Part shown: piece after piece, positions 1 to 64,000 of the stretch | Layout: the number at the start of each line of letters is the position of its first letter | Position numbering within the stretch: the first letter of the stretch is position 1 | NCBI RefSeq assembly: GCF_000940805.1 | Contig: NZ_CP007142.1 | Span: forward strand, 4,316,593-4,380,592 | Direction of reading: 5' to 3' | DNA length: 64,000 nucleotides | Source of the DNA: Gynuella sunshinyii YC6258 | GTDB lineage: Bacteria; Pseudomonadota; Gammaproteobacteria; Pseudomonadales; Natronospirillaceae | Notes under the pieces: generated by a model | Databases searched by the model: none | Seen by the model: only the letters and a program-made list of their open reading frames with translations | What the model was told of the DNA's origin: nothing | Translations under genes and position numbers: made by a program

Positions 1-1481
1 AAATCGACCACCGAATCTTCAGCCTGCAATCTGACGCCGCACGCACCCTGCATATACAGAATGGGAGCTACTTTGGCTTTCACCTGACTCAAACGCTCAA
101 TGCGTGTGTCCAGCGCTTTGCGCGCTATGGCCAGCCGCTGATCCAGGATCTGGTAGAAACGCTGTTCATCACCGTGGGCTTCAATAGCGATGCGCGGCAG
201 ATTCAGGCTGACCACCCCCATATTGTTGCGTCCTTCATGTACCAGCTCACCCTGCTCATTGCGCCAGGCCGACAAAAAGCTCCGACACCCCATTGGGGCC
301 TTGAAGGAACCAGTCACTTTGACCACCTGATCGTAATTCAGAATATCGGGGTACATCCGTCTGGCCGCGCAGGCCAGCGCCAGTTGTTTGATATCGTAAT
401 TGGGATCTTCAGGTTTGCGATTGAGACCTTCTTTGATGGTAAACACCAGTTTTGGGAAAATAGCGGTCTTACAGTTGACACCCAGTCCATCGATGCGATT
501 TTTCAATATAGCCTTCTGGATCATTCTTGCCGGCCAGCTTTCCCCCAACCCAAACCCAAACGTCACAAACGGGGTCTGACCATTGCTGGTATGCAGCGTG
601 TTGACCTCATACTCCAGTGCCTGAAACGCGTCGTGACATTCTTTTTCAGTCAACGCCATTGCATAGTCTTCCGGCTGCGCAATCTGCCATTGCCGGCCAG
701 TATGTAAATGCTTCTCATAGCTGACCAGAACATAGGGAGCCAACACCTCATCGATACGATTGATAGTCGTACCGCCATAAATATGAGACGCCACCTGTGC
801 GATGATCTGAGCCGTGACCGCTGCGGCCGTAGCAATGGATTTTGGAGGACCGATATCCGCATTGCCCATTTTAAAACCGTGACTCAGCATGTTCTCAAGA
901 TCCACCAGCATGCAATTAAACATGGGGAAAAACGGCGCATAGTCGAGATCATGGTAGTGAATTTCACCACGTTCATGGGCCGCCACCACGTCCAGTGGCA
1001 ACAGATGGCGTTTGGCAAATTCACGGGCAGTAATACCCGCCAGCAGATCCCGCTGAGTGGGAATGACTTTGGCATCTTTATTGGCATTTTCATTCAACAG
1101 ATCGGCATTACTCTGCTCGATCAGACCAAGCACTTCAGTGTACAGACGCCCGCGTTTTTCCCGGGCCACATCCCGGTCATGACGATATTCAATATAACAA
1201 CGCGCGATTTCAGGTCGACCGCTGGTCATCAACACATTTTCAACGGTTTTCTGGATGGTATCGATGTCGATACGAGACTTGCCCCGCAGACGGGTCATCA
1301 CTTCTGCAGTCACCGAAGCTGCAAAAGCCGGATTCGGTTCTTCACAGGCATTGGCCGCTTTATTGATCGCACTGAAAATACGCTCCTGGCTAAACCCGAC
1401 TACACTGCCATCCCGCTTAACCACTTCCATTTCGCTCATTGAACAACAGCTGTCAGGCTGCTTTGTGGTAAATGTCGTCAT
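1..1481 (-). CDS. nrdD: Anaerobic ribonucleoside-triphosphate reductase (3' part outside window)
   Basis: Reduces ribonucleoside triphosphates to dNTPs without oxygen, using a glycyl radical installed by NrdG. The translation follows E. coli NrdD closely. An N-terminal ATP-cone (VKRDGSVVGF) is followed by YIEYRHDRD, SLLNENANKD equivalents, KVIPTQRDLLAG, HYHDLDYAPFFPMFNCML and MGCRSFLSAWRNEQGE. About 493 residues are visible of a family length near 710; the C-terminal zinc site and glycyl-radical loop lie beyond position 1. I chose the ATG at 1481 because AGGAG stands 9 nt upstream (1491-1495). A shorter in-frame start at 1439 (MSEMEVVK) is possible but has a poorer ribosome site. The promoter region carries NrdR boxes and an FNR-like site. 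nrdG is not visible. Confidence 0.95.
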   Translation of the reverse strand, partial: MTTFTTKQPDSCCSMSEMEVVKRDGSVVGFSQERIFSAINKAANACEEPNPAFAASVTAEVMTRLRGKSRIDIDTIQKTVENVLMTSGRPEIARCYIEYRHDRDVAREKRGRLYTEVLGLIEQSNADLLNENANKDAKVIPTQRDLLAGITAREFAKRHLLPLDVVAAHERGEIHYHDLDYAPFFPMFNCMLVDLENMLSHGFKMGNADIGPPKSIATAAAVTAQIIAQVASHIYGGTTINRIDEVLAPYVLVSYEKHLHTGRQWQIAQPEDYAMALTEKECHDAFQALEYEVNTLHTSNGQTPFVTFGFGLGESWPARMIQKAILKNRIDGLGVNCKTAIFPKLVFTIKEGLNRKPEDPNYDIKQLALACAARRMYPDILNYDQVVKVTGSFKAPMGCRSFLSAWRNEQGELVHEGRNNMGVVSLNLPRIAIEAHGDEQRFYQILDQRLAIARKALDTRIERLSQVKAKVAPILYMQGACGVRLQAEDSVVD

Positions 1482-1539
1482 TGGCAAGGGCTCCTGTGTC
1501 ATTTCGGGTATATGGAAAAGGAGCAGCACCATACACAAA

Positions 1540-1586
1540 CCACACTATATTGTGGTTGACTCAAATCAAAACACTATATGTTGATT
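1540..1586. promoter_or_regulatory. Tandem NrdR boxes upstream of nrdD
   Basis: Two matches to the NrdR box consensus (acaCwAtATaTwGtGt) lie at 1540-1555 and 1571-1586, each 13 of 16 by eye. Their cores start 31 bp apart, three helical turns, the spacing known for NrdR pairs. Box 1 sits inside a perfect inverted repeat, AACCACA-CTATAT-TGTGGTT (1538-1557). NrdR is the ATP/dATP-sensing repressor of ribonucleotide reductase genes, so repression of nrdD is the expected role. That role is inferred from family knowledge. Confidence 0.85.
1556..1569. promoter_or_regulatory. FNR-like site between the NrdR boxes
   Basis: The sequence TTGACTCAAATCAA matches the FNR/Anr palindrome TTGATnnnnATCAA with one mismatch. 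It lies between the two NrdR boxes, about 75 bp upstream of the nrdD start. Activation of an oxygen-independent reductase by FNR under anaerobiosis is established in enterobacteria; the same role is inferred here. Confidence 0.7.
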
Positions 1587-1614
1587 ATATTTTGAACAGA
1601 CCTGCATTACATGA

Positions 1615-2079
1615 TCAGAAGCTGAGCGGAGCATGATCGATCACTTCTTTCATCACAAAAAACGTGCGAATTTGCCGGACGCCCGGTAGCGCGATCAGCT
1701 GGGTGGCATGAATATGGTTGAAATCGGCAATATCATTCACTCGGGCGCGTAGAAAATAATCGAACTCACCGGCCACCAATTGACAATCGATAATCACGTT
1801 GAGCTTAACGATAGCGGCCTCGAACTCGGCAAAGCTTTCCGGAGTAGAACGATCCAGTACCACGCCGACAATCACCAATGCCCCCATGTCAACGCTGTCA
1901 GGGTTAATATCGGCATAAATGCCTCGAATATGACCACCCTTGTGCAAGCGTTCCACGCGCCGAAAACAAGTGGCCGGACTGACGTTCACCTTTCTGGCGA
2001 GTTCAGCATTCGTCAACCCACCATCCCGTTGCAGTAATCGCAGCAGCTGGCGGTCGATACGATCCAGCGATTCAGTCAT
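1615..2079 (-). CDS. Lrp/AsnC-family transcriptional regulator
   Basis: A 154-aa Lrp/AsnC regulator. It has an N-terminal winged helix (LDRIDRQLLRLLQRDGGLTNAELARKVNVSPATCFRRVERL, residues 5-45 region) and a C-terminal RAM ligand-binding domain (about 65-150). Length is typical of the family. It is transcribed divergently from the ACC deaminase gene. That is the arrangement of AcdR, the Lrp-type activator of acdS in Pseudomonas and Azospirillum-type bacteria, so control of acdS is likely but inferred. The ribosome site is weak (GGA about 12 nt upstream). nrdD follows on the same strand but has its own promoter. Confidence 0.85.
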   Translation of the reverse strand: MTESLDRIDRQLLRLLQRDGGLTNAELARKVNVSPATCFRRVERLHKGGHIRGIYADINPDSVDMGALVIVGVVLDRSTPESFAEFEAAIVKLNVIIDCQLVAGEFDYFLRARVNDIADFNHIHATQLIALPGVRQIRTFFVMKEVIDHAPLSF

Positions 2080-2260
2080 GAAATTTTATTCCATTTTTAA
2101 GCGTTTAATGGCGCGAATAGATCACTAATACAATATAAGTGAAACCCTCTATCAGTAAATACCCAAAAATAGAAAGCACATTTCTGCCAATCTTCAGTAG
2201 CCTGTTACCAGGTCGACCAACATTTATCCAACAACATTTCACCCTCTTGGGAGATTCACC

Positions 2261-3277
2261 ATGAAACTGGACAAATTTGCACGCCACCCTCTGACGTTTG
2301 GTCCGACTCCAATTGAAAAGCTCAGTCGTCTGTCTGCTCACCTTGGCAACCAGGTGGACATCTATGCCAAGCGCGAAGACTGCAACAGCGGTCTGGCTTT
2401 TGGTGGCAACAAAATTCGCAAGCTGGAATATATTATCCCGGATGTTCTCGCCTCAGGCGCGGACACATTAGTCACTATTGGCGGGGTACAGTCCAATCAC
2501 ACCCGACAGGTAGCAGCCGTGGCCGCCAAACTCGGACTCAAATGCCGTCTGGTACAGGAAAGCTGGGTACCGTTTCAGGATGCCGTTTATGACCGGGTCG
2601 GTAACATTCTGATGAGCCGGGTCATGGGCGCGGAGGTCGAGCTGATCGATGAAGGATTTGATATTGGCATACGGGAAAGTTGGGAAAACGCTCTCGAAGA
2701 TGTCAAACGCAAAGGAGGCACCCCCTACCCGATTCCCGCCGGCGCATCTGAACATCAATACGGAGGCCTGGGTTATGTTGCCTTTGCCGAGGAAGTTCGT
2801 CAGCAGGAAGCCGAGCTGGGTATCAAATTTGACTATGTCGTGGTGTGTACCGTCACGGGTTCAACCATGGCCGGTATGGTCGTTGGTTTTGCCGCCGATG
2901 GCCGGGCCAAGAATGTGATCGGTATCGATGCCTCCGGCACACCGGAACAAAACCATGCCCAGGTATTGAGAATTGCCAGAAATACTGCGGCACTGGTAGA
3001 ACTGGAACAGGATCTGACCGCAGACGACATCGTCATCCTCGATGATTATGCCTACCCTGCCTATGGTGTTCCCTCTGAAGAAACCAACGACGCGATCCGG
3101 TTGGTGGCCAGACTCGAAGGGATGATGACGGACCCGGTCTATGAAGGTAAATCCATGCAGGGTCTGATCGACCTGGTCAACAAAGGTTACTTTCCCAAAG
3201 GTGCCAGGATACTTTATGCCCATCTCGGTGGCGTACCGGCCATCAATGGTTACAGCTATCTCTATCGTAACGGTTAA
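2261..3277 (+). CDS. acdS: 1-aminocyclopropane-1-carboxylate (ACC) deaminase
   Basis: A PLP enzyme of fold type II that opens the cyclopropane ring of ACC, the plant ethylene precursor, to give 2-oxobutyrate and ammonia. The 338-aa length equals the Pseudomonas enzyme. Lys51 in [10 protein letters not shown] is the Schiff-base lysine and [12 protein letters not shown] carries the nucleophilic serine. DPVYEGKS holds the Tyr-Glu pair (Y294/E295 in the Pseudomonas numbering) that separates true ACC deaminases from D-cysteine desulfhydrases, and [14 protein letters not shown] holds the conserved Leu. GGGAG lies 7 nt before the ATG. Cytoplasmic. The divergent Lrp gene is the probable regulator. 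Confidence 0.93.
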
Positions 3278-3291
3278 ACGAGAACGAATGA

Positions 3292-3325
3292 GCATGGGTA
3301 TTCGCATTCCTGCGACTCCCCATGC
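3292..3325. terminator. Hairpin between convergent acdS and MFS genes
   Basis: GCATGGG (3292-3298) pairs with CCCATGC (3319-3325), with an inner TCGCA/TGCGA stem. There is no clear T-tract. Its position between convergent genes suggests a shared terminator. Confidence 0.5.
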
Positions 3326-3349
3326 CGGTTGCTGATCACCGGAACGCAG

Positions 3350-4579
3350 TCATTGCGAGACTGTCAGCTCGGTTTCAAACACCGGCCTTGCGGCATTACG
3401 GGAACGATGAACCAATACGAGCGCCAGTAAAACCAGTAGGAACATCGTTCCCCACAACACCTGACCACCAAAATACTGCAGCAAAAATCCGCCAACAACC
3501 GGCCCCAGGGCATAGCCGTAGCCATACAACCCGGCAGCGCCAAAATAGCTGCCTTTCAGATGGGCGGGAGCCAGGCGGTCTATCTTCAATCCCAACGTAG
3601 GAAACAGCACCACCTCTCCTGCCGACAACACCACAACCGCCACTATCCATAACCTGGCACTTTCAGGTGGAATCAACAAAAACATGATAAACGCCAGTGC
3701 AAAAAACATCAGACTGACATTGATACGGGTATCCAACGGCCAGAGTCTCATCAGTTTCAAGAGTGGAAACTGCAGGCAAAGAATGGTCGCTGCATTGGCC
3801 ACCACCAGCCAGGTCACCAGCGAAACGGCATAGTCGGTACCGGCCAGACTCAGGTATTGCAACAACGGTGCATCGATCTGGGCATAACACAACATCACCA
3901 GAATATTGGCCAGAACCAGTAGCAAAAATGCCCGATCCTGCATCAACAGAGAGACTGTCGCTGCCAGCCCACCGGTAGCAGATCTGGCAGGCTGCGGAGT
4001 ATCCGGCTTATGCCGCTTAAAGACCACCATCAACCCCACCATATACAGTACGAAGCTCACAGCGGTTAACAGGAAGGTCTGTTGCTGACCCACTAACCCA
4101 AACGTAAGGCCCACTACCGGTCCCGCTGCTGCTCCAAGATTCAACAAGTAATAACGCAGATGGAAGGCCAGTTCGCGAACGGGAATATCTTCAATGGCAT
4201 CACTGATCAGCGCCTTACCAGGTGGTTCAAGCATTGCGCGGGAAATCCCGGTTGCCATAATGCCGAAGATATAGCTGTAAACGTGCTCGGCCGTCGCCAT
4301 GGCCAAAAACGCCAGGACCCCCAGACCACATCCTGCCAGAATGATTTTACTGCGACCGATCCGATCAGAAAGATGACCAATCCACAGCCCGATGGTGGTG
4401 CCGGATAAAGAGCCCAGGCCCAGAATCAAACCCACCTGTCCCTCACTCATACCAAACTGTCGATACAACAGCACAGCCAAGAACGGCCATATCATGAAAT
4501 ACGTGAAACGGGATAGAAATGTCCCGCATATGATAACCCAGACAACTGCGGGAAAACGGCCCATAAGCTTGAACATCAT
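3350..4579 (-). CDS. MFS transporter, DHA1/MdtH-like efflux permease
   Basis: A 409-aa inner-membrane major facilitator protein with about 12 hydrophobic segments. The loop 2-3 signature is visible as GHLSDRIGRSKIILAG. The stretch HLRYYLLNLGAAAGPVVG resembles MdtH-type multidrug exporters, where the segment before TM5 reads similarly. The substrate cannot be read from the sequence. AAGGA lies 6-7 nt before the first of two adjacent ATGs (4579 and 4576). It is convergent with acdS; upstream is an 815-bp gene-free interval containing a 25-bp palindrome that might be its operator. Confidence 0.82.
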   Translation of the reverse strand: MMFKLMGRFPAVVWVIICGTFLSRFTYFMIWPFLAVLLYRQFGMSEGQVGLILGLGSLSGTTIGLWIGHLSDRIGRSKIILAGCGLGVLAFLAMATAEHVYSYIFGIMATGISRAMLEPPGKALISDAIEDIPVRELAFHLRYYLLNLGAAAGPVVGLTFGLVGQQQTFLLTAVSFVLYMVGLMVVFKRHKPDTPQPARSATGGLAATVSLLMQDRAFLLLVLANILVMLCYAQIDAPLLQYLSLAGTDYAVSLVTWLVVANAATILCLQFPLLKLMRLWPLDTRINVSLMFFALAFIMFLLIPPESARLWIVAVVVLSAGEVVLFPTLGLKIDRLAPAHLKGSYFGAAGLYGYGYALGPVVGGFLLQYFGGQVLWGTMFLLVLLALVLVHRSRNAARPVFETELTVSQ

Positions 4580-5394
4580 CTATATCCTTATACATTAGGA
4601 GGCGTCAGAAGAAGGGCCAAGTGTTTTACTTGATTCAAAACAGAAAGAAAAGCGCTTTTTAGAAAAAGAACCTGTATCGGAATGATACATAGTCATGCAA
4701 TACAGAAAAATCCCACCCAGGCTCAAGCCTGATGATGATGACAGCGATCAGACACAGAAGCACTTGCTCTTGTCTGCCACCAAAACAAACACTGGTTGTT
4801 AAGAATGGAAAAACCGGTCAGATGTGCCACAAAAAAACCTATTTCACAATAAAAGACCGACAAGGTCGACAATACAACTCGGAGTTGTATTGTATGATTT
4901 CATTAGAAACAGCAGTACGTTAAAAAAACATGACCTGAAATGTCATATAAAACAGCGGCCATCAAAGCATCCTTTCGAAAAAATATTAAGTTTTCATGTT
5001 AACCTTATAAAAACAAAATAGATTTTAATTATTAATTTTTTTTCTTATATAAATGTTTTAAAGACTAAGGCAAAGTGAAACAGGAAGACACGTAAATTTT
5101 ATAAAAAATGAAACAAAAAAAACTCTTTATTTATCTTAAAAAAACCAAGACAAATGCGAACTTCTTCACTAACATCAGCGGACAAAACATGAATAATAAT
5201 AAATTAATTACAGCGTTACTTTTTAGTACCTCTAATTAAAAGAATGTATACCAAACCACAAACTTCAGTTTTTAGCCTACCAATAAATTAGCCGTGCATT
5301 CATTTTATAGGTATCGCAAAAATCATCCCGAATGATCGTTTATCGAAAATCGGGGAAATACTACAAAAGAACGACAAATGACAGGTAACACTTC
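4580..5394. other. AT-rich intergenic region between MFS and pectate lyase genes
   Basis: No convincing gene is visible on either strand. Composition becomes strongly AT-rich from about 4900 to 5340, with A and T runs. The only clear structured element is the palindrome at 4869-4893. I looked for a KdgR-type box in front of the pectate lyase and saw none I could defend. Promoters for the two divergent genes should lie here. Confidence 0.6.
4869..4893. promoter_or_regulatory. Perfect 25-bp palindrome, probable operator
   Basis: ACAATACAACTC is followed by one G and then its exact reverse complement GAGTTGTATTGT. The 12-bp arms with a 1-nt centre look like a TetR/GntR/LacI-type operator more than a transcription terminator. 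It lies about 290 bp before the MFS start and 500 bp before the pectate lyase start. The regulator is unknown; no regulator gene is adjacent. Confidence 0.55.
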
Positions 5395-6888
5395 ATGTTG
5401 AATAAAAAACGAGCTTTTCTGAGCACAACACTTGGCCTGGCAGGCACTTTGGGGATAGCCAGCCCGGTTTTCGCAGCAACATTGGAGGGATATGCGACAC
5501 TTAATGGAGGAACCACGGGCGGAAAGGGAGGCAACGTGGTGTATGCCTCAACAGGCACCCAAATCAACCAGGCCATGTGTGACCGGGCATCGACTGAAAC
5601 TCCACTGATCATTTATGTCAGCGGCACTATCAATCATGGTAATACCAGCAAAGTATCCGGTAATTGCGATACCACCAGTGATTCTATTCAATTTAAAAAA
5701 GTCAAAAACATCTCTCTGATCGGAACCGGAAGCGGTGCGGTATTCGACCAGATTGGCATTCACATTCGCGAAGCCTCCAACATCATTATTCAGAACATTA
5801 ATGTTAAAAACGTTAAGAAATCCGGCTCTCCAATTTCCAATGGTGGTGATGCCATCGGCATGGAAAAAAACGTTTACAACATCTGGATCGACCATAACAC
5901 CCTTGAGGCTTCCGGTGGCGAAAGCAGTGGTTACGATGCCCTGCTGGACATGAAAAGCACCACTCAATATGTCACCGTTTCCTACAACAAGTTTTATAAA
6001 TCAGGCCGGGGTGGACTGATAGGCTCCAGTGACAGCGACGCCTACAACACCTACGTAACGTTCCACCATAACTGGTATGACCAAGTGGATTCCCGTATGC
6101 CACTTTTGAGACACGGTACAGCCCACGCATATAACAACTACTATACCAATGTTTCCAAATCAGCAATGAACCCTCGCATCGGTGGTTCCATCAAGGCGGA
6201 AAATAACCACTTCAATGGTGTAAACAACCCGATCGGCACATTCTATACCAATGATATGGGATACTGGGATTTGAGCGGAAATATCTTTGAGAACGTCACC
6301 TGGAACGAGACAGCCGACGAACACCCAGCAGGTCCAAATCCATCTTCCACAACAAGTGTCACTATTCCTTACAGCTACCGTCTTGATGGTGCCAACTGTG
6401 TTAAAAATGTCGTAACCAACGCCGCAGGTGCCAACAAAGGCCTGAAAGAGTCCAACGGTTCATGCAGTACATCCGGTGGAGACAATGGTGGTGATAACGG
6501 TGGAAGCAATGGCGATAACCTGGGAACCAACCTGTCGATCGGTGCCGGCTCAGATGGCTCCAGTAAAGGTGCAGGCAGCTACGGTGATGTGCGTGACGGC
6601 GACACCAGCACTTATTGGTCACCAAATGGCACCACCGGGCGAATCTCAATCAAATGGAGTGGCAGCAAAACTGTGAACACAGTCGTTATTCGTGAGCCTT
6701 CCGGATTCCAGGGTCGTATCGGCTCCTGGACTCTGGTTAACCACGACACTGGCGCAACACTGAAATCAGGAAATGGCGCTGGCACGATCAAGTTCAGTAC
6801 CACCAGCCTGACCAAACTGGATTTCAATATCACCAGCGCTTCCGGTACTCCGGCTGTCGCTGAATTTGAAACCTATAACGCTCAGTAA
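5395..6888 (+). CDS. Secreted pectate lyase (PL1) with C-terminal discoidin-like CBM
   Basis: A 497-aa exported enzyme cleaving polygalacturonate by beta-elimination. The signal peptide ends near residue 27 (ASPVFA-AT). The PL1 parallel beta-helix spans about 30-340. Visible motifs are GGDAIGMEK, VYNIWIDHNTLEA (vWIDH), DALLDMKSTT and SRMPLLRHGTAHAYNNYY, which carries the catalytic-arginine and substrate-binding region. A Gly/Asn/Asp-rich linker (SGGDNGGDNGGSNGDN, about 358-373) leads to a roughly 120-residue F5/8 type C-like domain (VRDGDTSTYWSPNG), probably carbohydrate-binding. Nearby hexuronate catabolic genes would use its products. The ribosome site is modest (AGG, 11 nt upstream). Its upstream region is long and AT-rich. 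Confidence 0.93.
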   Translation: MLNKKRAFLSTTLGLAGTLGIASPVFAATLEGYATLNGGTTGGKGGNVVYASTGTQINQAMCDRASTETPLIIYVSGTINHGNTSKVSGNCDTTSDSIQFKKVKNISLIGTGSGAVFDQIGIHIREASNIIIQNINVKNVKKSGSPISNGGDAIGMEKNVYNIWIDHNTLEASGGESSGYDALLDMKSTTQYVTVSYNKFYKSGRGGLIGSSDSDAYNTYVTFHHNWYDQVDSRMPLLRHGTAHAYNNYYTNVSKSAMNPRIGGSIKAENNHFNGVNNPIGTFYTNDMGYWDLSGNIFENVTWNETADEHPAGPNPSSTTSVTIPYSYRLDGANCVKNVVTNAAGANKGLKESNGSCSTSGGDNGGDNGGSNGDNLGTNLSIGAGSDGSSKGAGSYGDVRDGDTSTYWSPNGTTGRISIKWSGSKTVNTVVIREPSGFQGRIGSWTLVNHDTGATLKSGNGAGTIKFSTTSLTKLDFNITSASGTPAVAEFETYNAQ

Positions 6889-6916
6889 CGTTATCGCCCA
6901 TTAGTGTTATCAAAAC

Positions 6917-6946
6917 CAGGGACACACTGATCGTTGTGTGTCCCTG
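6917..6946. terminator. Hairpin after pectate lyase gene (bidirectional)
   Basis: CAGGGACACAC (6917-6927) pairs perfectly with GTGTGTCCCTG (6936-6946) across an 8-nt loop. It sits between the convergent pel and alcohol dehydrogenase genes. No strong T-tract follows. Confidence 0.6.
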
Positions 6947-6963
6947 ATACATCGAGCCAGGCA

Positions 6964-8019
6964 TTAATCCTGCTTCAGTGACTTCATATCAATTACGAAT
7001 CGATATCTGACATCACCTTTTTTCATCCGCTCATAGGCCTGATTAATGTTTTCGATGTCCAGCATTTCCACATCACACCGGATGTTATGCTCGGCACAGA
7101 ATTCCAGCATCTCCTGAGTTTCAGCAATCCCTCCGATCATCGACCCCATCAGTGACCGACGCTTGGTTACCAGTGCTCCCAGACCCAGTGCTGGTTCCAA
7201 TGGCGACAGCTGACCAACGACCATATGCTTGCCATCATACTTCAGACATTTGAGATAAGGATTGAAGTCATGGGTGACCGGAATAGTATCCAACAGATAA
7301 TCAAAAGTATTGGCTACGGCGCTCATCTGCGCGGCATCCGTTGAGACAACCACATGATCAGCACCTTGCTTTTTGGCCTCTGCCTCTTTGGTTTTGGAGC
7401 GGGTAAACAAAGTGACTTCTGCCCCCAAGGCTTTGGCAAACTTAACGCCCATATGACCCAGTCCACCCATGCCGATCACACCGACTTTATCCCCGGCTTT
7501 CACACCCACATGACGTAATGGCGAATAAGTCGTAATACCAGCACACAACAATGGCGCAGCCGATGCGCGGTCCAGCGTCTCAGGAATACTTAAAACGAAC
7601 TCTTCCCTGACAACAATATTTTCTGAGTAGCCACCATAAGTTGGGGTATGATCAATACGGTCGACACCACCATAAGTCCCTACCATACCGTTCTCACAAT
7701 ACTGCTCCAAACCATGATCACAGGCACTGCATTCCTTGCATGAATCTACCAGGCAGCCGACTCCGACAATATCACCAGGTTTGTAGCGGGTCACCGAATT
7801 GCCCACAGCCGTCACATGGCCGATGATTTCATGTCCCGGCACGATCGGATAGCGAGTAATCCCCCAATCATTCTCTACATAATGAAGATCGCTATGACAA
7901 ACGCCACAATAGTCAATTTCGATAGCAACATCATTTTCGCGCAGCTTTCTGCGCTCGATCTTCATTGCCGCAACTCCAGAAGTCGGCGAAACCGCGCCAA
8001 ATGCTTTTACGATACTCAT
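6964..8019 (-). CDS. Zinc-dependent NAD(P) alcohol dehydrogenase, YahK/Ahr-like
   Basis: A 351-aa medium-chain dehydrogenase that most likely reduces aldehydes with NADPH, as E. coli YahK does. The catalytic zinc motif is CGVCHSDLHYVEN followed by PGHEIIG. The four structural-zinc cysteines are in CKECSACDHGLEQYC. The dinucleotide-binding loop is GMGGLGHMGVKFAK, and the C-terminal SMIGGIAETQEMLEFCAEHN matches the cinnamyl-alcohol dehydrogenase branch. Length and motif order agree with YahK throughout. AGGAG lies 6 nt before the ATG. It stands alone, convergent with pel; a link to uronate metabolism is possible but not shown. Confidence 0.9.
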   Translation of the reverse strand: MSIVKAFGAVSPTSGVAAMKIERRKLRENDVAIEIDYCGVCHSDLHYVENDWGITRYPIVPGHEIIGHVTAVGNSVTRYKPGDIVGVGCLVDSCKECSACDHGLEQYCENGMVGTYGGVDRIDHTPTYGGYSENIVVREEFVLSIPETLDRASAAPLLCAGITTYSPLRHVGVKAGDKVGVIGMGGLGHMGVKFAKALGAEVTLFTRSKTKEAEAKKQGADHVVVSTDAAQMSAVANTFDYLLDTIPVTHDFNPYLKCLKYDGKHMVVGQLSPLEPALGLGALVTKRRSLMGSMIGGIAETQEMLEFCAEHNIRCDVEMLDIENINQAYERMKKGDVRYRFVIDMKSLKQD

Positions 8020-8215
8020 ATATTTCTCCTGGTCTGATTAAAACAGTTATAACAACGACAAAGCTTACGACTACTTGATGTGAATATCAGAATATCAATC
8101 TTTGGAAAGTGATTGTTTTCAGTAAAGATTCGAGGCTATTACATATCCGATGAGCAGTCTTACATCAGGAGAACCAGAATATCCGGCGTTTTCTTACAAG
8201 CGGGATCAGGAGCCA

Positions 8216-8241
8216 TAGAAAAGCCGGAACAGGATTCCGGC
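8216..8241 (-). terminator. Rho-independent terminator downstream of uxuA
   Basis: Read on the minus strand: GCCGGAA-TCCTG-TTCCGGC followed by TTTTC. A 7-bp GC-rich stem, 5-nt loop and T-run are all present. A second weaker hairpin (GCAGGC/GCCTGC, 8274-8295) lies between it and the uxuA stop. Confidence 0.85.
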
Positions 8242-8317
8242 AGGAGAGTTCATCGCAAGCAACGCGGTAACCAGCAGGCTGGAGTGTTTGCCTGCCGGTC
8301 AAACCGCTGAGAGAGTG

Positions 8318-9499
8318 TTATTCGTAAAACGTCCGGCGTAACGCCAGTTCAAGGCCCCGTATCTCAGCCAGACCTTTCAGACGACCGATACATGAATAGC
8401 CTGGATTGGTTTTTTTGCGCAAATCATCGATCATCTGATGGCCATGATCCGGTCGCATGGGGATCAACGGACCATCTTTTTCAACCGAACGGCGTTTCTC
8501 TTCCTTCAACAGCGCGTTGATCACGTTATACATATCGACATCGCCTTCCAAATGCGCCGCCTCGTGAAAACTTAACGGGTTTTCCTCTCTTTGAGTAGAA
8601 CGCAAATGGGTAAAATAAATACGCTCGCCGTAAGTCTCAATCATATGAACAAGATCGTTGTCACCTCTGACACCATAGGATCCGGTACACATGGTGATTC
8701 CATTCATTCTGCTGGGTACTGCAGAAGTCAGCGCTTCAATATCTTCAATCGTGGACACAATCCTTGGCAATCCGAGAATCGGTCTTGGTGGATCATCCGG
8801 ATGCACAGCAAGTCTGATACCATGCTCTTCACAGATCGGCATCAGTTCCTGCAGAAATAACACCATATGTTCACGGAGTTTTGCCTTATCAATGCCCTTG
8901 TAGGTATCAAGCCGTTGTTGAAACTCATCCAGAGTGTAACCTTCTTCTGCTCCTGGCAGGCCGGCAATAATATTGGAAACCAGTTTTTGTCTGGCTTCTT
9001 CAGTCATAGACTCATATTTAGCCTTGGCCTGCTGCTGCTCAGATTCTGAATATTCCGATTCCGCTCCAGGTCGTTTCAGAAGAAACAGCTCAAATGCAGC
9101 AAACTCAATCTGATCAAAGCGCAACGCTCTTGAACCATCGGGCAGCTCATATTCGAGATCTGTCCGGGTCCAATCGAGAACGGGCATAAAGTTGTAGCAC
9201 ACCGTATCAATGCCGCAACTGGCCAGATTAATCAGTGTTTGCTGATAATTTTTAATCCATAGCGAATACTGTCCGCTACGGGTTTTGATTTCTTCGTGAA
9301 CAGGAACACTCTCCACGACTGACCAGCGGAAACCTTTGGCCTCAAGTATCGCTTTGCGGGCCTGAATTTCTTCGATACTCCACACCTCTCCGTTGGGAAT
9401 ATGGTGCAAAGCCGTCACAATACCGGTTGCTCCGGCCTGTTTGATGTCATCAAGCGATACGGGATCATCAGGTCCGTACCAACGCCAGGTTTGTTCCAT
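8318..9499 (-). CDS. uxuA: Mannonate dehydratase
   Basis: Converts D-mannonate to 2-keto-3-deoxygluconate, a central step of glucuronate catabolism, in the cytoplasm. The 393-aa protein begins [19 protein letters not shown] and contains [76 protein letters not shown] and [13 protein letters not shown]. The conserved His, Cys, His and Asp metal-binding positions of UxuA are therefore present. Length matches the family (about 394). It lies 31 nt downstream of uxuR on the same strand and ends at a strong terminator, so uxuR-uxuA (possibly with dctP) forms a transcription unit. Confidence 0.96.
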
Positions 9500-9530
9500 T
9501 GTCTAGCCCTTACTAAAAAACATAAAAAAG

Positions 9531-10280
9531 TTATCTGAATAAAAAGCCATCGAATTCCGGATCATCCACATCTGATAATTCAAACAAAGTTTGTTTGACA
9601 TTCTCAATATGCTGCCACATTGCCTCTCTGGCACCATCGGGGCTGCATTTTTGTAAGGCCAGCAGAATTTTCTCGTGATCATCCAGCCATTTATACCGAT
9701 ACGCATGATTGGTAATCCGGGTATGCAACTGCTGCCACATGGGGCTCTGTTCCCGACGTCGCCAGAGCTCCTTGATCATATCGCTGAGCACACTATTCTG
9801 TGAGGCCTCAGCAATAATAAAATGAAAACTACGGTCACCATCGTAATCAGACTTTCCGGTTTCCAGGCTTTTTCGCTCTTCATCCAGAGAATGCCTGAGA
9901 CGGAAAATATCATTTTTGGTAACATTATTGGCCGCAAAACTGGCAATCTGACTTTCAATCACCTGCCTGGCCTGTAACAACTCAAACGGACCAACATCAC
10001 TGGACTTCTGTTCAGTACTGTCTTCTTTCTCGGCGCTGGTTTCGCCAGGCAACTGCAGAATATACACACCAGAACCTTTGAGAACTTCAACAAACCCCTG
10101 AAGCTCCAACATGATAATCGCCTCACGCACAACTGAACGACTCACTCCCAGTTCTTCGGCAATATCGCGCTCAGGTGGCAACCGGTCACCAACTTTATAT
10201 TGTCCGGATGACATACGGTTTTGCAGCTTTATGCCTATTTCCTGATACAGTCTCTTAGTTGTCACGATTTCCAGGTTCAT
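9531..10280 (-). CDS. uxuR: GntR/FCD-family hexuronate repressor, UxuR/ExuR-like
   Basis: A 249-aa regulator with an N-terminal GntR winged helix (YKVGDRLPPERDIAEELGVSRSVVREAIIML, about 27-58) and a C-terminal FCD ligand domain. Tracts such as GPFELLQARQVIESQIASFA, PMWQQLHTRI and AMWQHIENVKQTLFELSDVD match E. coli UxuR/ExuR almost position for position. It should repress uronate genes and release DNA on binding fructuronate or a similar uronate. Candidate operators lie in the dctP-dctQ intergenic region. UxuR and ExuR cannot be told apart from this alone. Confidence 0.88.
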   Translation of the reverse strand: MNLEIVTTKRLYQEIGIKLQNRMSSGQYKVGDRLPPERDIAEELGVSRSVVREAIIMLELQGFVEVLKGSGVYILQLPGETSAEKEDSTEQKSSDVGPFELLQARQVIESQIASFAANNVTKNDIFRLRHSLDEERKSLETGKSDYDGDRSFHFIIAEASQNSVLSDMIKELWRRREQSPMWQQLHTRITNHAYRYKWLDDHEKILLALQKCSPDGAREAMWQHIENVKQTLFELSDVDDPEFDGFLFR

Positions 10281-10392
10281 CCGTCCAGTACCTACATTTA
10301 CAAACTATAAGCAATAGTATCTTGCTCAATTAATTGGTCAATCGGATACATCTGTTCTCTACATAACCATGCAGACAAGCAACTCCTGCGTT

Positions 10393-10424
10393 TCGGACAG
10401 AAAGCCGTTTGGCTTTCTGTCCGA
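10393..10424 (-). terminator. Strong hairpin between dctP and uxuR
   Basis: TCGGACAGAAAGCC pairs perfectly with its complement across a GTTT loop, a 14-bp stem, just after the dctP stop codon. No T-run follows on the minus strand. It may act as an mRNA-stabilising or partial-termination hairpin that keeps the binding-protein message abundant relative to uxuR-uxuA. Confidence 0.55.
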
Positions 10425-10438
10425 TACATGGCTCATTC

Positions 10439-11425
10439 TCAGTTAGCCAACGCATCAATCTCTTTTACATACTCAGCGATTTCAGGATTTTTCAGCGCAG
10501 CGTCGTGCATCGGTTTCACTGCATCGATAAAGGGTTGTTTTTCCACATCGACAAATGTAACACCCATTGAAGACTTCGCCTGATCAACAGCCTCGTTAAT
10601 CATTTTGGCCCATAGCTCTTTGTGATACAGCATGGATTCCTTGGCTGCTTTTTTCACCGCTACTTGCTGTTCCGGCGTTAATTTGCTCCAGCTTTTCTCG
10701 CCGATCACCAGTACATCGGGGATCATGGTATGTTCATCAAGACTGTAAAACTTGGCAACTTCACCATGGCGGGAATTGGTCAATGCAGTTGGGTTATTTT
10801 CTGCACCATCGACAACGCCCTGCTGCAGCGCAGTATACAATTCGCCGTAGGCCAGAGGAGTAGGTGATCCCCCCATCAGCTTGATCATTTCTACCGCTGT
10901 AGGGCTTGGTTGAACACGAATCTTCATACCCACCAGATCTGCTGGCGATTTGATGGGTTTCTGGGCGTAAAAATTCCGTGAACCGCCATCATAATATGTC
11001 AAACCGATAAAACCTTTGCCAGCAGAGGCATTCAAAATGTCATCACCCACTTTTCCGGTCAAAGCGCGATAAAAGTGGTCACTATCATGAAAAATATAAG
11101 GAATATTGAAGGCACCGTAGGCAGGTTCAAATGATTCCAGCTCACTGGCATTGGTTTTGGCAATATCCAGAGCACCGCTCTGCAGCAGCTCCATCGACTC
11201 TCTCTGAGTACCGAGCTGACTGTTAGGATAGATACGAACCCGTACTTCTCCGTTGGTATATTCTTTCACTTTCTCTGCCATGTATTTCATGGACAGATGC
11301 ACAGGGTGTTTTTGATCCTGGTTATGACTCAACTTCAGGATGGTTGCTGCTGATGCCAGGCTGGAAGCCGCTGCGAACACAATGCCCGTGACCACTGCCT
11401 GAACTGTCTTGCGATTGAATTGCAT
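10439..11425 (-). CDS. dctP: TRAP transporter substrate-binding protein (DctP family), probably for a hexuronate
   Basis: A 328-aa periplasmic binding protein. The signal peptide ends near residue 27 (SSLASA-AT). DctP hallmarks are LKLSHNQDQKHPVHLSMKYM, GEVRVRIYPNSQLG, GMKIRVQPSPTAVEMIKLMGG (with the carboxylate-binding Arg) and LYTALQQGVVDGAENNP. GGAG lies before the ATG. It is divergent from the membrane subunit genes dctQ-dctM, and neighbours are uxuR, uxuA and uxuB, so a uronate substrate is inferred. Expression is probably controlled by the UxuR-type operators in the 294-bp gap upstream. Confidence 0.92.
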   Translation of the reverse strand: MQFNRKTVQAVVTGIVFAAASSLASAATILKLSHNQDQKHPVHLSMKYMAEKVKEYTNGEVRVRIYPNSQLGTQRESMELLQSGALDIAKTNASELESFEPAYGAFNIPYIFHDSDHFYRALTGKVGDDILNASAGKGFIGLTYYDGGSRNFYAQKPIKSPADLVGMKIRVQPSPTAVEMIKLMGGSPTPLAYGELYTALQQGVVDGAENNPTALTNSRHGEVAKFYSLDEHTMIPDVLVIGEKSWSKLTPEQQVAVKKAAKESMLYHKELWAKMINEAVDQAKSSMGVTFVDVEKQPFIDAVKPMHDAALKNPEIAEYVKEIDALAN

Positions 11426-11559
11426 AAGAACTCCATCTTGTATTTATTAGATTATTGGATTGATAACCGAGACTGACTGGCAACCAGTTTCATGGCTTGC
11501 AAGCGCCTTCCGTATCAGAGTTCACTAAATGTGTGCATAGTTCAACCAATATTTCAGTT

Positions 11560-11645
11560 TTGGTTGACCAATATCATGATAGTCGCTGCTGTAACGAATG
11601 AAAACCAAAATTTTGGTTGGTAATTTAGGATCAATTGGTTAACCT
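11560..11645. promoter_or_regulatory. Cluster of UxuR/ExuR-type operators between dctP and dctQ
   Basis: Three dyads lie in the divergent promoter region. TTGGTTGACCAA (11560-11571) exactly fits TTGGTnnACCAA. AACCAAAATTTTGGTT (11603-11618) is a perfect 16-bp palindrome of the same half-sites with inverted polarity. TTGGTTAACC (11636-11645) is a third partial site. The consensus is that of FadR-subfamily GntR regulators such as UxuR/ExuR, encoded nearby. Dual control of both transcription units is inferred. Confidence 0.7.
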
Positions 11646-11719
11646 CTTAAAAATAGTGAACCTGGCACGTTTCACTGTGCCTAACAATAAACAACAATTC
11701 TCAGCCGCCTGGAAAAAAT

Positions 11720-12235
11720 ATGAATAAAATCATCAGGTTATTGAACAAGGTACTGTCTACCTTCTGTGTCAGCCTGTGCAGCGTATTGGTTGCATGCGTC
11801 GTCTGGCAGGTATTTTCCCGTTATGTTCTGAGCAGTCCCAGCACATATACAGATGAAATTGCCCGCTTTCTGTTTATCTGGGTTGGTCTGATGGGTGCGG
11901 CTTACACTCTGGGCCAGAAAAAGCATCTCGCCATTGATCTGCTGGCCCAGAAACTGGAAAACAGTCCAAGCAAAGAAAATGTACTCCGCCTGATCATCAA
12001 TCTGGTCAGCCTGTTCTTTGTTACAGTCATCATGACTTATGGTGGCGGCAAACTGGTCATGCAGGTGCTCTCCACTGGTCAGGTGTCTCCGGCACTGGGT
12101 GTGGAAATGGGATGGATCTATTCCGCCATTCCTCTCAGCGGCATTTTTATGCTGATTTACCTGTTCCAGGATTTCATTCAGTGTCTTAACACACTGAAGA
12201 GCCCGGCTTCTCATTCATCTGAAGAACAAATATAA
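11720..12235 (+). CDS. dctQ: TRAP transporter small membrane subunit (DctQ)
   Basis: A 171-aa inner-membrane protein with four hydrophobic helices. The family patterns VCVVWQVFSRYVL and FLFIWVGLMGAAYTLGQKKHLAIDLL are visible. It pairs with DctM and recruits the loaded binding protein. The gene is followed after 11 nt by dctM, whose ribosome site overlaps the dctQ stop codon. It is first in the rightward unit dctQ-dctM-GH31-uxuB. Confidence 0.92.
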   Translation: MNKIIRLLNKVLSTFCVSLCSVLVACVVWQVFSRYVLSSPSTYTDEIARFLFIWVGLMGAAYTLGQKKHLAIDLLAQKLENSPSKENVLRLIINLVSLFFVTVIMTYGGGKLVMQVLSTGQVSPALGVEMGWIYSAIPLSGIFMLIYLFQDFIQCLNTLKSPASHSSEEQI

Positions 12236-12246
12236 GGAATACTCAC

Positions 12247-13551
12247 GTGGAATGGCTGGTATTTGTCGTACTCTTTGGTACCTTTTTTATCTTTCTCGGA
12301 CTGGGCGTACCTATTTCATTTGCAATAGGTGTGTCTTCGTTATTAACCATCCTGTTAGCACTGCCGTTTGATGCCGCCATATCGGTTATCTCGCAAAAAA
12401 TGGCTTCCGGACTGGACAGTTTTTCATTACTGGCCATTCCATTTTTCATCCTCGCCGGCAACATAATGAACCAGGGTGGCATTGCCATGCGGCTCATCGA
12501 GTTTGCCAAAGTGCTTGGTGGACGCCTGCCTGGCTCTCTGGCACACGTAAACATCCTCGCCAACATGATGTTCGGGTCCATTTCCGGTTCCGCCGTGGCC
12601 TCTGCGGCTGCGGTTGGCGGTACCATGGCCCCGCTGCAACGCAAAGAAGGTTATGACCCTGCCTACTCTGCCGCCGTGAACATTACGTCATGTCCAACAG
12701 GCCTGCTGATTCCACCCAGCAACACCTTCATTGTTTACTCCTTAATTTCTGGCGGAACATCCATTGGCGCGTTGTTCTTAGGCGGATATATTCCGGGCAT
12801 CATTATGGGCGTCAGCCTGATGATTGTGGCGGGTATCTTGGCACGCAAACACAATTACCCAGTTTCGCCCAAACCGACTTTTCAGGAAGTTCTCAAGAAA
12901 ACTCTACAGGCCATTCCGAGTCTTGGTCTTATTATCGTCATCATTGGTGGCATCATCGGTGGGATTTTTACCGCAACCGAAGCATCAGCCATCGCCGTTA
13001 TCTACACACTGTTACTGGCAGTTGTGTTTTATCGCGAAGTGAAAGTTTCCCAGCTACCAAAGATCATCCTTGAATCCGTTATGACCACCTCCATCGTGTT
13101 GTTACTGATCGGCGCCTCCATGGGCATGTCATGGGCCATGGCCAATGCGGATATTCCGTATATGATCAGTGATGCCCTGCTGGCGATCTCAGACAACCCC
13201 ATCGTCATACTGTTATTGATTAACGTTATTTTGCTGGTCATTGGCGTGTTCATGGATATGACTCCGGCATTGCTGATCTTCACTCCAATATTTCTCCCTA
13301 TCGCCATGGATCTGGGTATGGACCCGGTGCATTTCGGTATCATGATGACTTTTAACCTCTGCATCGGCATCTGTACGCCACCGGTTGGCAGTGCGTTATT
13401 CGTAGGTTGCTCAGTCGGCAATGTCAAAATCGATAAAGTGATCAAACCATTATTGCCATTTTATGCTGTGCTGGTTCTGGCACTGATGTTGGTAACCTAT
13501 TTGCCGGAAATCACCCTGATCCTGCCTCGGGTATTTTTGGGTTACCAATAA
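12247..13551 (+). CDS. dctM: TRAP transporter large permease subunit (DctM)
   Basis: A 434-aa inner-membrane symporter subunit coupling sodium to substrate entry. It has about 11-12 hydrophobic segments and the DctM patterns FLGLGVPISFAIGVSSLL, PFFILAGNIMNQGGIAMRLI, SGSAVASAAAVGGTM and PVHFGIMMTFNLCIGICTPPVG. The start is GTG at 12247, with AAGGA 8 nt upstream overlapping the dctQ stop. The SBP gene lies on the opposite strand, so the TRAP operon is split across a divergent promoter. Confidence 0.94.
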   Translation: MEWLVFVVLFGTFFIFLGLGVPISFAIGVSSLLTILLALPFDAAISVISQKMASGLDSFSLLAIPFFILAGNIMNQGGIAMRLIEFAKVLGGRLPGSLAHVNILANMMFGSISGSAVASAAAVGGTMAPLQRKEGYDPAYSAAVNITSCPTGLLIPPSNTFIVYSLISGGTSIGALFLGGYIPGIIMGVSLMIVAGILARKHNYPVSPKPTFQEVLKKTLQAIPSLGLIIVIIGGIIGGIFTATEASAIAVIYTLLLAVVFYREVKVSQLPKIILESVMTTSIVLLLIGASMGMSWAMANADIPYMISDALLAISDNPIVILLLINVILLVIGVFMDMTPALLIFTPIFLPIAMDLGMDPVHFGIMMTFNLCIGICTPPVGSALFVGCSVGNVKIDKVIKPLLPFYAVLVLALMLVTYLPEITLILPRVFLGYQ

Positions 13552-13600
13552 CCACGCGGCACTGAACGTCATCATCATGCCCGGACATATGGGTATGACC

Positions 13601-13631
13601 AGCCGGTCACCGTTTCCCGCGATGACCGGCT
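13601..13631 (+). terminator. Hairpin between dctM and GH31 gene
   Basis: AGCCGGTCA (13601-13609) pairs with TGACCGGCT (13623-13631). No T-run follows, so read-through to the GH31-uxuB genes is likely. It may instead protect the transporter part of the message. Confidence 0.45.
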
Positions 13632-13698
13632 ATTGAATCATAGCCACACATACACGATGACTGGCCAGACAAGCGCCAGACATAAAGGAACAGAACCT

Positions 13699-16080
13699 AT
13701 GAAAACGCTGAAACACTGGGTATTGGAATCAAAAGATCAACACCAGGTTAGCCTCAGGTTTGACGGCAAACACACCCTGCTGATCTACGTGCTGGAACAA
13801 AATCTGTTCCGAATCGTCATCAAACGCCACGACCAGTTCCGGCTGGATCGTACCTGGACCGTATGCCCGGACAACAACGACACTGAATGGCAGGGCAGAA
13901 ACAGAGACTCTCTGGAAGGCTTCACCCTGCCCGGCTTCACCGTCGAAAGCAGTGAACAGCAGATTGCCATTGCCACCGAAACTCTGCGCCTGGTCATTCA
14001 CAATCCCTTATGGATGGAATGGCAGCAACAGGTTGACGGCCAATGGCAGTCTTTCGCCCAGGACCGCAAAACCGGAGCATTCCAGATCTCCCCCCAAGGC
14101 ACCGGGGTCGCCCATTTTATGCATCGTCATGACGATGAGTTCTACTACGGTTTAGGTGAAAAAACCGGAGATCTCAACCGCGCCGGCCGACGCTTTGAAA
14201 TGCGCAACCTGGACGCCATGGGTTACGATGCCAGCAAAACAGATCCGCTCTACAAACATATTCCCTTCTACATCACCCGTCGCGAAACCGCCAGCTATGG
14301 CTTGTTCTACGACAACCTGGCGAGCAGTTGGTTCGACCTGGGTAATGAGCTGGATAACTATCACATAAAATATCGCAGTTACCGTGCCGAAGATGGCGAT
14401 ATGGACCTGTATTTCATGTACGGCAGCAAAGTGCTGGATATCACCAAAGCGTTTGTACAACTGACTGGTGGCACTATTTTTGGTCCTAAATGGAGCCTGG
14501 GTTACAGCGGTTCCACCATGCAATATACCGATGCCCCCAACTCTCAGGAGCTGCTACAAGGGTTTGTGGATCAGTGTGCCGAACAGGCCATTCCCTGCGA
14601 TTCTTTCCAGTTGTCCTCCGGCTATACCTCCATCGGAAACAAGCGTTACGTGTTCAACTGGAACCACGACAAAGTTCCGTCACCGGAAGCCATGTCAGAG
14701 TATTTTCACCAGCATGGAGTCAAACTGGCTGCGAATATAAAACCCTGTCTGTTGCACGATCATCCACGTTATGAAGAAGCCCGTGCACAAGGCTTGTTTA
14801 TCCGCGATTCGGAGGCAGATGAACCGGAAATTTCGGTATTCTGGGATGCCGATGGATCTCACCTGGACTTCACCAATCCTGACACCATTGCCTGGTGGCA
14901 AAATAATGTTAAACAGCAACTGCTGGATAAAGGCATCGATGCGACCTGGAACGACAACAACGAATATGAAATCTGGGATCGTAACGCCCGCTGCGCCGGC
15001 TTTGGTCGCGAAATTCCCATCAGCCTGATACGGCCACTGCACTCACTGCTGATGATGAAAGCCTCTTATGAAGCCCAGAAACAACACGCACCGGCTCTCC
15101 GACCTTACCTGATTTCCCGTTCCGGCTGCCCAGGTATGAACCGCTACGTGCAAACCTGGAGTGGTGACAACCGTACCAACTGGGAAAGCCTCCGCTACAA
15201 CATCAAAATGGGCTTGGGGATGAGTTTGTCCGGCCTGTATAACATCGGCCATGATGTTGGCGGCTTTGCCGGCGGCAAACCCGATCCGGAACTGTTTTTG
15301 CGTTGGGTACAGAATGGCGTCATGCATCCACGCTTTACCATTCACTCCTGGAATGATGATGGTTCCGTTAATGAACCCTGGATGTATCCGGAAGTCACTC
15401 CAGCCATTCGTCAGGCGATTGACCTCAGATATCAGTTACTACCCTACCTTTACAACGCACTCTGGCAGGCTCATTCTCAGCACGAACCCATGCTGCGTCC
15501 GACGTTCCTGGATCATGAGTCCGACCCGCAGACATTCCGTGAATGTGACGATTACCTGTTGGGTCAGGATCTGTTGGTGGCCTCGGTCGTGGAACCCGGA
15601 CAGCGGCAACGGCAGGTCTATCTGCCGGCCAATGGAACCGGCTGGTATGACTTTTATGACCAGCAATGGTTCTGCGGTGGCCAGACCATCACCCTGGCCG
15701 CACCACTGGAAAAACTCCCGTTACTGGTCAGAGCCGGAGCGGTCATTCCAACCAGCAGCCGTACCGCTGCGGTCAACAAAGATCAGGACAATGAACGGCA
15801 ATTGGCCATATTCCCGCTCATGGGAAGCGGTCATACCCAAACCGACCTGTTCGATGACGATGGCGAATCCTACGGCTATCAACAGGAACAATACCTGCAC
15901 CTGGCCATTCAGATGACCTGCACGGGTCAAGACATCAACCTGCAGATACAACGCACGGGTCAGTTCCAGCCCGCCTACACCAGCCTGCAGTTGCAACTGC
16001 CTGAATCTGAAACGCGCCGGCTGATCATCAATCAAAAAACCTATGTGTCCGGCGACCGCCTGGATCTCGCCAGCCTGTAA
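13699..16080 (+). CDS. Glycoside hydrolase family 31, cytoplasmic alpha-glycosidase
   Basis: A 793-aa GH31 enzyme cleaving terminal alpha-linked sugars with retention. The N-terminal beta-sandwich includes YYGLGEKTGDLNRAGRRFEM. The TIM barrel has the nucleophile motif WNDNNEYEIWD (Asp419 in this numbering) and acid/base WSGDNRTNWE (Asp490), then NIGHDVGGFAGGKPDPELFLRW and HPRFTIHSWN. A C-terminal beta domain follows. There is no signal peptide, so the substrate is imported. I chose ATG 13699 because AAGGA lies 9 nt upstream; the open frame reaches back to 13633 without a ribosome site. It is 14 nt before uxuB in one operon. Its specificity cannot be read; a uronate-containing oligosaccharide or alpha-glucoside is possible. 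Confidence 0.88.
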   Translation: MKTLKHWVLESKDQHQVSLRFDGKHTLLIYVLEQNLFRIVIKRHDQFRLDRTWTVCPDNNDTEWQGRNRDSLEGFTLPGFTVESSEQQIAIATETLRLVIHNPLWMEWQQQVDGQWQSFAQDRKTGAFQISPQGTGVAHFMHRHDDEFYYGLGEKTGDLNRAGRRFEMRNLDAMGYDASKTDPLYKHIPFYITRRETASYGLFYDNLASSWFDLGNELDNYHIKYRSYRAEDGDMDLYFMYGSKVLDITKAFVQLTGGTIFGPKWSLGYSGSTMQYTDAPNSQELLQGFVDQCAEQAIPCDSFQLSSGYTSIGNKRYVFNWNHDKVPSPEAMSEYFHQHGVKLAANIKPCLLHDHPRYEEARAQGLFIRDSEADEPEISVFWDADGSHLDFTNPDTIAWWQNNVKQQLLDKGIDATWNDNNEYEIWDRNARCAGFGREIPISLIRPLHSLLMMKASYEAQKQHAPALRPYLISRSGCPGMNRYVQTWSGDNRTNWESLRYNIKMGLGMSLSGLYNIGHDVGGFAGGKPDPELFLRWVQNGVMHPRFTIHSWNDDGSVNEPWMYPEVTPAIRQAIDLRYQLLPYLYNALWQAHSQHEPMLRPTFLDHESDPQTFRECDDYLLGQDLLVASVVEPGQRQRQVYLPANGTGWYDFYDQQWFCGGQTITLAAPLEKLPLLVRAGAVIPTSSRTAAVNKDQDNERQLAIFPLMGSGHTQTDLFDDDGESYGYQQEQYLHLAIQMTCTGQDINLQIQRTGQFQPAYTSLQLQLPESETRRLIINQKTYVSGDRLDLASL

Positions 16081-16094
16081 GGAGCCCGTTAACG

Positions 16095-17555
16095 ATGAAT
16101 AACATTGCCACCGCAACACTGAATCAACAGGTCAAAACACCAGGCTATGACCGAAACCGACTGACCACCAAAATTGTTCACTTCGGCTTTGGTGCCTTTC
16201 ATCGCGCCCACCAGGCACTCTACACCGATGATGTCGCTAACTTGTCCGGCAGCGACTGGGGAATCTGTGAAGTCAGCCTGATGGGTAATGGCGAATTGAT
16301 TAAATCCCTGCGGGCACAGGATCATCTGTACAGCGTACTCGAAAAAGGTACCCACGGCAGCGATGCCAAAATCGTGGGCGTCGTCACCGAATCCATACAT
16401 GTGCTGAGCGATGGTATGGACGCATTGCTGGCCAAACTGGCTGAACCCCAGATCGCCATCGCCTCCATGACCATCACCGAAAAAGGCTATTGTGTCGATG
16501 CGTCCGGCAAACTCGATACTGCCAACCCGATGATCGCCCAGGACCTGAAAACCCCTTCGGCACCGCAATCTGCCATCGCCGTCATTGTGGAAGCCCTGCG
16601 ACTCAGAAAAGCCGCGCAATTACCGCCGTTTACTGTACTCTCCTGCGACAACATGCAGGAAAACGGCAAAACGGCCCGTCAGGCCATACTGCAGTTTGCC
16701 AATCTGATCGATCCGGAACTGGGCAACTGGATATCCACCCACGTCAGTTTTCCCTGCACCATGGTCGACCGCATCGTACCAGCGGCCACAGCCGATACTC
16801 TGGATGAGATCGCCGAGGTGATTGGTGCATCCGATCCCTGTGGCATCGCCTGCGAACCCTTTCGCCAATGGGTGATTGAAGATAACTTTGTTGCTGGCAG
16901 ACCGGACTGGAATCTGGCCGGTGCCGAATTCGTCGATGACGTGGTGCCGTATGAAGAAATGAAACTGAGGATGCTCAACGGCGCGCACTCGTTTTTGGCC
17001 TATCTTGGCCATCTGGCCGGTTACGAGCACATTTCGGATACCATGGCGGATCCGCATTTCAAACAGACCGCTTTGAAACTGATGCTGGAAACCCAGGCCC
17101 CTTCCTTAACCATGCCGGCAGGAACAGATCTCAATCAATATGCGAACAGTTTGATTGAACGTTTTTCCAATCCCAGCCTGAAACACCGTACATGGCAAAT
17201 TGCCATGGATGGCAGTCAGAAAATCCCGCAACGGTTTGGTGGCAGCCTGCGTTACCATCTTAACCAAGGCAGCGACTTTTCATTGCTCGCGTTAGGCATC
17301 GCCGGCTGGATCAAATATGTGGGCGGACAAGACGACCAGGGCCGGGCCATTGACGTTAAAGACCCCAGAGCACAGGAACTGCAACAGATCATTACCAGTC
17401 ACCAGGACGCTGCGGACATCGTCAAACATCTGCTGGCCATCGAATCGATCTTTGCCGCTGATATTGGTCAACACCCGGAAGTTCTAACACGCGTCACCGC
17501 TTATTACCAGCAGCTGCTGCAACAAGGCGCACGCAAAACCGTGGCAGCCTTGTAA
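16095..17555 (+). CDS. uxuB: Fructuronate reductase (D-mannonate oxidoreductase)
   Basis: Reduces D-fructuronate to D-mannonate with NADH, feeding UxuA. The 486-aa protein matches E. coli UxuB along its length: KIVHFGFGAFHRAHQALYTDD (nucleotide-binding start), DWGICEVSLMGNG, MTITEKGYCVDA, SCDNMQENG, FPCTMVDRIVPAAT, CEPFRQWVIEDNF, MLNGAHSFLAYLGHLAGYE and TWQIAMDGSQKIPQR, with the catalytic Lys/Asn/His region of polyol dehydrogenases. GGAG lies before the ATG, just after the GH31 stop. It is last in the rightward operon, before a strong terminator. Uronate isomerase (UxaC) and KDG kinase are not in the window. Confidence 0.96.
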   Translation: MNNIATATLNQQVKTPGYDRNRLTTKIVHFGFGAFHRAHQALYTDDVANLSGSDWGICEVSLMGNGELIKSLRAQDHLYSVLEKGTHGSDAKIVGVVTESIHVLSDGMDALLAKLAEPQIAIASMTITEKGYCVDASGKLDTANPMIAQDLKTPSAPQSAIAVIVEALRLRKAAQLPPFTVLSCDNMQENGKTARQAILQFANLIDPELGNWISTHVSFPCTMVDRIVPAATADTLDEIAEVIGASDPCGIACEPFRQWVIEDNFVAGRPDWNLAGAEFVDDVVPYEEMKLRMLNGAHSFLAYLGHLAGYEHISDTMADPHFKQTALKLMLETQAPSLTMPAGTDLNQYANSLIERFSNPSLKHRTWQIAMDGSQKIPQRFGGSLRYHLNQGSDFSLLALGIAGWIKYVGGQDDQGRAIDVKDPRAQELQQIITSHQDAADIVKHLLAIESIFAADIGQHPEVLTRVTAYYQQLLQQGARKTVAAL

Positions 17556-17572
17556 GCCTCTTCCACAAAAAA

Positions 17573-17604
17573 GCCTGGTACCACAGAGAGTGGTTACCAG
17601 GCTT
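17573..17604. terminator. Bidirectional terminator after uxuB
   Basis: AGCCTGGTACCAC pairs with GTGGTTACCAGGCT, with a single bulged T. An A-run precedes it (T-run on the minus strand). It lies between convergent uxuB and the MNT-HEPN gene. Confidence 0.8.
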
Positions 17605-17623
17605 CATTCCATCATATATTCTG

Positions 17624-18496
17624 TCAGCTCAACAACGCCTGACACACCCGATCGGTCAGATTCTTCAACTTTTCAACCTCTTCCACCAACCAGTTCAATT
17701 CCTCCAGCGTGATTTCATAATGTTCAGAATAACGGGCATCGACATAGGCACGTTTTAGCCGCTGAAAACTGCGACGATGGAACTTGTTATCTGCCGGAAA
17801 CAAAACGCCAAACTCAGGATGATGCTGTGCACACAACGAACGCTGATGCGCGAGGTTATGGGTCTTCGGAAGGTAATTGGTGCAGACCAGCAAGGTACAG
17901 GAGAAAAAACGTTCGGCGGCCTGATGTAATTGAAATGCCGCTTCATTCAGCCATTGCCGCTTCAGTGCATCTTGAACAAATGTAAAAAAGTGATCCGCAT
18001 TCTCAAACCACTGATCAAAATACCGACGGGCGATTTCCTGCTGCTCCTGTTTCGACAAATTCCCGGGCATCGCCAGCTCGCGGTGATCGGCGCTGTAGAC
18101 CTCTATCCCCTGCTCGCGGATATCGCGGAAAAAATAATGCCCTTTTACCAGCGCATTATTCACCTCCGTCAACGTATGCACGATCAGCCCCAGCGGCTCA
18201 GACACCCGACGTCGAATCTGATCCTCCGCAGCCTGCCACAGTTCGTAGGCTTCCACCATCGCCGGCTGATTCACAACCACCAGAATATCGTAGTCACTCA
18301 CATAACCATTGACGGGATCATTCACCCAGCTGCCCTTGGCATAGCTGCCAAACAAAATGATCTTCAGAATCCGGTAATTCAACTTGCTACCGGTCTTATT
18401 CTGCTGGAATGCATCCAGCGCATCGCGTAACACCGTCGCAATGGTCTGAATATCCTGCTGTTTCCGCTCTGGGAGATGATCAAGAGATGTTTTCAT
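17624..18496 (-). CDS. Nucleotidyltransferase-HEPN fusion (MNT-HEPN) protein
   Basis: A 290-aa protein joining two modules that are usually separate genes. Residues about 45-75 show the minimal nucleotidyltransferase signature GSYAKGSW followed by YDILVVV (two metal-binding Asp). Residues about 150-290 form an all-alpha HEPN domain with FQLHQAAERFFSC, NLAHQRSLCAQHHPEF and ARYSEHYEIT, the last resembling the RxxxxH region of HEPN RNases. Separate MNT/HEPN pairs act as toxin-antitoxin systems in which the MNT partner AMPylates HEPN. A fused form could be a self-regulated toxin or a housekeeping nucleotidyltransferase. It stands alone on its strand. Function is inferred. Confidence 0.8.
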   Translation of the reverse strand: MKTSLDHLPERKQQDIQTIATVLRDALDAFQQNKTGSKLNYRILKIILFGSYAKGSWVNDPVNGYVSDYDILVVVNQPAMVEAYELWQAAEDQIRRRVSEPLGLIVHTLTEVNNALVKGHYFFRDIREQGIEVYSADHRELAMPGNLSKQEQQEIARRYFDQWFENADHFFTFVQDALKRQWLNEAAFQLHQAAERFFSCTLLVCTNYLPKTHNLAHQRSLCAQHHPEFGVLFPADNKFHRRSFQRLKRAYVDARYSEHYEITLEELNWLVEEVEKLKNLTDRVCQALLS

Positions 18497-18764
18497 GGTG
18501 GCTATGCTACTACAGCCCTTTGAGTGGGGTAAACAGAGATGAGCTTGGTTGTTTTTTGATCGTTTTTTGGCTATTTCAGTACATCAAATTGACACTTCTG
18601 GAGATATTACCGATTATCGCAACGCTCTAGTGGGCTGCAGATCTGAAATCCATAAAATCGCTTTGGCAAACTCATGAGCCGCCAGGTGATGTGATAGCCA
18701 CACAATCAAGCAATGCAAAAACCTCACACTTAATTAGCAACATTATGTTTTTTCGGGAGCAATA

Positions 18765-19088
18765 ATGAAAAAAATTCTATTTTGTTTAGTCCTATGTATT
18801 TCCTTCAATGCAGCGGCCGTTGAAAAAACGCCAATAGGAAAAATTACCGGATATTATACCGGTTGGAATCACGACCAAGTTCGTGTGACCATCGAAGGGG
18901 CCGACTACACTGAGGGAAACTGTGAGACTAAAGATGGATATGTAACAGAAGATTCGGACAATAGTGGATACAAAACCCACATTTCTGCGTTACTGGCTGC
19001 ATACATGGCTGGTAAGCCTGTGGGGTTAATTGTTGAAGGTTGCTTGAGAGGCCGCCCCAAAATTTGGGGCGTCAATATGGAAAATTAA
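18765..19088 (+). CDS. Small secreted protein of unknown function
   Basis: A 107-aa protein. The signal peptide ends near residue 18 (SFNAAA-VE). The mature part has two cysteines that could form a disulphide, in EGNCETKDG and EGCLRGRPKIWGV, and reads like a small beta-barrel (GKITGYYTGWNHDQVRVTIEG). The alternating pattern and the central helix HISALLAAYMAGKPVGLIVEG recall small periplasmic OB-like proteins annotated as hypothetical in Vibrio and relatives. No function is claimed. GGGAG lies 7 nt before the ATG, and a clear terminator follows. It is located beside a type VI cassette, convergent with it. Confidence 0.75.
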   Translation: MKKILFCLVLCISFNAAAVEKTPIGKITGYYTGWNHDQVRVTIEGADYTEGNCETKDGYVTEDSDNSGYKTHISALLAAYMAGKPVGLIVEGCLRGRPKIWGVNMEN

Positions 19089-19108
19089 GAAAATACATCG
19101 CGTTTACT

Positions 19109-19133
19109 GCCCGCGAAAAATGCGGGCCGTTTT
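19109..19133 (+). terminator. Rho-independent terminator after small secreted protein gene
   Basis: GCCCGC (19109-19114), a loop, GCGGGC (19122-19127), then CGTTTT. It lies 20 bp after the stop codon at 19088. Confidence 0.8.
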
Positions 19134-19147
19134 AATGCCGGGTATTG

Positions 19148-19750
19148 CTATTGATCACTGATATAATCAAATGAAACGATTTCAGTCGGATCTACGTCTG
19201 CCCAGGTTTGTTTTCTTAACATTTCGTATTTATATGCATACCACCATAAGTACTCAGCAACTATTGGCATATTTGATCTAATCTTCAGCGCGACTATTTT
19301 AATACCTTTTGGATAGATAAACTTACCTAGATTAGGATTGGTACCAAAGCCGAGATGGTTATAATGCTTTCCATGTAATTCAGTAGAGCCGTTGGATTTA
19401 TAAGTTGTATGAAATTCCTTTCCCGATGCCGTCACTAAAATGATTTCAATATCCATAAGCTTGCTATCAGAAACTTTATGAAAGCTGTCGAGCATCAACC
19501 TATACGGGTCATTTGACGTGCCTTCAACATGTTTGTATTCATACCCATCCATATCAATTAATACGTCCAAAAATTGAACATTGGGGATGGTTTCCAAAGG
19601 CTTATCTAAATGAATGGTTTGCCATTCATCCGTAATATTAAATGGCCCATTTATTAATTGATCCACTGGTGAACCGCTACTGGCTGAACAGGCCGTTACC
19701 CAGAGCGCATAAACCAAGAGTATCACAAACTTAAAAACTCGAAAAATCAC
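19148..19750 (-). CDS. Lipoprotein, second copy of putative T6SS immunity protein
   Basis: A 200-aa lipoprotein: signal sequence with lipobox VTAC (Cys21), then a beta-rich domain. It is clearly paralogous to the product of 19883-20485 (shared GSPVDQLI, GPF-ITDEWQTI, LDKPLETIP, GFGTNP-LGKF, VALKIRSN and an identical C-terminal QTWADVDPTEIVSFDYIS). The start is GTG at 19750, overlapping a TAG that ends the 21-codon effector remnant, so the stop/start overlap seen in the other copy is preserved. Outer-membrane or periplasmic location fits protection against a cell-wall-acting effector. The immunity role is inferred from position and duplication only. Confidence 0.82.
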   Translation of the reverse strand: MIFRVFKFVILLVYALWVTACSASSGSPVDQLINGPFNITDEWQTIHLDKPLETIPNVQFLDVLIDMDGYEYKHVEGTSNDPYRLMLDSFHKVSDSKLMDIEIILVTASGKEFHTTYKSNGSTELHGKHYNHLGFGTNPNLGKFIYPKGIKIVALKIRSNMPIVAEYLWWYAYKYEMLRKQTWADVDPTEIVSFDYISDQ

Positions 19751-19815
19751 TATGAAACCACCTGCTTAATTCGATTTAAATAAGGACTTTTGGCTAAAGC
19801 ACCCGGTGTGACCTG
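19750..19815 (-). pseudogene. Remnant of effector gene 3' end (duplication scar)
   Basis: On the minus strand this encodes QVTPGALAKSPYLNRIKQVV followed by Ser and stop, identical to the last 21 residues of the effector at 20485-21045. Upstream of the Gln codon the similarity stops abruptly. It marks the left end of a tandem duplication that copied the effector 3' end together with the immunity gene. Confidence 0.85.
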
Positions 19816-19825
19816 TATTGTAGAA

Positions 19826-19853
19826 AAGAGGACAGCGATTTAGCTGTCCTCTT
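19826..19853 (-). terminator. Terminator after first immunity gene
   Basis: AAGAGGACAGC and GCTGTCCTCTT form a perfect 11-bp stem with a 6-nt loop, followed on the minus strand by TTC within a T-rich stretch. It separates the intact effector-immunity unit (ending at 19883) from the duplicated copy. Confidence 0.8.
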
Positions 19854-19882
19854 GTTTGGGGTCGTTCTGATGGCGGATATGA

Positions 19883-20485
19883 CTACTCATCACTGATATA
19901 ATCAAATGAAACGATTTCAGTCGGATCTACGTCTGCCCAGGTTTGTTTTTTCGCGATTTCGTAACCGAAAACGTTCCAGTCAAAGTATTCAGCAATCATC
20001 GGCACATTGGATCGAATCTTTAACGCGACTATTTCGATGCCTTCCGGGTAGTAAAACTTACCCAGGTCTGGGTTAGTACCAAAACCAAGATATTTGTAAG
20101 ATTTCCCGCGCACCTCTGTGGAACCAATCGTATTGTATATGGTGTGAAATTGCTCTCCCGATATCGCCACTAAAATGATTTCCATGTAAATCAGATCACC
20201 ATTAGGCATCTTGTAAAAGCTATCAAACATTAACCTATGTGGATCATCCGGCGTACCTTCAATATGTTTGTATTCATACTCATCCATATCAATTAAAACA
20301 TCAAAAGATAGCATATAAGGAATCGTTTCTAAGGGTTTATCTAACCGAATGGTTTGCCACTCATCCGTAATCTTAAATGGCCCTTTTATCAGTTGATCCA
20401 CTGGTGAACCGCCACTGGCGGAACAAGCCGTAACCCAGAGGGTACAAACTACGAGTACCAAACACTGAACAGTTCGGAAAATCAT
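19883..20485 (-). CDS. Lipoprotein, putative immunity protein for adjacent effector
   Basis: A 200-aa lipoprotein with lipobox VTAC (Cys21) and a beta-rich mature domain with no recognised family. The ATG at 20485 shares its last-listed base with the effector stop (TAATG overlap on the minus strand), a sign of translational coupling. Such coupling of a cell-wall hydrolase-like effector with an exported lipoprotein is typical of T6SS amidase-immunity pairs. A close paralogue follows at 19148-19750. The exact function is inference. Confidence 0.85.
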   Translation of the reverse strand: MIFRTVQCLVLVVCTLWVTACSASGGSPVDQLIKGPFKITDEWQTIRLDKPLETIPYMLSFDVLIDMDEYEYKHIEGTPDDPHRLMFDSFYKMPNGDLIYMEIILVAISGEQFHTIYNTIGSTEVRGKSYKYLGFGTNPDLGKFYYPEGIEIVALKIRSNVPMIAEYFDWNVFGYEIAKKQTWADVDPTEIVSFDYISDE

Positions 20486-21045
20486 TAAGAAACCACCTGC
20501 TTAATTCGATTTAAATAAGGACTTTTGGCTAAAGCACCTGGTGTGACCTGCTGGGGGCGATAATTGGTAACAGGCAACCCGACCATACTGTAAACCAATG
20601 CGACCAGTTCACTGCAAAAAAGACTTCGGTTGTGATAACCGAATTTAGTAATTTCGTCGTTTAGCTGGATAAGTGTCCCAAAAGAGGTTGACACCAACGG
20701 CGCGCAGCCACTGGAAACCCCGGCACGCATAGCGCCTTGGGTATCATAGGGTGTTCCCTTCATTGCAAACTGCCGGGCATACTCACAAATGAAACTGGCA
20801 TAACTGCCATGGATATTTTTATGGCGAAACAAAACCCCATAGGTAGCATGCGACAAAGAACCTGATAGCCTGAAACGCCGAACTTTTGGTTTCACGGCTT
20901 CAACACACCAGCCACCCTTATCGACTAAAATTGCATGACTGAACTCTCCACAGCTTCCAGAACTGATTACGTTAGATTGTAATCCGTCGCCGCGAACCAA
21001 AATAATATCTGCGGGTTGCACGTCATTAATATTAATACTTGGCAT
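20485..21045 (-). CDS. Permuted papain-like (YiiX / NlpC-P60 type) hydrolase, putative T6SS effector
   Basis: A 186-aa protein with the order typical of circularly permuted NlpC/P60 (YiiX/YebB-like) enzymes. It opens with PADIILVRGDGLQSNVI, then His37 in GEFSHAILVD, then Glu49 in WCVEAV; the probable nucleophile Cys144 is in SLFCSELVALVYSMVG. There is no signal peptide, as expected for a T6SS cargo. Family members cleave peptidoglycan peptides or lipid/amide bonds. It lies 113 bp downstream of hcp on the same strand and overlaps the immunity candidate by one base. AAGGA and AAGG stand before the ATG. Delivery with Hcp is inferred from linkage. It could instead be a chromosomal housekeeping amidase, but the coupled lipoprotein argues against that. 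Confidence 0.82.
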   Translation of the reverse strand: MPSININDVQPADIILVRGDGLQSNVISSGSCGEFSHAILVDKGGWCVEAVKPKVRRFRLSGSLSHATYGVLFRHKNIHGSYASFICEYARQFAMKGTPYDTQGAMRAGVSSGCAPLVSTSFGTLIQLNDEITKFGYHNRSLFCSELVALVYSMVGLPVTNYRPQQVTPGALAKSPYLNRIKQVVS

Positions 21046-21107
21046 CCTTTCTCTTCCTTGCGGTTATATCTATCTTATTGACAACTATGAAATGTCAGCG
21101 AATGACT

Positions 21108-21149
21108 GAAAAAGAATAAGGGCTAAACAACATTACTTGGCCCTTATTC
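21108..21149 (-). terminator. Rho-independent terminator after hcp
   Basis: GAATAAGGGC (21114-21123) pairs with GCCCTTATTC (21140-21149). On the minus strand the stem is followed by TTTTTC. It lies 10 bp after the hcp stop, so hcp and the effector may be separate or only partly coupled transcripts. Confidence 0.82.
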
Positions 21150-21158
21150 GCCTGTCAG

Positions 21159-21644
21159 TTAACTTCGTTCAAGCCAGGAGTCGTAATAAGAGAGATTACC
21201 GTCTATATGGATGTGGGTAATTTTCTCATATCCAAATGTCACGGTTTCCATATGAGGGATTCTTTCTGCACCGGGATCTTTCACATTGGGGAAACCAGGA
21301 GAAAAGGAGCTGATTTTTACCCCTTCTAACAGATACTTGTAATATTCGACCTCTTGGCCAGAGTCATCGATTTTATACAAACAAAAAACCGCTTCGGTAA
21401 ATTTTTGGCCTCTGCAACAGGCTTTAAACAAATAAGGGCTGGAAGCGTCACACGCCTTACCGATAGTCACAGGACTATGTTTCCGTGTACCGGTTAATTC
21501 ACCAGTATCACTGTCTGTGGGAATATAAATATTATGAGACAGCTCTAACACTTCAATTGAGCCTTCACGGCCTGACACTTTGACGGAGCCAGAGATATTG
21601 TTACCTTGTTCATCTTTTAACCAAAGATATGCGGGAATAGCCAT
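21159..21644 (-). CDS. hcp: Type VI secretion system tube protein Hcp
   Basis: A 161-aa Hcp of the enterobacterial type. It runs MAIPAYLWLKDEQGNNISGS, GREGSIEVLELSHNIYIPTD, GTRKHSPVTIGKACDASSPY, IDDSGQEVEYYKYLLEGVKI, METVTFGYEKI and YYDSWLER, aligning from end to end with E. coli Hcp. Hexamers form the tube propelled by the T6SS sheath and chaperone small effectors in the ring lumen. No other T6SS structural gene is in the window, so this is an orphan hcp of an auxiliary effector cluster. AAGGA lies about 11 nt upstream. An overlapping ATG at 21649 is out of frame. Confidence 0.95.
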   Translation of the reverse strand: MAIPAYLWLKDEQGNNISGSVKVSGREGSIEVLELSHNIYIPTDSDTGELTGTRKHSPVTIGKACDASSPYLFKACCRGQKFTEAVFCLYKIDDSGQEVEYYKYLLEGVKISSFSPGFPNVKDPGAERIPHMETVTFGYEKITHIHIDGNLSYYDSWLERS

Positions 21645-22622
21645 TCCATTATGTTCCTTTTGCTATTTTGAATTGAGATTATCCATAGGCGAAACGGACC
21701 ATAACAAAAGACCTGAAAAGCACAACTCATACATAAGCATGAATTAAGGACCCAGTTTTCAGTAATGTGACACAATGCCTGTAACAAAAAGGAATCAGGT
21801 CTCGCTACATTGTCGTTAGTGGTAAATTGATTTGTATGCGTTAAGGAAGTCAATCTCAGTGAACCAATTTATTTAATCAGTGTTCTCCAGAACTTCCATC
21901 TATAAACAACCACACTAAGCGATTTGTTTAAATGAAAGCCATCAACATTAAAACAGAACGGCTGGCGGGTGAAGTCCGAATATAGCAAACTGGCTTTTGA
22001 TAAAGGTATAGACTTCGATAATTACATTTTGGAAAAAAAGGGCGTTCGCTTAGAGTTTGAATGGACCAACTGGTTGGAATGGGAGATCTTCGGCAGTATC
22101 GAAACGTTACAGGAACTCTCTGAAAAATATGATTTTCAATTAAGCCTTGAAGAAGATAGCTAGCCGCCAGTAGAAACCGGTTAATCACAAAAATAAATAT
22201 TTCCTTGTTGGTGGACTGTCCCAACGACACGAGTACCCAGACAATATAACCTTACCCGATAAGATAAGAGTACTTATTCCGCCCATATATCACTCCCGGT
22301 GTGAAGAACCCTTTTAGCAGGTCCTGTCGTAATTGGCTGAATCTTCTCCCCCTTATCAAAGGGCCGATATAATACCCAACATTTTACAATCGCAAATCAG
22401 AGACATTATTGACTGGCCATTTTTTCCGGCTACTCTATGCCTCCGGTATTCACTCGGAACAAGACCACTTCTAACGGTATAAACCTGGTCTGATTCTCAA
22501 AGACTCTCTCAATACATTATCACTGCTGGGTTCTCTCCAGATTTTTTTGATACAGATTCGTCTGACGGATATATCGCCTAAGACGTTTTAACAACGACTA
22601 TGCACGAAGGAAACATTGGAAA
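21645..22622. other. Region upstream of hcp with few genes
   Basis: Apart from a possible broken small gene (21932-22163), nothing is recognisable. It must contain the hcp promoter (leftward) and the DUF486 promoter (rightward). The stretch 22164-22622 shows no ORF of note, no long inverted repeat and no RNA gene that I can identify. Confidence 0.5.
21932..22163 (+). pseudogene. Possible frameshifted small gene
   Basis: An ATG at 21932 opens a frame reading MKAINIKTERLAGEVRI then stop. The next frame, entered near a GTG at 21969, reads KSEYSKLAFDKGIDFDNYIL to LSLEEDS, ending at 22163. The two would join into one acidic protein of about 80 residues if a base were gained or lost near 21970-21985. 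Composition looks coding (WTNWLEWEIFGSIETLQEL). No family is recognised. It could also be an intact 64-aa GTG-start gene without a good ribosome site. Confidence 0.35.
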
Positions 22623-22973
22623 ATGAATCAGGTTTTTACAACAGTCACGCTTTTGTTGTTCAGCAATGTGTTTATGACGTTTGCCTGGTACGCACACCTG
22701 AAAGAATTGAGTAATAAACCCTGGATCATTGCGGCATTGATCAGCTGGGGCATCGCCATGTTTGAATACTTGTTTCAGGTGCCGGCCAATAGAATTGGAT
22801 ATACGGTGTTATCTGTTGGAGAACTGAAGGTGATACAGGAAGTGATTACCCTGAGCGTGTTCGTACCTTTCTCATGGCTATATCTGAAAGAGCCTTTGAA
22901 ACTGGATTACTTATGGGCCGGCCTGTGTCTGGTTGGCGCGGTATTTTTTATGTTTAGAAGCAGGATTGCCTGA
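22623..22973 (+). CDS. DMT-superfamily inner-membrane protein (DUF486)
   Basis: A 116-aa protein with four transmembrane helices. The family pattern is seen in FMTFAWYAHLKEL, IAALISWGIAMFEYLFQVPANRIGY, FSVGELKVIQE-like VGELKVIQEVITLSVFVPFSWLYLKEPL and DYLWAGLCLVGAVFFMFR. The function of DUF486 proteins is unknown; the fold is that of small drug/metabolite transporters. GGA lies 4-6 nt before the ATG. It is monocistronic or loosely linked to the next small ORF. Confidence 0.85.
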   Translation: MNQVFTTVTLLLFSNVFMTFAWYAHLKELSNKPWIIAALISWGIAMFEYLFQVPANRIGYTVLSVGELKVIQEVITLSVFVPFSWLYLKEPLKLDYLWAGLCLVGAVFFMFRSRIA

Positions 22974-23104
22974 GTCGTGGTCAGAAAATAAAACGATGAC
23001 CCTCTTTATCAATGCGATGGTTACGTTGATAAAGTTGGTCGAATATAAACTAGAACGGCTGGAATACCCGGTCTCATCAACCGTCAATACCAGGTGGTTC
23101 CCAT

Positions 23105-23401
23105 ATGCACATTGAGTACGAAATTCTGGAGACATTTGAGATAACAGGCCGTGGTGTCGTGGTGGTCATTTCAGAGATAACAAACCATACCGTTGCAACA
23201 CGCTACCCTGTTCAGGTTGTAACCCCGGATGGTAACGTACTAACGACTACAGCCAATAAAGAGTGGCTATTACGAAGGCAGTCCTCGCCGATTGAACAAG
23301 CGGGCTATTTGCTAACAGGATTATCACGGGATGAAGTACCTTCGGGATCACGTTTGAGATTCATTGAAGGGGAACCGAAAGTAATCCATTCCAGTCGTTG
23401 A
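23105..23401 (+). CDS. Small protein of unknown function, possible EF-Tu-like beta barrel
   Basis: A 98-aa reading frame. The pattern EILETFEITGRGVVVVISEI near the start, and LTGLSRDEVPSGSRLRFI towards the end, recalls the second-domain beta barrel of translation GTPases (short selenocysteine/EF-Tu-like standalone barrels), which is only a resemblance. AGGTGG lies 8 nt upstream of the ATG. The preceding 130 bp contain no gene. It is acidic and basic in equal measure, with no signal peptide or membrane segment. Confidence 0.5.
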   Translation: MHIEYEILETFEITGRGVVVVISEITNHTVATRYPVQVVTPDGNVLTTTANKEWLLRRQSSPIEQAGYLLTGLSRDEVPSGSRLRFIEGEPKVIHSSR

Positions 23402-23496
23402 CAGTGTTCGGTATTTGGAGAATATTCTGTACAACTATCGGTTTTCCGGTGTTCAAAAATCGCATTTGACATCTTTTACCAGGGGGTAAGGCATAC

Positions 23497-24108
23497 ATGC
23501 ACGGGTATATTATTTTTTTGCTGATCGCACTGATTACGGTATTAAGCCCGGGTCCTGGAGTGTTGTTGACCCTGACCAATGCATTGCGTTTTGGTGTATC
23601 GGGTGCCATTGCGGGTATTCTCGGCATTGCGGTTTCTACGTTCATTGTGGCCGGCATTGCAGCGACCGGTCTGGCAGTCGTACTGGCAACGTCCAGCCTG
23701 GCGTTCATGGTTATTAAATATATCGGTGCCGCGTATTTGATCTTTCTGGGCATCAAGTTGTGGAGATCACCGGCTATTCAACCGGATACCAGCGCTGTCC
23801 GGTATAAATCAATCAGCGCTGGATTCATTGAAGGCTTCACTCTTCAACTTACCAATCCGAAAGCGGTCTTTTTCTTTATTTCTGTGTTTCCTCAATTTGT
23901 CGATCGCGAAAGCGCGTTCCTGGGTCAGTTTCTGCTATTGGTCACAACCTACAGCAGTTTAGTGGTTATCGTGCATATCTGTTATGCATTCCTGGCCAAG
24001 GCCGCGCGGACATGGTTTTCCACCGCATCCAACAGCCGCATCGTCAACAGACTGGGCGGATCGGTGTTTGTTGCTTTTGGGTTCGGTCTTGCATCAGCCA
24101 GCAGATAA
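23497..24108 (+). CDS. LysE-family amino-acid exporter
   Basis: A 203-aa inner-membrane exporter with six hydrophobic segments. The LysE/RhtB signature SPGPGVLLTLTNALRFGVSGAI is near the N-terminus, and YIGAAYLIFLGIKLWRSP plus QLTNPKAVFFFISVFPQFV in the middle and second half are diagnostic. It exports an amino acid or homoserine-like compound; the substrate is not readable. GGGGTAAGG stands before the ATG. It stands alone on the plus strand, convergent with the PhyH-family gene. Confidence 0.92.
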   Translation: MHGYIIFLLIALITVLSPGPGVLLTLTNALRFGVSGAIAGILGIAVSTFIVAGIAATGLAVVLATSSLAFMVIKYIGAAYLIFLGIKLWRSPAIQPDTSAVRYKSISAGFIEGFTLQLTNPKAVFFFISVFPQFVDRESAFLGQFLLLVTTYSSLVVIVHICYAFLAKAARTWFSTASNSRIVNRLGGSVFVAFGFGLASASR

Positions 24109-24232
24109 TACGAAACCGAATATCTGTTTCGCAGGGTATCATTCCCATCCGGTCTGAGTTGTTTATGAATCAGAGTTTGATCACTATAAAGATCCCGGAC
24201 ATGGAACTTTTGAAGTTGTGACATCGGCACTC

Positions 24233-24904
24233 TTATGCCCAACTCAACCCCTCTGGCAGAGGGTAACTGCTGTATTCAATGTGAACAATGCGACGACGCC
24301 CTGGGGTTATGGCTCTGCTGGAGGCGTGTAGCAGATGAGGTCTCATCAACAACAGATCGCCTGATTTAGCGGAACATATAAAAGGTACCGAATGAAGAAC
24401 GGTATGGTCGATCTCAGCCTTCGTCAAAATGCCTGACTTGTGACTGCCCGGTATCACTTTTAAGCCACCATTGCACTCATCTGCGTCATCCAGATGCAGG
24501 CGAAAAGTGATCATACTGTTTAATACCGCGAGATCAGGCTGCACATGATGCTGACCATCTTTTATGCTCCACGGGCCCCAACCTGAGATGTCCATGTGTT
24601 TTGAGACAGAAATGGTTTTGTCCTGATGCCAGGCAACCAACCAGTTTTTATCGACGGTTTTATCAAATACGATTACCCGGACAATTTGCGGAACATCAGA
24701 TAAGTACCTGGCCGCGAAATCTGTCAAACGATCGGATGAAGCAAGTTCAAAGACCGTTTTCAGCTTTTTCTCCGCATTGCGAAGACCGTGTTTAGGATGC
24801 TCAGATGGAAGTTGCTGTAAGTCTTCGATCAATGTTTTCACAGAAGACTGGTCAAGAAACTGAGGGTGTTGTTCTAACCCATGCTCGACTATGTTGAATG
24901 ACAT
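24233..24904 (-). CDS. Phytanoyl-CoA dioxygenase (PhyH) family protein
   Basis: An iron(II)/2-oxoglutarate oxygenase of 223 aa. The metal triad is visible as WHQDKT (His, Asp) and the distal His in RPHLLHASS, with GRRRIVHIEY containing the 2-oxoglutarate-binding Arg. DECNGGLKVIPGSHKSG is the usual PhyH tract. I chose the ATG at 24904 because AAGGA lies about 6 nt upstream. The open frame extends to a TTG at 25021 (262 aa) without a ribosome site, but the longer form cannot be excluded. Substrate unknown. No pathway neighbours. Confidence 0.85.
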   Translation of the reverse strand: MSFNIVEHGLEQHPQFLDQSSVKTLIEDLQQLPSEHPKHGLRNAEKKLKTVFELASSDRLTDFAARYLSDVPQIVRVIVFDKTVDKNWLVAWHQDKTISVSKHMDISGWGPWSIKDGQHHVQPDLAVLNSMITFRLHLDDADECNGGLKVIPGSHKSGILTKAEIDHTVLHSVPFICSAKSGDLLLMRPHLLHASSRAITPGRRRIVHIEYSSYPLPEGLSWA

Positions 24905-25128
24905 TCTGATCCTTACTGTGTGCTCATATACCCATGGATATTCGTAGACCTTTGAATAGTTAGCTACGTCACTCTTAATATTCAACAAGGTTCGTGATAG
25001 TGAATCATGTGATGGCTGCAATAGAATACTGCTTGTTTCAGCATTTCAGACCTGCTGGTATGGTCTGAAAATGACAATAAATCATATTGATTCCTATGCC
25101 CGGTATCGGCTGTTAATACAGGGCAGCC

Positions 25129-26718
25129 CTAAACACCAAAATTCCGCACCAATGATTTTAATGTGTTGGCTTCCTGTTGCAGTTGTTCTTTGATTTTCAC
25201 AGCTGATCGGGTCAACTGTGCATTACCGCTAGCACCGTCGGCAACATGGGTAATACGCTCGTTGACACTTTCGGATACCTGTTGCTGATCATGGGTGGCA
25301 GAGGAAATTTGCTGATTGGCAGCATTCAGTTGATGAATGGAGGTTATGATGGCATCAAACATTTGGCTCGCTGTACCTGCCTGCTCCGCCACTGAGGCTG
25401 TTAATGTCTGTGAGGTTCGCATGACGCTCGCCGCATTTTCAGAGCCACGCTGAATGCGTTCCACTACGGTTTGTATCTCAAGCGTGGATTGATGGGTGCG
25501 ATTGGCCAGATTCCGAACCTCATCAGCAACCACGGCAAAACCGCGTCCGGATTCACCAGCCCGGGCAGCTTCAATGGCCGCATTCAGAGCCAGCAGATTG
25601 GTCTGTTCAGCAATGCTGCGAATAACTTCCAGAATACTGCCGACACTCTGGCCGTCAGCTTCGAGCTGACCGATCACTGAGGATGCTTTATCCATCTCGC
25701 CAACGACCTGACGCAGAGATGTCATCGTATCTCTCAAGACCCCCTGCCCGGCTTCTGAGCGATCCAGCGCCTCTTTGGAACTCTCCTGTGTCTGATTGGC
25801 AGATTCGGCCACTTCCAGCAGAGACGTTGCCATTTCATTAATAGCAGTGGCTATTTGTTCGGTACTTTCATATTGTGCCTGAGCACGCTCGTCGATGGTC
25901 TGCAGGGTACCACCAATAGTCTGCACAGAGTCGATGGTTCTTTCGGTACTTTGTGCAACCTGTGATACGACCGAATGCACGAGATCTAAAAAGGTATTCA
26001 GCAGTTTCGACAGTTCACCGATTTCATCTGTATGTTTTATCGTCAGCCGGGTAGTCAGGGTACCTTGCTTACTGGTCAGTTCTGCCAACAGGTTAATCAA
26101 CGAACGAATAGGTTCAATCACCAGTTTTCCGGCCATAATAAAAATCACTATCGCCACCAGTAGCATGACAACCAGAGAAGTCAGACTGATAACATTGATT
26201 TGGGCAATGACGTTCTCAAGCTCTCCGGCAGTTTTTTCAACCTTGCTGTCACCCTCTTCTTCCAGCTCTCCGATAAACTGCAACATTTCATCGACGTGAC
26301 GGCTGAGAACCTTAAGCTGCCCTACGTACTCTTCTTTTGGTGCATTCAACAACTGCTGGGTAAGATTATCAAACTCGGTTAAATAACGATCCAGTACCGA
26401 AATCTGCCCTTGCTGAATCAGACCGCTCTCCTTCAGCCGGGTAAATGCTTCGTCAGAAAAACGTGCACTGTCTTCAATGCGCCTGCCCGCAGTATTTTTA
26501 TCGATGATTCCCACACCGAATTGTTGCAGTGTTATGATTTTCTGCTGCAAGCCTATCGTGCCTTCCATCGCACCATCCGCCGTGGACCATGCAGGCCCGG
26601 TGATAAACGCAATCGCATCACCAAGTCGCTTAATTGAGGTCATGCTCAAGTAAGAGGCACCCAGCATCAACGCAATCAATATTACGATACCAGTATATAT
26701 CTTAAAGCGAATGGTCAT
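25129..26718 (-). CDS. Methyl-accepting chemotaxis protein
   Basis: A 529-aa chemoreceptor. TM1 is at about 7-25, followed by a roughly 150-residue periplasmic four-helix type sensor, TM2 at about 177-197 ([20 protein letters not shown]), HAMP at about 198-250 and a long signalling coiled coil. The hairpin tip [35 protein letters not shown] is the CheA/CheW-binding signature. There is no C-terminal NWETF-type pentapeptide for CheR. The ligand is unknown. GGAG lies before the ATG. It lies upstream of, but separate from, the flgJKL genes. Confidence 0.95.
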
Positions 26719-27161
26719 AGTCGCTCAACGCTCCAGAAAGTAAGGTCCATAAGAACATGATTTATCTGATTAAGTACTAGACGAATCAGCCATAAATACA
26801 ATCTTCGGATATGACTTCAAGGGAACAAAAGTGTTTCTGTATGTTGGTTAGGCCCATAAGTTCATTGATAAATAAAGGGACTTCTGAAAAATGGGCGCTG
26901 GCGATCAGCAGTCATTTGATACGCTTAAGGAGTTCGCCAAGGGCATTGGCTGGTGTACAGGAACAAGGATGAACTGACAATGACATGAGCATCGCCTGAC
27001 ATTCAAATAATGCCAAGACCAACAGCCACTCACTATTTATGGCATAGGCCGGATCAAAAAAACATGACGTTGACGACCACAAAAAACTTCAAATATCGTT
27101 TGTCTTGATGACAGCATAGGGCAACGGAATCCATAGCCATTGCCCAAACCATTGCCATCTT
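26719..27161. other. Gene-free interval between chemoreceptor and flgL
   Basis: No gene is recognised. Near the flgL stop, GGGCAA (27119-27124) pairs with TTGCCC (27140-27145) and may be the flgJKL terminator, although no T-run follows. The chemoreceptor promoter should lie at the left part. A short coding-like stretch around 26890-26980 on the plus strand has no start or family. Confidence 0.45.
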
Positions 27162-28412
27162 TCAGGAGATGTAATTAAACAAACTGAGACTGGAAATTTT
27201 TACAAAGGCAGATTGGGTTGCCTCCAACACAAATGTCTGCATTTCCAGCGTACTGACGGCGGCTGCGTAATCGAGATCCGATAACTGCGACTGTATGGAT
27301 TGCGCCGCGAGGATGTTATCTGCATGCATGTTTTGTGTTGTTTCGGTGGTGTTTAATCGAGCACCGACCTTAGCCCGGACCGATGACAAATTGTCGATGG
27401 CATTATCAAGATTATCGAGTGTCTCGGCAATCAGGGAGGCATAGGCATCTGCATATTCGGCACTGTCGCTAATTTCGGTCAGTGCGTAATTGAACTTCTC
27501 AATCGTTGTGGTCAGCGCCTGTTTATTAGAGGTTTCAATAGTAAAACGGTCACCGGCTTTGGGTTCACCGGTAATCTGCACTTGCACGCCCGCCACTTCT
27601 ATTGTATCGCCATTGGTAAATGGAATGTGTTCCAAACCATCAATGACCCGACCATCGGATTCCCGTACAACTGAGAAGTTACTTTGCGCCGGGCTTACAT
27701 CAAGCGGATTCTCAAATACTATGACCACATCTTCCGGATAGTAAGCATCCAACGCTTCCTGGTCGAGGGTAAAGCCGGACGAAATCGTCGCATTACCCCG
27801 ATTGGCCTCCCCGGCAGAGGTAAAAAAACTGGTGACACTGGAATCTATGCTTACGAATGCGTCCTTGCCACTGTCACTGCTGGCGACATAGCTGGAGCTG
27901 GAGATTTGCAGCATGCGCTGACCTTCATCACCTTTGTAGACTATGCCACCACCAGCACTTTGCTGAAATGGTTCGGTATCGCCGGCGAAACCGGAAAACA
28001 GATATTCACCACTACCGTCTTTACTGTTCATGAGATCGACCAGCTCTTCAAACCGTTCCTGTACTTCTACGGCAATAGCTTCACGTTCACTACTGGTCAG
28101 GACTGCACTGTTACCGGCCTTGACTGCCAGTTCGCGAACCCGGTCAATCACTTCTTCCACGGCTTGTAATACACCTTCTTCCTGCTTCAACCGACTATCG
28201 ACCAGGGTTATGTTTTTTTGGTACTGGTTTGCCTGATTGATTTCGTTATCAAGCTGTAGAATACGTGCTGATGCGACAGGGTCATCCGACGGCGACAAGA
28301 CTGACTTGCCGGAGGAAATCTGCTCATTACTTCGGTTGATCTGACTTTGCAGTCTGGCCATATCAGTTGAAGCGTTGTTATAAAGATAATAGGTGGTAAC
28401 CCGGTAGCTCAT
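27162..28412 (-). CDS. flgL: Flagellar hook-filament junction protein FlgL (HAP3)
   Basis: A 416-aa flagellin-like junction protein. The N-terminal coiled region runs MSYRVTTYYLYNNASTDMAR and QISSGKSVLSPSDDPVASAR. The C-terminus is RVGARLN-type (AKVGARLNTTETTQNMHADN) with SQLSDLDYAAAVSTLEMQTF. It caps FlgK and seats the filament. GAGGAATG-type ribosome site before the ATG. It lies 10 bp after flgK, third gene of flgJ-flgK-flgL. Confidence 0.95.
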   Translation of the reverse strand: MSYRVTTYYLYNNASTDMARLQSQINRSNEQISSGKSVLSPSDDPVASARILQLDNEINQANQYQKNITLVDSRLKQEEGVLQAVEEVIDRVRELAVKAGNSAVLTSSEREAIAVEVQERFEELVDLMNSKDGSGEYLFSGFAGDTEPFQQSAGGGIVYKGDEGQRMLQISSSSYVASSDSGKDAFVSIDSSVTSFFTSAGEANRGNATISSGFTLDQEALDAYYPEDVVIVFENPLDVSPAQSNFSVVRESDGRVIDGLEHIPFTNGDTIEVAGVQVQITGEPKAGDRFTIETSNKQALTTTIEKFNYALTEISDSAEYADAYASLIAETLDNLDNAIDNLSSVRAKVGARLNTTETTQNMHADNILAAQSIQSQLSDLDYAAAVSTLEMQTFVLEATQSAFVKISSLSLFNYIS

Positions 28413-28422
28413 AGTTCATTCC

Positions 28423-31400
28423 TCAAAAGGAGGCCAATAAGGTGTCAAACATTTCCTGTGCCGTCTGAATGGCCTGGGCATTGGCGTTGTACAGCAACTC
28501 AAACTGAATCAATCGCGCGGCTTCTTCATCCAGACTCACCCCTTGAATCGATGAAATCTGTGCCTGTGTTGCTTCCAATACTGCGGCGAAGGTTTCTGTC
28601 TGATTATCTGCCAGATTGGTTTTGGAACCGACTCTCTCTACCAGTCGGCTGTATGCTTCTGTATAAGTGACACCGGTTGAACCCTGGGACAAACGATCAC
28701 TGGTTTCCAGTTCGACAAAATCCAACGCATTTCGGTTATCTGAAATACCATCCGAGTTCCAGTTGATATAGAAGCTGTCACCTGCCTCTGGATTTCCGGT
28801 GATTTCAAACTGAAAGCCAGTGTAGATAGACTTGGCTTCTGGCTGGTGAGTAAAAATTGATCCAGCCCCCGGATCCGCGCTCAAGGAAATGCCCGATGCC
28901 ATGACCACGTCGACAGAACCACCGATGGTAATATTATTGGTTGCATCAGAACCGGTACCTTCCATAGTCATAAAAACTTTATAACTGATTTCGCCACGCT
29001 CATTGATTTCCAGATTTACGTCACCCGGCGAGTCAAGTAAGGCATTTATCTTACTTTCAAAATCAGCAATCATATCGTCGGCGGTATTGTAGTTCTTATC
29101 CATGGTAATCGTGCCGGTACGACCATCAGGCAGTTCAAACTCATATTGATAAGGCCCACCGGTTGAAAAATCATAACCAGTGTTGTTATTGATCATTCCC
29201 CGGGTTTCGCCAGCGATTGGATTTAGGACATATTCGTCACCAGTACTGATCTGCAGAGTATCACCCGGATCAACGGATGCTGCCGCACCGGATGGCAGGA
29301 TCGTGCCGACTGAAGGCTCGTCGCCGGTAATAGCAACGGTAATGTCGTCACCGTTTTTGTCGTAGATTTTCAATGACTCACCATCACTGACTGCATATAT
29401 TCCGGCTTTTTTCAGTTCCATGTGGGAATTGATACGGTCAGCCAGAAAATCAACTGTCAGGTTTTCCGGAACCTCTTCCGGATACCCCTCTTCAAATATG
29501 GCCTGGTTTTCAGCCAGGTCATCAACGGTGATCTGATATCCATTGATCCAGACCTCGAAGGTGTTATCTGGGTCATATGGCGTACCGGAGTTCGTCAGGC
29601 CGGTAATCTCCACAGTTGTCTGGGCTCTGGCTTCGACACCGTCGATGTTGGATAACTGCTCTGCAATCTCCCTTGCGGAAGCACCAGATCCGGTTATCAC
29701 CGTATCCAGTTCAGTCACCTTCCCGGTTTCCGGATCAGTTTGGTAAAACTTAAAGGTTTCTGAATTAAGACCATTGTCCGTAGCAAGCCCCGGATAGCCT
29801 GCCGCCGTGTAGGTTGGGTCTTCTGGTAGCCGCGGGGAGTAACTGGACACCTGAGTTGCTCCTTTGTCGGTGGAGAATATGCTGTTAGAGACTCCCGATA
29901 CAAAACTCAGATTGTTCATGGGTGGATCCAGATCGACCAGATTATCCGGATCGGTGGCATCTTTGATAGAATAGGTGCTCTCGTCGATAAACACGATGGC
30001 CAGAGGTGGTGTCAATTCTCCATCCTGTGAAAAGTATGAAGTGGATACATCCAGCATCTGTCCCTGATCGATTGCACCGCTACCGGTATTACCAAGACTG
30101 GTAGTCGAAGTGATCGGATACGCAAACGCTAACTCTTCGGCACTTTTTAAAACAACTTCCAGGTCATTAATGACGTGCTTCAGGGGTTGAATTTCAAAAG
30201 AATCACCTTGTTGAAATGAACCACTTTCAAGGGTGACTTTTAAACCATCAAAATAAATATCAGCCGGCAAGTCGGTGCCAACGGAACCTTCCGATACGAT
30301 AGCCCCATCATCTTCCCGAATGACCTGATAGTTGTAATCCTCCGGGCCGGTGAATTCGAGATAATAATTGCTGGTCGTGAGCGACGTGGTATCTTCAAAA
30401 TAGACCCCTATCACCCGGTCATTGGGTAATCGGTTTTCAGAACTGGCATTGACCCGACTGCGAGCGGCTTCGTCGGTATTCAAATCGGCAAAAATCGATG
30501 TACCCAAATTTCCGTACATATCCATTCCGGATGTCTGTACGGCATTAAGATCAGTAATCAGAGCAACTGCGACTTGTCCAAGTGAGTTCATAGTCATGTC
30601 CATGACCTCTTCACGAAACTGAAGGGTTCCCGAAATCGCGCCACCGTCCTCCATGATTTTATCGGTTATGTTGATACGCCCGGAACTGTTGACGAACATG
30701 ATATCCACTTCACTGTTATCATACTCAGCAGTGGCAGCTTCCAAATGATTGGCTTCACCGTTTAAAACCAGCGCCTGACCGGATCCAATAAAAATGTTAT
30801 AGGCACCGTTGGATTCACTAACTTCAATTTCAAGGAATTCAGACAGTTGCCGTACCAGCTCGTCACGTTGATCCAACAAATCGTTAGGTGGTGTGGTATC
30901 CAATGTGCCTTGGGCAGAGAGAATTTTCAGATTCAGATCAGCAATGGAATCCACTAGCGTATTGACTTCTTCAACCATAGCCGACAATTGTCCGTTTACA
31001 GTATCTGCCTGCGATTGAAGGTAGCCATGAATACTTTCAAACCGATCAACCAACCCTTCGAGTTCACTCATGACCACATCACGGCTGGGCAAATAAGCAG
31101 GGTTATCAGCGCTGGCCTGCAGCGAGGCAAAAAAACTGTCCATCTGCGATTGCAGACCGGTACTGTCTTTGGCAATCAGGGTATCTACCTGCTCGATGTT
31201 TTCCAGATAGGCAGAATACTGAAAATAAGTGGAAGTATCGCCACGCAACTGATCAACCAGATATTCGTCATATACCCGCCTGACCGTAACCACATTCACG
31301 CCGCTGCCAATATAGCCCGAGCCACTATATTGGCCGCTGGAAGACTGCAGAATGGCTTCCTGACGGGTATAACCAACCGTATCCGCATTGGCAATGTTGT

Positions 31401-31467
31401 GGCCAGTGGTTTCTATCAACGCATTGGCAGCTTTCAATCCACTGATGGCAGTATTGATCAAACTCAT
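28423..31467 (-). CDS. flgK: Flagellar hook-associated protein FlgK (HAP1), unusually long
   Basis: A 1014-aa FlgK; Salmonella FlgK is about 550 and many pseudomonad forms are 600-700. The ends are conserved: N-terminal MSLINTAISGLKAANALIET and GHNIANADTVGYTRQEA; C-terminal RLIQFELLYNANAQAIQTAQ-EMFDTLLASF. The extra length sits in the middle (about residues 480-880). It contains beta-rich, acidic, repeat-like segments such as FEVWINGYQITVDDLAE and YQYEFELPDGRTGTITMDKN, likely surface-exposed domains projecting from the junction. GGAG precedes the ATG; the gap to flgJ is 15 bp. Confidence 0.95.
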   Translation of the reverse strand: MSLINTAISGLKAANALIETTGHNIANADTVGYTRQEAILQSSSGQYSGSGYIGSGVNVVTVRRVYDEYLVDQLRGDTSTYFQYSAYLENIEQVDTLIAKDSTGLQSQMDSFFASLQASADNPAYLPSRDVVMSELEGLVDRFESIHGYLQSQADTVNGQLSAMVEEVNTLVDSIADLNLKILSAQGTLDTTPPNDLLDQRDELVRQLSEFLEIEVSESNGAYNIFIGSGQALVLNGEANHLEAATAEYDNSEVDIMFVNSSGRINITDKIMEDGGAISGTLQFREEVMDMTMNSLGQVAVALITDLNAVQTSGMDMYGNLGTSIFADLNTDEAARSRVNASSENRLPNDRVIGVYFEDTTSLTTSNYYLEFTGPEDYNYQVIREDDGAIVSEGSVGTDLPADIYFDGLKVTLESGSFQQGDSFEIQPLKHVINDLEVVLKSAEELAFAYPITSTTSLGNTGSGAIDQGQMLDVSTSYFSQDGELTPPLAIVFIDESTYSIKDATDPDNLVDLDPPMNNLSFVSGVSNSIFSTDKGATQVSSYSPRLPEDPTYTAAGYPGLATDNGLNSETFKFYQTDPETGKVTELDTVITGSGASAREIAEQLSNIDGVEARAQTTVEITGLTNSGTPYDPDNTFEVWINGYQITVDDLAENQAIFEEGYPEEVPENLTVDFLADRINSHMELKKAGIYAVSDGESLKIYDKNGDDITVAITGDEPSVGTILPSGAAASVDPGDTLQISTGDEYVLNPIAGETRGMINNNTGYDFSTGGPYQYEFELPDGRTGTITMDKNYNTADDMIADFESKINALLDSPGDVNLEINERGEISYKVFMTMEGTGSDATNNITIGGSVDVVMASGISLSADPGAGSIFTHQPEAKSIYTGFQFEITGNPEAGDSFYINWNSDGISDNRNALDFVELETSDRLSQGSTGVTYTEAYSRLVERVGSKTNLADNQTETFAAVLEATQAQISSIQGVSLDEEAARLIQFELLYNANAQAIQTAQEMFDTLLASF

Positions 31468-31482
31468 TTCGTCAGCTCCGGT

Positions 31483-32409
31483 TTAACTGTTCATCAGCCA
31501 TTCGCTGTTCAACACATGCTTGATTTTCTCGGCATACTGCGGATCGGTGGCATAACCCGCAGATTGCAACGACTCAGCAAACGCTTCTGAATCAGCGCCA
31601 CTGGCCAAAACTGTCTGGTAACGGGGGTTGGATTGCAGGAAATCCAGGTAGTCCTGAAAACAATCCTGATAGGAATCATAGGAACGAAATTGGTCGGTCA
31701 CGCTGTAGAACTGGCTGCCATCATGCTCAAGGGTCTTGTGTACCGCCACATCACCCTGCCAGCCACCGTGAGCCTTGATACCAAATAAGTTATAACTGCT
31801 GGTTCCTTTGACATCTTTCATGACATGTTGTCCCCAACCGGTTTCCAGAGCCGCCTGAGCGACCAGCACTTTCGGTTCGATCCCCATCTGCCGGCCAACT
31901 TTTTCCGCTATCGGCAACAGGGTTTCGACAAAACTGGCCGGGTCAGCAAAACTCACCGGATCAATACTGTCGGTACGAACTTGCGGAGCAGTGATATCCG
32001 TCATATCTGTCTGGGTTTCATAAGCTGGCTCAGGCACTTCCGCGGATGCAGTGTCTGCAGACAGTTGAGCAGCAGGGATCCGATTGCCCGAGTACTGTTG
32101 CTGGAGCTGTTCAAAGATCATGTCCGCCAGACCGATGCCGCTGCCACTGGACAGCTCCTGAGACAGCTGTTCATCGTACATTTGCCGATAAAACTTACCT
32201 TCGTAAGAATTAAACTCACTGTCTTCAAACAACACTTCATTGGCATCACGCATGCTCTTTAGCATCATGCCGATGAACATGGACTCGAACTGCTTGGCCA
32301 CCTGCATAACGGCGGCATCCTGGTCACTGCGGGCCTGCATTTTGATGGAATTCAAGCCATTCAGATCGTTATAAATCGTGGCATTGTGAGTGAGATCGAG
32401 TGTATTCAT
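31483..32409 (-). CDS. flgJ: Flagellar rod assembly protein / muramidase FlgJ
   Basis: A 308-aa bifunctional FlgJ. The N-terminal rod-capping domain (QVAKQFESMFIGMMLKSMRD, about 38-57) is joined by a linker to a C-terminal glucosaminidase-family domain (VLVAQAALETGWGQ, with the catalytic Glu; SYNLFGIKA; YQDCFQDYLDFLQSNPRY). It acts in the periplasm to open peptidoglycan for the rod. It starts a three-gene flgJKL block; flgI and the other rod genes, usually just upstream, are not here, because a divergent nhaC gene follows instead. Confidence 0.95.
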   Translation of the reverse strand: MNTLDLTHNATIYNDLNGLNSIKMQARSDQDAAVMQVAKQFESMFIGMMLKSMRDANEVLFEDSEFNSYEGKFYRQMYDEQLSQELSSGSGIGLADMIFEQLQQQYSGNRIPAAQLSADTASAEVPEPAYETQTDMTDITAPQVRTDSIDPVSFADPASFVETLLPIAEKVGRQMGIEPKVLVAQAALETGWGQHVMKDVKGTSSYNLFGIKAHGGWQGDVAVHKTLEHDGSQFYSVTDQFRSYDSYQDCFQDYLDFLQSNPRYQTVLASGADSEAFAESLQSAGYATDPQYAEKIKHVLNSEWLMNS

Positions 32410-32655
32410 AGCGGCAACAGTCTGTTTCTGATATCCAGTGTTTTACAAAGACTGTGCCAAAGGCGGGGAAAAAGATGCCAGGATGCGGAATCCGCGTTTT
32501 CAGGGTTAGTTTTCGCTAATTATCGTTACGAGATCAATGACATCGGAACATAAGCCCTTTTTGGTTATTAATACATAACCAAACAATATTATTTTAGCTG
32601 CCGATATCCCGTAGAATCGGCCCGCTTAATTTGACCCTCCGTTTTAAGGAAACGA

Positions 32656-33981
32656 ATGACTCATAAATCCCCGTGGGTATTGCTGCCCATTTTACTGTTC
32701 CTGGCCATTTTTATTGGTAGTGGCATATATTTTCAAAGTCAGCAGGCAGACATGGCGTTTTACCAGGTCTCGGCACCCGTTGCAGTGCTACCAGCTATTG
32801 TGCTGGGACTGTTATTGGCCAAAGGCCATATTAACGAACGCGTAGATACTTTTGTACGCGGCTGTGGTGACCCGACCGTTGTCACCATGCTACTCATCTT
32901 CCTGCTGGCTGGCGCGTTTGCCAGCATGGGCAAGGCCATCGGCGGTGTGGAGGCTCTGGTCCATTGGGGACTGAGCATCGTTCCAGCTCAATTGGTACTG
33001 CCTACCCTGTTCATTTTGACGGCACTGATGGCCACCGCCATGGGTACTTCCATGGGTACCATTGCCGCCACCGCACCGGTCGCGGTAGGACTCAGCGGCG
33101 CGACCGAGCTGTCTTTGGCACTCACCGTGGGAACGGTTGTCGGCGGCGCCATGTTTGGCGACAACCTCTCGGTCATTTCCGATACCACCATCGCATCCAC
33201 CCGAACCCAGGGATGCAGCATGAAAGACAAATTCCGAATGAACTTCAAAATCGCCCTGCCCGCGGCCATTTTGACCATCATATGGCTGGCGTTTCATGGC
33301 GCTACGACTACAACAGAGGCAGCCTCCAATAGCAGTCTGATCAGCGTACTGCCCTATGCTACTGTGCTGATTCTGGCCATCATGGGTTTAAATGTTCTGG
33401 TGGTGCTGTTGATCGGTATTGTGCTATCTGGTCTGATTGGCTTGTGGCAGATTCCAGACTATAGCCTGCTGACCTGGTCTACAGATATTTACAGCGGCTT
33501 TTCCGGCATGCAGGAGATTCTGATTCTTTCATTGTTCATTGGCGGACTGGGTGCGCTGATGAAAAAAGGTGGAGGACTGTTGTGGCTGGCGGACAAAATT
33601 GATCGTCTCAGCCATCGCAGCGCTGATCCGAAATCCCATCGACGAGTGGCAGAGATCAGCATTTCCTTATCCGTTATCCTGGCCAATCTATGTACCGCCA
33701 ACAACACGGTTGCCATATTAATCAGCGGCAGTCTGGCCAGGGATATCGCCGGCCGTTACGGGGTTGATCCGCGTCGCAGTGCCAGCCTGATGGACATCTG
33801 CTCCTGTGTCACCCAGGGAATCATTCCCTATGGCGCACAAATGCTGCTGGCCGCTTCCATGGCAAAACTATCGCCACTGGCCCTGATCAGTTCAGTCACC
33901 TACTGCTGGCTGCTCGGCGCCATGGTGATCATCTCCATTATCATCGGCTGGCCACAAAACACGGCACAGAAGAACGATTGA
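32656..33981 (+). CDS. Na+/H+ antiporter, NhaC family
   Basis: A 441-aa inner-membrane antiporter with about 11-12 helices. The NhaC-family core is GTSMGTIAATAPVAVGL, GGAMFGDNLSVISDTTIAST and RTQGCSMKDKFRMN, with a second conserved region ANLCTANNTVAILISGSLAR and CSCVTQGIIPYGAQML. It exports sodium and aids pH and salt homeostasis. AAGGA lies 6 nt before the ATG. It is divergent from flgJ, and no operon partner is seen. Confidence 0.9.
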   Translation: MTHKSPWVLLPILLFLAIFIGSGIYFQSQQADMAFYQVSAPVAVLPAIVLGLLLAKGHINERVDTFVRGCGDPTVVTMLLIFLLAGAFASMGKAIGGVEALVHWGLSIVPAQLVLPTLFILTALMATAMGTSMGTIAATAPVAVGLSGATELSLALTVGTVVGGAMFGDNLSVISDTTIASTRTQGCSMKDKFRMNFKIALPAAILTIIWLAFHGATTTTEAASNSSLISVLPYATVLILAIMGLNVLVVLLIGIVLSGLIGLWQIPDYSLLTWSTDIYSGFSGMQEILILSLFIGGLGALMKKGGGLLWLADKIDRLSHRSADPKSHRRVAEISISLSVILANLCTANNTVAILISGSLARDIAGRYGVDPRRSASLMDICSCVTQGIIPYGAQMLLAASMAKLSPLALISSVTYCWLLGAMVIISIIIGWPQNTAQKND

Positions 33982-34141
33982 ATCTGATGGTGTTCAGAGT
34001 GCCTGTCATGGTTTATTTGGCAGGCTCTGGACACACTTCCAAGGCTTGTAAATTCCATACACTCTGAGTTTGTGTCATTCCAACCCTCCTGACATGGACA
34101 TCGTCGTTTTAAGCGGATGGGAATGGCGCAGTTTTGTCAGT

Positions 34142-34888
34142 CTAACGCCAGAGTTCGCCCAGCGGTGTTTGTTCACTGAAGTGCGTGGCAATTTGAGCCT
34201 GCAGTAGCTCGGCGCAGGCAAGCGCATCTGTATGGGCATGATGGGGGTGATAGAAAGGCAAATGATAACGCTGTCGGGCATCGGCCAGACGCAACGACCC
34301 AGGCTTTCGGCCCCTCAGACGCTGCCAGAAACCAAGGCGATTAACGGAGGCTTCGAGTGTCATGGTATCTATTATCGGGAAACGAATGCCTTCACCAATA
34401 CGGCGCAATAGCGCATGATACAGAAAATTACGCTCCATCATACGGTAATGGGCGACCATCACACGCCCGGCCATCAGTTCCAGCAATGGCTCCAGATAAT
34501 GGGTGAGATCCGGCGACCCGGCGATATCACTGTGAGTAATACCATGAATCACCACCGAATCATCATGCAGTCGCGAACGCGGACGTACAATCCAATGACA
34601 GGAATCGCGGTTATGAATTCGCTCCAGTGTCATCGGTACTACGCCGATGCTAACAATATCGCCCTGCTCCGCATCCATCCCGGTTGTTTCAAAATCCATC
34701 GCCAATAAAGGCACTTTACTGATGGGCGTTTCCGCTGACGGCAGGCCGGCAGAATAAAACTTCTTTAACAACGGAGAACTGGCATGTTTGGCCAACTCCG
34801 CATACAACTCTGGCCAGTTACGTACCGTGATATCGCGAGCGTGATGATCTGGCTCATCGCTGATCTGACTGGGACGTAAATACAACAT
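34142..34888 (-). CDS. DEDDh 3'-5' exonuclease, DNA polymerase III epsilon-like
   Basis: A 248-aa nuclease. Exo I is LLAMDFETTGMDAEQGDIVSIG (Asp and Glu), followed by HGITHSD. Exo II is VMVAHYRMMERNFL, in which the usual Asp position is occupied by Glu. Exo III is HHAHTDALACAELL (His and Asp). Its ATG overlaps the stop of the DUF294 gene (TGATG), so the two are translationally coupled. This exonuclease-DUF294 pairing recurs in gammaproteobacteria, but its purpose is not established. It is not the replicative DnaQ, which lacks such a partner. Confidence 0.88.
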   Translation of the reverse strand: MLYLRPSQISDEPDHHARDITVRNWPELYAELAKHASSPLLKKFYSAGLPSAETPISKVPLLAMDFETTGMDAEQGDIVSIGVVPMTLERIHNRDSCHWIVRPRSRLHDDSVVIHGITHSDIAGSPDLTHYLEPLLELMAGRVMVAHYRMMERNFLYHALLRRIGEGIRFPIIDTMTLEASVNRLGFWQRLRGRKPGSLRLADARQRYHLPFYHPHHAHTDALACAELLQAQIATHFSEQTPLGELWR

Positions 34889-36750
34889 CAGGCTGTACGC
34901 CCCGGTTGATAACGGAATTTCAGGTATTTCTGTGCGTTTGCCACGATCAGAAATGCGTCACGCAGATTTTTCCGTTCAAAATCGGAGAGGTTTTCCGGTT
35001 CGATATTATTGTCCGGTTCAATACCGGCATCGAGATCCAGTGCCTGATGACGGATACGTACCATGGCAATTAGCTCCAGTGCGTCGCGTAAATCAGGACC
35101 GCTGCCAGGAGAAAGAATCTTGGCATCGATAATATCCTGCAGGCGCTCAAATGAATTACGCGATCCCGAACCAATCGACAATGCATGTACACGGATTAAA
35201 TCCGCCAGCGGAGCCGTACCGCGGCGTTTCATATTAATGGATTTATGATGATCGCCGTCCGCTTCCATCACAAAGTTTTTAAAGAAACCCAACGGCGGTG
35301 TACGCAACAAGGCATTACGAGCCATACAGGCGAGAAAGCGGGTGTTTTTGAGTGCTTTACGACGGATTAATTTATTTAATTGATCAGCCCATTGGGTTTC
35401 ACCCCAGACACCTTCAAGATCAAAAAAGATGGCACTGTTGAGCAGAAAATGTGGCGTTGGCTGATCAATCCATTCACTGAAATATTGCTCCCAGACTTTC
35501 ATGGGCTGACGCCATTTTTCATTGGTCGCCATAATATTTCCGGTACAGTATTTATACCCACAGGCAGCCAACCCATCGGACACAAACGCCGATAGTTTCA
35601 TAAAATAATCATCATGCTGAGCCGGATCGAAACTGTCATCAAGAATAATCGCGTTATCCTGATCCGTCACAATCAGCTGTTCTTCCCGGGCCATGGAACC
35701 CATGGCCAGAAAACAATACGGTACGGGTGGTGGCCCAAGCGTTTCTTCTGCGAGCTCCAACAATCTCTGTTTAAAACTACGACCAATGACCGCCATTGAA
35801 CTGCCGATCATGCGCGAGTTTGCGTCCTCGGCAACCATGCGCCGAAAGCAGGCACGTACATCGCTGGTGAGCGCGGTTAAATCGTCGACGGACTGGGCGC
35901 TGAAGATACTGCGCACCACAAATAAACTGTTCTGAGACTCATAACGGATAATATCCGGCAAGGTAATAACGCCGAGCGGTTTACCTTTGCGCAATACCGG
36001 CAGGTGATGCACGTTATCACGCAGCATTTTCAACATGGCTTCAAACACCAGCTGATTATGTTCCACCCACACCAGTTCGGCAGTCATGACCTCAGTAACC
36101 AATGTTTCAAATGGCAGGCCTGCGGCGACCAGACGACCGGTAATATCGCGATCAGTCACAATGCCACGCAGCAGGTTGCCGGATTCATCTGTAACCAGCA
36201 GCGCTGAAACATTTTCCTCGGTCATGCTTTGTGCAGCTTCCCGTACACTGGCGCTATAAGGTAGCAACACAGGTTCGCGACTGATCAACGTTTCAATGCG
36301 CGCGGTCATCAGTTCATTGGCATCTTCACGTCTTGCAACGGCCTGACGCAGACGAGTGTTATCTTCTACTTCCACCTGATCGGCGAATTCTTCATGATCT
36401 TCAAACGTATTCAGAAACAGCTCGGCTGGGATCAGATACAGTAAAGTATCTTCCAATGCCTTTACCGGAAAACGTACTCGACGGTTACGCAGCAAACCAA
36501 ACTCAGAGAAAAATCCGCCAGCACTGAGGCGGTTATAAAGTTCGCCATTACGACGGTAAACTTCTACAGAACCACTGCGGATCACATACCAATCGTGCAA
36601 TTCCGCACCAAATTCCAGAATCTGACTACCGGCTTTAAAATAAACAACATCAGTGGCCTGGGCCAGCTGTTGCAAAACGTCATCGGGTAACACCGAAAAC
36701 GGCTGGTATTGTCGCAGGAATTCAAAAATTTCAATCTGTTCTGCCTGCAT
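34888..36750 (-). CDS. cNMP-binding / CBS / DUF294 putative nucleotidyltransferase
   Basis: A 620-aa cytoplasmic signalling protein. An N-terminal cyclic-nucleotide-binding fold covers about 8-125 (WYVIRSGSVEVYRRNGELYN, LSAGGFFSEFGLLRNRRVRF). Two CBS domains cover about 140-260 (SALLVTDESGNLLRGIVTDRD; HHLPVLRKGKPLGVITLPDI). DUF294 nucleotidyltransferase follows, with GSMAREEQLIVTDQDNAII (GS motif, Asp-x-Asp), and then the DUF294 C-terminal helical domain, similar to the GlnD/KdpD-like regulators. I set the start at 36750, where AGGAG is 5 nt upstream, rather than at 36807. It is translationally coupled to the exonuclease. Confidence 0.9.
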   Translation of the reverse strand: MQAEQIEIFEFLRQYQPFSVLPDDVLQQLAQATDVVYFKAGSQILEFGAELHDWYVIRSGSVEVYRRNGELYNRLSAGGFFSEFGLLRNRRVRFPVKALEDTLLYLIPAELFLNTFEDHEEFADQVEVEDNTRLRQAVARREDANELMTARIETLISREPVLLPYSASVREAAQSMTEENVSALLVTDESGNLLRGIVTDRDITGRLVAAGLPFETLVTEVMTAELVWVEHNQLVFEAMLKMLRDNVHHLPVLRKGKPLGVITLPDIIRYESQNSLFVVRSIFSAQSVDDLTALTSDVRACFRRMVAEDANSRMIGSSMAVIGRSFKQRLLELAEETLGPPPVPYCFLAMGSMAREEQLIVTDQDNAIILDDSFDPAQHDDYFMKLSAFVSDGLAACGYKYCTGNIMATNEKWRQPMKVWEQYFSEWIDQPTPHFLLNSAIFFDLEGVWGETQWADQLNKLIRRKALKNTRFLACMARNALLRTPPLGFFKNFVMEADGDHHKSINMKRRGTAPLADLIRVHALSIGSGSRNSFERLQDIIDAKILSPGSGPDLRDALELIAMVRIRHQALDLDAGIEPDNNIEPENLSDFERKNLRDAFLIVANAQKYLKFRYQPGRTA

Positions 36751-36805
36751 AATTCTCCTGCTCTCTCCGTCTGTTCTATATCTGCATAAAACATCGCAGC
36801 TATAC

Positions 36806-36835
36806 AAAAAAAGCCCGGTAATACCGCGCTTTTTT
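36806..36835. terminator. Terminator downstream of BCCT transporter gene
   Basis: AAAAAAGC-C-CGGTA-A-TACCG-C-GCTTTTTT forms a long hairpin with one C:C mismatch, flanked by A- and T-runs, so it works in both directions. It lies 38 bp past the BCCT stop codon. Confidence 0.85.
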
Positions 36836-36872
36836 CAACCTCAAAAGAAGTGTTTCAACCGTTAAAGGTTTA

Positions 36873-38504
36873 TCACTTACGAGGCTCCGTCATCAGCCCC
36901 TTAATCATGGAAAAGGCAGCCACCAACAACACCAGAGTAAATGGCAGACCGGTTGATACCGCCATCGCCTGAAGTGCAACCAGACCACCACCCAAAATGA
37001 GTACGACGGCAACCAAACCTTCAAACGTACACCAAAATACTCGCTGCGGAATGGGTGAATCTACCTTACCGCCGGCAGAAATCACATCGATAACCAGTGA
37101 ACCGGAATCCGATGATGTTACGAAGAATACGATTACCAGGATAATAGCGATAAAGGAGGTAATCTGTGCCAGCGGCAACGCATCCAGCATAGCAAACAAC
37201 TGCAACGGCAAATCGGCCTCCGCGGCAGCTTTGTAACCATCCTGTACATACTGATCGATAGCGGTGCCACCGAATACAGTCATCCATAGCACGCATGCAG
37301 CCGATGGAATCAACAACACTGACACTATAAATTCACGCACCGTACGGCCGCGAGACACGCGGGCGATGAACATACCCACAAATGGCGACCAGGAAATCCA
37401 CCATGCCCAATAAAAGGCAGTCCAGCCAGATGCAAAGTTGCTGTCTTCACGGGCAATAGGATTGGCCAGCGCTGGCAGGTTCAGCAGATAAGACCACAGG
37501 TTTTCAAAGAAGCCGGTCACAATCGCCAGTGTCGGACCAACGATAATAACGAATAACAGCAAAAGCGCGGCCAACACCATATTCGCTTCAGACAGTCGCT
37601 TGACACCTGCATCCAGACCAGCAACCACAGAAAAAGTCGCTAACGCACTGATACCAATTACCAGCAGAATCTGTGTGGTCTCACCCAGGGGAATACCAAA
37701 CAAATAATTAAGACCAGATGCAGCCTGAGAAGCACCAAGACCAAGTGAGGTCGCCAAACCAAACAGCGTCGCCAGGACCGCCATAATGTCGATCACGTGA
37801 CCCGGCCAGCCCCATACACGCTCACCCAGCAGTGGATAAAACACCGAACGGATGGTCAGCGGCAGACCTTTGTTAAATGAGAACAGTGCCAGCCCCAACG
37901 CCAATACCGCGTATATTGCCCACGGATGCAACGCCCAGTGATAGATTGTCGCCGCCATAGCGAGGGAATGCGCAGCTTCGGTATCACCAACTGCACCACC
38001 CAACGGAGCCCAATCAGTACGTATACCGTCAGCACCTACAGTGGTTCCACCCATCGAACTTGCGAAATGCGATAAGGGTTCAGATACTCCATAAAACATC
38101 AGGCCTATACCCATACCCGCAGCAAACAGCATGGCAAACCAACCGGAATAACTATAGTCCGGTGTGGCTTCAGTACCGCCAAGGCGAACTTTACCCAACG
38201 GAGTGAAAATCAATACCAGGCAGATTATGACAAAGATATTGCCGGCACCTAAAAACAACCAGTCAAGATTCCCAGTTAACCAGTTACGGATTGTTTTAAA
38301 GAAAGGTTCAGCCTGACCATGAAATGCCAAGGTCAAGGCCACAAACAGAATCACGGCCAGACCAGAGATGGCAAACACCCGGTTATGAATATCCAGGCCA
38401 AATGGCCCGACATTCACGATGATATTGTCCTGTCCAACCTGATAATCGGTGTCGATAGGGTTCACCTCACCATCAGGAATCATTGGATCTTTCTTATCAG
38501 CCAT
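36873..38504 (-). CDS. BCCT-family betaine/choline/carnitine transporter
   Basis: A 543-aa, 12-helix sodium- or proton-coupled transporter for compatible solutes. The family motif is WAWWISWSPFVGMFIARVSRGRTVREF; also GMGIGLMFYGVSEPLSHFAS, HWALHPWAIYAVLALGLALF and GWPGHVIDIMAVLATLFGLATSLG. The C-terminus is short, so osmosensing by a long C-tail as in BetP is unlikely. GGGAG lies 8 nt before the ATG. It ends at a strong terminator. Role: uptake of glycine betaine, choline or a related solute; the exact substrate is not readable. Confidence 0.93.
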   Translation of the reverse strand: MADKKDPMIPDGEVNPIDTDYQVGQDNIIVNVGPFGLDIHNRVFAISGLAVILFVALTLAFHGQAEPFFKTIRNWLTGNLDWLFLGAGNIFVIICLVLIFTPLGKVRLGGTEATPDYSYSGWFAMLFAAGMGIGLMFYGVSEPLSHFASSMGGTTVGADGIRTDWAPLGGAVGDTEAAHSLAMAATIYHWALHPWAIYAVLALGLALFSFNKGLPLTIRSVFYPLLGERVWGWPGHVIDIMAVLATLFGLATSLGLGASQAASGLNYLFGIPLGETTQILLVIGISALATFSVVAGLDAGVKRLSEANMVLAALLLLFVIIVGPTLAIVTGFFENLWSYLLNLPALANPIAREDSNFASGWTAFYWAWWISWSPFVGMFIARVSRGRTVREFIVSVLLIPSAACVLWMTVFGGTAIDQYVQDGYKAAAEADLPLQLFAMLDALPLAQITSFIAIILVIVFFVTSSDSGSLVIDVISAGGKVDSPIPQRVFWCTFEGLVAVVLILGGGLVALQAMAVSTGLPFTLVLLVAAFSMIKGLMTEPRK

Positions 38505-39248
38505 TGCAGCTTATCTCCCGTTATTTTTCATGGATTCATGAAGTCTGCATGTCGCAGACGAATACGCATCCGGAATCGCTCCGGACATAAAACCATCGCT
38601 ACAGCTTTTAGCCACAGCCGATGAAAGACGCAGACCTTCTGGTCTGCAAGTTGCAAAACCATACCATATTTCACCGTCAACTGCGGCCCGATTAACTGCC
38701 AAGGATAAAAATAGACTGTTTTTTCAGGCTATGTATGGACCATTCCACCCTGCTAAAACCGATTCAGAATAAAATCAATCTGCAGGTGCAATCTGTCTTT
38801 TGAGAGATATTGGATAGAGTCAACACCGCGATGGGTCTGATATTTGTATACGCATCCACTGAAGCGCCAATCAATCGGTACAGACTGATTCTGGAATTCC
38901 GAAGCTCTCATGCGGATTTTGTTCATACGCTACATATCTGATATCCAATGTACAGCCTGAGCGTATTACATTCATTCTTCCATTGAACAAATATGTCAGT
39001 CGATTGGTTTGATATTCTATTGGCGTGTTAATTTTTTTTCAGAAAACAGTTTTGAAAGACCAAGGTGACAGTGATAAACAGGCACATGGCTACTTATCGC
39101 TGATTTGTGTGGCAACGTCGAAAACAACTACAAATGAGCAGACAGGGAAAGTATGATGTTATGGCTGTACAACATCAGGACAAACATGAAACAAAACATA
39201 TTTTTGAAAGATACCGAACCAAATTTTCAAGCTCTACAGCATAAAAAA
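38505..39248. other. Gene-free interval between BCCT and transposase genes
   Basis: No gene is recognised. Two short perfect hairpins are present: GCAGACC-TTCT-GGTCTGC (38630-38647) and TCCGGA-ATCGC-TCCGGA (near 38571-38587). They may be BCCT 5' leader structures or repeats. The right part (38800-39240) is AT-rich and shows nothing else. Confidence 0.5.
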
Positions 39249-40328
39249 TCACCCAGCCTTCAGGTAACTTTCAGATGACACTTTAACTCCCTTACTCCAT
39301 CGACGCTTAAATCGATCCGCATACTGCAATAACGAAACCCGCGAGCCGGCACTATCTCCATACGACCGACCATAACTCTGAACATGTTTCAGCCATTGAT
39401 TCGGGTCGATACCCAGTCGGCTGATCAGTTTTTCAGTGTCAGGATGTATAGCACCCCGTTTGTCATCTCGCAGACAACGCCCGGTGGTATCAATCAAATC
39501 GAAATAGTCTTCCCGGGTGAACGGAAGGGCTGCATGAATGGCATCCTGCTGACGCCCACTGAAGGGCATTAATGGAGATTCCGGCAAGTGATCGAGTTTT
39601 AACTCACGCTTAAGTTGACGCTGTTGAGTAATGCGCTTGGTGAGTGTTTGTTCGGTAGCGGTTTTGGTTTGGGTGGTTTTGTATTTGGCGTAATCGAATA
39701 GTCGCTGTTGAATGGAAGTAAAGTCGCTATCGATCAGATCATCCGCCATGGCAGCCCGTACCGGGTTCAGGTCCACATAGGCCATACAGGTCAGCAATGC
39801 CCCTTCATCCAATAAAGCCTGAGATTTGAAACGCCCTTCCCAGAACCGGCCTTTGCAGTTGTCTTCTTCATTGGCCATACGGGCAATGGTTTCATTGACA
39901 CCGCGCATAAACCAACTGATGGAACACAAACGCTCACGCCACTGAGCAATTGTTACCGACACGGCCTGCAACTCGGCGGGCGACATTGTTTTACGCGCCG
40001 CAAGCCAACGGTTGATCAATACATCCCCGTTGTACAGCTGCAACCAGCGTTCCACCACTTCGTCATCCGACCAGCTTTGAGCGCGTGCCTGATCGACGTG
40101 CAATACAACATGATAATGATTACTCATGATCGCATAGGCACAGATATCAATGGCGTACACATAGGATAAAAATCGCAGGCGCGACACCAACCACTGCTTG
40201 CGGTGATCAAAATTCTCACCAGTTTCAGAATCGGCACCACACAAATACGCCCGCCGAACACAGCGCACCATGCAGTGATAAAAAGACGTCTCTTCCAGAG
40301 AGACTTGTTCGTTACGGGGTTTGGTCAT
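39249..40328 (-). CDS. REP-associated tyrosine transposase-like protein (RAYT, Y1/HUH family)
   Basis: A 359-aa single-stranded DNA transposase relative. The HUH motif is NHYHVVLHVD (His-x-His), and the conserved YVDLNPVRAAMADD supplies the catalytic-tyrosine helix of the IS200-like fold. FYHCMVRCVRRAYLCG at the start and EDNCKGRFWEGRFKSQALLD are typical of the long RAYT branch. A C-terminal basic region (about 250-359) follows. Such genes usually occur singly and move or maintain short palindromic REPs. Its first 25 codons and upstream DNA are exactly duplicated in tandem next to it. Confidence 0.88.
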   Translation of the reverse strand: MTKPRNEQVSLEETSFYHCMVRCVRRAYLCGADSETGENFDHRKQWLVSRLRFLSYVYAIDICAYAIMSNHYHVVLHVDQARAQSWSDDEVVERWLQLYNGDVLINRWLAARKTMSPAELQAVSVTIAQWRERLCSISWFMRGVNETIARMANEEDNCKGRFWEGRFKSQALLDEGALLTCMAYVDLNPVRAAMADDLIDSDFTSIQQRLFDYAKYKTTQTKTATEQTLTKRITQQRQLKRELKLDHLPESPLMPFSGRQQDAIHAALPFTREDYFDLIDTTGRCLRDDKRGAIHPDTEKLISRLGIDPNQWLKHVQSYGRSYGDSAGSRVSLLQYADRFKRRWSKGVKVSSESYLKAG

Positions 40329-40525
40329 GGTGTTGGATGTTAGTTGATGTGGGAATTGAATTCAAGTTTTTGGGTGTCCTTTTTACTTTCCGAACACAGC
40401 GCACCATGCAGTGATAAAAAGACGTCTCTTCCAGAGAGACTTGTTCGTTACGGGGTTTGGTCATGGTGTTGGATGTTAGTTGATGTGGGAATTGAATTCA
40501 AGTTTTTGGGTGTCCTTTTTACTTT
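40254..40525. repeat. Exact 136-bp tandem duplication of transposase 5' end
   Basis: 40254-40389 and 40390-40525 are identical by eye. Each unit contains the first 25 codons of the transposase (minus strand), its start codon, and an upstream motif GAATTCAAG...GTGTCCTTTTTACTTTC. The outer copy therefore encodes a truncated N-terminus starting at 40464. The exact 136-bp period suggests a recent event at the element end. Confidence 0.9.
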
Positions 40526-40618
40526 CATTGGGCTGGCCGAACGGCAGCTGAATCAGGCGTATGGGGAGGTTGAGGCGGTCAGGCTCTGGCGGTAGTTGGT
40601 TCGGCGGGTATCGGACAT

Positions 40619-40643
40619 AAAAGAGCCTGTTGGCAGGCTCTTT
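40619..40643. terminator. Terminator after the Rhs locus
   Basis: AAAGAGCCTG (40620-40629), TTGG loop, CAGGCTCTTT (40634-40643); a perfect 10-bp stem with A/T flanks on both sides. It lies about 45 bp beyond the last gene of the leftward Rhs locus. Confidence 0.8.
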
Positions 40644-40687
40644 GGAAGGGAGCGGGGCTGCAAAAATAGATGCGTCCCCTTTATCTG

Positions 40688-41392
40688 TTATTTATCCGCA
40701 TTAGCGTGAGGCTGGGGGTTGCTATTTGTGTCAGATCCTAAGGTCTTATCAATATAATAAACCACACGATCAGCCGCTTCTTCTGACGCTTCTCTCCTTA
40801 AGGTATAACCATCCTCAAACACCCGGCTTAAATCAAGGCCATGTTTGACCATCACTTTCAGTAAATCTACCCGGTTACTGCTTGCAATATCTCTACTATA
40901 CAAGGCCTCTTCATTTGGTTTTCTAGTTCTTAATTTACTCAACCAGATAGCTTCAAATATTTCTGGTGGCGAAGAATAATTAATTGCTAACTCTACAATA
41001 TCGTAACTTCCGTCTTCGGAATCATCTGGTTCTTTCCAGTCAATACCATTATTCTCAGGAGAGCTTGACGTAATAATGGCATCAGCACAGGCATAATGAT
41101 CCAACAGTAGCGCCTCCGTCAAAGGGTTACCACCTGCTTCGTTTACTGTATCCAATCTAGCCCCCTGGTGAACAAGAGAAGCAATTTGATCGCATCTATT
41201 TTCAACCACGGCCCTGTCAATGATGTTAGCCTTTGCATCGTTGTCGCCCTGCTGAAAGCGCATCAGTAATGATTCAAAGCCAGGCGGCTCTTCAGCAATG
41301 TCATTCTGTTGTGAACATGACAGTACTATCAACATCAGCGCACTACTGAGCAGCCCTTTTTGTCTTTTCAATATATGAAGTAAATGTATCAT
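40688..41392 (-). CDS. Ankyrin-like lipoprotein, putative immunity partner of Rhs tip protein
   Basis: A 234-aa lipoprotein: the signal sequence ends with lipobox LSC (Cys26 in IVLSCSQQN). The mature part has helix-turn-helix ankyrin-like repeats (VVENRCDQIASLVHQGARLD; NPLTEALLLDHYACADAI; SSNRVDLLKVMVKHGLDLSR). Its ATG overlaps the stop of the upstream Rhs-tip gene (ATGA overlap), so the two are co-translated. Ankyrin-like proteins are found among immunity or accessory proteins of polymorphic toxins; immunity is inferred from position. It is last in the operon. Confidence 0.75.
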   Translation of the reverse strand: MIHLLHILKRQKGLLSSALMLIVLSCSQQNDIAEEPPGFESLLMRFQQGDNDAKANIIDRAVVENRCDQIASLVHQGARLDTVNEAGGNPLTEALLLDHYACADAIITSSSPENNGIDWKEPDDSEDGSYDIVELAINYSSPPEIFEAIWLSKLRTRKPNEEALYSRDIASSNRVDLLKVMVKHGLDLSRVFEDGYTLRREASEEAADRVVYYIDKTLGSDTNSNPQPHANADK

Positions 41393-42291
41393 TCGTCTTC
41401 TTCCTGACTGCCTGAACCATTATTGTCTCGTGCTTTTTTAAGCATTTCGTCAATATTACTTCCGTACATTTTATTGAACTTTTTCCGCTCTTCCGGACTG
41501 AGTGATTGTTTAAATGCTTTAATAGCGTCTTCGATATCTTCTTTGTGATATGGGGGTTGACTGATAAAGGTTTTTTCAGGCAGGAACTTTTCCAGCTTCT
41601 TATCTAACGCGATGATATCGTTGATATCGGAATCTTCCGCAGGGACTGCTTGTTCGCCATAGATGGAATCGGCAGCTTTGTCCTGCAAGTTTTTGAGTGA
41701 CAGAATTCTTCCAAACGTATCACCTAACAAACGGGCAAAGCCCGATAAACCATCACTGTTTTCCCGATAATAATCCAGTTTGGAGGTGGTTAGCCGGACG
41801 CTGTACAACCAAAAGTCACCATGATATCCCTTGTAAAAACCAGCCCTGATTGCCAGTTGTCCGTCCGGATCCACATACTTATACGGATCATTATTCGCAT
41901 ACGCATACCGATTAAAACTCAACGGGTTTGTTTCTACAAACCCCACCGGATCGACGGCATAAAACCGCCCCAATACCGGATCGTAATAACGGGCCTGCAT
42001 ATACGTCAAACCCGTATCCGGGTCATGCTCATGACCAGTATAGCCGATACGGTTGTTTGTTTTCAGGTCCTGATTTTCGACCTTACTGCCATAAGGCATG
42101 TAGTTTTCTTTCCAGATCACCTTGCCCAGTTCATTGGTAGCTGCAACCGGTGAGCCCAAGGCGTCATTATGGTAGTAGGTGGTCAGGATTTCGGCTTGTG
42201 GCTGAGCTGCAAGAAAATACAATGCCAAAACCATCAGTCGGGATACTGAAAACGAACTCAATATCTGAAAAGTACGTGTCAAAATACTCAT
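41389..42291 (-). CDS. Rhs core domain protein with unrecognised C-terminal tail, secreted
   Basis: A 300-aa protein that looks like the detached C-terminal end of an Rhs toxin. A signal peptide covers residues 1-33 (YFLAAQPQA). The complete Rhs repeat-associated core follows: YYHNDALGSPVAATNELGKV, IGYTGHEHDPDTGLTYMQAR, YYDPVLGRFYAVDPVGF and NRYAYANNDPYKYVDPDG (core end about 145, equivalent to the DPxG cleavage point). The last 155 residues are charged, helix-rich and unlike any toxin domain I know (FARLLGDTFGRILSLKNLQD; SLSPEERKKFNKMYGSNIDE). A perfect AGGAGG lies before the ATG, 12 bp after the big YD-repeat gene. Confidence 0.82.
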   Translation of the reverse strand: MSILTRTFQILSSFSVSRLMVLALYFLAAQPQAEILTTYYHNDALGSPVAATNELGKVIWKENYMPYGSKVENQDLKTNNRIGYTGHEHDPDTGLTYMQARYYDPVLGRFYAVDPVGFVETNPLSFNRYAYANNDPYKYVDPDGQLAIRAGFYKGYHGDFWLYSVRLTTSKLDYYRENSDGLSGFARLLGDTFGRILSLKNLQDKAADSIYGEQAVPAEDSDINDIIALDKKLEKFLPEKTFISQPPYHKEDIEDAIKAFKQSLSPEERKKFNKMYGSNIDEMLKKARDNNGSGSQEEDE

Positions 42292-42303
42292 AGCCTGCCC
42301 TCC

Positions 42304-45300
42304 TTAGTGCAATATCAGACTGATGATGGCAACCATCGCGCCGGCGTTATAACTCGGCATACTATCTTCTGCATCAGCAATTCCATCACCATCGGTGTCC
42401 GAACTGGTGGGGGAACTATGATATAGATTGACTTCTTCTGCATCGCTCAGGCCATCACCGTCGGTATCTACATTTTGGGGATCAGACCCTAACGCAACTT
42501 CCTGACCATCCGTCAGACCGTCATCGTCATAATCATTATCAAATGGCAAGGTACCTGCTTTGATTTCTTCAGCCCAGCTCAAGCCATCGTGATCAAAATC
42601 TGTATCGGTTCCATCCTGAGGGTTGAGCTGCCAGTGAGTTTCTTTACAGTCTGATAAACCATCATGATCGCTGTCCACATCGCTACATATTTCATTGGAA
42701 GCGATTTTTTGTCCGGCTGAATATAAGTAAATCGTTGGATGGCCGTCTGCAGCTTCTTCGTATACCAGTTGTCCCTGACTGTTATAAACGGAATAACGTT
42801 TAACTTTACCATTGAGTGTTTCTACGACTCGTTTGCCATTAGTGTCATACTCATAGCCGTAAGTGTTATTTCCCTTTTTAAGTGATGTCATGAACTGTTG
42901 CGCATCGTATTGCATGGTGGCTTCACCATTTGCGATGACATTACCCGCAGAGTCATAATCAAACTGATATGGCAAATCGCCTTTAACCTCATACAATCGG
43001 TTTGTCTGTGAATTGTAATCATAGGTCAAGTCTATACCACCCGTATTTTTACTCACAATGTTGCCCAATGCGTCGTAACGAATTTTGCCTTTCGCCCAGG
43101 AAGGACCGTAGACGGCAGTCAGCTGACCATGCTGGTCATAACGCAACGACCGGGCATTACCTTTCTCCAATATATTACTTAACTGCATAATTTGGTTATT
43201 CGTGTAGAAGACATATTTGATATCGATAACATCGGGCACACGAATCTCTGAACGGCGTTGACGGTCATCCATTGTATAGACAGCAGCTCCATTTATTCCT
43301 GGATACTTGATAGTGTTGGGTCGATTGTATACATCGTGACTCAGCGCCCTAAATACCTCCACATGATCCTGTTGATAATTGGCAGTAGCTTTAGACAATC
43401 GTCCGGCATGATCGATATCAAGGGTATAGCTAAATGACTGTGGGTACTCTATTCGCTTTAACTGGTCCCACTGATTATATTGATAGTTGATGTTGATGGT
43501 CTTATTGCCGTGATTCAATAACTGCAGACGTTCTGACTGAAGATTACCATTTGGATCATAGGTATAACTCCATTTGTTGTTATCACTACCCTTACTCTTT
43601 AACCGCCCTGTCGAGTCATAATTCAATACATATTTAAGTGCACCGTTATCAAAGTCCGAACCAATTAAACGATTAAGCCCATCATAACTATAAACACTTG
43701 CAGCCTGCCCGGGATAACGCTGGGAAACAAGATTTCCATTTGCGTCATAACGGACATCAACAACCCCGATCTCAGGCACGTCATAAGAGCTCAGCTGCCA
43801 GTCTTCCGCATAGTTGTATTTTTGTGACAGTAATAATCTGGCATTAGGACTTGTATCCAAACCCGCATCTTTCTCCAGTTTATCCACACGTGTGATTAAA
43901 CCAAGAGAATTGCGAAGGATCCTTGTGACGGCATTTTTGTCAGACTCCTGAACAGATCCGCTATAAGCGTTAATATTGGAAACAGCTTCAGTCGTCATTA
44001 GGAATTGCTCTCCCGGACTACCATAACTCAGATAGGTATACCGGGTAGTTATACCTTCTTCATCTGTGAGCTTCACCGAATTACCTGCCAAATATTGATA
44101 ATGAATACTGGAGCCATCGATATGAGTAATACTCAGCACCCGCCCTAATGCGTCATACTCAAAAGAATCTCCTTTATTTTGTTGACCAGGATAACTTACG
44201 AAAACCTGGCGCCCATTATCATCGTACTTGTAATACACCGTAGCACTACGATTACTTTGATAGCCTTCTATAATCCGACCTAAACCATCAAGTTGTGACT
44301 GGCTTATGGATTGCCCACCACGCTGGGTCTCGACTTTCATTCCAAGGCTGTTATATACATAACTCACATCCGAGTCGCTATCATCAGTACGAGCTGTAAT
44401 CACCTTTGTCAGACGGTTGGCAGCATCATAACTGTATGCCGTTGTCATACTATTAACGTCGCCATTGGACACCCTGGTAAAAGATTGTAAATTACCGTAA
44501 TTATCAACCTCTTTACGCACATTATATGCTTCAGGTCCACGGATATTACGAGCCACACCAAGCTTGTAATCAGAATAGCTGTATTGGTTATTTAAGGGGT
44601 CTGTTATGGAGGTTATCTGGCCAATGGAATTATAGGCATATGTCGTGGTATGTCCGTATGCCGTTTTACTGACCATCCTGCCCTGATTATCATAACCATA
44701 GCGGGTTTCCCCACTTATTCCGTCAATGGATTCAGTCTGCAATAGTCCAATCACCCAATGCTGATCATTAGCAATATTACGATAAGTTCGACGGATAACT
44801 CGTGTTGGGTTTGTAGTCCACGCACTACTACCTCCAAACTTAAAGCGGGAATATTCACTAATACTCCTGGGGTTACCAAAACCATCAAAGTCGGAATAGT
44901 CGGTTATATATTGATCCTGGCCATCGCTTTTATAATCTGTGATTTTTACTTGCTTGGTTAAGGGGCGATAAGTATTGGAGGATGAATTTAACGGGAAGCG
45001 CGAAAAAGATACATATACTTTTTGATTAGCACTTGAAACTTTCATAGACTGATATTGATATTCGGTCTGTCTCAGCTTATTACTTTTACAGTCATTACTT
45101 CCATAAATAATCTTTCTTTTTATGGTCCCGGCCAGATAAAGATCTTTTTGAGAGTTTGAGTAGTATACGTTTTCGTAGCAATAGTTTTTCCCCTTCTCAT
45201 ACGCGTATACTTCATCATTATTATCAGAGTAACTATATTGAGTGGAGATACTGCCGTAGCCTCGAATATCTAAGGTTTTAGCACTCAGGCGCTTGTATTT

Positions 45301-46338
45301 TGACCGATTAATAGTTTGTTTTTGGTCAGAGTATTTAACATGAGTTCCTAATGGGGATGTATACCGTTGATTCCGGACATCCACGCTCCAATGAGAACCA
45401 TCTGCATAATAAACTGTCGATAAACGATAAAATCCGTCCTGCTTGATGTATTTATAATTGACCAGTGTTCGGCCAGATTGAGAGATATTGCTAAGCAAAT
45501 AGAACCCTCTTGCATCACGTAATATTCCTGTAGAATATTTCTGATAGGTAAAATTCAATACTGTACCATTGGAGTGTGTAACTTTTTGAATGTATGTCAA
45601 TTCTCTTCTTTGAGATTTATTATCTCCATCGGCTCCATCTCGCAACATAATTTTGCCATAACTAATGGTATACCAGGCGCCACTAGCATCGGTTACTTTT
45701 GTCAGTAAGGCTTTTTTAGGAGTATCTACTGGTAAGGAATATTTATCATACTGAGCCGAAAACCAATATTGACGCCCATTTGGAGAGTTGACTTCATAGT
45801 CGTAAATTGTATACCTGGAGCCTTCTTCTTTATAACTATAGACAGCATGTTTTTTAACCGTCCATAGCTCTCTGGAAATACCCAAGGAATTACCACTAGC
45901 AATTGACGAGGGATAAAACTGCTGGGACTGACCAGTGGCAGAATAGAAATAAGGCCAAACAATCCCATTGCTCAGAACCTCCTGACCCAACCCTCCAAAT
46001 GACAACATCCACTCATTACCTAATATGTCACCATCACTATCATTATCTATAGGTTTCTGGTTGTTGTCTAAACTCCAATTCAGAGTTCTCATCACGTTTA
46101 GAGCCAAGCCACTCTTATCGGGAATGGTGACATCGGCATGATGCATACGGTACTTACCAGTATATGGGTCGTAATCCTCGAACGAGGTATTAAAGGTCGG
46201 CCGAAAATCCGCCAACCCCGGAGAAGTATCCTCATACAAAACTTCATCGACAGCAAACGCACGGACTGAACTAAAAACAGCCATAACAGAAAAAACACAG
46301 ACAATAAACCGAAGCCGGCTTTGGGAGAAATTAAGCAT
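42304..46338 (-). CDS. Secreted RHS/YD-repeat protein ending in TSP3-like calcium repeats, no Rhs core
   Basis: A 1344-aa exported protein. The signal peptide ends near residue 29 (SSVRAFA). The N-terminal domain (about 30-330) resembles the TcdB/YD-shell entry domain (GNEWMLSFGGLGQEVLSNG). YD repeats fill about 480-1210 (YGYDNQGRMVSKTAYGHTTT; YDANGNLVSQRYPGQAASVY; YDPNGNLQSERL). The usual core (DPxG) is absent. Instead come four to five Asp-rich thrombospondin-type-3-like repeats (DSDHDGLSDCKE; DYDDDGLTDGQEVALGSDP; DTDGDGLSDAEEVNLY; DTDGDGIADAEDS) and a hydrophobic end AGAMVAIISLIL. The ribosome site is weak. The core and tail are on the next gene. Confidence 0.9.
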   Translation of the reverse strand: MLNFSQSRLRFIVCVFSVMAVFSSVRAFAVDEVLYEDTSPGLADFRPTFNTSFEDYDPYTGKYRMHHADVTIPDKSGLALNVMRTLNWSLDNNQKPIDNDSDGDILGNEWMLSFGGLGQEVLSNGIVWPYFYSATGQSQQFYPSSIASGNSLGISRELWTVKKHAVYSYKEEGSRYTIYDYEVNSPNGRQYWFSAQYDKYSLPVDTPKKALLTKVTDASGAWYTISYGKIMLRDGADGDNKSQRRELTYIQKVTHSNGTVLNFTYQKYSTGILRDARGFYLLSNISQSGRTLVNYKYIKQDGFYRLSTVYYADGSHWSVDVRNQRYTSPLGTHVKYSDQKQTINRSKYKRLSAKTLDIRGYGSISTQYSYSDNNDEVYAYEKGKNYCYENVYYSNSQKDLYLAGTIKRKIIYGSNDCKSNKLRQTEYQYQSMKVSSANQKVYVSFSRFPLNSSSNTYRPLTKQVKITDYKSDGQDQYITDYSDFDGFGNPRSISEYSRFKFGGSSAWTTNPTRVIRRTYRNIANDQHWVIGLLQTESIDGISGETRYGYDNQGRMVSKTAYGHTTTYAYNSIGQITSITDPLNNQYSYSDYKLGVARNIRGPEAYNVRKEVDNYGNLQSFTRVSNGDVNSMTTAYSYDAANRLTKVITARTDDSDSDVSYVYNSLGMKVETQRGGQSISQSQLDGLGRIIEGYQSNRSATVYYKYDDNGRQVFVSYPGQQNKGDSFEYDALGRVLSITHIDGSSIHYQYLAGNSVKLTDEEGITTRYTYLSYGSPGEQFLMTTEAVSNINAYSGSVQESDKNAVTRILRNSLGLITRVDKLEKDAGLDTSPNARLLLSQKYNYAEDWQLSSYDVPEIGVVDVRYDANGNLVSQRYPGQAASVYSYDGLNRLIGSDFDNGALKYVLNYDSTGRLKSKGSDNNKWSYTYDPNGNLQSERLQLLNHGNKTININYQYNQWDQLKRIEYPQSFSYTLDIDHAGRLSKATANYQQDHVEVFRALSHDVYNRPNTIKYPGINGAAVYTMDDRQRRSEIRVPDVIDIKYVFYTNNQIMQLSNILEKGNARSLRYDQHGQLTAVYGPSWAKGKIRYDALGNIVSKNTGGIDLTYDYNSQTNRLYEVKGDLPYQFDYDSAGNVIANGEATMQYDAQQFMTSLKKGNNTYGYEYDTNGKRVVETLNGKVKRYSVYNSQGQLVYEEAADGHPTIYLYSAGQKIASNEICSDVDSDHDGLSDCKETHWQLNPQDGTDTDFDHDGLSWAEEIKAGTLPFDNDYDDDGLTDGQEVALGSDPQNVDTDGDGLSDAEEVNLYHSSPTSSDTDGDGIADAEDSMPSYNAGAMVAIISLILH

Positions 46339-47721
46339 GGATAAGTATACTCATCTATATGTTCGCGGGGGTTCTGCCAAAAAAGCAGTTATAGTTTCAG
46401 GAGGACTTGATAAAGCGGAGGAGCCGCAGACAGCTCTTGATATATCCTTACTGACAACCCGTTCCATCGACAACATCTACATGTCCTTCATAGAAAAACC
46501 AACTACAGACAACAACGGAGAGGTGGTTGTCAATTTTCTGCAATTTTGCACGAAACACTCACTTGAATACAACCATCTTCTCATTTTTTGTGTGAAGTAA
46601 ATCGACTTTTATCTGTCTATCGATGATATTGAATAGAACAAAAAAAAGCGTTTTGGTCGCCCTCAAAAATCACCTTACGGTCATCAGACCCACAAAAACT
46701 CACTAATGCTTCCAAACTACCCGTAAGCCGCATATTCCTGGCAAATAGTTTGCTGGCTCTGAGTACCGTCTACGTCTATCCCAAAATACCCAAAGTTTCT
46801 GCATTCAGGTCATACCAACAAGCCCTTGATTTTTTTGCCAGTTTTCCAGTCTCAACCAGATCATGATAACCATCGTCTGCTTATTGTAGAGGGTTATTCA
46901 TTCTATTGGGCGGCTTCACCTCGACTCAGTCTTTAATTATATTTACCATGATTCAAGTCATGGATTTATTCCGGCCATGCGCGACTTCTGTTAAAAAGCA
47001 AATTTTTTGCCATGTGTAAGTCAGTGCGAGATTCAAAAATTCAGTTTATAGATGTCCTTTTTATTCTTACTGCCGCAGCTTCTGTTCCCGTCAGTCCAAT
47101 TTCTACAACGACACCAGCTGCAAGCCCTCCCCCGTCGCTCTTACGGCAGTACCGGCTAATATTACGGCAGCGACCATTGACCAGTTGATCTGTTTATCTC
47201 CAGGAATTCAAACTTATGAATGTCCTATTTAGTTTTTTCTTTTAGTTTTCAATATGGAGCCAGCCTGTTGCTCCGCGCCCTTACCTCATGATCTCTGGCT
47301 TACAGTGCCTGAGTAACACTGAGGTGATTCAAAGCACGGGACGTTGTTACCCCGATAAAGCTCAAACACCTGGGCATGAGCGGTATGATGTCGAGATATT
47401 ACGGTGAGTATCTTTTTATTTCCTGATAGTGGTACGACGGATCGTCGCCAATGGGTTTTGAGGGTGCGTAGTAGTTTGGCAATATAGCCCTGTTCCCTTC
47501 ATGATGTCGCTAACTGATAGCAATTACTTTGATCAACAGGTATGGATTGTGATAAGCGCTTTTGTCCAAAAAAAAATACCACAAGTGTTGAAATAACGAC
47601 CTGATACCAGGGTATTAATGTGCGAAATTGGTGAGAAATCAATCTGGTATTTTTTATTTGAAAATCGAACCGTCAGAAAAATATTGCATGTATGTTCCTG
47701 ACGGTTACAACGTATGACCTG
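46339..47721. other. 1.4-kb gene-free region between Rhs locus and GH98 gene
   Basis: No convincing gene on either strand. It contains one arm of the direct repeat (46996-47031) and two copies of a motif also found next to the transposase: 47038-47069 (ATTCAGTTTATAGATGTCCT) and 47204-47235 (GAATTCAAACTTATGAATGT). It probably holds degraded mobile or coding DNA plus the promoter of the Rhs locus. Confidence 0.55.
46996..47031 (+). repeat. Left copy of 36-bp direct repeat
   Basis: AAGCAAATTTTTTGCCATGT followed by GTAAGTCAGTGCGAGA. It matches 51452-51488 with a few differences (T-run length, one base near the end). Same orientation, 4.45 kb apart. Confidence 0.8.
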
Positions 47722-50175
47722 TTAATACTGATTTAGCACAATATTATCGATAAACAGGTCACTTGATCGGTAACCGTTTGCTCTGAACTCAATTTCATTG
47801 CTTCCTTCATTGAGGTAGATGAGCTGTTCGTTGGTTGCCCAATTGTTAGACGAGGTCTGGTTAAAAGTTGGTGTGGCTGCCGGCACTCCATTGATATATA
47901 ACGTCACCGAGTCAGTAGAGCTGTCAGTATAGTAACGGATGTTCAGCATATAGTTGCCACTGGTTGGAGCCTTAACGTAATCCCTGACGCTGGCGGTATT
48001 GCCTTTGCCAAAATTCACGTACCCCATTCCCTGATAATTACGAATGCTGTCATGAACGGCATTCGCATGAATCCCGGCAATATTTTTGTAATCAAAATGT
48101 TCACCTTCATATTGACGAGGGCCTGTGTATGCCATTGGTGCCGCCGGAGGTGATACGGAGGCTTGGGTATAATCTGTGCGGCGGTTAGAGGCTGTGCCGG
48201 TGCAGTTGACAGTAATTTCGAGTGGGCCGTTATGCGCCACGTTCAGGGTAAGGGTATTATTTGACCAGTCACTTGTGAGGCTGCTGGATGGGTGGTCTCC
48301 GGTATCTGTAAATGAATAGGTCGATTGTGAAGTGCCACCGGATATCCGGATAACATCCGTCTTTAGCGTGGAGTCATCGGGAGTATAGTTAGTCAGATAA
48401 AATGTGATTTTATCCGCATATTCTTTGATGACGGCTGCTGACCACTGGGTGTACGTCAGATCCATGGCATTACAGGTATTGTATTGAAAGGGAATATGCG
48501 CACTGGCGCTTTGGCCGTTTCTGTAAGGGTTGTACGTTACCCAGGCATTTTCGTTACGGCCAACATAAAGGTCACCTGTGGACTCCTGAGGGAACAGATT
48601 GTTGAATTCATTAACTTTGTCAGCAATGTTTGGCCAGCGACGGGCATAATCAGACCTATTGACTTGTACCTGAAATGATTTGGCAACATCATCGGACAAC
48701 TGCCAGACGGTCGGTATCGCCGGGTAACGCCCGGTTTTCTTAAACCAGCTGAGCTGATCCAGATTGGTCCCATCATCATCCATCAGATAAAGACCTGAAA
48801 ACAGCGTTCCGGGAGACGAGTACTTATTTCTGTCATCACCTGAATATGTATCATTAACAATGACAACTTTGGTGCGTTCGACAACCTCCTGACGGTCTGG
48901 AATACGGATAGTGCCATCCAGCATCCGACGGTAAATATCCAGGTGGATGTTTTTGAATTGTGGGAACAAGTCCCACCGTCGGGTGCGGTAACCATCAGAT
49001 GTTGTTCCATCATAAAGACTGCGAATACTTTGCTGCCAGATCAACTCAGGACCATCAATTACTGTTTCCCCAGTCAACATCAGGTGTTCCAATAGTGGCG
49101 CGGCCCCTGCAGCTGGTGGATAAGCCTGACCATTGTTGTTCCAGCCGCTACTGTCCGGACGGATACCATAATGTCCGGCGTAACCTGAAAGATACATACC
49201 CAGACTGACGCTTTCGATATCATGAAAACCATAACTGCTGGTTTGTTTTTCCTGAATAATGAAATTTTCCGTATAAGCTCTGGTAGCGGCTGCGAGGTGC
49301 TCGTTGGATTTGACCATTGCTACCGGATTGAGTGCGGCGCCCCAGAATCCACCGGTAAAGCTTACCGCCAGATAGCCACCATATTTATGCGTCAGTTTCA
49401 GCAGGTTTGCCCAGTGATTCCAACGATCCTGAAAGCTTGGAGAACAATCATCATTAAATCCCCAGAATTGTTCGGCATAGTTGAACCCCAGGAAGTTTGG
49501 ATAGTCACGGAAGAATTCTCCATAGATGGTGTTTTCCAGGTCCTCATCCAGACCATAATCCGGAAGGTGACTAAAACCCCCGCTTGAAGGTTGGATCATC
49601 GCCCAGACGCCATTTTCAGCGGCTGTTCTCAGCCATGACTTGGCAGTTTCAATACCGTATTCCACCAGTTCCCAGTTACATTGACCGTTGGTTGCACTCT
49701 TATGATAAATGGACATGGAGAGGATAAAGACAGTATATGGACGAATGTCTTCAGGTATTAGGTCAATAACTTTTTGTGGATCAGCAGTGTTCCACGTATC
49801 AATGTGCACCATGAACATGGGGTGCTCTGGTGATAATGGACGTCGCATGGACGATGTGTCTGTAGAAGTGTTATCACCCTGAGAGTTTCCTGAAGAGCTA
49901 TCACCGGAAGAGGATCCATCGGAAGTATTGTCGTTGGATGAACTGTCTGACGAGTTGTCGTTGGATGAACCGTCTGAAGAGTTGTCGTTGGATGAACCGT
50001 CTGACGAGTTGTCACCGGAAGAATTGTCATTCGATGAACTGTCTGAAGAATCATTATTGGCACTATTACTGTCTGTGGAGGTATTGTCGTTCGGGATGTC
50101 TACCTGAAAATCATTACACCCGGTAACTGACAATAAACATAAGGTAAGAGTTAGGTTTAAAAAAAATAATCTCAT
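47722..50175 (-). CDS. Glycoside hydrolase family 98 lipoprotein with CBM35/6-like domain
   Basis: An 817-aa surface lipoprotein. Lipobox SVTGC (Cys20), then a low-complexity Ser/Asp/Asn linker (about 30-108). The GH98 domain begins RRPLSPEHPMFMVHIDTWNT and contains DPQKVIDLIPEDIRPYTVFI, WAMIQPSSGGFSHLPDY, NFLGFNYAEQFWGFND and GGYLAVSFTGGFWGA. The family C-terminal domain follows, and then a CBM6/35-type beta sandwich (about 680-817; YEGEHFDYKNIAGIHANAVH, NYMLNIRYYTDSSTDSVTLY). Known GH98 enzymes are endo-galactosidases of blood-group glycans or endo-xylanases. The plant-oriented context favours a plant polysaccharide, by inference. No TonB-type partner is nearby. Confidence 0.9.
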   Translation of the reverse strand: MRLFFLNLTLTLCLLSVTGCNDFQVDIPNDNTSTDSNSANNDSSDSSSNDNSSGDNSSDGSSNDNSSDGSSNDNSSDSSSNDNTSDGSSSGDSSSGNSQGDNTSTDTSSMRRPLSPEHPMFMVHIDTWNTADPQKVIDLIPEDIRPYTVFILSMSIYHKSATNGQCNWELVEYGIETAKSWLRTAAENGVWAMIQPSSGGFSHLPDYGLDEDLENTIYGEFFRDYPNFLGFNYAEQFWGFNDDCSPSFQDRWNHWANLLKLTHKYGGYLAVSFTGGFWGAALNPVAMVKSNEHLAAATRAYTENFIIQEKQTSSYGFHDIESVSLGMYLSGYAGHYGIRPDSSGWNNNGQAYPPAAGAAPLLEHLMLTGETVIDGPELIWQQSIRSLYDGTTSDGYRTRRWDLFPQFKNIHLDIYRRMLDGTIRIPDRQEVVERTKVVIVNDTYSGDDRNKYSSPGTLFSGLYLMDDDGTNLDQLSWFKKTGRYPAIPTVWQLSDDVAKSFQVQVNRSDYARRWPNIADKVNEFNNLFPQESTGDLYVGRNENAWVTYNPYRNGQSASAHIPFQYNTCNAMDLTYTQWSAAVIKEYADKITFYLTNYTPDDSTLKTDVIRISGGTSQSTYSFTDTGDHPSSSLTSDWSNNTLTLNVAHNGPLEITVNCTGTASNRRTDYTQASVSPPAAPMAYTGPRQYEGEHFDYKNIAGIHANAVHDSIRNYQGMGYVNFGKGNTASVRDYVKAPTSGNYMLNIRYYTDSSTDSVTLYINGVPAATPTFNQTSSNNWATNEQLIYLNEGSNEIEFRANGYRSSDLFIDNIVLNQY
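49904..50065. repeat. 27-bp tandem repeats coding the Ser/Asp/Asn linker
   Basis: Three near-identical 27-bp units at 49940-49966, 49967-49993 and 49994-50020 encode the 9-residue unit NDNSSDGSS (variants with Asp or Ser). Partial units flank them. Such in-frame repeats are prone to copy-number change and set linker length between lipid anchor and catalytic domain. Confidence 0.85.
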
Positions 50176-50578
50176 TGGATGTCCACATCTATTCAGTTAA
50201 TGCTGATTTAGTAGATTTCATGTTATGTACATGATTAATTTTCAAATGCCTAAAAAGAGATTTTTGGTATTTTTCATACTGACAAAGATGATCTACCAGT
50301 GTTTTTTAAGAAAATTTTCAGGTTATTGAAACTGATAAAACATATGCTAACACTGTTCATGGCAGAAAAATTTGCGTTGGTTTGCATATTTCCGCAATGA
50401 AAAATAACTCTCTGATAAGTTGGATCAGAGTTATTACCTACCTAGGCGGCAACAAAGAATACCGAACTCTCCTGAAAAAATGATTTCACGAGTGTTCTAT
50501 TTCTCTTACATACTCTCAAGGTCACAATAGGCTCAATTAAACAGGGATTCATTTTTCTTCAGCGGTTTCTGACTGGTT
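50176..50578. other. Upstream region of GH98 gene
   Basis: No gene is recognised. AT-rich; it should contain the GH98 promoter. No operator or hairpin stands out. Confidence 0.45.
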
Positions 50579-51199
50579 CCAATTTGTCTTATATGATTCC
50601 AAACCAATGCATCCGGGTGCATCAGGCGGTAGAAAAACGATCTCCAACCATCCCTCTTGAGACTCGATATACCTCATTACTTTTTTGAGTTTGTGTACTG
50701 GGTGCCCATCTACGATGAGAATGTCTGGCTTTCGTCAGCTTCTCTGGGACTCTTTAAAACACTCGATGCATTTATCCGCCGTGATTTTACCTGTGTACAA
50801 GTGAGACCAAAAACCCATCTGGTTGAACAGGGCCAACATGGCGGTGATTGCCTTTGTCCACTGGTGCGAACCACCAGTGGCTTGCCTTTTCTCCCGGATT
50901 CTCTGCAGAGGATCATCCGAGCGAATGCTGGCGTGTCCACAGCCCGACAATCCATCGTTGGACCTCGGACTCTCTGGCTCAGATAACTTCCTATGTCGTC
51001 CTGAACGTGTTTTAGGAGCCAAGGCTTCCACTCCTTTCTCTCTCGCTATCTTGAGCCAGGAAAAAATGGTTTTAGCGCCGAGTCCCAAACTTCGACTGAC
51101 ATCTGATGGTGATTCGTCATCAGACAATACTCTACGAACGGCAATTTGTCGGACAAGGTGCTGTTCTTCTGTTCTGTATTGTCTGGCATCTTTTTTCAT
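50579..51199 (-). pseudogene. IS630-family transposase remnant
   Basis: From 51199 leftward: the helix-turn-helix part MKKDARQYRTEEQHLVRQIA, ESPSDVSRSLGLGAKTIFSW and LKIAREKGVEALAPKTRSGR is intact. The middle of the DDE domain is missing and the frame is scrambled (RKLSEPESPRSNDGLSGCGH). WTKAITAMLALFNQMGFWSH resumes the domain. After a stop, another frame reads DILIVDGHPVHKLKKVMRYI and VFLPPDAPG, the typical IS630 end containing the second Asp. The element is therefore inactivated by internal deletion and frameshifts. Terminal repeats were not resolved. Confidence 0.85.
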
Positions 51200-51314
51200 A
51201 AGGAGAAATACATCATAGGGTACTGATTATTTCTGCCCTATTATTAATCCCCGGCAAGTATATATGTCGGGTTAACAGTGTGATGCAGGGATGCACCGAG
51301 ATGTCGGACCACAC

Positions 51315-51435
51315 CATTGGCTATAGCCAATGCGAGCCCCGAGAAATCAAGCGGTCCGTCGATTCGGTGTTTCGGGCAACACCGCCAGATTTCTCGGGGC
51401 AACAATTAAATAGATCATGACGATCTATTTAATTG
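51315..51435. repeat. Three adjacent hairpins of unknown function
   Basis: First, CATTGGCTATAGCCAATG (51315-51332), an 18-bp perfect palindrome. Second, GCCCCGAGAAATC (51336-51348) pairs with GATTTCTCGGGGC (51388-51400), with an inner GCGGT/ACCGC stem and a structured loop. Third, CAATTAAATAGATC (51403-51416) pairs with GATCTATTTAATTG (51422-51435) across ATGAC. No T-run follows, so this is not a simple terminator series. Confidence 0.75.
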
Positions 51436-51451
51436 CCGGATTAATAGTAAG

Positions 51452-51488
51452 AAGCAATTTTTTTTGCCATGTGTAAGTCAGTGCAAGA
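51452..51488 (+). repeat. Right copy of 36-bp direct repeat
   Basis: AAGCAATTTTTTTTGCCATG followed by TGTAAGTCAGTGCAAGA. It matches 46996-47031 in the same orientation; together they bracket the GH98 gene and the IS630 remnant. Confidence 0.8.
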
Positions 51489-51892
51489 CTCAATGTGTCA
51501 CGCTAACTACATTTTTCCTGGTTATTCCCTGTCATTAAAGTCAGAACCTCACGCACGCACTAAATAACCTCAGTTGCCATTTTTTTACCATGTAAGGATG
51601 ACGGTATGAACAGCCATTCACCGGCTAGCAACTCCAGGCATATAAGTCACCAATGGTTATTTTTTAGACCTGTCTATCCGTACTCTTATTTACCTGAAAA
51701 ACCTGAAAAATCCCCATAAAGGAGGAGACGGTCAAACCGGTAAATCCACTAACATTTTTTCGCTGAATTTTCTGAAACAAGACAAATTCGCTACCAAATT
51801 TACGTATGTACTTAAATTTTCGACTTCAAGGTCGCAGCCTGATGTCGTCAGGAGTATGTCTGTAAAAACAACAATACTTGGAGCCCACAGCA

Positions 51893-54553
51893 ATGATTAA
51901 GACCTTTACCAGCTCAATTGGTATACCCATTTTACTGGCCGCTGTATCCATACCTGCCTTTGCTGAGCTTGGAAACCCCAGAGTCAATCAACTGGGTTAT
52001 ATTCCCAATGGCCCGAAAGTGGCGACCTATGCCAACCACTCCAGTTCACCACTGAACTGGCAGTTGTGGCAGGGCAATCAATTAGTTAAATCCGGTACCA
52101 CCGTTCCTTTCGGCAATGATGAAGCCTCCGGCGAATATGTACACCAGATAGACTTTTCTTCTGTCACCACTACCGGTGATGAGTTTAAGTTGCGAATAGG
52201 CAATGACAGCAGCTATCCATTTGAAATCAATGCAGATACATTTATGGCAGCCACGTTCGATTCGATCCGCTATTTTTATCACAATCGCAGCGGTATCGAG
52301 ATTGAGACTCAATATACCGGCGGCGGTCATGGCAGTTATGCCTCTGACAGCAAATGGGCACGTCCGGCCGGACATCTCAATGTCAGCCCCAATAAAGGCG
52401 ATAACAATGTCGCCTGCTGGCCAGGTACCTGTGACTATAGTCTGAATGTTACCAAAGGCTGGTATGACGCCGGTGACCATGGCAAGTATGTGGTCAACGG
52501 TGGCATTTCCGCATGGAAACTACTGAACGCCTATGAACGTTCCAGATATTGGGGGGACAATACTGACTTCCCTGCTCCCGGCAGTGCAAACCGGATAACT
52601 CCATTTGCTGATGACATGCTGAATATTCCGGAAAGTGGTAACAATGTCCCGGATATTCTTGATGAAGCTCGCTGGCAATTGGAGTTCCTGCTGGCAATGC
52701 AGGTTCCGGATGGCAAGGAACTGGCGGGAATGGTGCATCATAAAATGCATGATGAAGCCTGGACCGGACTGCCGCTGGCACCGCACGAAGATCCCAATAC
52801 CCGATTCCTGGTTCCACCCTCAACGGCAGCAACGTTGAATGTTGCTGCAGTCGGTGCTCAGTGCGCACGGATTTGGGATCGCTTTGATCCGGCCTTTGCA
52901 AATCGCTGTCTGAGCGTTGCCGAGAAAGCCTGGAATGCTGCCAAGGCACACCCCAATATGATTTATGGCAATGACTATAACAATGGTGGTGGTGGATATG
53001 ATGATCTGAATGTGGCCGATGAGTTCAGCTGGGCTGCCTCTGAGTTATATATTACAACCGGTCAATCCAAATATCTGGCTGACATCAATACCAATCTGGC
53101 CGCCCCCGAATGGGGTTGGCAAGGCACCCAGGCAGCCGGGGTAATGTCTCTGGCGACTGTTACCAGTTACTCTAACTCCGGACTTCGAGCGCAGGCACAA
53201 CAGAGCATCATTGCACGCGCAAATGACCTTCTGCTTATCAGCCAGGGAGAGGGTTACCAAATCCCCCTCAATGTTGACAGTTTTTATTGGGGCTCCAACA
53301 GCGTCATCGGTAATTTTATGATACTGCTGGGTCTGGCCTATGAGTTCACGGATAACCAGGACTACCTCAATGCAGTAGGCCGGGGGTTGGATTATCTGTT
53401 TGGTCGTAATGCCCTTTCAAAATCTTACGTAACCGGTTACGGACAAAATGCCACCAAACAGCCACACCATCGTTTCTGGGCTGGTGCTCTTAATAATAAC
53501 TACCCCTGGGCTCCTCCGGGTGCATTGGCAGGCGGGCCGAACTCAGGTCTTGAGGACGAAGTCTCACAAGCAGCTTTAAATGGCTGTCAATCCACACCAC
53601 AGACCTGTTATGTCGATGACATTGGGGCCTGGTCCACGAATGAAATTACCATCAATTGGAACAGCGCATTATTCTGGGTACTGGCGTTCTATGACGAGTA
53701 TGCACGCCAGGACACCGCTTTGAATCATGTCCCGGTCGCGAATGTAACCGTTACTCCCACCACGGGAACCGCGCCTTTACGGGTCACCTTTGATGCCAGT
53801 GCCTCTACTGACGCCGATGGAGATGAATTGACCGCAACCTGGGACTTTGGAGATGGCACCAGTGGTGAAGGAATGGTCGTTGATCACCTTTACACCCAAG
53901 CAGGCCGCTTTGGCTCAATAGGCGAAATCAGCGATGGCAATGGCGGCAAAGTCGGAGTCATCACGTTTATCGAAATAACAGGTGACCAAAGTAATACACT
54001 GCCTGTTGCAAAGCTTTCAGCTTCCACCAAAACCGGCCCGGCACCATTGACGGTTCAGTTTGACGGCAGCGAATCCTATGATAATGATGGTGATCCACTC
54101 ACTTATCACTGGCTGGTTAATAACCAGCTGGTCGGGATCTCGTCACAATTAAGCTATACCTTTACCAATGTGGGGGCTTACTTTGTCGAGCTGATTGTGA
54201 ATGACGGCAAAGCCGATTCTGTTGCCGCCATGACCACTATCAACGTTACGCCACCCGTGACAACCGGGGATCTCAGCTGCTCTGTATCCACCAATACCTG
54301 GAGTAATGGTTATACTGCGTCCGTCAAAGTGACTAACCAGGGAAGTACCACGTTAAACAGTTGGCAGGTCAACCTGCTGCTTCCTGCCGGACATACCATC
54401 AGCAACACCTGGTCAGCCTCATTTGACACAACCAAATCCCCGATCGTTGTCAGCAATGCTGGCTGGAATGGCACACTGGCTCCAGGGGCTAGTGTAGAGT
54501 TTGGTTTCCAGGCCGGGTTCACCGGCAGCTATAGCGCTCCGAGCTGCCAATAA
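51893..54553 (+). CDS. Secreted GH9 cellulase with two PKD domains and CBM2
   Basis: An 886-aa endoglucanase/cellodextrinase. The signal peptide ends near residue 24 (SIPAFA-EL). An N-terminal Ig-like CelD-N domain spans about 28-115 (NPRVNQLGYIPNGPKVATY). The GH9 catalytic domain spans about 116-605: GWYDAGDHGKYVVNGG contains the two catalytic-base Asp residues, QPHHRFWAG the conserved His, and STNEITINWNS the acid Glu. Two PKD domains follow (about 612-790; TWDFGDGTSGEG; FDGSESYDNDGDPLTYHW). A C-terminal CBM2 (about 795-886) has the Cys pair and Trp residues typical of cellulose binding (NTWSNGYTASVKVTNQG). ATG 51893 has GGAG 9 nt upstream; a TTG-initiated extension at 51878 is unlikely. 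Confidence 0.95.
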   Translation: MIKTFTSSIGIPILLAAVSIPAFAELGNPRVNQLGYIPNGPKVATYANHSSSPLNWQLWQGNQLVKSGTTVPFGNDEASGEYVHQIDFSSVTTTGDEFKLRIGNDSSYPFEINADTFMAATFDSIRYFYHNRSGIEIETQYTGGGHGSYASDSKWARPAGHLNVSPNKGDNNVACWPGTCDYSLNVTKGWYDAGDHGKYVVNGGISAWKLLNAYERSRYWGDNTDFPAPGSANRITPFADDMLNIPESGNNVPDILDEARWQLEFLLAMQVPDGKELAGMVHHKMHDEAWTGLPLAPHEDPNTRFLVPPSTAATLNVAAVGAQCARIWDRFDPAFANRCLSVAEKAWNAAKAHPNMIYGNDYNNGGGGYDDLNVADEFSWAASELYITTGQSKYLADINTNLAAPEWGWQGTQAAGVMSLATVTSYSNSGLRAQAQQSIIARANDLLLISQGEGYQIPLNVDSFYWGSNSVIGNFMILLGLAYEFTDNQDYLNAVGRGLDYLFGRNALSKSYVTGYGQNATKQPHHRFWAGALNNNYPWAPPGALAGGPNSGLEDEVSQAALNGCQSTPQTCYVDDIGAWSTNEITINWNSALFWVLAFYDEYARQDTALNHVPVANVTVTPTTGTAPLRVTFDASASTDADGDELTATWDFGDGTSGEGMVVDHLYTQAGRFGSIGEISDGNGGKVGVITFIEITGDQSNTLPVAKLSASTKTGPAPLTVQFDGSESYDNDGDPLTYHWLVNNQLVGISSQLSYTFTNVGAYFVELIVNDGKADSVAAMTTINVTPPVTTGDLSCSVSTNTWSNGYTASVKVTNQGSTTLNSWQVNLLLPAGHTISNTWSASFDTTKSPIVVSNAGWNGTLAPGASVEFGFQAGFTGSYSAPSCQ

Positions 54554-54563
54554 CCCCCCCCCA

Positions 54564-54581
54564 AGCGGCAAGGATGCCGCT
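54564..54581. terminator. Hairpin after GH9 gene
   Basis: AGCGGCA-AGGA-TGCCGCT, a 7-bp stem with a 4-nt loop, just after a run of nine C residues and the GH9 stop. No T-run, so a weak call. Confidence 0.45.
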
Positions 54582-54828
54582 GCTCCATCGGGTTAAGATT
54601 TTTCGTTTGCTCAGCAACGCTCCCCAACCCATCACTACATCACGTTTAGCTCGTTGATAACCATTACCACTCACAGCCCAACGATAAAAGCACTGGTTAT
54701 TTGACCATATAGTCATCATCCGATTGAACCAATACACTGACTGGAGATTTCCAAAAGATTTTCATCATAACGAAATCTGAGTGGTGCAAGCTGTAACCTG
54801 CATATGGCGAACATTAAAGGATAATCCC

Positions 54829-57462
54829 ATGAGTAGCCCGATAAACAAGACACTAAAAAAAACGGCTCTGGTGCTGGCAATCAGCATGCTTACAGCCGGA
54901 TCTCAGGCTGACCTGATCATCAGTGAATACATCGAAGGATCGAGCTATAACAAAGCAATTGAGCTGCAGAATACCGGTACTGAGGAGATCAACCTAAGCC
55001 AATACAACCTGGAGCTTTACAGCAATGGCAAAACCAGCCTGACAGCTTCGGTAAATCTGACGGGTTCACTGGCCGCTGGAGGTGTTTACGTACTGGCTCA
55101 TGGCAGTGCCAGCAATGACATCCTGACGGTGGCTAATCAGATCAGCAGTTCCGTCATCAATTTTAATGGCGACGATACTTTGATCCTGAAACAAGGTGAG
55201 ACCGTCGTCGATTCATTTGGTCAATATGGTTATGACCCTGGCAGCCAGTGGAGCGCAAACGGCGTATCAACCGCTAATGCCACATTACGCCGACACGCCG
55301 ATATCACCAGTGGTGACACCAATCCTGACGATGAGTTTGATCCCTCCCTGCAATGGGATGCTTATCCCCAGGATACCTTTGATGGCCTCGGAGACGGTTC
55401 TGGTAATGATGGTAACGGTGGTACGGCAACAGAAGCGCTGATTTCCGACATCCAGGGAAGCGGTAGCAGTTCTCCGATGATCGATGAACAGGTCATCGTC
55501 ACTGCGGTGGTCATCGCCGTTTACCAGGATGAACATTCATTCAACGGTTTCTTTATTCAGGAAGAAGATGCCGATCAGGATGGCGACGCCAGTACCTCTG
55601 AAGGTATTTTCGTATATTCGTCACAACCTGTTCAGGTGGGCGATCAGGTAAAAGTCACTGCCAAAGTAACCGAGTATTTTGATCTCACAGAGCTGACCGA
55701 TGTCAGTACTGTCGAGGTGTTGGCCAACGATCAGCCACTGCCGGCCACAACCATTATCAACCTGCCCCTCAGCTCGACCGATCAGCTGGAAGCGGTCGAA
55801 GGCATGCTGGTGGAATTTCCACAAACCCTGACCGTTAACGAAGTCTATCAACTTGGACGTTACGGCCAGATGTTGCTATCACAGGGACGTCGTTATCAGG
55901 GTACCGAAATTGCCCTGCCAGGCGAGGATGCTCTCGCTGTCATCGCCGACAATGCTCTGAACGTCATCAAACTGGACGATGGTTTCTCCAACCAGAACCC
56001 GGTGCCGGTCATTTATCCGGTGCCCGGACTGTCAGCATTGAACACGGTCAGAATCGGCGACAGTGTGCCCGGCATTACCGGTGTCATTTACTATAGCTTC
56101 GGTGAATATCTGCTTGAGCCGGTTGGCGAGGTCACATTTGACCCAACCAATCAGAGAACCCTGGCACCGCAAACTGATCCTATGGCCAACCTTAAAGTTG
56201 CCAGCTTTAACGTACTGAACTTTTTCAACGGTGATGGTCAGGGTGGCGGCTTCCCCACTTCCCGCGGTGCTGATAATGCAGAAGAGTTTCAGCGTCAGCT
56301 CGATAAACTGGTGCCTGCTCTGGTGGCCCTGGACAGTGATATCGTCGGCCTGATGGAAATTGAAAACGATGGTTACGATGAATACAGTGCCATCGCCACC
56401 CTGGTCGATACATTGAACGCTGAACTGCCTGCCGATAAGGCTTATACCTATGTCGATCCTGGCCTCAGCAGTCTTGGCTCTGACGAAATAGCCGTTGGCA
56501 TGATTTATCGCCCGGCCAGCGTGCAGTTGCTATCAAGTGCCAAACTGGATTCCAGCAACTCCGCGCTGGATCCGGATACTGGTGAACCGTTGTTTAACGA
56601 CGGTAAAAACCGGACAGCACTGGCGGTCAGCTTTGAACATGTAGCAACCGGTCAACAGCTTACGGTCTCGGTCAATCATCTGAAGTCCAAAGGCAGCGAC
56701 TGTGTTGACCTTGGCGACCCGGACCTCGGCGACGGCCAGGGTAATTGCAACCTGACCCGAACCATGGCAGCCGAAGCCCTGGCACAATGGTTACAGGACA
56801 CCCCAACCGGCATCGATACCCCCATCACGCTGATCATTGGTGACCTAAACTCCTATGCCATGGAAGATCCGATCCGTACCCTGGAAAGCGCCGGCTTCAA
56901 CAATCTCAAAAAAGCCAAGGGATTGCCGGGAGACTACTCTTATGTATTCGATGGTCAGTCCGGATCCCTCGATCATGCTCTGGGCAATCAGGCGGCACTC
57001 GATGCCACCCTGCTTGTGACTGACTGGCACATCAATACTGATGAACCCGCTGTGCTGGACTACAACACCGAGTACAAATATGACGGCCAGGCAGAAACGC
57101 TCTACAACGCTGACCCCTATCGTTCTTCGGATCACGATCCAGTCATCATCAGTATGTCGTTAACACCAGCCAATGAGCCACCGATCGCACTGATCAGCCA
57201 TTTCCGGATCTGGAACTGGCATATCTTTATTGCGGACAGCTTTGATCCGGATGGTCGGGTGGTGAAAAATCACTGGAACTTTGTTAACTGGGATGAATTT
57301 GACAGCTGGTTCGCCTTTGTTCCGGAGTCAGTGCTCAAACGTAATCGTGTCGGTCAGATAATATTGACCGCGACCGATAACGACGGTGCCAGCAGTGAGG
57401 ACGTTCTAACGCTCAGCAATGCTCACTTGGGACACAACAAAAGCAACCATTCCCGCCGCTGA
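54829..57462 (+). CDS. ExeM-like extracellular endonuclease with lamin-tail domain
   Basis: An 877-aa exported nuclease. The signal peptide ends near residue 26 (TAGSQA-DL). A lamin-tail domain covers about 25-160 (LIISEYIEGSSYNKAIELQN). OB-fold-type modules follow (about 205-440). The endonuclease/exonuclease/phosphatase domain covers about 450-785: ASFNVLNFFNGDG, IVGLMEIENDGYD (catalytic Glu), VNHLKSKGSDC, IIGDLNSYAMEDP and SSDHDPVII (Asp-His). A C-terminal PKD-like region (SFDPDGRVVKNHWNF) follows. ExeM of Shewanella degrades extracellular DNA in biofilms. Start 54829: AAAGG lies 8 nt upstream. It follows the GH9 gene by 275 bp, with its own promoter likely. Confidence 0.9.
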   Translation: MSSPINKTLKKTALVLAISMLTAGSQADLIISEYIEGSSYNKAIELQNTGTEEINLSQYNLELYSNGKTSLTASVNLTGSLAAGGVYVLAHGSASNDILTVANQISSSVINFNGDDTLILKQGETVVDSFGQYGYDPGSQWSANGVSTANATLRRHADITSGDTNPDDEFDPSLQWDAYPQDTFDGLGDGSGNDGNGGTATEALISDIQGSGSSSPMIDEQVIVTAVVIAVYQDEHSFNGFFIQEEDADQDGDASTSEGIFVYSSQPVQVGDQVKVTAKVTEYFDLTELTDVSTVEVLANDQPLPATTIINLPLSSTDQLEAVEGMLVEFPQTLTVNEVYQLGRYGQMLLSQGRRYQGTEIALPGEDALAVIADNALNVIKLDDGFSNQNPVPVIYPVPGLSALNTVRIGDSVPGITGVIYYSFGEYLLEPVGEVTFDPTNQRTLAPQTDPMANLKVASFNVLNFFNGDGQGGGFPTSRGADNAEEFQRQLDKLVPALVALDSDIVGLMEIENDGYDEYSAIATLVDTLNAELPADKAYTYVDPGLSSLGSDEIAVGMIYRPASVQLLSSAKLDSSNSALDPDTGEPLFNDGKNRTALAVSFEHVATGQQLTVSVNHLKSKGSDCVDLGDPDLGDGQGNCNLTRTMAAEALAQWLQDTPTGIDTPITLIIGDLNSYAMEDPIRTLESAGFNNLKKAKGLPGDYSYVFDGQSGSLDHALGNQAALDATLLVTDWHINTDEPAVLDYNTEYKYDGQAETLYNADPYRSSDHDPVIISMSLTPANEPPIALISHFRIWNWHIFIADSFDPDGRVVKNHWNFVNWDEFDSWFAFVPESVLKRNRVGQIILTATDNDGASSEDVLTLSNAHLGHNKSNHSRR

Positions 57463-57675
57463 TAACCGTCATTTGAACGGTGTTGATTAAGGAATTTAAT
57501 CTTCGGGATGGCAAACACAAACAGCCATCCCGTCCTTTCCCTGGGGCTAGCGATGCCCAACCCTCTCCAGTGATCACAAATGATGACCAGTGTCATTTTT
57601 CTTTAACCAGTCTGACACACTATTTTCATTGCCCTTATCGAGAATGGGAGAAACCCATGACCATAGGGCCTGATC

Positions 57676-58446
57676 ATGTCAAAACAATACTTCCGGACCA
57701 TCTGGATCTCTGATACTCACCTCGGAAACAAAAATACCCAGGCAGGTTTACTGGCCGACTTTCTCGATTCGACTGAATCCGAAAAACTATTCCTGCTCGG
57801 CGATATTGTCGATCTGTGGAAAATGAGCAAAAAGGGACACTGGCCCAAAGCCCACCAGGATGTATTGAAGAAAATCTTCGACAAAGCCCGTGCAGGCACT
57901 GAAGTCATTTACATTCCGGGAAATCACGACCCTTTCTTTCGTGATTTCAACGGTCTGGGAATCGGCCACATCTCCATTCATGAAGAATATATTCATCAAA
58001 CCGCGAACGGTCAGAAACTGCTGTTACTGCACGGTGATCGATTCGATGAGGAGATCACCTGCGCGCGCTGGTTATTCCATTTTGCCGACTTCCTTTATGA
58101 GTCCATCATCACGGTTAACCGTCACCTTAATCGCATCAGAGCCAGACTCAACAGACCCTACTGGTCACTTTCAGGTGCGCTGAAAATCCGTAGCAAGAAA
58201 GTACGTTCATACATCACCGAATTTGAACAGAAAGTGATTGCATATGGGAAAGAACAAGGCGTTGATGGTGTGGTCTGCGGTCATATTCATCAACCCAAAC
58301 TGGATCGGATCAATGGGTTGATCTACGCCAATGATGGCGACTGGCTGGAAAGCTGCTCAGCGCTGGTGGAAACCACCGATGGAAAGCTGCAGCTGATGGA
58401 TTGGAGCATCAAAACAGCACATCACCTGCAACCAGCAACCGCATAA
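57676..58446 (+). CDS. LpxH-like metallophosphatase (UDP-2,3-diacylglucosamine hydrolase family)
   Basis: A 256-aa calcineurin-like phosphoesterase with the full dimetal set: WISDTHLG, FLLGDIVDLW, IPGNHDPFF, LLLHGDRFD and GHIHQPKLD. UDP-2,3-diacylglucosamine hydrolases cleave the precursor to lipid X in lipid A synthesis. This variant is close to, but not the canonical short LpxH, so it may be a paralogue acting on another phosphoester. AGGG is 8 nt before the ATG. It is not near other lpx genes. Confidence 0.85.
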   Translation: MSKQYFRTIWISDTHLGNKNTQAGLLADFLDSTESEKLFLLGDIVDLWKMSKKGHWPKAHQDVLKKIFDKARAGTEVIYIPGNHDPFFRDFNGLGIGHISIHEEYIHQTANGQKLLLLHGDRFDEEITCARWLFHFADFLYESIITVNRHLNRIRARLNRPYWSLSGALKIRSKKVRSYITEFEQKVIAYGKEQGVDGVVCGHIHQPKLDRINGLIYANDGDWLESCSALVETTDGKLQLMDWSIKTAHHLQPATA

Positions 58447-58467
58447 CATAGTGCCAAAGAGAACATT

Positions 58468-58491
58468 TCGGACCTGAGCTTTCGGGTCCGA
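58468..58491 (+). terminator. Hairpin after LpxH-like gene
   Basis: TCGGACC (58468-58474) pairs with GGTCCGA (58485-58491). The loop is GAGCTTTCG-like. No clear T-run; probable terminator. Confidence 0.5.
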
Positions 58492-58658
58492 CAAACGCTC
58501 TGTCCCCCTGGATAACCACTCAATTCAGCGTCCAAAGCAAACTACCAATCGAGAGACAGAGCGATCATCAGCAAACACAAAAATCAGCCAGGTATGGCAA
58601 CTGAGTCGCCCAAATAGTCATTAAGGCGTTTTGCAGAAAAGCCTCAGGTAATCGGAGA

Positions 58659-58690
58659 CTGACTTCCAGATACGTCAATCTGGAAGTCAG
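58659..58690 (-). terminator. Perfect 13-bp hairpin before lipoprotein stop
   Basis: CTGACTTCCAGAT (58659-58671) and ATCTGGAAGTCAG (58678-58690) pair fully with a 6-nt loop, just downstream of the leftward lipoprotein gene. No T-run. Confidence 0.55.
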
Positions 58691-58699
58691 GGAGAGTGA

Positions 58700-59296
58700 T
58701 TAAAAATTGATAGTGATACTGCGCTTTTCTTTTTCAGATTCAGGGCGTTCATGGTATTCACCCGTCACCGCCGGTTCCGCCAGAGGGAGAGACTTCTGAC
58801 GACTTGAGTATTGCTCAATGATCGGCTCAATCTGTGTAGAGGTCAGATCAGTCCAACTGGGATCAGTTTTTTCAATACCATCTTCACGATAACGATGTAG
58901 CACCAATACCTGATTGAATATGATGGCTTTTCCTTCCTGCAGGGTCACCTGCATATCGAACACATGCTTACTCTTGGAAAAGTGGAAATACTTTGGCGAG
59001 CTGGGTGTTTCACGCATTGCCCAGTCGGTAATGGTATATGTACCGGCGTTCAGCTGTTTGACTTCTATCCACGGCTTGGAAGCATAAGGATAAAGATCTA
59101 CCGTAAACTCATCTCCATTACTGTCGCGCATAAATAACAAGTAATTGATGTTCTGGGCACCGCCCACTTCGTCGTCAATTTGCAGCGGCACCAGCAGTCT
59201 TGCATCTCCAGTAGGGGTTTTGCCTGGTAAACCGGCACATCCAGCCAGCGTTAATACGGCTGTCAGCAACAGACAGATACGGATCATATGGGTCAT
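58700..59296 (-). CDS. Lipoprotein of unknown function
   Basis: A 198-aa lipoprotein with lipobox LAGC (Cys20). The mature part starts with a short basic/acidic stretch and a beta-rich domain (IDDEVGGAQNINYLLFMRDS; WIEVKQLNAGTYTITDWAMR). The pattern GTYTI, W, then a beta strand is reminiscent of small carbohydrate- or metal-related surface lipoproteins, but no family is recognised. It follows cysE on the same strand by 23 bp and may be co-transcribed with it. iscR, usually next to this block, is absent. Confidence 0.75.
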   Translation of the reverse strand: MTHMIRICLLLTAVLTLAGCAGLPGKTPTGDARLLVPLQIDDEVGGAQNINYLLFMRDSNGDEFTVDLYPYASKPWIEVKQLNAGTYTITDWAMRETPSSPKYFHFSKSKHVFDMQVTLQEGKAIIFNQVLVLHRYREDGIEKTDPSWTDLTSTQIEPIIEQYSSRQKSLPLAEPAVTGEYHERPESEKEKRSITINF

Positions 59297-59319
59297 AGCA
59301 TATCCTTGGTGTTATTGTT

Positions 59320-60153
59320 CTAAGAGGTTTTTTCTGCTTCGGTGGAGGATACAGCATCCTCCGGCTTATCGGGATTGTCACTATCAGCTATTTCAACAAT
59401 TTCAAAGTCTTCACCTTTCAACTCGGGCATATCAATTTTTTCGAAGTTTTTATCAAGCTTACCAAGCGTGCTGCACATGTTATCAAGGCGGGCATCCTGA
59501 GCATGCATGTGATCCAGCATCGCCTTAATCGCATGAGCAATCGGGTCCGGCATTTCGGAAACTCCATAGGCATCAAACCCAAGAGCTTTGGCAATCTGAG
59601 CGCGCTTGGCGTCGGCCTGCTCCTGCTCGGGTAATGGCGTTGGTGCTTTGATAATCCGGCCTGGAACACCCACAACTGTAGCACCGGCAGGAACGGGTTT
59701 GGTCACCACCGCGTTGGAGCCGATGCGGGCACCTTCGCCAACAGTGAAAGGCCCCAGAATTTTGGCTCCGGCACCAACAATCACATTGTTTTCCAGAGTC
59801 GGATGGCGCTTTCCGGGCTCCAGGCTGGTACCACCAAGAGTTACCCCCTGGTAAATGGTGACATCATCACCAATTTCCGCAGTGCCACCAATAACCACAC
59901 CCATGCCATGATCAATAAAAAAGCGGCGACCGATTTTCGCACCAGGATGAATTTCAATACCGGTAAGCCAACGGGCAAACGTGGAAAGCATTCGCGCCAG
60001 CCACTTGAAATCCCAACACCAGAGTTTGTGACTCAGCCGATGAAACAGAACTGCATGCAGGCCTGGATAAGTGGTTATGACCTCGAAAAAATTCCTGGCA
60101 GCTGGATCACGATGAAAGACGCTGCTTACATCTTCTTTGAGTCTGGAAAACAT
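59320..60153 (-). CDS. cysE: Serine O-acetyltransferase
   Basis: Makes O-acetylserine for cysteine synthesis. A 277-aa EpsC-type CysE with a short N-terminal helical part (about 1-65) and a left-handed beta-helix of hexapeptide repeats: [80 protein letters not shown]. The catalytic His is in the [10 protein letters not shown] tract. The long C-terminal tail (about 180-277), rich in acidic residues, exceeds the usual length and ends without the -I residue that docks into CysK. It lies 9 nt after trmJ in the known trmJ-cysE order. Confidence 0.93.
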
Positions 60154-60162
60154 AATGGTTCC

Positions 60163-60921
60163 TTATTTTGGCTTGAGCTTCCCGGAGGCCGCTTTGATAG
60201 TCTGCTTCAAGATTCCACGCAAAATATTCACTTCCGTTGTATCCGGTTCCGCCCGCAGGTACAACCTGCGCAAGCGATTCATCAGAAGCTTGGGATTATT
60301 GGGATCAAGGTATTCGATATCAACCAGCGCCTGCTCAAGATGACTGAAGAAACCTTCCATCTGGGTGTGACTGGCAGGAGGTTCTTCCCTGACGGCAGAC
60401 CACTGATAGTCAACCTCACCGGCCAGACACGCCATGCGCAGTTCATAACTCAGCACCTGTACAGCTGATGCTACATTCAGAGAGCTATAGTCAGGGTTGG
60501 CCGGTATGTGCAGATGAGCATGACACTGAGCCAGCTCATCATTGGTCAACCCGCTGCGCTCACGGCCAAAAACCAAAGCCACGGTCTGTTGCTGAGATGC
60601 CGCCGCAAGCGCTTTCTGGGCGGCCTGACGTGGATTCAGTAACGGCCATGGAAAACTACGGCTGCGGGCACTGGCTCCCAGTACCAGAGCGCAGTCACTG
60701 ACCGCTTCGGCCAGATTGGGAGCGGTACGACACTGCTGTAACAAATCATCAGCCCCGGAAGCGCGCGCCATGGAAACATCAGAAACCACGTCACACTGCG
60801 GATTGGCTAATACCAAATCGTTCAATCCCATGGTTTTCATGGCTCTGCAGGCAGACCCGATATTAGCACTCAGAGAGGTTTCAACCAGAACGATTCGAAT
60901 ATGAGCTAAAGCGTGCAACAT
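60163..60921 (-). CDS. trmJ: tRNA (cytidine/uridine-2'-O-)-methyltransferase TrmJ
   Basis: A 252-aa SPOUT methyltransferase modifying position 32 of tRNA. Visible are RIVLVETSLSANIGSACRAM, MGLNDLVLANP, ALVLGASARSR and the trefoil-knot tract VALVFGRERSGLTNDELAQC, then LHIPANPDYSSLNVASAVQV. The C-terminal helical extension is as in E. coli TrmJ. GGGGGA lies before the ATG. It starts the leftward trmJ-cysE unit, divergent from suhB, as in Pseudomonas. Confidence 0.94.
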   Translation of the reverse strand: MLHALAHIRIVLVETSLSANIGSACRAMKTMGLNDLVLANPQCDVVSDVSMARASGADDLLQQCRTAPNLAEAVSDCALVLGASARSRSFPWPLLNPRQAAQKALAAASQQQTVALVFGRERSGLTNDELAQCHAHLHIPANPDYSSLNVASAVQVLSYELRMACLAGEVDYQWSAVREEPPASHTQMEGFFSHLEQALVDIEYLDPNNPKLLMNRLRRLYLRAEPDTTEVNILRGILKQTIKAASGKLKPK

Positions 60922-61060
60922 GGTTCCCCCTAAAAACGATAAGCGGGCCTATTGTGCCTGGACCGCTCAATCGAATACACCCCTACTATTTCAACCCGCT
61001 TTTATGTAAACTCCGCCGCCACTTCCATTAGTAGCTGTTTAACAACCAAAGTACCTTACC

Positions 61061-61819
61061 ATGCAACCGACTTTAACCATCGCGATGCGTGCAGCCCGTG
61101 CTGCCGCCGAAAAAATGAAATACACCTATCAGCAGACGCCTGCGCTGCTGGATGAAGGATACAGTCTGGAGAAAATTTTTACTGACGCAATGGAAGGTGC
61201 TGCCGCCAGAGTTGTCAAAAGTCTTTGGGCGGCCCATCCCACTCACAACATCATTTTCAAACAGCTTGGCGAGCACCCTGCCAAAAACCCGGAACACAAC
61301 CATAAATGGTATGTGAACCTGTTGGATGGGGATCTGAATTTTCAAACCGGCTACCCTGCCGCGGCGATCTGTGTCGCCCACGCCTTCAGAGACAAGTTCG
61401 AGCAGGTTGCCATCATTAATATTTTCAATGACGAAGAGTTTGGTTGTGTACGCGGCCGGGGCATGACCCGCAACGAACAGCGCGTTCGTGTCACCAGTGT
61501 CCGTCGTCTGGATGGTATCAGCTCTGGTGTGCATGGCTTTGACACTGACCCATCCTGGGTTGCCTGCTGTGGCACTCACAACATCAACCAGCGGATTATT
61601 GGCTCCGGCCTGTTAACTCTCAGTTATTTCTGCAGCGGCTTTACTGATGCCTGCGTGGTAAATGGTATGAGTGAACACGATATGTCGGTTGCTGCGTTAT
61701 TACTGCAGGAGTCAGGAGCGATTGCCGGGGACCGTAAAGGCAAACCACTGTTTGCCAACAGCGCCGAAATCGTTGCCGCCAACCCCAAACTGTTCAAGGT
61801 ACTGCTACAGGCCCTGTAA
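61061..61819 (+). CDS. SuhB-like inositol monophosphatase homologue lacking catalytic residues
   Basis: A 252-aa homologue of SuhB by position (beside trmJ) and by N-terminal MQPTLTIAMRAARAAAEKM, VRGRGMTRN and LSYFCSGFTDACVV. Yet metal sites are changed. The family EES motif is replaced by KQLG (residues 67-70), DPxDGT by NLLDGD (86-91; the first Asp lost, second Asp89 kept), while the last Asp207 remains in EHDMSVAALLLQESG. It is probably a catalytically inactive or altered protein. E. coli SuhB acts in rRNA antitermination independent of catalysis, so such a role is possible. The ribosome site is weak. Divergent from trmJ. Confidence 0.88.
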   Translation: MQPTLTIAMRAARAAAEKMKYTYQQTPALLDEGYSLEKIFTDAMEGAAARVVKSLWAAHPTHNIIFKQLGEHPAKNPEHNHKWYVNLLDGDLNFQTGYPAAAICVAHAFRDKFEQVAIINIFNDEEFGCVRGRGMTRNEQRVRVTSVRRLDGISSGVHGFDTDPSWVACCGTHNINQRIIGSGLLTLSYFCSGFTDACVVNGMSEHDMSVAALLLQESGAIAGDRKGKPLFANSAEIVAANPKLFKVLLQAL

Positions 61820-61855
61820 GGCCGGTATTTATTTCATTGTCAGGCGTTAAACCCT

Positions 61856-62947
61856 ATGGCTCGATCACTGCAGATACTCGCCGGTAAACGTGCATTCAAA
61901 CATTTGAAGGAACACGGTCTTCAGGCTCAGGATGTCAAAATAATTCTCGGAGCTTCTGGTGGACCCAAATGGTTTGTTTTATCGCGGCTCGATCAATATC
62001 TCAATTCTGAGTTCCTGAGTCAGGCCGATCAATCCATTCAATTGGTGGGATCATCAATCGGTGCCTGGAGAATGGCCTGCTATGCCGAAAGTGATCCCCA
62101 ATCCGCAATACAACGACTGGAACAGGGTTATCTGCATCAACGCTACCCGCGAAAGGCCTCAGGAGCAGTGGTTTCCGCAAATGCGCAAACCATGCTGGAT
62201 GAGTTTCTACCTGACAGTGAAATCAATTTCGTGCTGAAAAATACCAATCGGCATTTGAACATTGTGACCACACGCTGCCATGGCTGGCTGGAACAAGAAT
62301 ATAAACCCAAACAACTGGCCGGGTTTATGGGCAGCGCTGTCGCCAACGCTGTTTCCAGAAAAATGCTTAATCGTTTTTTTGAACGAGTAGTGTTCTCGCA
62401 ACACATGAGTGACTCACCTTACCGAACACTAAACGGCGTACCGGGTCGCTTAAGCAGCCTGAGTCAGCAGAATCTCAAGACTGCACTATTGGCTTCAGGG
62501 TCTATCCCTGTTGTCCTGGAAGGTGTTCAGGATATCAGCGGCGCCCCAAGTGGTACTTACCGGGACGGCGGACTGGTTGATTATCACTTTGATCTCCCCT
62601 TCAGCGTGGAAAATGGCATTATCCTTTATCCGCATTTTGCTCCGTTATTGAAGCCAGGCTGGTTTGACAAGTCTCTGCGCTGGCGTGGCGTCAATGCCCG
62701 AAACTATCAGGATGTCGTACTACTGGCACCGACCCCGGAATTTATCCAGCACTTACCATATGGAAAAATTCCAGACAGGGGCGATTTCAAAAAGATACCC
62801 GACAACGTTCGGGAACAGTACTGGAAAGATGCCATCAAACAGGGACAGCGACTGGCTGATGATCTGCACGAACTGCTGAATTCAGACAGGCTGATCGTTG
62901 AAATGAAAGAGCTGATCCCGAGCAGGCTGCGATCACTTAAACGCTGA
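61856..62947 (+). CDS. Patatin-like phospholipase
   Basis: A 363-aa cytoplasmic (no signal peptide) patatin-fold acylhydrolase. The oxyanion loop is GASGGPKW near residue 34, the nucleophile elbow GSSIGAWR (GxSxG) near residue 66, and the catalytic Asp is in RDGGLVDYHF (DGG motif) near residue 240. It probably deacylates phospholipids or other acyl esters. The ORF begins with ATG 36 nt after the suhB-like gene, so the two are likely one unit. AGG lies upstream. It belongs to the family of unassigned bacterial patatins rather than RssA. Confidence 0.85.
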   Translation: MARSLQILAGKRAFKHLKEHGLQAQDVKIILGASGGPKWFVLSRLDQYLNSEFLSQADQSIQLVGSSIGAWRMACYAESDPQSAIQRLEQGYLHQRYPRKASGAVVSANAQTMLDEFLPDSEINFVLKNTNRHLNIVTTRCHGWLEQEYKPKQLAGFMGSAVANAVSRKMLNRFFERVVFSQHMSDSPYRTLNGVPGRLSSLSQQNLKTALLASGSIPVVLEGVQDISGAPSGTYRDGGLVDYHFDLPFSVENGIILYPHFAPLLKPGWFDKSLRWRGVNARNYQDVVLLAPTPEFIQHLPYGKIPDRGDFKKIPDNVREQYWKDAIKQGQRLADDLHELLNSDRLIVEMKELIPSRLRSLKR

Positions 62948-62948
62948 C

Positions 62949-63047
62949 TCAACGTCGCTGTTCTTTGCGCTTGGGATCTGTGATCAGTAAATACCAGATA
63001 CATCCCAGTACCACTGCACAGCACATCAGAATAAAACTCTCGTACAT
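62949..63047 (-). CDS. 32-aa single-pass membrane peptide
   Basis: Encodes a 32-residue peptide beginning MYESFILMCCAVVLGCIWYL and ending with a basic tail KRKEQRR. A perfect GGAGG lies 7 nt before the ATG (63055-63059), and the peptide has one hydrophobic helix (about 5-22) with three cysteines. It fits a small inner-membrane protein with the charged tail in the cytoplasm. It is too short for standard ORF cut-offs. It lies 1 bp after the patatin stop on the opposite strand. No family is recognised. Confidence 0.6.
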   Translation of the reverse strand: MYESFILMCCAVVLGCIWYLLITDPKRKEQRR

Positions 63048-63223
63048 CCTGCGACCTCCGAATCCACCGTTCAAGTCATCTTACAGACCATGTATCCGTG
63101 GTCTGAGCCGTGATTACTCATATTAATTATCATGGCAATGTATAAGACTTGAGCAATCACCTGCCAGCGGTTTTTAGTTAAGGATCGTAAGCAGAACAGC
63201 GGGAATGGTAATAACCGACAGGC

Positions 63224-63252
63224 AAAAAAAACGGCAATTTACATTGCCGTTT
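63224..63252 (-). terminator. Rho-independent terminator after secF
   Basis: On the minus strand AAACGGCAA-TGTAAA-TTGCCGTTT followed by a long T-run (TTTTTTT). It lies just past the secF stop (63271). Confidence 0.9.
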
Positions 63253-63270
63253 CAGGGATGGTTTGTGTGG

Positions 63271-64000
63271 TTAATCCTTAAGCCAGGATGGAATTTCCTC
63301 AACCCCATCCTCTTTCGGTTTTTCCGGGGGCATGAGATCTTCTTTAGTCAGATTCAGTGCCATCTTCACATTTGCGGCCACATAAACAGATGAATATGTA
63401 CCAATGAAAATACCAACCAACAACGCAACGGAGAAGCCAAAATTGAGCTCACCACCCACCAGCAACAATGCCAGCAACACAACCATGGTGGTGAATGAGG
63501 TCATTAATGTCCGGTCCAGAGTCTGGGTCAGAGAAACATCAATAATATAATCGACATCATCACTGCGTATCAGACGAAAGTTTTCACGAATCCGGTCAGA
63601 CACAACAATGGTATCGTTCAACGAGTAACCAATCACAGCCAACACTGCTGCCAATACCGTCAGATCCACCTCAAACCGGGTAACACTGAAAAAACCGACC
63701 GTAATGATCACATCGTGGACCAATGCGGCCACCGCCCCCACTGAGAATTTGATCTGGAAACGAAAGGCGATATAGATCATCACAATAATCAGCGCCAGCA
63801 CCATGGCGAGACCGCCTTTTTCACGCAGTTCCTCGCCAACCGATGGACCGACAAACTCGCTGCGACTTAATTTGACATCTGAACCATCTTTTTGCAGTAC
63901 AGCCAGAATATCATCACCAATCGTAGCGCTCTCGGTATTCTGTAACCGCATCAGAATATCGCGGTCGGAACCAAAGTTCTGCACCATGACATTATCGTAA
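63271..64000 (-). CDS. secF: Protein translocase subunit SecF (5' part outside window)
   Basis: SecF works with SecD at the inner membrane to complete preprotein export using the proton gradient. About 243 C-terminal residues are visible: the end of the periplasmic domain (NFGSDRDILMRLQN), SEFVGPSVGEELREKG, then TM helices with FSVGAVAALVHDVIITVGFFSV, DLTVLAAVLAVIGYSLNDTIVVSDRIRENF and VSLTQTLDRTLMTSFTTMVV. The frame stays open to position 64000, so the N-terminus is missing. Order secF - suhB - trmJ - cysE agrees with Pseudomonas, with two inserted genes between. Confidence 0.95.
   Translation of the reverse strand, partial: YDNVMVQNFGSDRDILMRLQNTESATIGDDILAVLQKDGSDVKLSRSEFVGPSVGEELREKGGLAMVLALIIVMIYIAFRFQIKFSVGAVAALVHDVIITVGFFSVTRFEVDLTVLAAVLAVIGYSLNDTIVVSDRIRENFRLIRSDDVDYIIDVSLTQTLDRTLMTSFTTMVVLLALLLVGGELNFGFSVALLVGIFIGTYSSVYVAANVKMALNLTKEDLMPPEKPKEDGVEEIPSWLKD

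Follow-up and report, generated by a model that had tools for sequence, protein, structure and literature searches.

It is puzzling that a transcription antitermination factor should share its fold and active site with inositol phosphatases. SuhB of Escherichia coli and Pseudomonas is both a Nus factor and an inositol-1-monophosphatase, and for the E. coli protein phosphatase activity has been measured. The activity is dispensable for the cellular role of E. coli SuhB, and phosphatase-defective mutants lose the enzyme activity and retain the cellular function (PMC4807359, PMC6614801); indeed, there is no obvious need for it in E. coli (PMC4807359). The stretch of DNA considered here (the window), 64,000 nucleotides from Gynuella sunshinyii YC6258, belongs to a genome represented by one contig of 6.476 Mb and contains a suhB gene in which most of the catalytic site has been replaced (Table 1). 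This locus raises the question of what such a gene is kept for. Based on the comparisons described below, the protein is quite probably a pseudoenzyme that has been kept for a role as Nus factor in rRNA antitermination.

Table 1. Features at the suhB locus of the window, with positions counted from its first letter.
Feature	Position	Strand	Basis
cysE (serine acetyltransferase-like), suhB neighbourhood	59320..60153	-	reading of sequence
trmJ (SpoU methylase family), divergent neighbour of suhB, marks the suhB place	60163..60921	-	neighbourhood
Degenerate suhB, uninterrupted frame of 252 aa	61061..61819	+	ORF, PF00459, NCBIfam, model, PDB matches
Pro3 codon, SuhB-specific (54/54 degenerate, 33/33 canonical, 3/25 paralogues)	61067..61069	+	alignment
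K67-Q-L-G70, replacing the metal-ligand motif E67-E-S-G	61259..61270	+	alignment
N86-L-L-D-G-D91, replacing D84-P-L-D-G-T89; D89 (E. coli D87) is the sole catalytic residue kept here	61316..61333	+	alignment
R141-V-R143 (E. coli R139, R141), SuhB-specific	61481..61489	+	alignment
H206-D207, replacing W211-D212	61676..61681	+	alignment
Lys246, equivalent to K251 in the NusA-AR2 binding site of E. coli SuhB	61796..61798	+	alignment

The preliminary description of this DNA placed the gene at the expected genomic position of suhB, and this is borne out by the neighbourhood: cysE and trmJ lie on the minus strand, suhB is divergent from trmJ on the plus strand, and a patatin-like gene and secF follow, the latter (named by reading of the sequence) approximately 1.4 kb downstream of suhB. 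The Inositol_P domain PF00459 spans the whole protein (6e-18, Pfam). The top NCBIfam model is that of E. coli-type SuhB, PRK10757, with 93.4 bits, which is below the equivalog cut-off of 332, and the closest solved structures by sequence are those of P. aeruginosa and E. coli SuhB. The AlphaFold model of the protein has a pLDDT of 94, and its best eleven PDB matches in Foldseek are all SuhB; the PDB matches include 6ib8 (SuhB-AR2) and chains of 6tqn (rrn antitermination complex). Phylogeny had been named as a check of membership in SuhB. In the gene tree the window protein groups with SuhB, across a SuhB/paralogue split that is weakly supported (49), and it is nested among canonical SuhBs with a support of 85-91. 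Judged by its place and its sequence, the open reading frame is a SuhB orthologue; a mis-assigned IMPase paralogue is ruled out by the synteny and by the SuhB-specific residues. The patatin-like gene (61856-62947, same strand) starts 36 bases past the suhB stop and has a Pfam match just under the cut-off. Promoter, terminator and repeat scans of the window suhB gave nothing above chance.

Residues are numbered below as in E. coli SuhB unless stated otherwise, and the window equivalents were taken from the alignment. It had been claimed that the EES motif has become KQLG, that DPxDGT has become NLLDGD and that only Asp89 and Asp207 are left of the family set. The alignment agrees on all of these points and adds the losses of D44 and W211. 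The changes comprise E67 to K67, E68 to Q68, D84 to N86, P85 to L87, T89 to D91, W211 to H206 and D44 to M44, while D87 (as D89) and D212 (as D207) are kept, so that two of the five metal-binding and catalytic residues E67, D84, D87, T89 and D212 remain. E. coli SuhB, the measured phosphatase, keeps E67, E68, D84, T89, W211, D44 and R184, all of which are replaced in the window protein. Chance or sequencing error can be excluded as the source of this loss, since the same kind of loss is found in 21 further species of the family. From the eroded site we infer that phosphatase activity is absent from the window SuhB.

A search for another intact IMPase-family gene in the genome, also suggested earlier, found three further PF00459 genes (L001-L003) with intact motifs. 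These CysQ, HisN and generic IMPase paralogues have the Inositol_P domain in common with the window SuhB. Unlike it, they keep the full active site, mostly do not have P3, R139 and R141, and in no case have K251. A second IMPase that made the loss possible is not a general explanation, as 7 of the 22 family genomes contain just one other PF00459 gene; the single one of these seven that was read (L289 of G002) has CysQ-like motifs.

The loss is not confined to the window. Degenerate SuhB was found in 22/22 genomes examined from its family, and those of their other PF00459 genes that were read cluster with the paralogues rather than with SuhB. When E. coli SuhB was used as a query against 293 genomes of the order, whole families lacked a strong match. 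In the representatives read, the trmJ-linked gene is degenerate in families f1, f6, f19, f26, f36, f37 and f38, and in part of the members of f14, f39 and f44; in total, ten families of the order have degenerate SuhB, i.e., that of the window and nine others. The split is sharp: canonical genes have 5/5 catalytic positions intact and the 54 degenerate ones 0-3/5, with just one position retained in 34 of the 54. Outside the order, almost all families sampled gave a strong SuhB match. There, a trmJ-linked SuhB-like gene (L301 of G321, family f67) is degenerate and keeps R139 and R141; L303 (G306, family f52) is likewise degenerate with both arginines kept, no trmJ being present in its stretch, and is probably a second degenerate SuhB outside the order. 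The active-site loss in L301 and L303 is separate from that in the order. The loss of catalytic residues noted for the window gene is real, and rather than being peculiar to this gene it extends through the whole family and recurs across the order. In the literature searched, no report of a catalytically degenerate SuhB was found. In the small genomes G034 and G075 (family f14, genus g23; loci L188 and L189) no SuhB-like gene was found beside trmJ, and their best PF00459 matches are paralogues without K251; suhB may be absent from these genomes. NusA of G034 keeps AR2.

The number of losses was considered on a tree built from the RpoB sequences of 55 genomes; its rooting is insecure. The canonical/degenerate label needs five changes on this tree, at least four of which are forced by well-supported branches, and shuffled labels need approximately 18. 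Families f39 and f44 each contain canonical and degenerate members, hence losses happened within families. For the fully degenerate families f1, f6, f19, f26, f36, f37 and f38, one shared loss and several both fit the RpoB tree. Change counts alone carry no direction; the direction is taken to be loss and not gain, as E. coli has the canonical state and so does almost every other lineage. SuhB active-site decay arose several times, the RpoB tree needing at least four separate changes. Two genomes of genus g85 in family f39 (G123 and G173; loci L272 and L273) have an RpoB of approximately 1472 aa, about 110 aa above nearly all other sampled genomes, and their RpoB lies on a very long branch; the SuhBs of this genus are among the most diverged.

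What was lost and what was kept could be separated by comparing 54 degenerate SuhBs, 33 canonical SuhBs and 25 PF00459 paralogues, of which 23 come from genomes of the window's family. All 25 paralogues and all 33 canonical SuhBs have E67, D84, D87, T89 and D212 intact; in the 54 degenerate SuhBs these residues are eroded. Ten sites that canonical SuhBs share with the paralogues have been lost from the degenerate set (D44, E67, E68, D84, P85, D87, T89, W211, D212 and A215), and these are essentially the active site. As genes were assigned to this set by their loss of some of the five catalytic residues, the absence of E67, D84, D87, T89 and D212 is partly by construction; the independent sites, outside the definition, are D44, E68, P85, W211 and A215. 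Such a pattern could also be left by an enzyme with a remodelled site, working with another metal, on another substrate or by one-metal chemistry. The window protein does retain the equivalents of D87 and D212, and family f37 keeps D87 and partly E67. The replacements, however, vary by lineage (E67 to R, L, V, T, K and others; T89 to E, I, L, Q, Y and others) and converge on no new motif, T89 survives in 1/54, and one or both of the remaining aspartates are lost in other family members. We consider a remodelled enzyme distinctly improbable, and the expectation that activity has been lost is supported by a comparison in which the site is eroded, and recurrently so.

The reverse is seen at P3, L9, A11, R139, R141 and K251, which canonical and degenerate SuhBs retain and few paralogues have; of these, P3, R139, R141 and K251 are near-invariant in the two SuhB groups. 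R139 is present in 53/54 degenerate SuhBs vs. 4/25 paralogues and R141 in 54/54 vs. 3/25. Position 251 is K or R in 52/54 degenerate SuhBs, and K is found there in 0/25 paralogues. When the 267 sites are ranked by conservation among the degenerate SuhBs, K251 is 18th, and E67, D84, D87, T89 and D212 rank 134-232. L254 is kept conservatively, mostly as L, V, I, F or M. The window SuhB has P3, A11, R139, R141, K251 and L254, and Met at position 9. No function for R139 and R141 was found in the literature consulted on SuhB.

A protein that has lost its enzyme function could simply be drifting towards a pseudogene. Degenerate SuhBs diverge fast, with an identity of 29-42% inside one family, and have long branches in the gene tree, as would be expected of a decaying gene. 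Nevertheless, the reading frame is open and full-length in every family member, dN/dS is 0.01-0.32 in close degenerate pairs with unsaturated dS (simple Nei-Gojobori count), the gene is divergent from trmJ in 54/54 degenerate genes sampled in the order, and P3, W81, R139, R141, E222 and G224 are near-invariant. Ongoing decay is thus highly improbable, and the reading of the window suhB as a pseudogene is ruled out by dN/dS, the open frames and the 21 relatives. By these substitution counts and frames, degenerate suhB is a maintained gene under purifying selection.

If the gene is maintained, the partners of a Nus factor should be considered. NusA is present in 22/22 family genomes. In those family members from which its C-terminus was extracted, the window genome included, it has AR1-AR2 and a C-terminal APWF/ASWF motif; conservation of AR2 is not proof of SuhB binding, since AR2 also binds alpha-CTD. 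In E. coli, the K251A+L254A replacement shifts NusA AR2 binding from 94 nM to 141 uM, i.e., makes it approximately 1500-fold weaker (PMC6614801), and both of these NusA-AR2 residues are present in the window SuhB as K and L. All four rrn leaders of the window genome have a boxA/boxC-like stretch, and one of them was aligned to the boxA/boxC region of E. coli rrnB (GATCTTTAAAAGTTAATCAGGCAATTCGTGTGGGCGCTGG vs. GCTCTTTAACAATTTATCAGACAATCTGTGTGGGCACTCG). The window SuhB resembles SuhB of E. coli and Pseudomonas in its fold, in the trmJ-divergent position of its gene and in P3, R139, R141 and K251; its genome likewise encodes NusA with AR2 and carries a boxA/boxC-like leader.

Recruitment of SuhB to a new, unrelated binding role, with the Nus role being carried out without it, would also conserve a gene of this kind. 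R184, found in 86% (weighted) of canonical SuhBs, is lost in all degenerate ones, several canonical-invariant residues are lost in the degenerate forms as well, and degenerate SuhB evolves faster than canonical. The loss of R184 may mean that some SuhB contacts have changed in the degenerate forms. Against a wholly new role, K251, P3, R139 and R141 persist across separate losses, and the window genome still has the rrn leader and NusA AR2; we regard such a role as unlikely. Retention for the Nus role is the reading we prefer. By analogy with E. coli, the window protein, with its IMPase fold kept and its metal and phosphate site lost, would bind NusA AR2 through the C-terminal helix carrying Lys246 (K251), bind the linker between boxA and boxC in the leader of the nascent rRNA and help the loading of NusB/NusE, and the result would be assembly of a complex for rRNA antitermination and rRNA folding. 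The Nus function is thus an inference from its E. coli counterpart. The earlier suggestion that selection may keep only the NusA/RNA role is supported, at the level of comparison, by the position in the gene tree, the trmJ synteny, the purifying selection and the retention of P3, R139, R141 and K251 while the active site was lost.

That the phosphatase activity is dispensable was already known from E. coli; what is added here is the repeated natural loss of the site with SuhB-specific residues kept. The phosphatase-defective forms of E. coli SuhB are laboratory mutants; in the degenerate SuhBs most of the site has disappeared in nature, and more than once. Despite this loss the gene persists, at its usual place and with a few SuhB-specific residues, and so the two roles appear to have been separated by evolution instead of mutagenesis. 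Repeated decay of the active site with the transcription-linked features kept suggests that SuhB is maintained in evolution for its part in transcription and not for its chemistry, and the pattern predicts which residues are important for the Nus role. Whether the same holds more widely seems to us evenly balanced: in much of the GTDB order Pseudomonadales and in a few outside lineages, SuhB may repeatedly have become a dedicated non-enzyme transcription factor, with P3, R139, R141 and K251 marking its Nus surface and the two arginines forming a contact undescribed in the literature consulted. In these bacteria, many genes that are likely to carry an inositol monophosphatase annotation probably do not encode enzymes.
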